Positions 1-37,519 of a stretch of 37,519 bases of DNA are shown in pieces. Every line of letters begins with the position of its first letter. Position 1 is the first letter of the stretch. This DNA comes from a virus. Both the position numbers and the translations under genes were made by a program. Below the pieces are notes generated by a model that was given only the letters and a program-made list of their open reading frames with translations, ran no database searches and was not told the origin of the DNA. The stretch covers positions 1 to 37,519 of IMG/VR virus record IMGVR_UViG_3300025133_000306, one strand, 5' to 3'.

Positions 1-54
1 CCCACACAAGAGTGGCCGTGTAGATTTACAAATTTTAGATTTGATTTATTCAAT

Positions 55-1218
55 TTAGATAGGTTGATAATAAGTTTTTAATTTAAGCCACACATTAGTA
101 GAAGTGTCTAGCTGCATTGATTTTTTTGGTCTCCGTTCGCCTTCGCGAAGATAGAGTTTTTCTCCCTTGTGGAACCCAGTCTTATTAGCCCATGCACCAT
201 TAGAATTAATAGTAAGGGGCATATCTCCAATTAGAATTTCTTTACCATTTTTTGTAAAAGCAAATCTAATTGCTTGTCGGTATCTATAGACCTTAAGTAT
301 GGAAGTTGCTAAATCTTTATAGAGTTTTTTAAAATCTGGATTGAGATACGAGTTTAAAATTTTAATGCCGTTTTTATCGAAAGCACTAAAACTTAAAACT
401 TTATTTGTTGCACCCGGGTCTAAGCCGGCACGGGAGAGAAAGCGGCTCTGTAGAATACTTAAAAAATCTGGATTTTCCTTAATGACTTTTGTTAACATTG
501 TTTCAAAGAATTCCGCAGCTTTATTTCCATGGAGTTTTGTAATTTCTGTCCAATTGTCTGGTTTCCATTCTTCATACCTTAATTGCTGCACTTCGCGGGT
601 AAGGGCTAGCATCGGCGTAATATCTATATTATAATATTGGATAAAATACTTTTTTACTTTTTTATAATCTTTAGATAGAAACTCTTCTCCAGTGGACGTC
701 TTAAACTTTCCTCGACCAACAACCACGAAAAACAGACCACACAACGTGGAGAGCCAAGTTCCTGAAGCAACTTGCGGATTCGCAAGTTTGGCGTATTGTT
801 TTAAAGAAAAGAATACTGTCTCACAAGAGGAATCTGTTTTCCAAATCTTAATAGCAATATCTGCTTTTTGAGTGACTGTCTCACTTAAGCCTTTTTTATT
901 ATAAGGAATAATCTCAACTTGATTTATGTTATCAAAGCCTCCGAACATAACTTCTATTGTTTTCTTGATATCAGCTGCGCTAACATCAGTCAGCGGCCCG
1001 ATCTCCCCTCTCTTCTTGGAGAGGCTTTGTTTATCTTTCTCTGAAATGTTTGCGCTAGCGTTTTCCTCTTCTTCGTTCAGGTTAAGCCGGCATGTATTTA
1101 AATTGTCGCGACGCAATAAACTTTCTTCTTCAAACATTTGAGCCAAGACAACACAGCAGCGCGACTCCTCTAACGATTCTGCTCTACGAAGCAGATTTCT
1201 TTCACATAATTTCTTCAT
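55..1218 (-). CDS. Putative PD-(D/E)xK restriction endonuclease-like protein
   Basis: This 387-aa protein follows the methyltransferase gene by 14 bases, in the same direction. It probably cuts DNA. Around residues 119-142 it reads ADIAIKIW, then VFFSLKQY, so an Asp (D120) is followed 18 residues later by S-L-K (K140). This matches the core spacing of PD-(D/E)xK nucleases in which the second acid is replaced, as in several type II enzymes. Glu102 (VEIIPYN) could be the helix acid. Residues 1-60 are charged and probably helical. The start ATG has only a weak ribosome site, so translation may be coupled to the gene upstream. It could instead be a degenerate or solitary phage nuclease. The family is inferred from one motif plus context, and no exact enzyme is recognised. 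Confidence 0.5.
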   Translation of the reverse strand: MKKLCERNLLRRAESLEESRCCVVLAQMFEEESLLRRDNLNTCRLNLNEEEENASANISEKDKQSLSKKRGEIGPLTDVSAADIKKTIEVMFGGFDNINQVEIIPYNKKGLSETVTQKADIAIKIWKTDSSCETVFFSLKQYAKLANPQVASGTWLSTLCGLFFVVVGRGKFKTSTGEEFLSKDYKKVKKYFIQYYNIDITPMLALTREVQQLRYEEWKPDNWTEITKLHGNKAAEFFETMLTKVIKENPDFLSILQSRFLSRAGLDPGATNKVLSFSAFDKNGIKILNSYLNPDFKKLYKDLATSILKVYRYRQAIRFAFTKNGKEILIGDMPLTINSNGAWANKTGFHKGEKLYLREGERRPKKSMQLDTSTNVWLKLKTYYQPI

Positions 1219-1232
1219 TGGTATATTTTAAA

Positions 1233-2645
1233 TCAAAGAGGATAATTAAGAGCATCAGCAACAAAAATATTATTATTTATAATACTTTCTGCACTTTCCT
1301 GAGCGTGTCCGTGTTCTGAGCATATGTCCAGAAGCCTCTTTCTAGATTCTAGAATGTTATCTTTCATTATATCAACCCCATAAAGGGTCTTGAGAGCCGG
1401 GATGAGTCCTACACCATGCGCAAGTCGAGTCCTTAAAATCTCGACTAAAAAATTCCCATTGCCGCATGCAGGATCTAGAAATGTTTTTTCCTCACTTTCC
1501 CACACGGTCAGCGGTACCTGTTCCATCATATTGCATACTAATTCTTGTGGGGTAAAAACCTCCCCCAGATGTTTAATCCTTTCATTGCCCTTTGTTTCAC
1601 TTTTATTTACTTTTTTTGTTTTTTTCTTCGCTGTGGGTGTTAAGAGATATTTCTTTTCCGATTCAGACAATGAAAATAGTTCATAATAATCTTCATTAGT
1701 AAAATCTCTGTCTAAGGAGATCTTGGGAATACGACTAAATACAATCTCGTTACCGAATCCTGACCACTTAGCAGTTCGAAAGACATATTGCATCAAAGGA
1801 GAGTTTAAATAATGGGCTAGCCGTTGCCCCTGAAGGTCATCGGACACAATTATATAATATCCCATATCCGTACACCCCAATTTTCCATCGTCATAAAAGG
1901 GCTTCGTGTACCCCGATCTGGACCACATTACTTTTTTCTTTCCTGCAAAGTCTTGCCGGATTGATGAATACCAAGTTTTTTTATTTGTATGTAACAAAGG
2001 ATGGATGTGTTGAGATGTTCTTTTTTCACTAACTGAAATATTAATTGTTTTTTGTTTTTCTAAGAGAGATGCCAGCTTTTTTTCGGCTTTCTCTTTTTGT
2101 GTTTTAGTTAGTTCGGTTTCCAGACATGCTCTCGTAGTAATAATTTTCTTATTGTTTAACTTTTCCGCATGCCGGATAACATTATGGCATGTGACATAAT
2201 CGTAACCAACATCAAAAGTCTCATGTGGTTTAAACATAACTTTCTCGTGAATGTTAATAGACTCTCGACAAAAGTCATTGGGAATGTAGAGAATGTTGGG
2301 TGAGAGTTTAAACTTAAATTCCTGATTGTCTTGAATAAATGAAGTTGTGGGTAGATCTTCTGTTTTTTTCTGAATTTTGTACTGACTAAAAGAACTACCG
2401 ATATGAGGGAAAAAATCTCTTGTATCTAAATCCACATGAATAAGAGCGTATTTTTTAAAGAGTTTTAAAATTTTGTTACTTGGGGATCCCCACGATTGGG
2501 GTGTAATCCAGCAAAGATACCCCCCCTCGGCTAACCATTCATCAAGCGCCTTGATTGTGAACTCTTTCCAAAGTTTATGCTGAGTTTTATTTCTAGTTAG
2601 ATTATTTTGAAAAGGAGGATTTCCAAAAATGACGTCATACCTCAT
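1233..2645 (-). CDS. DNA adenine N6-methyltransferase with permuted motif order
   Basis: This protein transfers a methyl group from S-adenosylmethionine to adenine in DNA. Near the N-terminus is the catalytic NPPF motif (FGNPPFQNN). Next comes a long middle part that should hold target recognition, then a Lys-rich linker at about residues 335-360. The C-terminus carries motif X (GEVFTPQELV), motif I (DPACGNGNFL, about residues 393-402), an acidic motif II (YGVDI) and motif III (ADAL), and the protein ends there. In Eco57I/HsdM-type enzymes ADAL is directly followed by the NPPY/F strand, so this chain looks circularly permuted. Two ATGs compete, at 2651 and 2645. The second is chosen because GGGAG lies 8 bases before it and only 2 before the first. 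The nuclease gene follows. Confidence 0.85.
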   Translation of the reverse strand: MRYDVIFGNPPFQNNLTRNKTQHKLWKEFTIKALDEWLAEGGYLCWITPQSWGSPSNKILKLFKKYALIHVDLDTRDFFPHIGSSFSQYKIQKKTEDLPTTSFIQDNQEFKFKLSPNILYIPNDFCRESINIHEKVMFKPHETFDVGYDYVTCHNVIRHAEKLNNKKIITTRACLETELTKTQKEKAEKKLASLLEKQKTINISVSEKRTSQHIHPLLHTNKKTWYSSIRQDFAGKKKVMWSRSGYTKPFYDDGKLGCTDMGYYIIVSDDLQGQRLAHYLNSPLMQYVFRTAKWSGFGNEIVFSRIPKISLDRDFTNEDYYELFSLSESEKKYLLTPTAKKKTKKVNKSETKGNERIKHLGEVFTPQELVCNMMEQVPLTVWESEEKTFLDPACGNGNFLVEILRTRLAHGVGLIPALKTLYGVDIMKDNILESRKRLLDICSEHGHAQESAESIINNNIFVADALNYPL

Positions 2646-2659
2646 GCGCATCGCTCCCT

Positions 2660-3223
2660 TTAGTTCCCAAATTTCATCGTGCCATTCTTCAATGCAATCT
2701 CAATATGATCACCATTGAACCAGCGGCCATGAGTGGAAAACTCTTTGACGGTCATTGGACTTTTAGAAACAAGAGTTGATTGACCTGACTTATAGTCCCA
2801 TTGGTCATTCACAAACTCAATATCAAAATACATCCCGCGATACTCATAAAGCATTTCTGCAAACTCACTTTCCATATCTTCATGGAAGGTAGTCTGGATA
2901 TCATCCACATCATAATCCTCTCCACTATCTTCTAGTTCCTCCTCGTTATCAGAGATAATGCCGCCCTCTTCTAGTTGGGTCTTGGCGTCTAGTGCAAACT
3001 CCGGAATGGGATCGTTGTCGTCAAAATAATTTTGAAAGGCTTCTTGATAAAAGTCATAAAGCGGACTGAGAAGTTCTGAGTTTTCTAGATGCTCTACTTG
3101 GTCATAGTGATTGATGTTATTATATGTCTCGACATCTTCGAAAACAACTGTGATAGGTCGTTCTCCAGATAGATGATCCAGACTGGTTTCAATGAATTCC
3201 ATTGCTTCTTCAAATTTATTCAT
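2660..3223 (-). CDS. Highly acidic protein of unknown function
   Basis: This 187-aa protein is not recognised. Counting residues gives about 46 Asp/Glu against about 10 Lys/Arg, and the acids are spread over residues 4-145, with a dense run near residues 88-108 (EEELEDSGEDYDVDD). The C-terminal 45 residues are more balanced and contain aromatic residues (GRWFNGDHIE). There is no signal peptide or membrane segment. It is the first gene after a strong promoter, with a GGAGA ribosome site (TCTCC at 3230-3234), and lies 14 bases ahead of the preferred start of the methyltransferase (8 bases from the upstream ATG). The charge pattern resembles phage DNA-mimic inhibitors such as Ocr or ArdA in general character only. 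An anti-restriction role or control of the neighbouring modification genes is an inference. Confidence 0.85.
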   Translation of the reverse strand: MNKFEEAMEFIETSLDHLSGERPITVVFEDVETYNNINHYDQVEHLENSELLSPLYDFYQEAFQNYFDDNDPIPEFALDAKTQLEEGGIISDNEEELEDSGEDYDVDDIQTTFHEDMESEFAEMLYEYRGMYFDIEFVNDQWDYKSGQSTLVSKSPMTVKEFSTHGRWFNGDHIEIALKNGTMKFGN

Positions 3224-3248
3224 AATGTTCTCCGTGGTTGTAAAAAGT

Positions 3249-3288
3249 AAAAACCCCCGTCGTCGGTCATTTTCGACGGGTACGGGGG
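3249..3288 (-). terminator. Intrinsic terminator overlapping the promoter of the acidic-protein operon
   Basis: On the minus strand CCCCCGT (3288-3282) pairs with ACGGGGG (3260-3254), and an inner CGTCG/CGACG stem continues it. TTTTT follows (3253-3249). It would stop transcripts arriving from the lipoprotein operon. The predicted start of the promoter at 3290-3318 falls at about 3283, inside the first arm, so transcripts from that promoter would carry only part of the stem. Confidence 0.7.
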
Positions 3289-3289
3289 T

Positions 3290-3318
3290 ATTATACCACG
3301 GGGAGAGCCCCGTGTCAA
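3290..3318 (-). promoter_or_regulatory. Sigma-70 promoter, consensus -35 and -10
   Basis: The minus strand has TTGACA (3318-3313), a 17-base spacer and TATAAT (3295-3290), an exact match to the sigma-70 consensus. It drives the acidic protein and probably the methylase and nuclease genes. The -35 box lies in the loop of a GC-rich inverted repeat (GCCCCG/CGGGGC at 3307-3312 and 3328-3333). Confidence 0.9.
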
Positions 3319-3338
3319 GCGGGCGAGCGGGGCTTTTT
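3307..3338 (+). terminator. Plus-strand hairpin with T-run covering the -35 box
   Basis: On the plus strand GCCCCG (3307-3312) pairs with CGGGGC (3328-3333) and TTTTT follows (3334-3338). This has the form of an intrinsic terminator for the strand that carries no genes here. A very similar arrangement occurs at 13946-13981. It could block antisense transcription into the operons or regulate access to the -35 box. Confidence 0.5.
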
Positions 3339-3343
3339 CAACG

Positions 3344-3646
3344 TCAATAATAACAATCATGCCCTTCTATCATTTCCCCTTCTAGGTGCCACCCGTCTAG
3401 GTAGCGGTGGAAAAACAAAGTAACACTTGTTCGTACGTGGCCTTTATAATAAGCGCAGTCCCATTCGCACACGAGTTCACTGTATCCATGATCGTATTGG
3501 CGATCGGCGTTTGTACATCTGGGCCTCTCGAAATGATAGTCAACATTGGGCCTTACTGTTGAGCGCATGCGCAGCTCATTATCATACGTATAAAACTCGC
3601 ATCCACACATAAAAAATAGGCATAGGACAATTAATAATATTCTCAT
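3344..3646 (-). CDS. Small Cys-containing lipoprotein
   Basis: This 100-aa protein is not recognised by family. The N-terminus is a classic short export signal: Met-Arg, a hydrophobic run (ILLIVLCLFF) and a lipobox-like MCGC, with Cys16 as the likely lipidated residue. The mature part is about 85 residues with four further cysteines (CTNADRQ, CEWDC and a C-terminal CYY), so disulfides in the periplasm are plausible. It is the last gene of its operon, with one base between the previous stop and its ATG. Phage-encoded lipoproteins often block receptors or superinfecting DNA (T5 Llp is the known case). That role here is inference from the signal and size. Confidence 0.75.
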   Translation of the reverse strand: MRILLIVLCLFFMCGCEFYTYDNELRMRSTVRPNVDYHFERPRCTNADRQYDHGYSELVCEWDCAYYKGHVRTSVTLFFHRYLDGWHLEGEMIEGHDCYY

Positions 3647-3647
3647 T

Positions 3648-4475
3648 TTACTTTTCCTTGCTGTTAACTCTGTTAAGCCAGAGTTTCGGTAATAGAAAAT
3701 TCTTCTCTTTTACCTTGAATGTAATGTCGGACTTGAAGTATTCTCTAAGTCCCTCAAAAGTAGTCGCATCATAAAACTCTTCTATAGTAATTAGTTCGTG
3801 CTCTTTGTCTTTTATGTTCCCGAACACTTCGGACGGTTTTGAATACCGAACCTCTTTACCTTTTAACGCATCAAGTTTGCGAAAGTTTCTTCTTGATTTT
3901 ATAAATGCTTCTGGACTAAACGAAAACCCAAGAGGGATGTTGTCCAAAATAGTTTTTCCCTCAAAAGAAACCAAACAGTTATTCTTTCTTATGGTCGCGC
4001 GGTGTGAGCGTAAAGCAGAGTGATCAAAGATTCCAAAGGGCGATGCGACATAAACCCTGTCGTATGTTGTCCATTTGGAAATAAACTTTGAGACATAATA
4101 GGAAGAATGTGCTGCGTATAAGATCTGCCAGGATACACTCTCTCTTCGGTAAATGTCTTTTGAGTTTATCGGGACATAAAAAAGAGGAATGTGTCTTTTT
4201 CTTCGCCAGCCGGCCCTGTCCATGTTTCTGTTTGCCCAAACTGGATCCAATACCACTTCTCCCATTCTTTCCTGAACTAGTGGGATCATATGAGGGTTAC
4301 AAGCGATCCAAATGCTGCTACAACCAACGGTCGCACATTCCAATACCGCTCTCTCAATAAGGGTAAGATCATTGTCAATAGGCATTAGGCAGTTATCCCA
4401 CTCAAAGCCAAAATCTATTTCTAGGTCAAATGAGGGAATAACTCCCACCATATTTGTATGATAATCTAATGCCAT
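3648..4475 (-). CDS. Nucleotidyltransferase-like (GT-A fold) protein, function unknown
   Basis: This 275-aa protein has N-terminal residues 10-75 that resemble sugar-nucleotidyltransferases. The pattern is VGVIPSF, then CLMPIDNDLTLIERAV, then VGCSSIWIACN, followed by a QERMG stretch. This parallels the family's 'KPLLPVGNKPLIE..I......G...I.IV' layout. The GGxGTRL nucleotide loop that should lie near residues 12-25 is replaced by FDLEIDFGFEW, so catalysis may be lost or different. The rest is unrecognised. It overlaps the 281-aa gene upstream by 10 bases, so the two are probably made together. A role in nucleotide or sugar-nucleotide chemistry is possible but not shown. Confidence 0.7.
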   Translation of the reverse strand: MALDYHTNMVGVIPSFDLEIDFGFEWDNCLMPIDNDLTLIERAVLECATVGCSSIWIACNPHMIPLVQERMGEVVLDPVWANRNMDRAGWRRKRHIPLFYVPINSKDIYRRESVSWQILYAAHSSYYVSKFISKWTTYDRVYVASPFGIFDHSALRSHRATIRKNNCLVSFEGKTILDNIPLGFSFSPEAFIKSRRNFRKLDALKGKEVRYSKPSEVFGNIKDKEHELITIEEFYDATTFEGLREYFKSDITFKVKEKNFLLPKLWLNRVNSKEK

Positions 4476-5311
4476 TCAGGTAAATCCAAATCTAAAATGT
4501 CGTCCATATATTCCCTCTCGTCAAAGTTGTGGAAGATAAAGGGCGCTTTTGTTTTATAACACTTTTGTTCTAGTTGTTCCACCAGCCTTTCTTGGTGCCT
4601 CAACGACACCCCTCTGTGAATGTGTGGTCTATCGTGCCTCTTTGGTCCTTTTAGACCAATGGACTTCATTAGGTCCTGCGCGATAAACCTTGCGGAATAG
4701 TCAGCATAGCGTTCTTTTTTGAGATCTCGCACTTTGAGATAAGAAATAGCATAAATACGCGGGCCGTCAAACACCATTTCCTTTACGAACTTGTCTTTAT
4801 TCATTATTCCTTTGGGTTTTCCTGGAATGAACCTTCTTTCTTCAAAACGATCGATCACTTTTATGGCGTTTTTGTTTCTGGTCTCGCAAGGTTCGAAGGT
4901 AATGTTGCGAATTTGTTTTGGATCGACAACGTGATAGGTGTTCGCCTTGATCAGAAACTCGTGCTTGTTGGAAGCGATACCCTTTATGCCGCCTTCCATA
5001 ACCACCAACCCACCTTTGAACGTTATTTTGGGGTAAGACATACCGTGATAGATGGTAAGAGCGCTCATCATCTCTACTAAACCCGCTTCCATAACCATTT
5101 TGTTATGCGGGAACCACTTCATTTCAGTGTGAGTGCCCGTCAAGTGGAGTTTATCGCAGATGTTTACCCATTTTTCATCGTATTCCAGCTGATCCCACAC
5201 TGAGAAGGTATCCCAAGTGGAACTTATAAGCGGCAAGCCGTGTTGGAGGGCAAAAATGAGTGATGAAATGTTGCCCCCAACAACAACTTCATCATACTCA
5301 TACTCAATCAT
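4466..5311 (-). CDS. Rossmann-like dinucleotide-binding protein, function unknown
   Basis: This 281-aa protein begins YDEVVVGGNISSLIFAL, which looks like the first strand, glycine loop and helix of an FAD- or NAD-binding Rossmann fold (VVGGxxSSL in place of GxGxxG). Beyond residue 40 I recognise no family. The middle is rich in beta-like stretches (YPKITFKGGLVVMEGG) and the C-terminal third has basic and His-rich segments (KRHDRPHIHRG). It sits between ThyX plus a 34-aa peptide upstream and the nucleotidyltransferase-like gene, and overlaps both. It could be an oxidoreductase that works with its neighbour on a nucleotide, but this is inference. Confidence 0.65.
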   Translation of the reverse strand: MIEYEYDEVVVGGNISSLIFALQHGLPLISSTWDTFSVWDQLEYDEKWVNICDKLHLTGTHTEMKWFPHNKMVMEAGLVEMMSALTIYHGMSYPKITFKGGLVVMEGGIKGIASNKHEFLIKANTYHVVDPKQIRNITFEPCETRNKNAIKVIDRFEERRFIPGKPKGIMNKDKFVKEMVFDGPRIYAISYLKVRDLKKERYADYSARFIAQDLMKSIGLKGPKRHDRPHIHRGVSLRHQERLVEQLEQKCYKTKAPFIFHNFDEREYMDDILDLDLPEWH

Positions 5312-5408
5312 TGTCCTTATCGGTATGAACTATCAAGCCATAAATGCCCAAAAGGAAAAAACCAACAAAAAGTGGAAATAAAATAACAAGAAGTTTAGGT
5401 ATGGGCAT
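5304..5408 (-). CDS. 34-aa single-span membrane peptide
   Basis: A short open frame fills the gap between ThyX and the 281-aa gene. Its ATG directly abuts the thyX stop (TAAATG) and its TGA lies 5 bases inside the next gene. The translation starts MPIPKLLVILFPLF, continues with a hydrophobic helix of about 24 residues (VGFFLLGIYGLIV) and ends in a charged tail (HTDKDND). That is the profile of a small inner-membrane peptide with a basic N-terminus and an acidic C-terminus. No good ribosome site is visible, so expression would rely on coupling to thyX. The exact fit in the only sizeable gap of this operon supports it. Confidence 0.55.
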   Translation of the reverse strand: MPIPKLLVILFPLFVGFFLLGIYGLIVHTDKDND

Positions 5409-6149
5409 TTATTTTATAAAGTTTAGTTCTTTTACTAGTTCAGGATCAAGAGCATTCTCTAAATACGCTTCGGTAGCATACGGAAACTCTCTTTTACAGA
5501 ACATAAGCATAGCCTTGGCGAGTTGCTGCATTTCCCACTGGGCGTGGGGTGTAATGCGCAGGCCGATAAACTTGAACACATTATTTAAGCATGCGGTCCC
5601 ATAATACATTGTGTAGAGGCTTTGTGGTAAAACACCTCTCGCTTGTTCGCGGCAAACACCAGCGTCCAAAAGAGTCTTATACAAGCCCACAGATCTATTA
5701 TGGTGTTCCATTACTTGGTGCGATGCTCTCGGGCCGCCGAATACACCGTCTCCGATCTTCGGGTTGATCAAGTTGTCATTGGACGCTTGTCTGTCTGACT
5801 CGTCTTGACTTCTAAAAATGCGTGGTTCATAAAACTCTAAATCAAAACTTGTATAACGCCGGCTGATCTCGTTATACGACCAAGTGCGGTGGCGATGGTG
5901 TTGAGAACGAACATAAAGAGGAACCACACACCTAAATGTGATCCCGCAATGTTCTAGCGTGCTTGTATGTTTATGCTCAACAAGATAATTAATAAGTTTC
6001 TTATCTCTCTCGTCAAGTTCTTTTTTCGTGACCCCGAAGGAAACACGGGCGGAATTAACCACCATTAGATCGTCGCCGTAAGACTGAATAAAATCACAGC
6101 GTCCAATCTTATCATCGTATAGATATACTGTATCTTCTTTTATTTCCAT
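5409..6149 (-). CDS. thyX: Flavin-dependent thymidylate synthase ThyX
   Basis: ThyX converts dUMP to dTMP with methylene-tetrahydrofolate, NADPH and FAD, supplying thymidylate for phage DNA synthesis. The 246-aa protein has the family signature RHRxxSxNExSxRY at residues 86-99 (RHRTWSYNEISRRY), preceded by RSQHH. Other typical parts are VNSARVSFG near residue 31 and the helix with EHKHTSTLEH near residue 58. The start at 6149 is chosen because its ATG overlaps the previous stop (TAATG) and AAAGGAAA precedes it; an in-frame start at 6203 would run 18 codons into the upstream gene. It works alongside the RNR and deaminase of the upstream operon. Confidence 0.95.
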   Translation of the reverse strand: MEIKEDTVYLYDDKIGRCDFIQSYGDDLMVVNSARVSFGVTKKELDERDKKLINYLVEHKHTSTLEHCGITFRCVVPLYVRSQHHRHRTWSYNEISRRYTSFDLEFYEPRIFRSQDESDRQASNDNLINPKIGDGVFGGPRASHQVMEHHNRSVGLYKTLLDAGVCREQARGVLPQSLYTMYYGTACLNNVFKFIGLRITPHAQWEMQQLAKAMLMFCKREFPYATEAYLENALDPELVKELNFIK

Positions 6150-6442
6150 TATTTTCCTTTGTGTATTATTGGTAGTTCGTATGTTCTTCTCACAATCTTC
6201 CACCTATCTTCGCCAAGCCACCTATTGGGTAAAAGCCCAGCGGGAATGTGCCCATAAGGCACCGCTTCCCACGGACTTGTGCTTGTTCCTTCTTCGTGAT
6301 TCTCACAGACTTCTTCATAAAAAGCACAGTCAATTAGAGCATACTCGTAGGAATGTGCTAGCGGTCTCACGCAGACGCATTCTCCGTGTGCTGTTGCTGC
6401 GAACAGCATAAAGAACGTTAGATAGGGTAAAAAGATTCTCAT
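6149..6442 (-). CDS. Small secreted Cys-rich protein
   Basis: This 97-aa protein is not recognised. Residues 1-20 form an export signal (Met-Arg, the hydrophobic stretch IFLPYLTFFMLFAATA, then AHG as a likely signal peptidase I site). The mature part begins ECVCVRP and has four cysteines in its first 30 residues, then a Pro/Trp-containing tail ending HKGK. It should therefore reach the periplasm or outside, and disulfides are likely. Its start overlaps the stop of the co-chaperonin gene by four bases (ATGA) and its stop overlaps the thyX start. A role at the envelope, such as exclusion or lysis timing, is a guess. It may be functionally related to the lipoprotein gene at the end of the same operon. 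Confidence 0.75.
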   Translation of the reverse strand: MRIFLPYLTFFMLFAATAHGECVCVRPLAHSYEYALIDCAFYEEVCENHEEGTSTSPWEAVPYGHIPAGLLPNRWLGEDRWKIVRRTYELPIIHKGK

Positions 6443-6726
6443 TCTTCATAAGCAAGAATATTGTTTTCTAAAATAAATAGATGTTCCATTTTGTTTTCAT
6501 CGACGAATGTCTCTACCATAGTGGTGTCCAAAACCACACAAGAGTTTAGGTCTTCTTCGGAAAACATTTCGCATTTTGATGCGACACCAACTAACTTTGC
6601 CTTTCGGTATCTCTGTTGTCTTTGTTGGAGATACTCTGCTGGTAAAAGCACTGCTGATGTTTCTTCACTTTCTTTTTGAATCTCGCAAAGTTCTACTTTG
6701 AGAAATCGGTGACACGGTTTATACAT
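6439..6726 (-). CDS. GroES/gp31-like co-chaperonin
   Basis: This 95-aa protein matches the layout of co-chaperonins: an N-terminal strand (KPCHRFLKVEL), a mobile-loop region (residues 18-26) leading to VLLPAEY, a central part with YRKAKLVGVAS, then CVVLD and the characteristic C-terminal HLFILENNILAYEE, which parallels 'YLILxExDILAI' of GroES. In T4 the GroES substitute gp31 caps host GroEL so that the capsid protein gp23 can fold. This window encodes a gp23-like capsid protein of 609 residues, so the same purpose is likely. The resemblance comes from pattern and length, not a search. It is the second gene after the promoter at 7015-7043. Confidence 0.7.
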   Translation of the reverse strand: MYKPCHRFLKVELCEIQKESEETSAVLLPAEYLQQRQQRYRKAKLVGVASKCEMFSEEDLNSCVVLDTTMVETFVDENKMEHLFILENNILAYEE

Positions 6727-6729
6727 TCT

Positions 6730-6984
6730 CTAACCTCTGGCTACTGAAACTGTTGTTAGCAGCTTCTTATACATTTCTTGTAGCTCTTCCAGATCTTCAT
6801 CCTTCCGTAACATGCGATAAGCTCTTACAGCGAGCCTCATTTCTTCCCCTGTAAGCCAACCATTTTCTTTATAGTTGCCTCGTAGGTCTCTCTTGGACTC
6901 CTTGTAGGGCTCCATTTGCATTTCGAGAGCATCAAAAGCTGTGATGAAATCCCGAATCTTTTCTGTTTTTTCTTGATCTGTCAT
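6730..6984 (-). CDS. DsbA-like small DNA-binding protein (T4 DsbA family candidate)
   Basis: This 84-aa all-helical, highly charged protein has the pattern DFITAFDALEMQ, KESKRDLR, then GEEMRLAVRAYRML and ELQEMYKKLL. It resembles small T4-type DsbA proteins (about 89 aa), which bind double-stranded DNA near late promoters and share the layout 'DFI..A......I...NE..KDIR..A..E.G......N.L...YH......E.EE...LY'. The call rests on this pattern only. It is the first gene after a consensus promoter with a strong GGAGG ribosome site and is followed within 3 bases by the co-chaperonin gene. If correct, it would help late transcription. Confidence 0.5.
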   Translation of the reverse strand: MTDQEKTEKIRDFITAFDALEMQMEPYKESKRDLRGNYKENGWLTGEEMRLAVRAYRMLRKDEDLEELQEMYKKLLTTVSVARG

Positions 6985-6997
6985 TTTTCCTCCGTAA

Positions 6998-7029
6998 TAA
7001 AAGCGGACCCTATAATTATAAGATCCGCT
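6998..7029 (-). terminator. RNR-operon terminator spanning the next promoter's -10 box
   Basis: On the minus strand AGCGGA (7029-7024) pairs with TCCGCT (7007-7002), and TTTTA follows. It lies about 25 bases after the RNR stop. The TATAAT at 7020-7015 is in the loop, so only transcripts coming from upstream contain the complete hairpin. Confidence 0.6.
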
Positions 7030-7043
7030 AATGCGTTTGTCAA
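7015..7043 (-). promoter_or_regulatory. Sigma-70 promoter, consensus -35 and -10
   Basis: The minus strand reads TTGACA (7043-7038), a 17-base spacer and TATAAT (7020-7015). Both boxes and the spacing match the consensus exactly. It precedes the DsbA-like gene by about 30 bases and should drive the operon through ThyX to the lipoprotein. Confidence 0.9.
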
Positions 7044-7053
7044 GTGTTTTTGT

Positions 7054-8916
7054 TTAGGTGATCTCACAACCGTGAGGTCCCGCACAAGCCAGTTCTCCTG
7101 TGAGATCTGTATTATCTTCATCTTCTCTGATCTTGGATAGATCTACATCCCGCAAAGAGCCTAATAGAACTTCGTACGTCTCTGGGGAGCATTCCTCAAA
7201 AGGCGCCTGTTCGTAACTCCCGCCATCGTGAGGTAACACCGAAAGCCCATTATAGACATTTCGGTATTTCCACATCCAACGTCCTACTTCGTCCCATTCA
7301 CCTTCGCGAACTGAAATAGTTGCTGAAACATTGTGTGTATTTTGGCCCTTTATGTGCCCTGGCTTTACCCACTCCTCCGATACTCTTCTTACTCTTCGTA
7401 AAAGAGATAGGGCGCTCTCGGTTCTATAAATGGCTCCTTCGGGAGACTTCTGCGGAACTGAAATAACCGCCGTATCGTGAGGGCGGAAATACTCGTCTTC
7501 CACCAGTTCTGGGTGGTTTTTGGCAAGATGAGCATAAATGGCTTCATTCTTACCAACCCGCAAACGACGAATGTAATAGTCACTATGCCAAGCGTGAATA
7601 CCAGAGGAAGTTCCCAATGTTAGGGAAGTTGTTCCTGCGGGCTTCACACAAGTTGTTCTGGCTGCGGGACGAATGTCAATAATTTCTGCTACCCTTTTAT
7701 TTTCTTCCTTCACGACTTTTGCGCCTGCTTTCATGTCTAGATCCAACACAGTACCAGAAGCAATACCAGTCATTGATACACCGATAAGCGAGTCTTTTTC
7801 TGTTGTTCTTTGCCAAACATCGCGTAGATAGTGGAAGTCGGTATAACCTGCTTGTAGCGTTCCTAGAAATGCTGCTGCTTTTACACGACTTTCGTATTCT
7901 TCTTGTGAGGCGACGTCTGAAACATTAACTTCTGTTAGGTTACAAAACTGATAGGGGCGAAGAGCGATCTCACAACAAGGGTTACAACCCCAATCTTTAT
8001 CGTTGGACAAATAGATACCCGGCTCTCCCGATCCACTCTTACGAATACGCTCCCATAAATCCATAAAATATTCTTCATCAACCTTATGGCGAAGAATAAC
8101 GGCAGAGTTATTTGCGCGGCCTCTTTGTGGTGCGGTTTCCCACCAGTTCCCTGTCTTTGACGAAATCATTTCATCGTCGTCAGCGGAAAACAAAGAAATA
8201 AGAGCAGCGCGACGAATACCACCCGCAAGAACAGCGTCAGCGATGTGGCAAATAATGTCGTGAACCTCAATAGGCTCTAGCTTATCCCCGTCTTCCTTAT
8301 CTGAAAGAACACCTTCGATCTTCACAAGACACTCTTTTAGTGGTTGTGGTCCAGGTGCTTTACCACCCGACGTAACCAAACGAGATCCTTTTGGTCTAAT
8401 GTCCGAAAAGTCAAACCGAAGTTTAGACTTTCCCTTGAAATAGGAATGAACCAGCGCCTTTACTGCGTCAGCCCAGCCCTCAATGGAGTCAGCGATCAGA
8501 AAGCGTCGTGTTCTGCGAGTGTTCGGTCGGCGGATCTCGGGCAGTTTCTCAACGTGGTGACCCTGGACTGAAAAGCCCACACCCGTTCCGCCGAGAAGCA
8601 AAAACATAGTTTCGGAAAAAGCACACGGGTGATCTATCGGTAAGTAAGCACAGTTATAAACTCTGTTTGGAGCAACCTCAATAGGCTTCCCAGCGAACTG
8701 CATAGAACGCATAGACGGAAGGACCTTCTTCTTTCTTACGAACTTATTATAAACATTTACAATCTCGTCAGTTAATTCAGGATAGTTTTTTATATGCATT
8801 TGCATGTTCCTATTGACTAACTCATCCCAAGTTTCCCGACGATTTGAATCAGGAAGGTATTTGGCGTATTTCATGTGGACTGTAATGTCCGATAAGATCT
8901 TTGTTGCTATTTCCAT
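7054..8916 (-). CDS. nrdJ: Adenosylcobalamin-dependent (class II) ribonucleotide reductase
   Basis: It reduces ribonucleotides to deoxyribonucleotides, using a B12 radical and therefore no separate small subunit. Motifs seen are NCAYLPIDHP with the first redox Cys, a LLLGGTGVGFSVQ loop, GGIRRAALISLF, NPCCEIALRPYQFCNLTEV (active-site cysteines plus the Cys/Glu pair), RTTCVKPAGTTSLTLG and a C-terminal CAGPHGCEIT thiol pair. At 620 aa it is in the range of monomeric RTPR-type enzymes. The true start is the ATG at 8916, preceded by AGGAGG, and it overlaps the helicase stop (TGATG); the TTG three bases upstream is not needed. It ends the SSB-to-RNR operon. No nrdB or thioredoxin gene is visible here, which fits class II. 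Confidence 0.93.
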   Translation of the reverse strand: MEIATKILSDITVHMKYAKYLPDSNRRETWDELVNRNMQMHIKNYPELTDEIVNVYNKFVRKKKVLPSMRSMQFAGKPIEVAPNRVYNCAYLPIDHPCAFSETMFLLLGGTGVGFSVQGHHVEKLPEIRRPNTRRTRRFLIADSIEGWADAVKALVHSYFKGKSKLRFDFSDIRPKGSRLVTSGGKAPGPQPLKECLVKIEGVLSDKEDGDKLEPIEVHDIICHIADAVLAGGIRRAALISLFSADDDEMISSKTGNWWETAPQRGRANNSAVILRHKVDEEYFMDLWERIRKSGSGEPGIYLSNDKDWGCNPCCEIALRPYQFCNLTEVNVSDVASQEEYESRVKAAAFLGTLQAGYTDFHYLRDVWQRTTEKDSLIGVSMTGIASGTVLDLDMKAGAKVVKEENKRVAEIIDIRPAARTTCVKPAGTTSLTLGTSSGIHAWHSDYYIRRLRVGKNEAIYAHLAKNHPELVEDEYFRPHDTAVISVPQKSPEGAIYRTESALSLLRRVRRVSEEWVKPGHIKGQNTHNVSATISVREGEWDEVGRWMWKYRNVYNGLSVLPHDGGSYEQAPFEECSPETYEVLLGSLRDVDLSKIREDEDNTDLTGELACAGPHGCEIT

Positions 8917-10310
8917 CAATCACCTCCTTTTTTTGTGTCTAACAGGTTTCTATACTGATCTTTCAAATGGTTCATTTGGCGCGTTGCTGTATTCTTTTTT
9001 AGGTCTTCGATACTTTCATTTGTTGGCTCCAAAACACGAATTTTTACATTGCTCGTATCCATAAACACGGGAAAAATAATCCCGTCTGCGCCGTTTCTAT
9101 TCTTGGCGACATAAATTCTGCCGGTGTTGTTGCTCCGATCTTCAATTGTACGAGACAGAGAAAAGATAAAATCGGCAACAAAACACTTGTTGAATGCTTC
9201 TGAGATTGCTTCCATTGTTACAATCTCCGCATTCACACCGGATCTGTTCGTTTGTGATGCTGTCCATAGTGGACACTTGTATTTTTGAGCGAGGCCACGA
9301 AGCGATTCATAAATCGATTCCAAGTCATGCCTCTTATCTTTATAACTAGTTGATGGCTTGAGAAGATCTGCATAGTCAACGATGATCATACCCACTTCTA
9401 CCCCCCTAGAAACCAACTTTTCTAAATGTCTATCGAGGGTTACAGTTTTTGCAAATTTTGTTGGATAAGACTTCACAACGAGCGCTCCTGGGACTTCTTT
9501 GATCGAATCCAGCACATCTTCTTGTCTATCTTTGAGATCATTGAGTTTGATCTCGGAAATACAAGAGTCGTATCGTTGCGCAACTACCTTATCTGAAAGT
9601 TCCAATGTGTAGTGAACAACTGTTTTCCCTTCTTGTACTGCAGCGGCTCCCAAATGAACGAGAGCCATTGACTTTCCTGCTCCCGTTGGAGCAATACACA
9701 CTCCCAGTTCCTCTGCGCCAAGCCCGCCTTGAGAAAGTCCGTCAATCAAATCCCATCCTGTTGTCACTGGATGTCTCGGCCTTTCTACATAACGTGCTTC
9801 AAAATCTTTAATAAAATCATGACCAAAATCATTGTCCATCCCTAGTTTTAGTGCTTCATCAATAACTCCCTTGACTTCATCAAAAGACGAAACCTTGATA
9901 AGAGAGATAGAATGAATAATTGCTTCTTGTAGTTTTTGCTTCTTGCAAAAGTCCAGCGCTTGGTTCTTGATGAACTCTGCGTCTGCAATGCTCTTGTTCC
10001 CGATTGCTTTTGCGACAAAGTTTCTAATAACTTTTTGTGTGCTCTCGGGAAGATCCGAGATCTCGGTTCTAATGAGGGTCTCTAAAGTATCCTCACACGG
10101 ATGAACTTTGTATTCGGCTCGGTGCTTGAAGATAAGCTTGGTAAGTTCTTGTAGCGCTTTATTCTCAAAGAATGAGATATCCAACACTTCTTCCATCTGA
10201 TCAGCAAAAGGACGATCAAAAATGATCAACCTACATAGCTTTTCCTGAAATGACTTTCCAAACCGCTCAAAGTCGGCTTTATCGTATGGGGAGTCAACTA
10301 GCATATTCAT
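8916..10310 (-). CDS. Replicative DNA helicase, DnaB/gp41 family
   Basis: This hexameric 5'-3' helicase unwinds the replication fork. The 464-aa protein has an N-terminal helical domain (residues 1-160) and a RecA-like core starting near VTTGWDLIDGLSQGGL. Walker A is APTGAGKS at residues 207-214, the Walker B-like strand is MIIVDYADLL near 306-315, and SQTNRSG near 345 is the DnaB-type sensor motif. An RIYVAKNRNG segment matches motif H4. The C-terminus is charged. The ribosome site AGGAGG lies 4 bases before the chosen ATG, and a second ATG six bases on is possible. It overlaps the 5' exonuclease gene upstream by 17 bases. No primase domain is seen in it and no separate primase gene was found in the window. 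Confidence 0.9.
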   Translation of the reverse strand: MNMLVDSPYDKADFERFGKSFQEKLCRLIIFDRPFADQMEEVLDISFFENKALQELTKLIFKHRAEYKVHPCEDTLETLIRTEISDLPESTQKVIRNFVAKAIGNKSIADAEFIKNQALDFCKKQKLQEAIIHSISLIKVSSFDEVKGVIDEALKLGMDNDFGHDFIKDFEARYVERPRHPVTTGWDLIDGLSQGGLGAEELGVCIAPTGAGKSMALVHLGAAAVQEGKTVVHYTLELSDKVVAQRYDSCISEIKLNDLKDRQEDVLDSIKEVPGALVVKSYPTKFAKTVTLDRHLEKLVSRGVEVGMIIVDYADLLKPSTSYKDKRHDLESIYESLRGLAQKYKCPLWTASQTNRSGVNAEIVTMEAISEAFNKCFVADFIFSLSRTIEDRSNNTGRIYVAKNRNGADGIIFPVFMDTSNVKIRVLEPTNESIEDLKKNTATRQMNHLKDQYRNLLDTKKGGD

Positions 10311-11289
10311 TATTCCTCCTTGCTTTGTCGTTCTGCCTATTCACTACAATACGTGAATAAAGCTTGAGCGATGTCCAGTCATAGGCTCCAATGCCATCTC
10401 GAATAAAGTGTGCGTCAAAGTCTTTTTGGGAGTAAGAAAATGGCTGGTTGTGTGTGTCTCTAATCGCGTCCGAAACCACAATAGGAATGTTCGGCGCATA
10501 CAACTGCATCATTTTATAATTACTCTGTAAAAGATCTTTTGAATTCAAAATTTTGGTATGGATTGACTTTTTGTCCTCGACATTCTCGCATATTTTATAG
10601 ATGGAGTCAAGGCCATAAATCTTCTCTTCGGAAAGAAAAGGAAAGTGCTTTACGAGGGTTTTCATTCCTAACCCCTTGATACCAGGAAGGTTATCCGATC
10701 GATCGCCGTCTACTGAGCGTGCAAAGGCCATATTGTTCGGGTGAACTTTATAGCCCTCTACAACAGTTTTTGTTGTTTCGAACTTATCTGCGATTGGACG
10801 ATAAACAATAACTTTATTACTACAAAGTTGTAGAAAGTCCTTATCGCTGGATACAATCACTTTTACTTTATCTCTTGCGTCTGGCATAGAGCATAGATAG
10901 GCTACTACATCGTCAGCCTCAATGCCGTCATACATATATTGCTTTGTCGGCAAGAAGTCGAGATACTCCATTAGTTTGATCTGTTGCCAGATCTTATTCT
11001 TCATTTTTTCGTCATCGGTTAGATTATCATAATTCCAGTTAACTTTAATCGGTTTCCGGCCTTCTTTGTATCCTTTGTTCTCGGATCTCTTTCTTACGGC
11101 TCCCCCCGGGCCATCCCAACAAATGTGAACTTCGTTGGGTTCGATCTCCCTAATACATTTTTGTAATGACTTCAGGAAACCATAAAACCCCCCAATTGGA
11201 TCACCATTGGGACCAAGTGAGGGGTTGACTACGTAGGATCTCAAAAACATATTGAGAGCATCTACGATCATTATTTTTTCATTCTGCAT
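10294..11289 (-). CDS. 5'-3' exonuclease / flap endonuclease (T4 RNase H-like)
   Basis: It removes RNA primers and 5' flaps during replication. The 331-aa protein shows the FEN-family acidic sites: MIVDALNMF at residues 7-15, VHICWDGPGG, GIEADDVVAYL and VSSDKDFLQL. These are followed by the helix-three-turn region SVDGDRSDNLPGIKGLG. In bacterial PolI this activity is fused to the polymerase; here it is a separate gene while the polymerase at 14841-16025 lacks it. The start at 11289 is chosen because MQNEKIMIVD starts just before the fold and AGGTGG lies 7 bases upstream; a longer frame from 11379 would overlap the previous gene by 100 bases. Confidence 0.93.
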   Translation of the reverse strand: MQNEKIMIVDALNMFLRSYVVNPSLGPNGDPIGGFYGFLKSLQKCIREIEPNEVHICWDGPGGAVRKRSENKGYKEGRKPIKVNWNYDNLTDDEKMKNKIWQQIKLMEYLDFLPTKQYMYDGIEADDVVAYLCSMPDARDKVKVIVSSDKDFLQLCSNKVIVYRPIADKFETTKTVVEGYKVHPNNMAFARSVDGDRSDNLPGIKGLGMKTLVKHFPFLSEEKIYGLDSIYKICENVEDKKSIHTKILNSKDLLQSNYKMMQLYAPNIPIVVSDAIRDTHNQPFSYSQKDFDAHFIRDGIGAYDWTSLKLYSRIVVNRQNDKARRNNEYAS

Positions 11290-11662
11290 GTGCAAACCAC
11301 CTGTGTGATAGAAAATACTCTTCCAGTTGTGCTGCGACAACTGGCGGCAAGTAATTAATCTCGTGCATTTTCTCATCATTATTTTCTTTAATGATAAGTT
11401 TCTTTACACTTGCCCTTCTTGAATTGGAAGTATCCCAAACTCCTTTGAAATGCTTCTCAATCTGTTTTCGATCCAATGCGATCTGTTTTGGCGTTAGGAC
11501 CTGAAAAGTCCCGGCGGACGAACGCCTCACATGTCCCCCTGATGTAGTTAGGCCGTACCATCCTGTTGCGATACTGTATTTCCCTTCTTCATCTATCTCT
11601 CTAATCACTCCGTATCTTTCTCCCGGTGAGGGGTTATAATACTCTACTAATCCTCCAATCAA
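11279..11662 (-). CDS. Hypothetical protein between deaminase and 5' exonuclease
   Basis: This 127-aa protein is not recognised. The first half looks like a small beta barrel (LVEYYNP, GVIREIDEEGKYSIATGWYG), reminiscent of SH3- or KOW-like nucleic-acid or protein binding folds. The second half is basic and helical (RKQIEKHF, RRASVKKLIIK) and ends with an acidic and aromatic helix (LEEYFLSHRWF). The start is a TTG whose bases overlap the deaminase stop (TTGA), with AGGAG about 10 bases before it; no ATG is available. It overlaps the exonuclease gene by 11 bases. Its place among replication genes suggests a DNA-metabolism accessory protein, but that is inference. Confidence 0.7.
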   Translation of the reverse strand: MIGGLVEYYNPSPGERYGVIREIDEEGKYSIATGWYGLTTSGGHVRRSSAGTFQVLTPKQIALDRKQIEKHFKGVWDTSNSRRASVKKLIIKENNDEKMHEINYLPPVVAAQLEEYFLSHRWFAHAE

Positions 11663-12063
11663 AATCTTATCTCTCCTACCTCATCTTTTCCCACTGAATA
11701 AATAACCTTTTTTATACCCACATATTCCATTGCTGCTTGACACATTTGACAAGGTTTTGATAATTTCCAGTCACCTGTTTTATTTACACGAACGACATAA
11801 ACATGCGAACTACTTGTGGAATCTCTATCGACTCCTAAAATAGCTCCAAGTTCGGCGTGTACAGTGGCGTGACTCGGACATTCTTTAAATCTTGCAGCAA
11901 ACGAACTATACTGGTTCTTGTTTGTGCTTATGTTTAGTACCGATGACCCTTTGGCTAAAACTGCCCCGTGTTTGAAATTGCGGAATGAAGAAGTGGCTGC
12001 TGTTTTAGCAGCCAACTCCAACATTCTCCGCTCACGACTCGTCGGTATTCTCTTCTGGCTCAT
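11659..12063 (-). CDS. Cytidine/deoxycytidylate deaminase-family protein
   Basis: This zinc-dependent deaminase of 134 aa probably acts on dCMP or a cytidine compound to feed dUMP to ThyX. The zinc motifs are HAE at residues 69-71 (TVHAELGAIL) and PCxxC at 104-108 (KPCQMC). An N-terminal helix and the strand KHGAVLAKGSSVL precede them, as usual. The start at 12063 has an AGAGGA ribosome site and overlaps the recA gene by 32 bases; a longer in-frame start at 12231 would overlap recA by 200 bases. The protein is shorter than typical dCMP deaminases (about 150-190 aa) and shows no clear allosteric or extra zinc motif. The exact substrate cannot be told. Confidence 0.85.
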   Translation of the reverse strand: MSQKRIPTSRERRMLELAAKTAATSSFRNFKHGAVLAKGSSVLNISTNKNQYSSFAARFKECPSHATVHAELGAILGVDRDSTSSSHVYVVRVNKTGDWKLSKPCQMCQAAMEYVGIKKVIYSVGKDEVGEIRF

Positions 12064-13123
12064 AATAGTCCTCTGCATTTCCAGTTCTCTCATCGAACTT
12101 TCGTACAACGACTTCATCCATGATCGCCAACGCTTCCTCTCGGAAAAGGGGGTCTTCCAGCTCTTTCGCCCAGTCAGCAGCACGGAACTTTTTGAGAGTT
12201 CCATCCCGGTAAGTAAGTGAATACCAAGCACCAGCCTTTACGCGATCAGAAATCTTGATCGCTTCCAGCCAACTTTCTTCGTCCATAATGGTGGGGTTAT
12301 CAGTTCCCCATAAGATCTTGAAAGTGCAAGTTCTTCCCTCGGTTCCAAACCGAGACTTTTCGATCTTACATTTCAATTCTTTACCTAAACGAAAACCATT
12401 TTCATCTGTAATAAATGCGTTCTTCGCCTTTCGGTTGGTAAGCCACACACGTAATGAATAAACATACGCCAGCGCTTTACCACCTGGGGTGAAATAAGGC
12501 GTAGTCATCGCCTCTGCAATGTTTGATGTAATATTGGTTTTTAGTTGGTTTAGAATAAGAACAGTTGCTTGTTTATTAGCTACTGGAATGGATAGTTTTT
12601 GAGTTCCCTTGGACATAACGCGCGGCGTCATAGCCATTGATCCTAGCGGATTGAAATCTTTTTCAATGTCCGCTTTACAAGGAGTCATAGCCAAAGAATC
12701 CCAAATAAACAATACCCTATCCGTTGTTTGTTCCAAGATCGTCTCGATCATTTCTAGCACATTCTCTACTGTAAGTGCCTGAACATAAAGAAGATCTTCC
12801 AAGCTGCAGCCTGCCTTCTCCAAAAAAGAAGGGTCAAGGGCTGACTCGGAATCAAAATAAACAACAGAAATACCCTTCTTTTGAGCGTTCGCAGCGACCT
12901 GTGCGGCCATATACGACTTGCCCGTTGATTGAAGGCCAGCAATTTCAGTCCATTTCCCAACAGGGATCCCAGTGACTTTACCCTTACAAACGATAGAGTC
13001 TAGCCACCGAGAACCCGTTGGAATCCAGTCTTTGACTTCGGTCGGGTTGTCTTGAGTAAGATCATGGGCGACATTAACGCCCATTTTCTTATTCAAAAGA
13101 TCTTTTAGATCTTTGATACCCAT
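12032..13123 (-). CDS. uvsX: RecA/UvsX-type recombinase
   Basis: This ATP-dependent strand-exchange protein serves recombination and recombination-driven replication. The 363-aa protein has Walker A at residues 63-70 (GLQSTGKS), the strand VVYFDSESALD after it, Walker B near 138-145 (VLFIWDSLAM) and a VLILNQLKTNI segment that matches the DNA-binding loop 2 edge. The C-terminus is acidic (EDYYEPEENTDES), as in RecA proteins. Its ATG overlaps the SSB stop (TAATG), so the two are coupled. UvsX is used as the symbol by context with the T4-type virion; host RecA ancestry is equally possible. Confidence 0.92.
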   Translation of the reverse strand: MGIKDLKDLLNKKMGVNVAHDLTQDNPTEVKDWIPTGSRWLDSIVCKGKVTGIPVGKWTEIAGLQSTGKSYMAAQVAANAQKKGISVVYFDSESALDPSFLEKAGCSLEDLLYVQALTVENVLEMIETILEQTTDRVLFIWDSLAMTPCKADIEKDFNPLGSMAMTPRVMSKGTQKLSIPVANKQATVLILNQLKTNITSNIAEAMTTPYFTPGGKALAYVYSLRVWLTNRKAKNAFITDENGFRLGKELKCKIEKSRFGTEGRTCTFKILWGTDNPTIMDEESWLEAIKISDRVKAGAWYSLTYRDGTLKKFRAADWAKELEDPLFREEALAIMDEVVVRKFDERTGNAEDYYEPEENTDES

Positions 13124-13863
13124 TAAACCAAGTCAGACAACGCGTCTGCGACGCGAGAAGAGCCGCCGTATGAAGTAGTTTGAGAAGATAGGCTCTCAAC
13201 GTCCTCATTACCCGACATAAGAAACTCATCAAGAATTTGCTTTACCTCTTCGGGGGTCTTGCGGTTTTGCATACCGTCAATATCGGGCAGGTTTGCGAGC
13301 CAACCCTCTGCCTGATCCGAGTCCTTTGAAAGCGCACTTGGCTTCGGACGTGCTCGGACGTCAGTAGTAGGAAAGCCTCCTGCGGGCTTATCATAAGTCA
13401 CCTTGAGGTCAAAACCCCCATCGGCATCAGTGATATCACCATAATCAGGATCAAGAACAGTGCGAAGCAATTGCTCATACACAGTCTTGGAATACGACCA
13501 GACCATAACGCCATCATCCTCACGACCTCGCACCACTACTGGTGAAAAGAAGCGAGCCTTAGCCGAAAGGTCTCTCGCCATAGAGCGACTATCCTCAGAG
13601 CCCTCGTCATACAGCTTGCGAACAAACTGATCGAGAACATCTTCCTCGCCAAAGTTCTTCTTCGGTGAAAGGAAGGGCGAAGTATTACCTACACGATAAT
13701 GTACATAATACTGCTTGAATGGATCGCCATCAGGCGTGGGTAGAATACGCACTTGATACGTATTGCCGGGTTCCATTTTAAAATATGTGGCCCCATTACC
13801 TCGTCCATTACCATTTTGAAGTTGGTTCAACTTTTGTTTCATTTTTGACATGTCAATTCCCAT
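13123..13863 (-). CDS. Single-stranded DNA-binding protein, gp32-like
   Basis: It coats single-stranded DNA at the fork and loads recombination and helicase proteins. The 246-aa protein begins with a helical self-assembly segment (SKMKQKLNQLQ). The OB-fold region follows, with the hallmark YFKMEPGNTYQVRILPTPDGD and YYVHYRVG, and ends in a flexible Ser/Asp-rich tail (VADALSDLV). T4 gp32 holds zinc through Cys/His residues in the core. Here the matching stretch (SPFLSPKKNFG) has none and the whole protein has no cysteine, so it is a zinc-free version. The start at 13863 is set by GGAGG 6 bases upstream; an in-frame ATG at 13932 lies upstream of the predicted transcription start and is rejected. 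It heads the replication operon. Confidence 0.88.
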   Translation of the reverse strand: MGIDMSKMKQKLNQLQNGNGRGNGATYFKMEPGNTYQVRILPTPDGDPFKQYYVHYRVGNTSPFLSPKKNFGEEDVLDQFVRKLYDEGSEDSRSMARDLSAKARFFSPVVVRGREDDGVMVWSYSKTVYEQLLRTVLDPDYGDITDADGGFDLKVTYDKPAGGFPTTDVRARPKPSALSKDSDQAEGWLANLPDIDGMQNRKTPEEVKQILDEFLMSGNEDVESLSSQTTSYGGSSRVADALSDLV

Positions 13864-13880
13864 TTTATCCTCCGTGGTTG

Positions 13881-13913
13881 TGAAAAACGGTTTCGCCGGG
13901 GGGGAAAGCCCCC
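13881..13913 (-). promoter_or_regulatory. Leader hairpins in the SSB 5' region
   Basis: On the minus strand GGGGG (13913-13909) can pair with CCCCC (13904-13900) around a CTTT loop, and a small CGG/CCG hairpin then leads into TTTTT. They lie between the predicted transcription start (about 13924) and the ribosome site. They could act as a weak attenuator or an RNA-stabilising leader. Confidence 0.4.
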
Positions 13914-13930
13914 ACGACGACGACAGAGCC

Positions 13931-13960
13931 ATTATAGCACGGCTCGGGGGCAGATGTCAA
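13931..13960 (-). promoter_or_regulatory. Sigma-70 promoter of the SSB-RecA-RNR operon
   Basis: The minus strand has TTGACA (13960-13955), an 18-base spacer and TATAAT (13936-13931). The -35 box lies in the loop of an inverted repeat (GGGGGCA/TGCCCCC, 13946-13952 and 13969-13975). The downstream sequence ACAACCACGGAG before the ribosome site is nearly the same as the one at 3229-3245, so the two leaders are related. Confidence 0.9.
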
Positions 13961-13981
13961 GCTCGGCGTGCCCCCCTTTTT
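13946..13981 (+). terminator. Plus-strand hairpin with T-run covering the -35 box
   Basis: On the plus strand GGGGGCA pairs with TGCCCCC and TTTTT follows at 13977-13981. It has the form of an intrinsic terminator reading against the genes. It mirrors the structure at 3307-3338. Confidence 0.5.
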
Positions 13982-13985
13982 CATT

Positions 13986-14840
13986 TTACTCTTCTATCAA
14001 CTGCTCTTGTATCAAGGAAGAATACTGTACAATGTAGCCATAGTTATAATCGAGATCTGACTTATAGATCACGAAAGAAGAACTGTTCGAAGGCTCTTCT
14101 TCGTTGTTCTTCGTATTGAAGTCTTTGATCTCCATCAGCTTGGCGGGCTGTTTGAGTGTTTCATCATTTAGAATGTAAATGAAGTTTGTGTCTCGCGGAT
14201 ACGCAAGATTATAATAAAAGCGCTTCTCAAAGGCGCCCGTATCGAAAACCCCAAGTGTTCCTATTCTTGCTGTCTCAACTGGATCATCAGTCGTGTTTAG
14301 AATAGGTTGTTGTGATTTACAAAAGTTGATCATATGGAATGTTGATGCGACAACATCATTGATCTGATCATAATAGTTTAGAATGTTTGTCTCTGGATTT
14401 ATTTTCTCCAGTTCTTTATTGTCCATAATAAAGATCCTATCAAGCAAACCAGATCTCGCAAACTCTTGTAAAATCATCAGGGTTGCTCTTTGGTGAAGTT
14501 TCGAAGTTCCGTTGATTGTGTTTTCGTCAGACTTGATAAAGATAACAGTCTTGCTATTTTGTTTTACCTCGGCCATTGTGACCAAAGAAATAGCAGCCGA
14601 CTTTGAGGCTCCTGAAACAACAAAGAGCAAGTCATCATCTTCAGCAAAGTCCCGAAGCTTCTTTGCCCACCTTCTCTTCGCAGAAGTCATTTTCTCTTCC
14701 AGATCTTCTACTTTCTTTGCGGCAGGAACTTTATAGTCGCCTTTCTCCGAGAAGGAGAAAACCTTATAGTCATAATACTTTAGGAACTTCTGGGCTATGT
14801 TGTGACCAGCCGTCCCAATAGCAACGATTTTGTTTATCAT
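13986..14840 (-). CDS. Divergent FtsZ/tubulin-fold protein
   Basis: This 284-aa protein is not annotated by a clear signature but follows the FtsZ layout closely. Residues 4-20 (KIVAIGTAGHNIAQKF) match the first strand and GxGGxG/CN loop of FtsZ. Residues 69-90 (DDLLFVVSGASKSAAISLVTMAE) match 'DLVFVTAGMGGGTGTGAAP.IAE'. KTVIFIKS, the helix LMILQEFARSG and DRIFIMDNKELEKI match the next strand, helix and 'VIPNDRLL'. YDQINDVVASTFHMINF matches the helix carrying 'ADDVL'. The GTP-binding GGGTGSG loop is reduced to SGASKSAA, so nucleotide use is doubtful. The C-terminal third is unrecognised. Its ATG abuts the polymerase stop (TAAATG). It might form a filament or scaffold for DNA or replication proteins, as PhuZ-type phage tubulins do, but this is inference. 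Confidence 0.6.
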   Translation of the reverse strand: MINKIVAIGTAGHNIAQKFLKYYDYKVFSFSEKGDYKVPAAKKVEDLEEKMTSAKRRWAKKLRDFAEDDDLLFVVSGASKSAAISLVTMAEVKQNSKTVIFIKSDENTINGTSKLHQRATLMILQEFARSGLLDRIFIMDNKELEKINPETNILNYYDQINDVVASTFHMINFCKSQQPILNTTDDPVETARIGTLGVFDTGAFEKRFYYNLAYPRDTNFIYILNDETLKQPAKLMEIKDFNTKNNEEEPSNSSSFVIYKSDLDYNYGYIVQYSSLIQEQLIEE

Positions 14841-16025
14841 TTAGATCTCCCTCATTTCTCCAAGGTTTTTCCCAGCCTTTATTGAGGACCGGAAGTCACC
14901 GAAGCGAGTGTTAGAGAACATTGTAGCGATTTCTTCGATAATGTCAAGGTCTTTCTTGCTCGCATCAAGAATAATACAGTCGTGAATAATAAAAGCCAAG
15001 TCGGTTTTTCTATTATTTAGATAGTTTTGTATCTCAAAAGCCTTCTCCAACACAATGTCGGCTGTTGTTGACTGGATAACATAGTTGATCGCATGATCAT
15101 CGTCACATTCGATAACACGCCCAAAGGGTGTTTTTACATAATGACCGTGAAAATAGTCTTCTTTAATTTTTGTCTTGTCGTAAATCTTCTCCAAAGTCTT
15201 ATTTGGGGAGGTTTTACCGTATAGCCATTGGAAGGCTCTCTTTTTAGCGCTCTCGCGTTTGCTTACCCGAGTGAATACGTTCTTCATGTTCCACATATGA
15301 ATGTCTTCTAGGGGCTGTTCGTGGCCTGCTAGGGCCAACATAGTGCGAAGTTCGGCTGCGTTGTAATCAATCTCAACAAAAAGGTCGTTTTTTGGCTGTA
15401 ATGCTTTCCGGAACTTTGCGGGAAGGTTTAGAATAGGAAAAGAATGCGGTTTGCACGTCAATCTTCCTGTAACCGTTCCGTATGGGTCATACTGTATCCA
15501 CATATTTCCCTCTCTAACGCTCTTCAGCTTCGCTCTAAGGGCTTTCGTTGTGGCAAGACCCCCCGCGACACCAAAGTCAAAAAGAACTTCGTTATAGTTC
15601 ATCTCACCAAGCAGACGATGGATGTTTAGCATGTGGTCGTAGTTCTGCGGTTTGGAATAGTTGAGAAGGACATTCTCGGTGATTGTGTTTTTGATCTCGC
15701 AAAAGTCAGTCAAGAACGACTTGGGAACGAAGTCATAGATACACCAGTCATCAATGTTTAGGTTGACTGTCTCAAATGCGAGATTGAAAGATTGGAGTTT
15801 TTTCTCAATCTTGTCATAGATCTCGATAAACTCCGCTGGACAACATTCTTTTAGGGTTGCCCCTTGTGCGTATACGGACGCGATATTTATATCGTCTCCG
15901 CGCAGGAGTGGGTGATAGGCCCAGGTTTCGTTGGAAAGCTGAACGTTATCAAGATCTTCGAAATGAAAAACGCCATCTTGATAGATAGCGTGGCATTGGT
16001 TTTTAGAATCTAGGGTTTGAAACAA
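14841..16025 (-). CDS. Family A DNA polymerase, polymerase domain only
   Basis: This is the replicative DNA polymerase candidate. Only 394 aa long, it carries the three family A motifs: A at 220-230 (DYNAAELRTML), B at 257-270 (RESAKKRAFQWLYG) and C at 347-352 (IHDCII). TVTGRLT lies near 184-190 and TPFGRVI and the IQSTTADIVLEKA helix lie near 299-330. Residues 1-130 show no DxE or other 3'-5' exonuclease motif and no 5' nuclease; the latter is a separate gene at 10294-11289. T4 itself uses a family B enzyme, so this is a real difference. The start is a TTG with AGAGAG before it, and an in-frame stop lies two codons upstream. It is followed without a gap by the tubulin-like gene. Confidence 0.9.
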   Translation of the reverse strand: MFQTLDSKNQCHAIYQDGVFHFEDLDNVQLSNETWAYHPLLRGDDINIASVYAQGATLKECCPAEFIEIYDKIEKKLQSFNLAFETVNLNIDDWCIYDFVPKSFLTDFCEIKNTITENVLLNYSKPQNYDHMLNIHRLLGEMNYNEVLFDFGVAGGLATTKALRAKLKSVREGNMWIQYDPYGTVTGRLTCKPHSFPILNLPAKFRKALQPKNDLFVEIDYNAAELRTMLALAGHEQPLEDIHMWNMKNVFTRVSKRESAKKRAFQWLYGKTSPNKTLEKIYDKTKIKEDYFHGHYVKTPFGRVIECDDDHAINYVIQSTTADIVLEKAFEIQNYLNNRKTDLAFIIHDCIILDASKKDLDIIEEIATMFSNTRFGDFRSSIKAGKNLGEMREI

Positions 16026-16028
16026 TTT

Positions 16029-16112
16029 TTACTCTCTTGTGACAAATCTCAAAAATCTATTCGCGCTCTCTGTCTCAATAGGACTGAAAGCGACTCCCGG
16101 CGTTGACTTAGC
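16029..16112 (-). other. 27-codon coding-like continuation in another frame after the 402-aa gene
   Basis: In the +1 frame relative to the 402-aa gene, the minus strand from 16112 reads AKSTPGVAFSPIETES then ANRFLRFVTRE and a stop at 16029-16031. The frame is open upstream too (RTLRLLAA) but has no ATG. The peptide looks like real protein and fills the only untranslated gap before the polymerase. It may be the true C-terminus of the 402-aa protein reached by frameshifting, or lost from it through a sequence error or mutation. Confidence 0.45.
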
Positions 16113-17316
16113 CGCGGCGAGGAGCCTTAAAGTTCGAGCCGAAAGCAAGACGTTTGAGTTGTGATTGAGTATATCGCAAAGCCCGGGTGATGTCAACTTC
16201 TTTCGCGACGGTCGTCATTGTTTTTTCAATCTTTTGTTTTTCCAACGGTTCAATAGAAACACCTAATTCAATTAATCTTATATCAAAAAAAGCCTTAAGC
16301 CAATAAGCATCACTGTATTTTTCTTTAAACACCTCTCTTGTTATAGGTTCCTTGGGGTAGATTAACTTTGTAACCCTGCAGGTATCAGTATAAGAAACGA
16401 AATCAGGAAACAACTGTATGAGATTGCTATAGAAGTCAAACATTTTGTTTTTTAAGTTTTCTATCTCAGTCATGAATGCCTTTTGATAGTAGAAGGCATA
16501 AAAGTCGCGACGAAAAACAACACTAGTATCTTCTTCGGACATCTCTTCCCCAACCATGTATCCAATTGCTTTTTTCTGCATAATCGGAGAATTGAGATTC
16601 GCTATCAATCTCCAGGGTGCATTTTTATCAATAAAAAAGCCAAACATGTTTGCGCTCTGAACCATTAACTGGAAGTTCGGATTATCGAAATATTTCTCAT
16701 ATATATCAACTATTTTCGTGTTATCTTCGGCTGATATTTCTATGGTTAATCCGTTATGAAGAGAATTGTTAAATTTTGAAGAAATATATTTATCTCTTGT
16801 AATTAAAAAAGTATCTCCAATAGATTCAGCGAAAAGAAAATACTCTTTTATAAAATCATCAAAGTTTCTTATTCTGTCTACGCGTGAATGTCTTACTAAA
16901 TAATTCTTAATAAAAGAATTATAATTTAGATCCACAAGAGAATCATAATTGGATATGAAAACCGTATCATTATAACCCTGTTTGGGCTCCAATGTCACTA
17001 ACTCATTTTGAGGAAATGTAAAAACCCCTCTAGCGAGATTGGTTTTAACAAAGTTTTTCAATTCTAGAAAGTTGTCAGCAACAAAGTCTAAAGCATAAAC
17101 ATCTCTTTCTAAACTTTTCAATTTTCTTAAATCATTAATATAAAATGAATCCAAATCTGGATCATAATAATTAAACCTTGCCTGTCTTCCCTCTAGTGTG
17201 GAGTCAGCTAAACCAAAATTAAAAAAAGCTACATCGTCATAAATTATTTTATTAATAAATTTATCTGATAATCTTCTTGGATTTTTCGAAATATTTTTTG
17301 CTATTGTAAAAGCCAT
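16108..17316 (-). CDS. Structural-module protein of unknown function
   Basis: This 402-aa protein is not recognised. It is rich in aromatic and Asn/Asp residues, with repeated motifs of the kind FDDFIKEYFLFAE, DKYISSKFNNSL and FDFYSNLIQLFPDF, and looks mostly helical. The end is basic (KRLAFGSNFKAPRRG). There is no signal peptide or membrane segment. It lies between the baseplate hub candidate and the polymerase and is read with the tail genes, so it is likely a virion or tail-assembly protein. The sequence after its stop encodes a plausible extension in another frame (16029-16112), so the listed end may be wrong. Codon use is AT-rich compared with the hub gene before it. Confidence 0.8.
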   Translation of the reverse strand: MAFTIAKNISKNPRRLSDKFINKIIYDDVAFFNFGLADSTLEGRQARFNYYDPDLDSFYINDLRKLKSLERDVYALDFVADNFLELKNFVKTNLARGVFTFPQNELVTLEPKQGYNDTVFISNYDSLVDLNYNSFIKNYLVRHSRVDRIRNFDDFIKEYFLFAESIGDTFLITRDKYISSKFNNSLHNGLTIEISAEDNTKIVDIYEKYFDNPNFQLMVQSANMFGFFIDKNAPWRLIANLNSPIMQKKAIGYMVGEEMSEEDTSVVFRRDFYAFYYQKAFMTEIENLKNKMFDFYSNLIQLFPDFVSYTDTCRVTKLIYPKEPITREVFKEKYSDAYWLKAFFDIRLIELGVSIEPLEKQKIEKTMTTVAKEVDITRALRYTQSQLKRLAFGSNFKAPRRG

Positions 17317-17339
17317 GATTTAATTCGTCTCCCCCTCGA

Positions 17340-20300
17340 TTAATACATCCCGGGCAGTGCGCCACCGCCGGTGGTGGACCCTACTGGTGTGGCGTTGCCA
17401 TCTACGGCCGGATCTTGGTGCTTCCATCCCTCTGGCAGCGGATCATCGGGACCTTCAGCGCCAGTTGGCCCGGACGACGGCCGCGCCGCGAGATCGAGAT
17501 CGCCGCCGACGACGATATCAAAACCGCCCGGGTTGGAGAGCTGCGCGATCGAATATATTACAGGGGTCGCGCGGCCATCTCCTTGATAGACGCAGTTTAA
17601 GTTTGTTTCAAAGAGGCCGCTCCCAATATCATAACGATGAGTGACCTTTGTAACAAAGTAATATCCTCCTATTTGAATTAATTTTCCGAACATAGTAGCC
17701 TCTCCGAACGATTCGGAGCTAATTCCCAATGCTGATGTTGGGTTAAAATATATATATTGGGCTGGAAACATAAACGAGCTTCCGAATATTGTCATATCGA
17801 TATTATAAGGCTCCGATCTAACAAAGCCTAAACCAGATTGGGCCCTTATGATCGCTGCATCCCGCAGACCGGGGATTTGTAGCTTGCTAAAAGAAACATT
17901 TTTTAATACACCAAAGTTATTTCCAAACTCAAACCAATATATACCACGATTCATATCGAGGGTGCGCTGGGCGGAGATGCTGGGCGAATCGCTGATAGCT
18001 GGAATAGCTATCCCGGCATCGAAGGCTTGGAAGAACAAAGCAGGTCGTGTGCGGGACTGTGGTGTTAAGATATTATTAAGGCCCTCGGGAAGATGTCCGG
18101 GTACCGCCTCCTTGAGGTCCTCAACTAAAGGTATCGGGGTATCGGTAGTAATATATTGGTCTTGATATTTATAGTCAATCTCGAAACTACTAAAGTTGGT
18201 CTGAACTGTCGAAGGCAGATATTTAGTTTCCACTACAGCACTTAAAGCATTTTTCTGACAGAATTCCTCAACAAGCTGCTTGATAAAGTTTTTAAAGCCA
18301 AATTGAGTTCGCGTACGCAATACAATCTTATCCATAAAGAATTCTCTGAACTGTCTTAAAGAGATTAAAATATCACAAACATTTAATATATATTTTTTTC
18401 CTGGGTGATCGTCGTCGGGATTTGTTATAAAATCAGAATATATTATTGGCCCACTAATGAAGTAGGGCTCTTCGTCGAAACCTAAACCCTGATAGAAGCG
18501 CTCGTTTCTAGCTGCTTTTACCACGGTGTCTAGAATATCTCCCAATCTAAAAAATGGAATAGTATAATATTCATAGCGATCATGATCAAAATACAAAGAG
18601 GGCATGCCCTCCTCGGCCGTTCTGCCGAACAGGTCTCTAGCATCGTCACTATCGGCGCCGCGGAGCGCTTCTTCAATATCATCAATACCGAAATATGTAG
18701 ATATCTCGTTATCTCTTCCGGGGTTTAGTACTTCTATCTCAAAATTGGCGTTACTTAACGCCTCTGCATTATATCTTTGCAACAAGAGCCCTTCAAGCGC
18801 CTCGGTGTCGTGTTGGGCGAGCGCTTCGAGCGCGGTTTCGAGGCTGGTGGTTCGTTCGTCGACTATTAAACTTTTTTTTAAATATAATCTATATAATTTT
18901 GTATCTTTAAAAAGTTCATTTAAAAAAGAGGAATAATTATTTAAAATATTCTCGTTTGCGGCAGTATTCACCAAGGACCGGTCTAAAAGAGTATCCGTGT
19001 TTCTGCCGGGAGCGAGGTCTGCATTTGCTAGTTGTAAATTGATTAGGTCTCTCCTTTCTTGCTCATAGGCGTTAATAAATGAATCCTCTGAATTTAAAAG
19101 AGCTAAAACATTTAAGTTATCAGCATTTAATACAAAATCTAATCTTCCTATAAACTCAATATTTAAATCGAAAGTACCATCTTCTAAAAAGTTAAAAGTA
19201 AATTGAATTTGATTTAAAACATATTTTGTTGTTAGGTTATCTAAAAATCCCGCTAGCGCCAGCACTTCGGGGTCAGAGTGATTTGTGGGGGCGCTCCAGC
19301 CAAATTCTAAAACAATATCTTGTTTCCTTCCCGTAAAGTTTTCGGTGATTATCGAGCCTTGGAAAAAATCTTCTTCGTTGTTGATCGGCTCGTCGCCGGT
19401 GGCGCGTATATTGTAGCCGGCTAAAATTAATTGTAAAGGAGAATTGTCAGCTGCCGATCCGAAACTTTCTATGTCGTCTGGTAAGAGATCCTGCAGAGTT
19501 TGAGAATATAATACAACATTAACTTTTTGCAATATTTTCTCTGTACCGAGGGTATCCCCAATACTTTCTATGTCAACACTTTTAACTCCGTATCCTCCAC
19601 CTTTACCAAATGTTTTGTCGGTTATTTGCTGTAGTGCTCTGTCACTAAAAAAAGCTTCCAGCCTTATTGGAACATCGTCCTCGAACTCGTATGTAGAGTC
19701 TTCGCTGGACCATGAATAATTTCTTTTAAAAAATCGTATCTTTGGCGTTAAAGCAGATAGTTGTTTGGTTGATGCATTGAGCCAGTTTTGTGCGCCCGAT
19801 CGGGCTCCGAATATGGAAGGCAATGAGGCGTGATTTTTGTCGGTTATTTGTAATATATTCGCTAGTTCTCGGAAATTTCGTGTCCCCTGGCTAGCCGAGC
19901 CCTGGAGTTTTTTAATTAGTCTCGGTGTAAGGGTGGCAAGTATTTCCCCTTCTCGATTAAATAATTCACTAATACTTTCAACCGGGCGATCTTCTTCTCC
20001 GGTGGCCGATTGCGGTCCTAGAATAGCATCTCGTACTCTTCGCCTCCCGGCCGGTGTCGAGAAGACCAGTGTATCCAAGTGGCTCTGGAGCGTTTGCTCC
20101 GTAAATGCCTCGTGTGACTCGGCCGAGACCCAACTGGTGTTGACGCTGTCGCGATAAACCAACCGCCACATGATGACAATCCGCAGCAAATCCGGAAAGT
20201 CATTAAATCTGTCGGGCGGATCGGGCACTGGGGTGTATTCGAGGTAATTAGCCAACTTGGTGCTTGGTGTTGGTGGCGATCCGCTAAAACCTTCAACGAT

Positions 20301-20678
20301 ATTTTCGATCGTCGCCAGCATGCGCTCATGTTTGTGTTGGGCCGCGGCGTCATGACCCGTGAGGGACGGGCGCCCGGGTGAAAACCCGGGGGGTGTGTGG
20401 CTTAGGAGGCGTCTTACAAGCATGGCCAGGTGGCCATCGGGGCCGGCGCTGCTATCAAACGCGGTGTCGTCTATATATCCTAGATATCGAGTCCAATAGC
20501 CATGGAGGGCATGATCTAAATATATCCTTTGCTCAAGATTTGCTAAAAACCGATCATAAACGCTATTAACGGCGATGCCGTCTGGTTCGGGAACAGTTTG
20601 AAAGTTATGCAGCTCATTCCAAACTCCGCTCAGGGCGGTTCGGAGCTTTAAAAGATTTCGGCGGTATGGCAGACCCAT
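17340..20678 (-). CDS. Large baseplate hub/tail protein
   Basis: This 1112-aa protein is probably the central hub of the baseplate. The clearest clue is residues about 960-1060. FEFGNNFGVLKNVSF, NIDMTIFGSSFMFPAQYIYF and KLIQIGGYYFVTKVTHRYD, followed by a strand ending LNCVYQGDG, resemble the last barrel of gp27/gpD-type hub proteins, where the tail protein meets the spike. The N-terminal 230 residues and the last 60 are Pro/Gly/Asp-rich and GC-rich (SGPTGAEGPDDPLPEG), while the middle is AT-rich. Residues 380-560 contain a strand-rich domain (VLEFGWSAPTNHSDP). Its ATG overlaps the gp53-like stop (TAATG). No lysozyme motif is seen. The function is inferred from pattern and order. Confidence 0.65.
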   Translation of the reverse strand: MGLPYRRNLLKLRTALSGVWNELHNFQTVPEPDGIAVNSVYDRFLANLEQRIYLDHALHGYWTRYLGYIDDTAFDSSAGPDGHLAMLVRRLLSHTPPGFSPGRPSLTGHDAAAQHKHERMLATIENIVEGFSGSPPTPSTKLANYLEYTPVPDPPDRFNDFPDLLRIVIMWRLVYRDSVNTSWVSAESHEAFTEQTLQSHLDTLVFSTPAGRRRVRDAILGPQSATGEEDRPVESISELFNREGEILATLTPRLIKKLQGSASQGTRNFRELANILQITDKNHASLPSIFGARSGAQNWLNASTKQLSALTPKIRFFKRNYSWSSEDSTYEFEDDVPIRLEAFFSDRALQQITDKTFGKGGGYGVKSVDIESIGDTLGTEKILQKVNVVLYSQTLQDLLPDDIESFGSAADNSPLQLILAGYNIRATGDEPINNEEDFFQGSIITENFTGRKQDIVLEFGWSAPTNHSDPEVLALAGFLDNLTTKYVLNQIQFTFNFLEDGTFDLNIEFIGRLDFVLNADNLNVLALLNSEDSFINAYEQERRDLINLQLANADLAPGRNTDTLLDRSLVNTAANENILNNYSSFLNELFKDTKLYRLYLKKSLIVDERTTSLETALEALAQHDTEALEGLLLQRYNAEALSNANFEIEVLNPGRDNEISTYFGIDDIEEALRGADSDDARDLFGRTAEEGMPSLYFDHDRYEYYTIPFFRLGDILDTVVKAARNERFYQGLGFDEEPYFISGPIIYSDFITNPDDDHPGKKYILNVCDILISLRQFREFFMDKIVLRTRTQFGFKNFIKQLVEEFCQKNALSAVVETKYLPSTVQTNFSSFEIDYKYQDQYITTDTPIPLVEDLKEAVPGHLPEGLNNILTPQSRTRPALFFQAFDAGIAIPAISDSPSISAQRTLDMNRGIYWFEFGNNFGVLKNVSFSKLQIPGLRDAAIIRAQSGLGFVRSEPYNIDMTIFGSSFMFPAQYIYFNPTSALGISSESFGEATMFGKLIQIGGYYFVTKVTHRYDIGSGLFETNLNCVYQGDGRATPVIYSIAQLSNPGGFDIVVGGDLDLAARPSSGPTGAEGPDDPLPEGWKHQDPAVDGNATPVGSTTGGGALPGMY

Positions 20679-21004
20679 TATCCGTTAACCTCTTTTAAAA
20701 TATCATCCAAAGGAAATGGAATGAAAACTGCCTCCCCTACCATAAAATGCGAATCAGTTGGCTTTTGATTGTAAAATCCTATAACCCACCACTTCGTCGG
20801 ATCGCCATAATATGTATCAGCCAATTTTGCTAAGCGATCTTGTCTTTGCCAGATATGTGTCTGCACGGATAGGTTTAGACGATTAAGAGATTTAAATTTT
20901 GCTGTATCATATTGAATAATATGTTGCACCCCTCTCTTTTCTAGAACTTCATGATAAAGAGTGGAATTGTTTTTCAGTTTTGGTCTTGATGTATATCTAC
21001 CCAT
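20678..21004 (-). CDS. Baseplate wedge protein, gp53/LysM-like
   Basis: This 108-aa protein has a C-terminal LysM-like pattern: IWQRQDRLAKLADTYYGDPTKWWVI, a following YNQKPTDSHF and VGEAVFIPF. LysM domains typically read 'GDTL..IA..YYG....W..I...N.......G..I.IP'. In T4-type phages gp53 is a wedge protein with this domain and locks wedges into the baseplate ring. The N-terminus (GRYTSRPKLKN) is basic. It lies between a baseplate protein and the hub candidate, with a GGAG ribosome site and an overlapping stop and start with the hub gene. No enzymatic activity is expected. Confidence 0.8.
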   Translation of the reverse strand: MGRYTSRPKLKNNSTLYHEVLEKRGVQHIIQYDTAKFKSLNRLNLSVQTHIWQRQDRLAKLADTYYGDPTKWWVIGFYNQKPTDSHFMVGEAVFIPFPLDDILKEVNG

Positions 21005-21007
21005 TTA

Positions 21008-21928
21008 TTATTCTCCACGTTCCCAACCAGCAATCATGCGGGCTGCTTCGGCGTCAGTTCTTGTTCCTCTGCCGGGTGCGGTCAATATATCTGCGGCCGC
21101 GGCGTTGGCGCGATCGAGCCGGGCATCTTCGCGGCTCCACCTCCTCGTCGCCCGGGAGTTAGCTCGGTCGATTTTCCTTTCTGCGCGGTTGGCGCGGCGT
21201 CGACGGAGTCGTCGTTGCCTTCGGGACGTCCCGTCGGCTTCGTCGCCCGCGGCGGCCGCTTCTGCCGCGGCGCCGGCAGGTGTTAAAGCATCATAAAGCT
21301 CGTCGTAATAGATCTTGAGACTTTCACTGGCCTGACCATACCCGATTACGTCTACTGATTGTTCAGAATTATCGGGGATAAAGAAATCTCGTTCCGCTGC
21401 GGCGTCGAATCCCATGGTTGCTTCGTGGATTATTGTTAATCCTAAAGATAGATCAAAATACGTTGGAGCTATACCATTTTCATGATCCACCCACGCTTGA
21501 TCGGTGTCAAAAGAAGGGTTATAGTCTAGACCATCGATGGCACACACCAAATCCGGAATGTAGTTTGTATACTCTACTCTAACTAAAGGTGAACTGTTCA
21601 TTACTTGATCGTGGAACCGGTCGCTGCCCGCATATCGGGGATATAACATGGTAATTAATCTTCTTAATCTATCCTGATTTTCTATCATGCTGATAGCTGA
21701 ATTCCCAATGACCCTAAAGCCTATAGTTATTTTTCTTTGAGTGTTTTGAAATGTCATTATAGGATCCATACGACCATATACCATGGTGGGATTATAGTTA
21801 CTGGCGTAGCTGTCTTGAAAGGTTGTTACGTACCCGGGGAAGTTCACCGAATAGTCGACTTTATCCAAACGGGTAATTTTTAAGTCCGCGCCCTTCTGGC
21901 GGGATAGCCCAGCTCCAAAATCTGTCAT
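21008..21928 (-). CDS. Baseplate / tube-initiator region protein with Arg-rich tail
   Basis: This 306-aa protein probably belongs at the tail tube-baseplate junction, judged from its place after the tape measure and before gp53. Residues 1-215 form a strand-rich domain (KVDYSVNFPGYVTTFQDSY, RKITIGFRVIG, LVRVEYTNYIPDLVCAIDGL and THR-free beta strands to FDLSLGLTIIHEATMGFD). That is compatible with gp48/gp54-type or tube-like folds, but no signature is certain. Residues 225-306 differ sharply: Ala-rich, then RRQRRLRRRRANRAERK and further Arg/Ala repeats, from GC-rich DNA. Such a tail may bind DNA or an acidic partner, or be a recent addition. The ribosome site AGGAGG precedes the ATG. Confidence 0.7.
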   Translation of the reverse strand: MTDFGAGLSRQKGADLKITRLDKVDYSVNFPGYVTTFQDSYASNYNPTMVYGRMDPIMTFQNTQRKITIGFRVIGNSAISMIENQDRLRRLITMLYPRYAGSDRFHDQVMNSSPLVRVEYTNYIPDLVCAIDGLDYNPSFDTDQAWVDHENGIAPTYFDLSLGLTIIHEATMGFDAAAERDFFIPDNSEQSVDVIGYGQASESLKIYYDELYDALTPAGAAAEAAAAGDEADGTSRRQRRLRRRRANRAERKIDRANSRATRRWSREDARLDRANAAAADILTAPGRGTRTDAEAARMIAGWERGE

Positions 21929-21941
21929 TCTCTAATTCCTC

Positions 21942-24005
21942 CTACGCGTTGACGACCGCGGGGCGTCCCTGCTGATTTACGGTATTTATAACGAAAGACT
22001 GCAGTCTCCTACCGTCTAGATTTAAATTAATCTGTAATGGCTCTCCTCCACCTCGCGACACTCCATCAAAACCGGTTCCAATGGCCGATACAACAGCATT
22101 AGTAACCGCGGCCGTCTGTGCTTCACCGGCAACTCCTCTGAACACGGTGGCGGCTTGGATTAAATCGGTTGCGGCTTTGGCCTTATCTATTTCGATCATC
22201 TCGATGCCCTCGCCCATGCTCACAATACCGTCAGCCGAGTCGATTGTTCCTATCATTTGTAAACCTTCTCCCAGGTTGCGTATGCCGCGACCGGCCATGG
22301 CAATGCCGCCCCCAAAAGCCAGGACGCCGATTGCGGCGGCGCCAAAAGCTATACCAATTGCTGGTAACAAGGCAGGGAGAGCGCCTAGGGCGCCGGCGAT
22401 ACCAGCCCCGACAGCGCCTGCGGCGCCGCCAATCCCTAATATACCTCCGATCTGAGCGAAGGCTCCAGCGAGAATGGCGAGGCCGGCCACTACACCACCT
22501 CCTGCTAGGGCTCTCTCGCCTCCGCTTAAGCTTGTAAAAAAATCTGTTACTGTGACGGTGGCTTTCGAAAACCAATCAACCGCATCAGCGAGCATTCGTG
22601 TTAGTGGAGCGACGGCTACCATCATATTTTGGAATGACTCTCTTAGGACGTCTGAAGTCTTGGCGGCATCCTGAACGCGGGCGTCGAAGGCTTCTGCTGT
22701 CATACCATAGCGCTCTAACATTCTCGCGTTTCTTTCGGCGGCCATAGAGCTTTCATTAAACATAGCGCTAACAACCTCAAGGGGCTGCTGCATCCCGTCT
22801 GCTATGGCTAAGCGCATTTGGGGCCCTACTTCTTCAAAAGTCTGGCCAGTTGATTCTAGCTGTGCTTTTATCATCTCGAAACGTTCGGCCGGCTCTGCGG
22901 TCATCATAGTGATCGTGTCGATAAATTCTCCCCCTATTGATCCCATAATCGCGTTCAACCTAGCTACCGCTTCGGAAGCAGAATCAAACTGTGTAAACTG
23001 ACTAACAGCTCCGAAAGCGGCGTCTAGGGTACCCACAGCAACGCCCGCGCGCTCGGCGGCTTCCATAAGATCTAAAACAGCTGCCACGCCCCGCTCTCCA
23101 AAGAAAACTGCCGTATCGGCGGCTTCGTTGAAGTCATTAGTAACGGCACTCAAGGGACGTCCAAGATCGTCCGCAGCATTTGCTAACTGCATAGTTAATT
23201 CAGTAGCTTCGTCAGTGGACATTCCTAATCTTTGAGTTGCTAAAACCAGAGTGGGGACAATATCCGCACCCAAAGCGTCGAACTTAGTAGCCAATATCTT
23301 TAACTGTTTTTGTTCGTCTTCTGCCAAGCGATCGAAATCAGTATAAGTCTCTAATAGATTTTGTGTTTGCTCCGACAATTTCTCACTAGAGATCCCCAAA
23401 CCAGCAATCTCAGTTCTCAGTTGGAATGATTCATAGGCAAATTCTCTAGAGAGACCGGTTGCTTTAGTGAAGCCGGCGGCCATGGCGTCCAAGCCAACCA
23501 TCGCGGACAAAGTTCGCGATAATATCCCTAGTGGACTAACAGCTGCCGCGGCTTGTAGTGCAAAACCCTTAAGGTTTCCAGCGACTAGTTTTGTTGCAAT
23601 ACTAAATTTGGACATTGCTGGATCGGCCTTCTGGAGTCTATTGATTTGCATGCCAAATGCTGAGTTCGTTAGGCCGAGGCCCTCTGCAAACTTTCGGCCG
23701 GCCTCCGTACCCTCTTCAAGAGCGGCTGTTCTGCTTTCTAAAGCCTTAGTGCTCTTCTCTAGGGCGGCTACCTCCTGATAGAGAACGTCTAGACGGGCTT
23801 TCTCAGCATCACTGAGGGGGCCGATCGCGGCCTGTAGCAATTGCGCGATTTCAAGTTCTTTTTCCTTGAGTTCAATTGCTTCTGCTGTGACTTTGTTGCC
23901 TAGTCTCCGCAGCTCATCTAACTCCGCTTGAAGCTTAGCTAATTTCTCAATCTCGGCCGCTTCTTGGGCGACGGTCTTTGTGGGGGGAGGAGGTGGGGGT
24001 ACCAT
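21942..24005 (-). CDS. Tail tape measure protein
   Basis: It sets tail length and is later ejected through the tube. The 687-aa protein starts with a poly-Pro stretch (VPPPPPP). A long Glu/Lys/Leu coiled coil follows to about residue 115 (AEIEKLAKLQAELDELRRLG). The middle is helical and Ala-rich. Around residues 500-590 is a long hydrophobic Gly/Ala stretch (GGGVVAGLAILAGAF, GIGGAAGAVGAGIAG, LPALLPAIGIAFG), as usual in tape measures that cross the inner membrane. The end is strand-like (PLQINLNLDGRRLQSFVINTV). Position after the tube genes and the chaperone-position genes supports the call. T4 gp29 is of similar size. Confidence 0.85.
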   Translation of the reverse strand: MVPPPPPPTKTVAQEAAEIEKLAKLQAELDELRRLGNKVTAEAIELKEKELEIAQLLQAAIGPLSDAEKARLDVLYQEVAALEKSTKALESRTAALEEGTEAGRKFAEGLGLTNSAFGMQINRLQKADPAMSKFSIATKLVAGNLKGFALQAAAAVSPLGILSRTLSAMVGLDAMAAGFTKATGLSREFAYESFQLRTEIAGLGISSEKLSEQTQNLLETYTDFDRLAEDEQKQLKILATKFDALGADIVPTLVLATQRLGMSTDEATELTMQLANAADDLGRPLSAVTNDFNEAADTAVFFGERGVAAVLDLMEAAERAGVAVGTLDAAFGAVSQFTQFDSASEAVARLNAIMGSIGGEFIDTITMMTAEPAERFEMIKAQLESTGQTFEEVGPQMRLAIADGMQQPLEVVSAMFNESSMAAERNARMLERYGMTAEAFDARVQDAAKTSDVLRESFQNMMVAVAPLTRMLADAVDWFSKATVTVTDFFTSLSGGERALAGGGVVAGLAILAGAFAQIGGILGIGGAAGAVGAGIAGALGALPALLPAIGIAFGAAAIGVLAFGGGIAMAGRGIRNLGEGLQMIGTIDSADGIVSMGEGIEMIEIDKAKAATDLIQAATVFRGVAGEAQTAAVTNAVVSAIGTGFDGVSRGGGEPLQINLNLDGRRLQSFVINTVNQQGRPAVVNA

Positions 24006-24009
24006 GATT

Positions 24010-24339
24010 CTACCTTACTGGCCACGTAATGCCTGTTTCTCTTTCAAAATTTCTTATAGCTCTATCCAAGCGCGCTTTATCTCTATAGGTGTGGCTACGA
24101 TCTAGACCATGTTTTTTAACTGCGGCGTCAGATCGGCTATATTTCTTCTCGCTCGCAAGGGCCGTAATCAATGCAGCCATTTGAGAATCTGTCCCCCTTA
24201 CGGAAAACTTATCTCCAAAACTGTAATTTCCAGTTGCAGCACCAATAAGAAACTTAAGTTTTCCCAATTGGATCTTAAGCTCGTTAGCAGTAACTTCTTT
24301 TAACTCTTTGGTAAAGTTTAAATTTAGAATATCACGCAT
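24010..24339 (-). CDS. Small tail-region protein of unknown function
   Basis: This 109-aa protein is not recognised. It has a Leu/Lys-rich N-terminal half (FTKELKEVTANELKIQLGKLKFLIGAA) and a basic, Arg-rich C-terminal half (DRSHTYRDKARLDRAIRNFERETG). Helices are likely and there is no membrane segment. It lies just before the tape measure gene, where many phages encode tail assembly factors, and is preceded by AAGGAGG and by the putative late-promoter motif at 24354-24366. It could help load the tape measure, but nothing in the sequence proves that. Confidence 0.75.
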   Translation of the reverse strand: MRDILNLNFTKELKEVTANELKIQLGKLKFLIGAATGNYSFGDKFSVRGTDSQMAALITALASEKKYSRSDAAVKKHGLDRSHTYRDKARLDRAIRNFERETGITWPVR

Positions 24340-24353
24340 AATACTCCTCCTTC

Positions 24354-24366
24354 TTTATAAATAGTT
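24354..24366 (-). promoter_or_regulatory. Putative late promoter motif
   Basis: The minus strand reads AACTATTTATAAA about 15-27 bases before the start of the 109-aa gene. The same ACTATTTA core occurs in three other late-gene gaps (28975, 31617 and 34664). No -35 box accompanies it, as in T4 late promoters, whose element is TATAAATA. Confidence 0.55.
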
Positions 24367-24382
24367 CGCAATCTAAAAGGTA

Positions 24383-24634
24383 TCACTTTCTACCGTGTTT
24401 CACGGCGTCGGACTCGTCTTTTAGTTGTTTTTGTAGTCTAGTCAGGAACCACCTACGAAGCCCAACAGGCAAATTATATGATTCACGGATGTCAATATTC
24501 ATGTGGTGTTTAAGGAGAAAGATCTCTTCCCAGACTAACTTTTGATATTCAGGAGTTAAAGCGAAAAAAGGACAATCCGATCGGGATTTCCGCCTCCTCC
24601 GTGTGTCCACAGTGTAAACATTTCTGTTCACCAA
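24383..24634 (-). CDS. Tail assembly chaperone-position small protein
   Basis: This protein of up to 83 aa overlaps the hub assembly gene by up to 86 bases in another frame. Conserved-looking content is CPFFALTPEYQKLVWEEIFLL, HHMNIDIRESYNLPVGLRRWF and a basic end. The pattern (an acidic and aromatic helix, then YNLP..LRRW) is one I associate with small proteins between tube and tape measure genes in contractile-tailed phages. An assembly chaperone role is inferred from position. The start is uncertain: a TTG at 24634 and a GTG three bases on are in frame, and no ATG lies before the PFFALTP part. The overlap suggests translational coupling or a frameshift product. Confidence 0.6.
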   Translation of the reverse strand: MVNRNVYTVDTRRRRKSRSDCPFFALTPEYQKLVWEEIFLLKHHMNIDIRESYNLPVGLRRWFLTRLQKQLKDESDAVKHGRK

Positions 24635-25379
24635 ATAAATTAATTTTTGGTGTAAGTTTCATAATGCAATTTTTTACTTTACGAACTTCGTTAAGGGGTG
24701 CTTCATCAATAAATTGTTGAACCAATTCCTCTTTGTCGTTAACAGAAAGAATCGAAGAAGTTAATAGAAATTGATTTAAATTAAAATCCTTTTGCTTCTT
24801 TTTATCTTTTTGGATTTCCAAAATATAGTTTTCATCTTCACCGATCATCAATCTAAACTCTACTTTAGCATTAATACTGGGAAGGTCTATTAAAAGGGTA
24901 CCCTCTTCGGTTACTTCGAATTCATCCAGCCCGGTACCGTGTTCAATGTTAAGACACTCGCTTAATAGAAATGTTTGCTGGAATGTTTTCAAGCAAGCTT
25001 TACATCTTATCTTTACTTCATAATCATCACCATAAGCCAATCGACGTGTGTGATAAAAGACTGCATTTCGATCTGCAACCAATAAATCTTCCACATCAAC
25101 TTCCTTATCGATAATAATTGCTGATAGAAGTTTATCCAACACATTACCTTCTTTAACAGCTGTTTGATTCGTTAATAAATCTTCTTCTTTTGCTGTCATG
25201 TGTCGGATTTCAATTGTCTCTTTTTGATAAAGAGGATGTTCTGTATGATAAAACTTTCCCTTTGATGGAAGTTCAACAAACTCTGTTGATAAAACAAAAG
25301 AAAAATCTGAAGAGGGTCTAGCCTCAACAGATTCTTTATTTTTATTGTCTGATGACAATCTCGCGCTATTATTTCTCAT
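24549..25379 (-). CDS. Baseplate hub assembly protein, gp26-like
   Basis: This 276-aa protein is of the T4 'base plate hub assembly' type. It opens with a disordered 25 residues, then VLSTEFVELPSKGKFY, and ETIEIRHMTAKEEDLLTNQ, a segment typical of this family (membership in 'I..R.mt..eEd.Lt'). Two Cys pairs occur, CKAC near residue 128 and CLHC near 257, which could hold zinc. RLMIGEDENYILEIQ lies between. The C-terminus ends GLSFFRFNS. It follows the tube gene, which suits a role in tail-tip or tape measure assembly. The ATG has AAAGG before it. Confidence 0.78.
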   Translation of the reverse strand: MRNNSARLSSDNKNKESVEARPSSDFSFVLSTEFVELPSKGKFYHTEHPLYQKETIEIRHMTAKEEDLLTNQTAVKEGNVLDKLLSAIIIDKEVDVEDLLVADRNAVFYHTRRLAYGDDYEVKIRCKACLKTFQQTFLLSECLNIEHGTGLDEFEVTEEGTLLIDLPSINAKVEFRLMIGEDENYILEIQKDKKKQKDFNLNQFLLTSSILSVNDKEELVQQFIDEAPLNEVRKVKNCIMKLTPKINLFGEQKCLHCGHTEEAEIPIGLSFFRFNS

Positions 25380-25393
25380 TAATTACCTTTAAG

Positions 25394-25948
25394 CTATGCC
25401 CCTTCGAACCCGGCCGGCCTTATCCCGCCGTCAACTTCGAAAGTGAAGAAGTCATATTTAAGTTCTAGGGCAATTCCGGAGACGTTCTCGGAACTATAAT
25501 CTAATGACTGCTCAAAGTCGACTTTCTTAATCCAGGTATTTTTAAGGGTGTATACAGCCTTTTTTACTTCGCCGGCAGTACCGCCGCCGAGTTGGCGTAA
25601 CTGGACGCTGCCCAGACCAAACTGTGACTTCGGAGTTAAAGAAGTTTGGGCAACTGCTTGAGCACTGGGAATCTGGTATCCGGCTTCGGAAATCTTTTGC
25701 AAGATCTTTCCAGATGTTTGCTCATCAATTGCATCAATTAGTTTAACTGTAATTGTATTGTAAGTAATCCGACCCGGGTAATGAAATTGATGATTTAAAA
25801 AGTTAACTTCCGTCGATCCGAGCTCCATGGTTGGCAAGTTAACTCCCATTACTGTATAAGTTGGGATAAACTCGTCGCCACCGCCAAGGTCAACTAAGAA
25901 TTTAAAATTTCTTCTAGGTTCTGAAACTCCGCCGCCCCAAAATGCCAT
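25394..25948 (-). CDS. gp19: Tail tube protein, gp19-like
   Basis: It forms the hexameric inner tube through which DNA passes. The 184-aa protein starts MAFWGGG, then RRNFKFLVDLGG, VMGVNLPTMELGSTEVNFL and YPGRITYNTITVKLIDAID. This is the usual tube layout: membership in a strand pair, then the 'PG...W..it.t..d' region. TWIKKVDFEQSLDYSSENV and a strand LELKYDFFTFEV complete it. Length is close to T4 gp19 (163 aa). It directly follows the sheath gene, the order found in T4 and most contractile phages. AAGGAGA precedes the ATG. Confidence 0.92.
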   Translation of the reverse strand: MAFWGGGVSEPRRNFKFLVDLGGGDEFIPTYTVMGVNLPTMELGSTEVNFLNHQFHYPGRITYNTITVKLIDAIDEQTSGKILQKISEAGYQIPSAQAVAQTSLTPKSQFGLGSVQLRQLGGGTAGEVKKAVYTLKNTWIKKVDFEQSLDYSSENVSGIALELKYDFFTFEVDGGIRPAGFEGA

Positions 25949-25966
25949 ATTCTATTCTCCTTTTAA

Positions 25967-28945
25967 TTAATCGTCAAAGCTAGCGCCGGCTCCGAAGATC
26001 TCGAAGTCTAGAGCAATGAATTCGATTGCTCGCGCTGGCTTAAGAAGCACTCTAGCATATAGAATGTTTCTATCCACCAAGTCTGGTGTTGTTGTTGTAC
26101 TATCTAATATGAACCGGAAATCCTCCAATCCGAGGCCGGCCTTAACTGAATCTAGGAATGGCACTGCTTCATTCCGGAAACTATTCCAAGTAGCTTCTAC
26201 ATTCTGCTCAAATAGTATCGAGCTAGATATTCGGCTAATCTCTTTCTTGATGAAGATCAATAGTCTTCTTACATTAATCCTATCCAATGCGGAAGCTGTG
26301 GCTTGCAGTGTCTTCTGTCCAAAAATAACAACTCCTTCTGCCGGGAACTGAGCAATCGGATTGATGTTCTGCTCATAAAGGCTATCTCGGTCTCTCTTTC
26401 GTAGACCTATCGAGGCGCCCAGGACAGTAAGTCCGGTAAGCCCCGAAGATAGACCACCCCGTACGAAGCCCGCGGGGGCGAACCAAGGCGCTGCTACCGC
26501 ATCAGTGTATCCCATAGCGGCAATGCCGGCTACGGAGGGTGGTACGTATAGACGCAGGCCCGATGATCGATCCTGTATTTGTACGTACGGGTAGAAACAT
26601 GCAGCGTAGCTTGTATTAAGCTGTCGATCCCGAAGACTGCTTACAGCCGCCGATACGTTCGGTGCTGTCGACAGATTCGTCGGGGAGCTTCCCAATTCAA
26701 AGCGTGGCTGATAGTCATTCTCGATATCGATAACTGCCATTGTGTCGCGACGATTCTCAGCCATTTCGATTAACAGATTGGTGATTGCCGGATCGACAAT
26801 ACCCGGAATAGCTGTGAGGTTCTGCTCCACAACTTCAGGGTCTCTAATCGTATCGATTGCTTTCCTTAGAGAGTAATAGGTATAGCTAGTAGTCTCAGTG
26901 GCGTCGTCCTCTATGAACTGGTTGGCGAAAGGCTCCGGGTTAACAATGTTAGTCCCATCGAAGCCGCCGACCATAGGCATTGTGAACTGATTAAAACCAG
27001 CTTCCAGCACTGCTCGGTATGAGTCGACGTTGTTGTAGCCACCCGCAGAGTAGTACCCAAGATTGGTAATGGAATTACCGGCTAGCCGAGAGCCGGAAAC
27101 GTAATAAACTTCAAGAGAGGAAGTCGCGAACCCGGGTGTGGCGGATCCTTGCTGTACGTCGTCTAGTGAGAAGATGTGCGAATAGGAAGTGCCGGCTACG
27201 ACGACATTAGGATCGGTACCCGCCGCCTTGGCTAGTAGCCGGTTAAAATCGATATAACCTCTATCGTGATTGGTGTACATACCATTAGAGTTAACTCCAA
27301 AGTAAGCGTTCTCTCTTAAGGCGATATAGGTTGAGTCTGCTCGGAGAGGAGCAGCGGGGTATTTGAGAGAGATTGTGTTTGTTGAGCCAGAGAAACAGAC
27401 ATTATTAACGGGGACGTCACTGGCGTGGAAGAGCAGCGTTCCGGATAGGTGGCCATTCGGTCCCCCTAGGGGTGTTTGCCAGGTGCTGGGGCCGGTACCG
27501 GTCGCTGGGGCGGCGTAATTGGTGCCGGCGGCATATGTACCTTGAGTGGTGGTGCCGGTGGGCGCTGCCCAGCCAATTGTGTAATCAGAGTACTTCACTC
27601 GGCCGAAATATCCAAATGGAAGGAATTCTGAATTTAGAGTCCCATCGTATAGGGCCCGGGGAGCATCTAATCTAATGTAATCAGATCGGTTGTTATGTTC
27701 TCCATATTCAACATACCGGCGATCAAGGTCACTCCAAACTTTATATTTGTCACCGATGCGGGCAGCAATAAAGTTTTCAGAAGCCGGGTTAAGGTTAACA
27801 CCGTTAAACTGTTCTAGAACGTTGGGAATCTGATCGGTATCAGAACCGGCGCGCACCAAAACGCTGAATGTACCGTAGGGATTAACGAGGGGGTTTGTGC
27901 TCGCTTTGATATCTGTTATAGAGATTTTTAGATTCCCTATATCATAAATGCCGCGGGCGTTACGGGCGACGAACCGGAAAAGTTTTGTTAAGGCTGCAGG
28001 ATCATAAGCGCCGAATACATCAAGATCCTGTGGAACTAAGAAACCAGTGCTAGCCTTGTTGGCTGAATAACTGCGGTTCATATGTTCTTGTTCACCGGTG
28101 CCGCCGTCGACCTCAAGTAAAGTAGTGGCAGCGAAACTGCTATTAGAGAAAGCTGTTAAACCTCCAAGATCATCGTCCACCGAGGATTCATATGTTTCAC
28201 CAAGCCAGTAGTTAAGCCTGTCGGCTTCGCCATAATAAGTTGAGTTTGTAAATTCAGGGTTGGTATTGAGAACCTTACGAATGTAAATATCAGAATCCCT
28301 ATCAAGAGATACAGAACTAGTTAAGGCTGTTGACCCCTTGGCGTTGGTAATTACGATTTTGAAAACACCACTGGACGCGCCAACTTCGGAAGGTATGAGA
28401 GTGCCGGCGCTTTGGATTGAGCCAGACAGGACTTCTACAGAAACTGAACCTGTTGTTGCATAAATGACTGCGGCTAGTGAACCTGTACCGGTTGCGCTGA
28501 GGGAGCCGGTGGTGGCTGCTGGCCATGTGGCAGATCCGCTGCCGTCGCCCGAAAGGTTAAAATAGAAAAGTCCATGTGCATTTTCCACATTCCATCCGGC
28601 GGCGCCTTCTGCGGTTGCATTTGTGGATGCCTCACCCAAAACTCTTACATATGTAAGGGGGGCGGAATTCCTCAAGAAAGCATCGGCGGCGTACATGCCG
28701 TATGTGGGGGCTGTCTTACTACCCTCTCTCCACACATCTCCTCCGCCGGCGCCGGGGACGGGTTCACCAAAAATACGCAAAAGATCTTCACGAGTCCTTA
28801 GCTTAACCGGTGTCATCGCCGGCCCTTTTTGCGCTCGGCCGATAATCGCTGGGCCAATTGGCTCGCGGGGCTCGGTGCGTGCCGATCTATCTATTTCCCG
28901 GGTCTCTACTCCGGGTGAAACGAATCTAAACTTATCTACTGCCAT
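25967..28945 (-). CDS. gp18: Tail sheath protein, gp18-like
   Basis: It forms the contractile outer sheath. The 992-aa protein opens with the sheath hallmark (FVSPGVETREID), then GPAIIGRAQKGP, LRTREDLLRIFGEP and YAADAFLRNSAPLTYVRVLG. The C-terminal core has VYIDIEN-like MAVIDIEND, SYAACFYPYVQI, VPPSVAGIAAMG, INPIAQFPAEGVVIFGQKTL, NVRRLLIFIKKEI and EFIALDFEIFGAG, which are the family's conserved strands. T4 gp18 has 659 residues. The extra length lies mostly between residues 120 and 650, with Ser/Thr/Gly-rich stretches (ATTGSLSATGTGSLAA), and probably forms surface domains. A putative late promoter motif and AGAGGAG precede it. Confidence 0.95.
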   Translation of the reverse strand: MAVDKFRFVSPGVETREIDRSARTEPREPIGPAIIGRAQKGPAMTPVKLRTREDLLRIFGEPVPGAGGGDVWREGSKTAPTYGMYAADAFLRNSAPLTYVRVLGEASTNATAEGAAGWNVENAHGLFYFNLSGDGSGSATWPAATTGSLSATGTGSLAAVIYATTGSVSVEVLSGSIQSAGTLIPSEVGASSGVFKIVITNAKGSTALTSSVSLDRDSDIYIRKVLNTNPEFTNSTYYGEADRLNYWLGETYESSVDDDLGGLTAFSNSSFAATTLLEVDGGTGEQEHMNRSYSANKASTGFLVPQDLDVFGAYDPAALTKLFRFVARNARGIYDIGNLKISITDIKASTNPLVNPYGTFSVLVRAGSDTDQIPNVLEQFNGVNLNPASENFIAARIGDKYKVWSDLDRRYVEYGEHNNRSDYIRLDAPRALYDGTLNSEFLPFGYFGRVKYSDYTIGWAAPTGTTTQGTYAAGTNYAAPATGTGPSTWQTPLGGPNGHLSGTLLFHASDVPVNNVCFSGSTNTISLKYPAAPLRADSTYIALRENAYFGVNSNGMYTNHDRGYIDFNRLLAKAAGTDPNVVVAGTSYSHIFSLDDVQQGSATPGFATSSLEVYYVSGSRLAGNSITNLGYYSAGGYNNVDSYRAVLEAGFNQFTMPMVGGFDGTNIVNPEPFANQFIEDDATETTSYTYYSLRKAIDTIRDPEVVEQNLTAIPGIVDPAITNLLIEMAENRRDTMAVIDIENDYQPRFELGSSPTNLSTAPNVSAAVSSLRDRQLNTSYAACFYPYVQIQDRSSGLRLYVPPSVAGIAAMGYTDAVAAPWFAPAGFVRGGLSSGLTGLTVLGASIGLRKRDRDSLYEQNINPIAQFPAEGVVIFGQKTLQATASALDRINVRRLLIFIKKEISRISSSILFEQNVEATWNSFRNEAVPFLDSVKAGLGLEDFRFILDSTTTTPDLVDRNILYARVLLKPARAIEFIALDFEIFGAGASFDD

Positions 28946-28974
28946 TTAAAATCTCCTCTAGAGAAAATTGTTCA

Positions 28975-28986
28975 TTAATAAATAGT
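28975..28986 (-). promoter_or_regulatory. Putative late promoter motif before the sheath gene
   Basis: The minus strand reads ACTATTTATTAA, 30-41 bases before the sheath ATG. It lies in a short AT-rich gap after the gp15-like gene and matches the copy before gp22 exactly over 12 bases. Confidence 0.6.
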
Positions 28987-29014
28987 GCCAGCAAATGTAA
29001 AAAGACAAACGTTA

Positions 29015-29860
29015 TCAATCTAAATCTGCCTTCTTAGAAAACTGTTGTGGTGTATTTAAACCGTCACTAGGGAAAATTACTGTTTCTCTTGGAAAACGGT
29101 ACTCTACAATTGATTCTCTTATTTTTAATGTGGGCTGGGTGCCATTTTTCTCATCACCAAATAGATAGCCTAAAACATCAAATTTTATCTCTGTTGTAAA
29201 CAATCTTTCCTCGCTACCAAGGTTGGCGACATTATCACTCTGACTTAGGCTTCCGTCAATAAATAGTTCATAACTATGGCTAAAGTTTTCTATTACTCTA
29301 TAATTAATCGATCCTGGTCTCGTTATGAATGGAGTGACCATGGTATTCATCTGGGTCTGGTAGTTGCTCTTTAATGTTATAAGATAGCTGGTATCGATAT
29401 ATACCAGCTGGGGGATGGAGATGAATTGGAAAACTCTTTTAGGGTTATCGAACTTAAAGTTTTCTTGATTATAAGTTCTTTTGGAAAGGGCGTTTGCAAA
29501 CTCTTTAGTTTTTCCTTGCATAAGCCTCTTTGCTATGGTTATGGAGCCACCCTGTATATCATCCACCGGTGGAACATTTGCCCAGATACTACCTCTATTT
29601 GAGAGATCTTTATTAATGCCCGTTCTCTGAATTGTTATAACTGGTAGTTCAAAAATTCCTTCTTTTCTCGGCTTATCCTTTGATAAAAATGCCCTTTCCG
29701 GGCTCACCCACTGTACGGGTACCTTCCGGAACGATGTATTTGACCTAACTGATATATTAAAAGTCTCATCTAGAAATCTGAACACTGCTGTATCAATGTT
29801 TTCAATGGTAGAAGGATTGAATGGTATTTCAATTAAGTTTTCAGAAAAATTATTGTCCAT
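29015..29860 (-). CDS. gp15: Tail completion / sheath stabiliser, gp15-like
   Basis: It caps the tail and joins it to the neck. The 281-aa protein has NTSFRKVPVQWVSPERAF and GIFELPVITIQRTG near residues 35-80, parallel to the T4 gp15 stretch around VPITYAS and LPRINL. FISIPQLVYIDTSYLITLKSNYQTQMN follows near 145-175, then a PGSINYRVIENF region and TTEIKFDVLGYLFGD, parallel to 'LTFEVNGWMYP'. Length is similar to T4 gp15 (272). It overlaps the gp14-like gene upstream by 11 bases and precedes the sheath gene, the T4 order. The match is by pattern only but covers most of the protein. Confidence 0.8.
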   Translation of the reverse strand: MDNNFSENLIEIPFNPSTIENIDTAVFRFLDETFNISVRSNTSFRKVPVQWVSPERAFLSKDKPRKEGIFELPVITIQRTGINKDLSNRGSIWANVPPVDDIQGGSITIAKRLMQGKTKEFANALSKRTYNQENFKFDNPKRVFQFISIPQLVYIDTSYLITLKSNYQTQMNTMVTPFITRPGSINYRVIENFSHSYELFIDGSLSQSDNVANLGSEERLFTTEIKFDVLGYLFGDEKNGTQPTLKIRESIVEYRFPRETVIFPSDGLNTPQQFSKKADLD

Positions 29861-30338
29861 CGAACATCCCCTCTCGTGACTTGATACACATAGCAGTTAT
29901 TTCGAATCTACTTTGTGCTTGCCCAAAGAGAAGCCTAGGCTCTATGAGCGTTGTTATCTCGAAAAGATCATCTAAATATTGAATAAAATCACCCTCTCTG
30001 ACATAAAGATCTTGGTCTTCTGTCAACCTTCTCTTGTGAAAATTAACTTTTATTTTAAATGTTTTGTCTAAACCGTAGTTGTGTGTCTCGGTCTCTATTC
30101 CTTCCCAACCGACTAAAGCATATACTCGTATAGGGGGGAGGAATGTTTTTTCAATTGCTTCTCCGTAAAGTGAATGATAATTTGTATGTTCCAAAGACAA
30201 AGGATAGTAAACAATAGTCTGACCTATAACACGCTCTATGATCTCATCATTTACTTGTTTGACAAGATCTTTTTCTTTATCATTGAAAAATAAAGGAGGA
30301 GGCGGTGAAGCCGGTCTAGACCATTTGTTGTCAGCCAT
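29850..30338 (-). CDS. gp14: Neck protein, gp14-like
   Basis: This head-completion protein seals the portal before the tail joins. The 162-aa protein has IIERVIGQTIVYYPLS, then a LYGEAIEKTFLPPIRVYALVG stretch. The clear C-terminal pattern REGDFIQYLDDLFEITTLIEP, LFGQAQSRFEITAMCIKSRE parallels T4 gp14 (EGDLIYFPMDNSLFEI..VEP...LGQ....ITAG.F..SGE). It is shorter than T4 gp14 (256 aa), mainly at the N-terminus, which here is Pro-rich (ASPPPPLFF). The ATG overlaps the stop of the gp13-like gene (TAATG), and gp15 follows, as in T4. Confidence 0.82.
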   Translation of the reverse strand: MADNKWSRPASPPPPLFFNDKEKDLVKQVNDEIIERVIGQTIVYYPLSLEHTNYHSLYGEAIEKTFLPPIRVYALVGWEGIETETHNYGLDKTFKIKVNFHKRRLTEDQDLYVREGDFIQYLDDLFEITTLIEPRLLFGQAQSRFEITAMCIKSREGMFDGQ

Positions 30339-31600
30339 TAGGAACTACCTTGCGGGCCAGTATAGATAGGCATAGGAATCTGCTTGAATGTCTCCATGGC
30401 AGCCACCGTCTTCGCCTGATCGTCTTGGGCCAACTTCACATATGTAAGCTCGTCCAAGATCGTCTTGAGTTCAGTTCTCAAAAGATCTTTTTCTGTCTTA
30501 CTCTCGTCTTTTAGAGCTGTCCCGTTAAGGGTTACACTCTCACCCGGGATGGGCACAGTGGCAAATTTGGAGCGTACTTCCCCTAACTGGCCTTTTGCGA
30601 CAGCCAAGGCGTAGCGGCGAATCCAGTGCTTCCCTATCGCATTTATACTTGCATAAGGCAAGTTCTCATAAGGAAGGGTGTTTAGGTTATTAACGCCATC
30701 GATAGTCTTCTGAACATAAGCAGATGTAGAAGATAAAGCAGATTCTAATACTGTGAACTCAAACCACACTTTCCTTGGCTGCACGATAGTAGGAGCAGGA
30801 AATAGACGAAGCTTGTTATTTCTCAATTGATAAGAAAACCCACTCGTTCTTGTGGCAATGTTATCCTCAAAGGCCATGGCCTGAGCTTTATTTTGCCATG
30901 TAGGTATAACTTCAAATGTGGAATCATCTGCATACTGACCATAATGAGCCAAGTTCCCTACGGTGTTTAATCCACCATAATAACCATAGAATCTCCACAT
31001 CGCTTGTGGTGTTTTAAAGAATACTTTTCGAATTATAATTCTCTTATCTGTTCCCACAGTTCCGGAGAATTCAGCACTATTTCGGAGGATACTTTCTAAA
31101 TCGTAATCCGGCTCATTAACCACAGCAGCAAAAGAAGCTGAATAAATGGTGGTAAGTCCGCCAACTCTGACTTCCGTACCTACTGCATCACCCACCCTGC
31201 GTGAGTATTCAAATGCAAACTTGGTAAACTTAGTGCTAGCATTTGATCCAGATAACGATCCAGTAGTTATTGTTCCGTCAGAATCAAATGAACCTGTCTC
31301 AGATCCCAAGAGATCGGATAAAGAGTTTTTGCTTTGATGCAAATTAACCAAATAAGAGTATTCCACAACTGCGTCTTCATAGGCAGCATAAACATTCCCA
31401 GCCGTCAGTTCGATGTCTAAGACATCACCACCTAACATTTTGTAAGTATAAGCAACTTGATCTGCTGCGCCGCTCAAAAATGCATTGGATGAGGCATAAA
31501 TACCATATGGTAAAGTTGTTGAAACACTAGTGGTAGTGCCGGTTGCCGGTAGGGTAACAGCTGATACTGTTGAAACAGGCGTGAGAACGGGTAAGGCCAT
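30338..31600 (-). CDS. Neck protein, gp13-like
   Basis: This 420-aa virion protein probably sits in the neck under the portal. Residues 45-75 read YKMLGGDVLDIELTAGNVYAAYEDAVVEYS, which fits the N-terminal helix pair of gp13-type and other head-tail adaptor proteins ('LG.P...VELTD.Q....i..A...y'). Residues 1-35 are Thr/Val-rich and look extended. Later parts include IIRKVFFKTPQAMWRFYGYYGG and WIRRYALAVAKGQLGEVRSKF, the latter typical of adaptor C-terminal helices. It precedes gp14 and gp15, the T4 order. A strong terminator ends the capsid gene just upstream, so it should start its own late transcript from the motif at 31617. Confidence 0.65.
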   Translation of the reverse strand: MALPVLTPVSTVSAVTLPATGTTTSVSTTLPYGIYASSNAFLSGAADQVAYTYKMLGGDVLDIELTAGNVYAAYEDAVVEYSYLVNLHQSKNSLSDLLGSETGSFDSDGTITTGSLSGSNASTKFTKFAFEYSRRVGDAVGTEVRVGGLTTIYSASFAAVVNEPDYDLESILRNSAEFSGTVGTDKRIIIRKVFFKTPQAMWRFYGYYGGLNTVGNLAHYGQYADDSTFEVIPTWQNKAQAMAFEDNIATRTSGFSYQLRNNKLRLFPAPTIVQPRKVWFEFTVLESALSSTSAYVQKTIDGVNNLNTLPYENLPYASINAIGKHWIRRYALAVAKGQLGEVRSKFATVPIPGESVTLNGTALKDESKTEKDLLRTELKTILDELTYVKLAQDDQAKTVAAMETFKQIPMPIYTGPQGSS

Positions 31601-31616
31601 AGGCGAGATCTCCTTC

Positions 31617-31628
31617 TTAGTAAATAGT
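31617..31628 (-). promoter_or_regulatory. Putative late promoter motif before the neck operon
   Basis: The minus strand reads ACTATTTACTAA, with one difference from the copies at 28975 and 34664. It follows the capsid terminator and is 17-28 bases before the gp13-like ATG, with GGAGAT between them as the ribosome site. Confidence 0.6.
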
Positions 31629-31635
31629 TATGGCA

Positions 31636-31665
31636 AAAAGAAAACCCCCGGCAAAAACCGGGGGT
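31636..31665 (-). terminator. Intrinsic terminator after the major capsid gene
   Basis: On the minus strand ACCCCCGG pairs with CCGGGGGT around a TTTTTG loop (31664-31645), followed by TTTTC TTTTT. It is the strongest stem-and-T-run in the late region and should end the capsid transcript. Confidence 0.9.
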
Positions 31666-31690
31666 CTCCGTGATTAACTAAAAGTCAATC

Positions 31691-33520
31691 TTAGCCAAGG
31701 AAATCAGAAACGATTACCAAGCCGTACATATCAGGACGGACCATCTTCTTGGCGTATCGGGTCATAACACCCTTACGAGGCACGAAGTCCTCTACACCGA
31801 AGATTGTCGGAGTTACCTGGAGCGGTACGTATGGAGCGTAGACATAGCCACTCTCTAGGAAGCTAGCGCCTCGACGGCCTACCAAACACACATTGCGTAG
31901 GAAGTAGGGATCGACGAAAACGTCAAACTTCTTGCTGAGCGAGCCAACCTTGACAGCACCAATGGTTCCACGATCATCATCGTGAGTTACAGAGGCTCGG
32001 AAGCCAGCGGTAAACTCAAGGATGTTCGCCATCTCGGGGGACACAACAATAAAGTTGGCTCCTCCGCGAAGGGTCTTCCGGTGAATCTGAGCGGAAACAT
32101 CGTTGATTGTCTCAAGGAGTGTCTCATACCATTCGGAAACATTACCAGTGAAGTCCGGACCAACAGTTCCATTAGCAGTTAAGTCAGCACCGGTTGCCGG
32201 GTTGACGAACTTACCAGGACGACGTGACCAATACTGTGTATCGGCTTCGGCGCCGACGACGAGGTCTTCAAGAATCTCACGGTCAATCTCTAGAGCAATC
32301 TGCTCTGACAGGATTGATGTAAGCTCAACCTCAGCGTCTAGGTTGTGGTAGGCGTTTAAGTCCTGACCAAGCTCTGGAGTCCATTTGGCCTTCATCTTCT
32401 TAGTCATCGCTGTGACGCTTACTGAGTCAACCTTGATGTCGATCTCGGGGATATCAGCAGTACCCTCCAGTCCCCACTGCGGATCACCAACGACAGAGCC
32501 TAGGGCTCCCCCAGTTTGATAATCATCATTTATAGCGAACTCAATATTGTGTTCGTTCATGAACTCGTTGGCTATATCCAACGGGGAGAGTAAGGCGGTG
32601 GGATCCTGTGCGAAGACAAGATAGTTAGTTGGCGCGCCGCCAGCAACCACCGCAGGATCGAACCTGTCCAGTGTCGACAAACGACGGATCCACGAAGCGC
32701 CGTTAGCTGCACTATTAACACCCCACATGGTTACTAGGTTTTCACGGTTCAATTGACCCCACTGTGGCGCTTGACCCGGAGTTGCTTCAACGATTGCAAT
32801 TGTTGCCGCGGCCCAAGTTGATCCGCTGGCAGCTGCGCAGCAAATGTCAGGATCAAAACGCATTAAGGCTTGGGTATCATAACCTGCCGTGGCGCCTCCC
32901 CCGATGACGAGGGTACCATCCGCAGCGATTGTTCCGGAAGCAACAGGGTTGACGGTGACGTCGGGAGGAGCGGCTGCGGGGTCAACACTCGACGTCGGTG
33001 ACGAGAAGCCACTGTTGAGACCATATGGTCCCTGCTCTGCGAAGCGGAAGCCATTAGCGTCCTCCCCTGCAAGAACAACACCACCAGTGATCTGCGCAGC
33101 AACGCGACCACCACCATAAATGGAGGAACCTGACGCGTTACCCATGTATCCGTCGTTGGCGAGTGTGCCAGTACCTAATTGTCCCGAGAATGTGAAGTCA
33201 AGGAAGAAGATGAGACCTGACGGAAGTGACATCGGCTGAACCGAGACCAAATCCTGTGCAACAAGTGAGCCGAAAACTCGGCGTACTAGAGGGAACGCAA
33301 CAGCTGCGAAACCTTCTACATCACCACCTTGCATGGTGGATGACTCACGAAGAAGTTCTTTGGCTTGGTTCTCAAGAAGACGTGACATTTGGGTTTTACG
33401 TTCCCCGCTGTCAAGACCTTCAAGAAGACCAGTGCGCTCCCACTTCTCTACGAGAGCGTGTGATTCAGCGTGTAGATCACGCGGAACCATGCCTTCTGTT
33501 AATTTTTCTAGAATAGACAT
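31691..33520 (-). CDS. gp23: Major capsid protein, gp23-like
   Basis: It builds the head shell. The 609-aa protein has the T4-family hallmark near residues 75-110: VAFPLVRRVFGSLVAQDLVSVQPMSLPSG then LIFFLDFTF. The C-terminal half has VKVDSVSVTAMTKKMKAKW-like text, ANFIVVSPEMANILE and the end GLVIVSDFLG, all typical. The N-terminal 65 residues are helical and probably removed on maturation; LLRE before SSTMQGG fits a gp21-type (I/L)xE cleavage. T4 gp23 has 521 residues. The surplus is a Gly/Ala/Ser/Pro-rich insert at about 115-290 (GGVVLAG, DPAAAPPDVTV, FDPDICCAAASG). It is followed by a strong terminator, which fits high expression. Confidence 0.95.
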   Translation of the reverse strand: MSILEKLTEGMVPRDLHAESHALVEKWERTGLLEGLDSGERKTQMSRLLENQAKELLRESSTMQGGDVEGFAAVAFPLVRRVFGSLVAQDLVSVQPMSLPSGLIFFLDFTFSGQLGTGTLANDGYMGNASGSSIYGGGRVAAQITGGVVLAGEDANGFRFAEQGPYGLNSGFSSPTSSVDPAAAPPDVTVNPVASGTIAADGTLVIGGGATAGYDTQALMRFDPDICCAAASGSTWAAATIAIVEATPGQAPQWGQLNRENLVTMWGVNSAANGASWIRRLSTLDRFDPAVVAGGAPTNYLVFAQDPTALLSPLDIANEFMNEHNIEFAINDDYQTGGALGSVVGDPQWGLEGTADIPEIDIKVDSVSVTAMTKKMKAKWTPELGQDLNAYHNLDAEVELTSILSEQIALEIDREILEDLVVGAEADTQYWSRRPGKFVNPATGADLTANGTVGPDFTGNVSEWYETLLETINDVSAQIHRKTLRGGANFIVVSPEMANILEFTAGFRASVTHDDDRGTIGAVKVGSLSKKFDVFVDPYFLRNVCLVGRRGASFLESGYVYAPYVPLQVTPTIFGVEDFVPRKGVMTRYAKKMVRPDMYGLVIVSDFLG

Positions 33521-33541
33521 TTATTTTTCTCCTTTAAATTT

Positions 33542-34633
33542 TTATAGAATGCCTGCAAGTTTCTTCAATCGAAGAACCTCGCTGGACTCGTTTATTGTTT
33601 TAGTTTTTGTTGGACGAGCCCTTAATGTGCGAACTTTAAGTACTTCAGTTAGGTTTTGTGGTCCTGTATTCCTCACAGGATCAGACGAAACTGATTCTAC
33701 TAATGTTTCGAACACCGATTTGACCTTATCGGTCGAATCTGCTCTATTGATCGCTTCGACAATTCTATTTTTTTGTCGCTCATTCAAGGAGGTATCTACC
33801 AGAGCTTTGTTTGTGAAGTGTAACTTCACATTGTGCAGATGTGATTCCGTAAGCTTATTCTGTAAACTTTCGATCAACACTGCGGAATTTTTGATTAGTT
33901 CATTTCTTTCACCGAGAGTGTCTTTGAGGGTTTTGACTTCCTCAGTTACTCTCTCAACTGCGTTTTTATATTCTTCTGCTTTTTCTTTGATATCGGTTGC
34001 TTCCAAACGAGCGAGCGCTAATTCATCTTCGAAAAAGATCTGTGAATCGGGCCGGCCTGCCCAGCCGCCCTTTTGCGCTGAAACATCAACTGTAAGTCTC
34101 TCCACAATAGCAGAAAGATCTTCTTCAGATATATCTATTTGCTCTTCGGTAAGCTCTTCGACTTTTGCTTTGCCCGTTTCCATATCAGCTTCGGCATCGT
34201 CAACAGCGTCTTCAACTTTTTTATTCATCTCATCTTCAAGATCACCTAAATCAATCTCAACAGTATCTTCATCGTCCTCGCCAATTGCAGCAACTTTCGA
34301 GGCAACTTGATCAAGGAGGTTTTGCGCTTGATCGAGGACGCCGCCGATATCGTCGACCAACTCTTTTGCTTCCTCTTTTACATCATCAACATCGGCATCG
34401 TATGCCGCGGGAAGCTCATCCTGTAACTCTGGGTGTGCTGCAATATCATCTTCGGCCGTATCTAGATCTAAAGCCATATTATCATCAGCCTCTTCTTCGT
34501 CTTGCTCTAGCAAGCGATCGACGGCTTCTTTTATTTGAGATGAATACTTTTGTATTACTTCAGCTTCTGCGTTGGCTTTCGCTGCTTCGCGAAGTTCCTT
34601 CGCATCAATTATGGCTTGTTCAAGCATGGACAT
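33542..34633 (-). CDS. gp22: Prohead scaffold core protein, gp22-like
   Basis: It forms the internal core on which the capsid assembles and is then degraded. The 363-aa protein is very acidic up to about residue 200 (EEEADDNMALDLDTAEDD, EDDEDTVEIDLGDLEDE) with long coiled-coil segments. The C-terminal part has the recognisable gp22 run FTNKALVDTSLNERQKNRIVEAI followed by VKSVFETLVES. The last 30 residues are basic (VLKVRTLRARPTKTKT) and end LKKLAGIL. It is longer than T4 gp22 (269), mainly through the acidic part. It directly precedes gp23, as in T4, and has AAGGAG before the ATG and the late motif at 34664. Confidence 0.88.
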   Translation of the reverse strand: MSMLEQAIIDAKELREAAKANAEAEVIQKYSSQIKEAVDRLLEQDEEEADDNMALDLDTAEDDIAAHPELQDELPAAYDADVDDVKEEAKELVDDIGGVLDQAQNLLDQVASKVAAIGEDDEDTVEIDLGDLEDEMNKKVEDAVDDAEADMETGKAKVEELTEEQIDISEEDLSAIVERLTVDVSAQKGGWAGRPDSQIFFEDELALARLEATDIKEKAEEYKNAVERVTEEVKTLKDTLGERNELIKNSAVLIESLQNKLTESHLHNVKLHFTNKALVDTSLNERQKNRIVEAINRADSTDKVKSVFETLVESVSSDPVRNTGPQNLTEVLKVRTLRARPTKTKTINESSEVLRLKKLAGIL

Positions 34634-34663
34634 TAAAATACTCCTTATTTTATAGTATTATTC

Positions 34664-34675
34664 TTAATAAATAGT
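34664..34675 (-). promoter_or_regulatory. Putative late promoter motif before the scaffold-capsid genes
   Basis: The minus strand reads ACTATTTATTAA, 31-42 bases before the gp22 ATG, identical to the copy before the sheath gene. It is the natural start for a gp22-gp23 transcript ending at the terminator at 31636-31665. Confidence 0.6.
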
Positions 34676-34692
34676 TTGCAAAATCTTAAAAG

Positions 34693-36999
34693 TTATACCG
34701 TGACGAAATCTGGTGACGGATTAAAGTAAAACTGCCACGAACCGACAGAATTCCCCATAACCCTTATAACATCTCCGGATCCCGTGGGCTGCACCGTTGT
34801 TAGATAGCCGGGAGTGATTGAGCTAGCATAAACTTGCTTGGCCATTTCAAACTCCATGTCGGTTGCGGAACTGCTGATCGAAGCAGACATCGCTCCCTGA
34901 TATCTAAGCCACCCCCGCACTAAGAAGCCATCAGTATTTGAAGATCCTAGAGCCAATACTGGAAGCGCTTCTGCTCCGGAAGTAGTTACTGAAGCCGTAA
35001 AGGCTAACTGTTCATCGGTTGACGTGAGATAATATATTGAGCCGGCTGTTGTGGATACGGCAGGATTACCTGATTTCGGATAATAAGTTTCTCCGGAGTA
35101 AAAAGCTTCTGCTATACTGAGGCGATCCGCGTGAGACGATAAGCGGAAATAGTTTTCTGCTGTATTATTTCCTTGATCTAGTGCTCCCGTAATTCGAGTT
35201 GAGCCGCTTACATTGAAAACAACAGTGGTTTTATTGAACGTGAAGTTTGCTTCGCCCCCGAATGCGGAGGCGTCATTAAATTGTATATAAGTATCGGATC
35301 CACCGGGGGAACCGCCACCAACACCGGAGAGGTTTGACCCGTCACCGTAGAATGTAGAAGCAGAGACATGGCCAGAAGCGGTAATATTGGAGATTGCGGC
35401 GACGTCGCTATTGAGGTTGATCGTCGTGCCGGCCGTTATTTCTACAGCATCAATCATACTGTTTAGGGACAACATCGTGTCCGAGACCAAACTGACATCG
35501 CCGGTCATGGATTCTAAAAAGACGGATCCGTTATTGGACGACAGCATGATCCCGGTGTCGCCGCTTAAGTTGACATCGCTGGTCATGGATTCTAATGAGA
35601 CGGATCCGTTATTGGAAAGCAGAGAGATCCCGGTGTCGCCGCTCAAGTCTACGTTGCCGGCGTTGGAACTTATCGCGACGCCTGTCGCGCCCAGTAGGTC
35701 CATGTTGCCGGCACTGGCCTCCATTAGCATACTTCCGCCTAGGGCTTGAACATCGCTCCCGCTCAAAGAAAGAGTATTTTCGGAGTGAACGTCTATTCCC
35801 GCGTTGTTGTAAGTGGTTATTGAATTGACAGTGCCCGCGGGGCTTCCGACGCCGGCTCCGACCTGGAGCATGTCGTTGACTCCGCCGGCGCCGTCGTCGC
35901 CCATACCGGCGATGAGGGCGCCTGCAGGCGCGGTGACCGCGAAAACTCCCCCGACGGATGCGAGATCGATCAAAACATTGTCATCGGCTACAAGGGCATA
36001 TTTGGCTGCTAACGCACCTCCACCAAGTGAGGCGGTGATATTGGATCCGCTCAACGAGAAGATGTAACCCGGTGATCCCGATCCAGTTGCGATAAGAGTT
36101 CCGGTAAGAACCAGTGTGCTTGTTGTTTTATCGAAAGTAAAGTCAGCCTCGCCCCCGAATGAAGAACCACCATCGTTGAACTGTATATAAGTATCGGATC
36201 CTGCGGGGGATCCGCCGCCACCAACACCGGAAAGGTTTGATCCGTCACCGTAGAATGCGGATGCGGATATGTTTTGGCTAGCCGATAAGTTGTTGACAGC
36301 AGATATATTTCCAGTAATATTGACAACAGAACCGCTCAAAGAAAGAGTGTTTGCGGAATGTACATCTATTCCGGCGCCGTCGCGTGATGCTATTGTATTA
36401 TTAACACCGGAGAGGTTCGACGCCGCGCCCACTACATCTGTGGGTGCGCCACCATAGCCGCCCGCGCCGATCGTCACCTTGCCATTGGCTGAGATGATAG
36501 AAACCTCCGCGTTGGAGCTCGGGCCTGCATCGATCAAAATATCGTCATCAGCTACAAGGGCATACTTGCCTGTTACGCCCGCACCATAAGAAGAGTCAAT
36601 TGCTGATCCGCTCAACGAGAAGATATAACCTGGGGCGCCAGATCCAGTTGCGATAAGAGTGCCAGTGAGAGCTAGCGTGCTTGTTGCTTTATCGAAAGTA
36701 AAGTCAGCTTCGCCCCCGAATGCGGAGGCGTCATTAAACTGTATATAAGTATCAGATCCACCGGGGGATCCGCTGCCGCCGGAAACGCCGGTGAGGTTTG
36801 ATCCGTCACCGTAAAATGCGGATGCTGATATGATATTGCTAGCCGAAAGAGCATTTGTTTCATAGTTATAAACTAAACCATCAGATCCGGAGATAGTAGA
36901 TCCGGAGATGAAGTTGACTTGTTTATCAGACAAGCCCCCTGCTACACTCACAGTGGAGCCTGATATATAAGCCCATCCTAAAAACCCTGTATTCGGCAT
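34693..36999 (-). CDS. Modular fibre-like virion protein
   Basis: This 768-aa protein is probably a trimeric fibre or head appendage that touches the host. It is built from repeats. A module containing SASAFYGDGSNL, GGSDTYIQFND and FGGEADFTFDK occurs three times, spread along the chain, each followed by a variable part (GKYALVADD, SLSGSVVNI). Between copies two and three lies a tandem 26-residue repeat (LSGDTG, SSNNGSV, LESMT). The last 190 residues are different and likely globular; the end (YLTTVQPTGSGDVIRVMG then FYFNPSPDFV) is a motif seen at the ends of many marine phage structural proteins. It lies upstream of gp22, an unusual place for a fibre gene. Confidence 0.75.
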   Translation of the reverse strand: MPNTGFLGWAYISGSTVSVAGGLSDKQVNFISGSTISGSDGLVYNYETNALSASNIISASAFYGDGSNLTGVSGGSGSPGGSDTYIQFNDASAFGGEADFTFDKATSTLALTGTLIATGSGAPGYIFSLSGSAIDSSYGAGVTGKYALVADDDILIDAGPSSNAEVSIISANGKVTIGAGGYGGAPTDVVGAASNLSGVNNTIASRDGAGIDVHSANTLSLSGSVVNITGNISAVNNLSASQNISASAFYGDGSNLSGVGGGGSPAGSDTYIQFNDGGSSFGGEADFTFDKTTSTLVLTGTLIATGSGSPGYIFSLSGSNITASLGGGALAAKYALVADDNVLIDLASVGGVFAVTAPAGALIAGMGDDGAGGVNDMLQVGAGVGSPAGTVNSITTYNNAGIDVHSENTLSLSGSDVQALGGSMLMEASAGNMDLLGATGVAISSNAGNVDLSGDTGISLLSNNGSVSLESMTSDVNLSGDTGIMLSSNNGSVFLESMTGDVSLVSDTMLSLNSMIDAVEITAGTTINLNSDVAAISNITASGHVSASTFYGDGSNLSGVGGGSPGGSDTYIQFNDASAFGGEANFTFNKTTVVFNVSGSTRITGALDQGNNTAENYFRLSSHADRLSIAEAFYSGETYYPKSGNPAVSTTAGSIYYLTSTDEQLAFTASVTTSGAEALPVLALGSSNTDGFLVRGWLRYQGAMSASISSSATDMEFEMAKQVYASSITPGYLTTVQPTGSGDVIRVMGNSVGSWQFYFNPSPDFVTV
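35237..36830 (-). repeat. Three dispersed copies of a fibre module (about 130 bp each)
   Basis: Near-identical DNA occurs at about 35237-35368, 36128-36268 and 36688-36830. Each has TGTATATAAGTATC, GATCC and ACCGGxGAGGTTTGA-like stretches. The copies are close enough for recombination that could delete or duplicate shaft segments. The range given spans the first to the last copy. Confidence 0.85.
35498..35653 (-). repeat. Tandem 78-bp repeat within the fibre gene
   Basis: Two consecutive copies of 78 bases (35498-35575 and 35576-35653) differ at only a few positions. Each contains GGTCATGGATTCTAA and GACGGATCCGTTATTGGA. They encode the 26-residue unit of the fibre shaft, and less similar copies flank them. 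Confidence 0.85.
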
Positions 37000-37013
37000 T
37001 GTTTAATTCTCTT

Positions 37014-37388
37014 TTATCCTACTCCGACTGATCCTGACCAGTTAGCAGGAAGATCGGTATTTGATATTGATGTTGCGCCGGCGCGTATTTCGTAGTTGGC
37101 GGTTGCGCCTGATCCGCTTAGGAACAATGAACTAACTCTCCACTCATATATGTCGCTTAAGCCGGCGCCTTGAACAAAATAGTTGTCCGAGGTTGTGACA
37201 CCCAGTTCAGAAAAGCCAACGCGCATTGGAGCAGATGCTGATATCTGAATAAAGCGTGTAACGGTGTTGAAACTAACCTCGTCAACGGTGGCGCCGCCAG
37301 TTGTTGTTCCTCTGAGGATATACGGCCTTCCACTGACTTGATACGCCGCGGTTTTCCCTATGCCATTTTTATATTGAAATGTTGCCAT
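37014..37388 (-). CDS. Small virion structural protein
   Basis: This 124-aa protein is strand-rich and looks like a decoration or fibre-associated protein. Its features are a start ATFQYKNG, a central FIQISASAPMRVGFSELGV, then DNYFVQGAG, and the end LPANWSGSVGVG. I associate the VGFS and WSGS.GVG elements with small structural proteins in marine myophages. There is no signal peptide or membrane segment. It precedes the fibre gene, with AGGAGAT before the ATG and 14 bases between the two genes. The precise place in the virion is unknown. Confidence 0.65.
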   Translation of the reverse strand: MATFQYKNGIGKTAAYQVSGRPYILRGTTTGGATVDEVSFNTVTRFIQISASAPMRVGFSELGVTTSDNYFVQGAGLSDIYEWRVSSLFLSGSGATANYEIRAGATSISNTDLPANWSGSVGVG

Positions 37389-37394
37389 TTTCTT

Positions 37395-37519
37395 TTATCT
37401 CCTGTCGTCTAGACTTTCTTGTTGTTTTCTTCTTTTATTTTCTTTCTGTTGCTTTCTTTTCACGCGAATGTTTTTTTCATTCTTTTGCTCGGAAGGTTTT
37501 TTGTAATGTAGTCGTTCTC
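37395..37519 (-). CDS. C-terminal end of an unknown Lys/Gln-rich protein (partial)
   Basis: The gene enters from beyond the right edge of the window. Its last 40 codons read ERLHYKKPSEQKNEKN, then a strongly basic helix (VKRKQQKENKRRKQQ) and ESLDDRR, with a TAA at 37395-37397. The stop is 6 bases before the next ATG, and the ribosome site of the next gene lies in its last codons. No other frame stays open across this stretch. Nothing can be said about its family; in T4 the scaffold gene is preceded by the prohead protease gene, so a head-assembly gene is possible. Confidence 0.6.
   Translation of the reverse strand, partial: ERLHYKKPSEQKNEKNIRVKRKQQKENKRRKQQESLDDRR

Follow-up and report, generated by a model that had tools for sequence, protein, structure and literature searches.

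A candidate phage-encoded restriction-modification pair with predicted TTSAA specificity and its methyltransferase-less relatives

The described systems that come closest to the locus analysed here are the restriction enzymes HinP1I (recognition sequence GCGC), whose catalytic motif reads SD-x18-QxK, and MspI (CCGG), the bacterial enzyme AgsI, and the Eco57I/Alw26I-type NPPY/F adenine methyltransferases (PF07669, PF02384, TIGR02987). AgsI recognises TTSAA (PMC3925983). Restriction-modification (R-M) pairs carried by viruses are, as such, already known, those of the chlorella viruses, CviAII among them, being cited in PMC4081073, and a phage whose own DNA is modified can turn endonucleases against the DNA of its host, as discussed in PMC7824862. 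Against this background we describe a pair of genes at the left end of a 37,519-bp IMG/VR virus fragment (the window, that is, the whole stretch of DNA that was analysed and to which all coordinates refer) that, in our judgement, very probably encodes a Type II R-M system in which the predicted methyltransferase would modify TTSAA and the predicted nuclease would cut TTSAA left unmodified.

Gene context at the left end of the window

Three co-directional minus-strand open reading frames, separated by gaps of 8 and 14 bp, occupy the left end of the window and encode, in their order along that strand, an acidic protein of 187 aa (2660..3223), a methyltransferase of 472 aa (1233..2651) and a nuclease of 387 aa (55..1218). 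The three adjacent genes of the first-pass annotation are real; nonetheless, the gene run does not end with them but extends into genes for a DnaE-type polymerase, a PurA-like protein and a dUTPase. This extension beyond base 1, which had been recommended as a check, was obtained through a contig (L002) that overlaps the left end of the window over 503 bp with 0 mismatches. A DnaE-type DNA polymerase III alpha gene begins in the window, with its first 17 codons at 1..53 (minus strand), and continues on the overlapping contig (Pfam DNA_pol3_alpha match, with aa 1-17 aligning to window positions 53-3), where it stands directly behind the nuclease gene and is followed by the PurA-like and dUTPase genes. 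ThyX, ribonucleotide reductase and DnaB-like helicase genes are also found in the window. Judged by gene content, this part of the genome is devoted to nucleotide metabolism and replication, and the phage, which has a contractile tail, departs from the standard T4 type. Within the window and its continuation contig, the next gene is a polymerase of the DnaE type, whereas a T4-like replisome has the family B polymerase gp43, and the helicase is DnaB-like; the earlier suggestion of a T4-type phage is not supported by these two genes, although a family B polymerase might lie in the rest of the genome.

The greater AT-richness that had been remarked upon is borne out, the cassette having 62.7% AT versus 55.6% in the remainder of the window, where no sampled 3.2-kb stretch rises above 61.1%. 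Upstream of the acidic gene, a promoter-like TTGACA-17-TATAAT element with an extended -10 (TG) at 3290..3318 (minus strand) agrees with the sigma-70 consensus at 12 of 12 positions, an assignment by consensus match alone. Between this element and the first ATG there is a terminator- or attenuator-like hairpin (3255..3287, minus strand; folding energy -18.8 kcal/mol, z -1.95) followed by the T tract TTTTTACTTTTT, and because the hairpin and T tract precede the first ATG, joint transcription from the sigma-70-like promoter is not confirmed. Of the single strong promoter proposed for all three genes there stands a perfect consensus at 3318-3290, but not its sharing.

The acidic protein (minus strand; pI 4.05, net charge about -36) has no match in the family profile libraries searched and no relative among the phage collection or the nuclease loci. 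Its gene adjoins the R-M pair but, on comparison of loci, is outside the conserved unit.

The nuclease, the methyltransferase and their linkage

The 387-aa protein has no match in Pfam, NCBIfam or PADLOC and noise alone in PHROGs, so that the nuclease represents a predicted restriction-endonuclease family absent from these four libraries as searched; sequence searches of the PDB (phmmer, hmmsearch) likewise returned no match, HinP1I and MspI included. Queries with the window proteins by themselves brought up hardly any relatives, tblastn with the 387-aa protein gave weak relatives in the cyanophages P-RSM6 and S-SZBM1, and profile searches reached 23, and later 60, viral contigs together with 2 bacterial MAG contigs. 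An AlphaFold2 model built from a 16-row alignment (pLDDT 80.9, pTM 0.78) was compared with the PDB by Foldseek, whose best three matches were HinP1I (E 1.7e-5 and 2.2e-4) and MspI (E 2.0e-3); Foldseek probabilities were 0.99-1.00 for the HinP1I/MspI rows and at most 0.25 for the other rows listed, and the TM-scores against HinP1I were modest (0.35/0.50). As modelled, the core fold is that of the PD-(D/E)xK superfamily, in a HinP1I/MspI-like form.

Residue conservation, counted over 36 dereplicated nuclease sequences, points to the same active site, K118, D120, K140, Y142, Q149 and S152-G153-T154 being invariant (36/36) and S138 being kept in 35/36. The acid and the lysine of a PD-(D/E)xK site are found in the predicted catalytic residues D120 (codon at 859..861, minus strand) and K140 (codon at 799..801, minus strand), arranged as K118-x-D120 ... 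S138-x-K140, with Ser138 occupying the second acidic position as a variation of the motif. E102, a candidate third catalytic residue that was conserved in a 3-row alignment, was discarded on the 36 rows, in which it is not conserved. The lack of a nuclease fold, or key residues that vary among relatives, had been named in advance as what would refute the nuclease call; the profile search and modelling of the 387-aa protein yielded a restriction-enzyme fold in which D120 and K140 are always kept.

The 472-aa protein is matched above cut-offs by Eco57I (PF07669) over aa 2-70 and by N6_Mtase (PF02384) over aa 357-412, and phrog_3689 and phrog_21201 match its two halves. Motif IV, NPPF (aa 11-14; 2610..2621, minus strand), is present in all 29 methyltransferase-bearing representatives, and an alignment of the family places a motif X-like GEVFTP at aa 363-368 (1548..1565, minus strand); C-terminal of motif IV, too, is the SAM-binding motif I, DPACGNGNF (aa 393-401; 1449..1475, minus strand), which takes the form DP[AS]CG in 28 representatives and EPAAG in 1. 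Because NPPF is N-terminal and the SAM motif lies near the C-terminus, we regard the enzyme as circularly permuted: its order IV...X-I is not the gamma-class X-I-IV but beta-like permuted, and the product is predicted to be a fused N6-adenine-type DNA methyltransferase protecting TTSAA. In 24/29 representatives each part has its own gene, and the two genes overlap, the one for NPPF preceding the one for DPACG; in 5/29, as in the window, the halves are fused. Modelling of the fused protein gave no usable structure (pLDDT 47). These split and fused enzymes would constitute a natural case of circular permutation via gene splitting.

The two genes are linked well beyond the window: of the 33 nuclease clusters, 28 have a permuted NPPF methyltransferase beside the nuclease or separated from it by 1 gene, and both gene orders occur. 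Four further clusters are without methyltransferase, and the remaining one is the contig that continues the window; its methyltransferase is the one encoded in the window. Linked genes, as expected of a Type II R-M system, are hence found in these 28 clusters and in the window itself. On a Micrococcales MAG contig, which also bears his genes, the order is hflX-nuclease-methyltransferase(a)-methyltransferase(b)-lexA, and a Limnochordia MAG contig carries nuclease and methyltransferase with dprA and recQ nearby. Among isolates the nuclease was found in two. The complete S-SZBM1 and P-RSM6 genomes gave no match to the methyltransferase profile, which does detect its positive controls, and in P-RSM6-type cyanophages the nuclease lies near a UvsW-like helicase, again without methyltransferase. 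Two other neighbours of the cyanophage nuclease were ruled out as partners, namely the helicase, a common cyanophage gene (418 records), and 2OG-Fe(II) oxygenases, which recur in control phages.

TTSAA in genomes with and without the methyltransferase

If a sequence-specific nuclease is carried without a methyltransferase, the phage genome should be without its site. A search of 752 palindromic patterns, set against control cyanophages without the nuclease, produced one outstanding pattern, TTSAA, whose observed counts relative to those expected under a second-order Markov model are 0/716 in S-SZBM1, 0/654 in P-RSM6, and 0/182, 0/119 and 0/234 in three further sequences (G010, G011 and G012). 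The record G002, with 179 TTSAA, appeared to be a counter-example and was dismissed as one because it is a mosaic: every site, the last at position 51,262, falls in a foreign part whose identity to P-RSM6 is about 70%, and the nuclease-bearing part, for which that identity is about 90%, has 0 over some 105 kb where about 353 are expected. Summed over these nuclease-bearing, methyltransferase-less sequences (S-SZBM1, P-RSM6, G010-G012 and that part of G002), the total is 0 TTSAA against about 2,258 expected, and a larger set, overlapping with the named records, has zero TTSAA in 13/13 methyltransferase-less loci. Control phages without the nuclease have observed/expected ratios of 0.72-1.05, and one-mismatch variants of TTSAA are unpurged in S-SZBM1 and P-RSM6 (0.64-1.47). 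Several other patterns were considered as the site and set aside: CCGG, which stood out among 4-bp palindromes, has zero occurrences in P-RSM6 and S-SZBM1 and would suit an MspI-like fold, but nearly all nuclease-free T4-like cyanophages lack it too; P-RSM6 lacks GCGC and CGCG but S-SZBM1 has both, and several controls are also devoid of GCGC; and depletion of AGCT near the nuclease is general to cyanophages.

Methyltransferase-bearing loci, on the other hand, all retain TTSAA, at 0.08-0.86 of expectation, and in 18/27 of them it shows the strongest depletion among 32 comparable palindromes. Such partial depletion implies that protection may be incomplete or that other forces act. Since the pattern of zero, near-chance and retained TTSAA tracks both genes, the nuclease is predicted to be a TTSAA cutter and the methyltransferase its protector; the genome signal would in this way bear on both enzymes, and TTSAA does contain the adenines that an NPPF enzyme needs.

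The window's own count, 119 TTSAA against 164 expected, is mildly low and not decisive, for which reason the site of its enzyme rests on relatives. It might be argued that the same R-M pair has, in the branch of the window, come to recognise another site, given that TTSAA ranks 5/32 in the window, with CTWAG, AAWTT and GAWTC lower, and that in the nuclease tree the window pairs off with L105 on a separate, long branch, the nearest relative having a nuclease about 36% identical and a methyltransferase about 50% identical to those of the window. We consider a different site unlikely, however, because in L105 (G008), the sister of the window, the strongest depletion of any 5-bp palindrome is that of TTSAA (22/103, z -8.0), because L105 and the deep-branching L127 (G011, 0/119) bracket the window on the tree, by which we assign TTSAA to the window enzyme, and because R363, K366, T372, S373, N375 and N340-G341-x-W343 are likewise invariant among the nuclease representatives. 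The exact position of L127 is unsure, as its long branch stands beside another long branch.

The avoidance of TTSAA could also be ascribed to host restriction and not to the phage's own nuclease, all the more so as phages commonly avoid host restriction sites and as CCGG is absent in nearly all tested T4-like cyanophages with or without the nuclease; yet phages of the same host strains that lack the nuclease have normal TTSAA counts, both on NATL2A (P-SSM4 216/206, P-RSM3 209/200, P-TIM40 156/175) and on CB0101 (S-CBP1 150/149, S-CBP3 179/170), and the sites of G002 are confined to its ~70%-identity part, the ~90%-identity nuclease-bearing part having none, so that this reading is strongly disfavoured and its probability close to negligible. 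Equally, the nuclease might be a PD-(D/E)xK enzyme of recombination or packaging and the methyltransferase an independent anti-restriction enzyme that is its neighbour by chance, orphan methyltransferases being frequent in phages and the P-RSM6-type nuclease having a UvsW-like helicase in its vicinity but no methyltransferase. That helicase, however, is common in cyanophages whereas the nuclease occurs in two isolates; moreover, every one of the best structural matches is a sequence-specific restriction enzyme, the linkage recurs at many loci, whichever gene comes first, and extends to two bacterial chromosomes, and the site-specific purge of TTSAA speaks for a sequence-specific cutter, all of which makes a chance pairing very improbable.

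The R-M system that had initially been read from a methylase next to a PD-(D/E)xK-like nuclease is supported computationally by the fold, the conserved active site with its invariant residues, the gene linkage, and a nuclease-tied, sequence-specific selection signal in the form of TTSAA purging. In the mechanism that we favour, the 472-aa methyltransferase would modify the phage genome by methylating an adenine of 5'-TTSAA-3', and the 387-aa endonuclease would cut TTSAA that is unmodified; upon infection, unmodified TTSAA in the host chromosome and in co-infecting DNA would be cut while phage DNA is spared, and lineages that lost or never had the methyltransferase would protect themselves by removing every TTSAA. 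Mapped on the nuclease tree, the presence of the methyltransferase must have changed at least twice, each time together with complete TTSAA purging: one change concerns L127, alone on a deep branch, and the other the P-RSM6/S-SZBM1 group, among whose members relatives with the methyltransferase are interspersed. The lineages that dispense with it and appear to be protected by absence of the site thus number at least two. We hold it probable that these enzymes belong to a widespread phage family of TTSAA nucleases with two interchangeable means of self-protection, either methylation by a split or fused enzyme or complete site removal; the latter would have at least two origins and would free the nuclease from the need for a methyltransferase partner.

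The biological target may be one of two. A location beside replication and nucleotide genes suits the destruction of host DNA for nucleotides, and the exclusion of other phages is an equally possible role. The named phages P-RSM6 and S-SZBM1 carry methyltransferase-free versions of the system, which makes the choice between host and rival phages directly testable, and the predicted 5-bp specificity is quick to test. The family also amounts to a natural experiment in which TTSAA is kept with the methyltransferase and lost altogether without it, rendering the genome-scale cost of self-restriction visible.

Comparison with known systems

A literature search that covered few subscription journals returned no description of the nuclease family or of its methyltransferase-free, purged relatives, and part of these findings may already be known elsewhere. 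As regards lytic viruses that carry, as annotated, both nuclease and methyltransferase genes, the window phage resembles the chlorella viruses and the cyanophages Syn19 (R.RsaI and Dam) and P-SSM4 ('restriction endonuclease II' and methyltransferases), the profile of the 387-aa nuclease family having no match in the latter two phages. The recognition sequence of AgsI equals the one predicted for the nuclease from its relatives' avoidance.

The methyltransferase resembles the Eco57I/Alw26I-type enzymes in that both halves match their families and NPPF and DPACG are present; it differs from them in its permuted motif order and in being encoded by two genes in most relatives, with fusion in the window and in 5 representatives. 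The nuclease, in turn, shares its predicted fold with HinP1I and MspI, by far its best PDB matches, and its D-x17-S-x-K spacing resembles the HinP1I motif, whereas it is distinguished from both enzymes by the lack of detectable sequence similarity, by its length (about 387 aa versus about 250), by a Ser instead of Gln/Asn as the middle residue of the motif, and by a predicted site that is 5-bp and A/T-rich.

A likely insertion in the tail sheath and inserts in the nuclease-methyltransferase loci

The tail sheath protein of the window is 992 aa long (25967-28945), about twice the 496 aa of the matching PHROG family profile, and therefore likely contains a large insertion. In some of the compared nuclease-methyltransferase loci, a protein of about 375 aa without a family match sits between the two genes (L016, 2817-3893; L022, 6865-7992; L025, 6818-7972); since this insert is missing from close relatives of these loci, it may be mobile. 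In G002 (IMGVR_UViG_3300006329_000001), a mosaic viral record, identity to the cyanophage P-RSM6 jumps from about 70% to about 90% at about 51.3-52.2 kb, an abrupt shift that probably reflects either chimeric assembly or recent recombination.

Missing palindromes and methyltransferase clusters

Nearly all sampled T4-like cyanophages, nuclease carriers and non-carriers alike, have zero CCGG sites (observed/expected, e.g., Syn19 0/39, S-WAM1 0/47, P-TIM40 0/36) in a sample comprising the Kyanoviridae control stretches L089, L090 and L093-L099 together with W01 and W02; CCGG was found in ACG-2014f, S-CAM7 and podoviruses. Other palindromes are purged to an extreme degree in the viral records G005 (54.5 kb; GTSAC 0/44, GGWCC 0/43) and G006 (60 kb; CASTG 5/110) and in S-CAM7 (GGCC 0/114), which may be marks of further restriction enzymes, either phage- or host-encoded.

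Synechococcus phage ACG-2014f (L005, 4953-8900) and S-CAM7 (L006, 1529-5354) each carry a cluster in which an Eco57I-type methyltransferase is accompanied by motifs X-I on a fragment of their own; the SAM motif of this fragment has the altered form DNSAG. Alongside the ACG-2014f cluster lie a helicase and, judging from a weak match, a possible Mrr-like nuclease.

The PurA-like gene

On the contig overlapping the left end of the window (L002), a short PurA-like adenylosuccinate synthetase gene (345 aa, 4117-5154) adjoins those for DnaE and dUTPase. Its product also matches, more weakly, the 2-aminoadenine enzyme PurZ (137 bits, cut-off 300). It retains the GDEGKGK motif, which makes it more likely to be PurA than PurZ.
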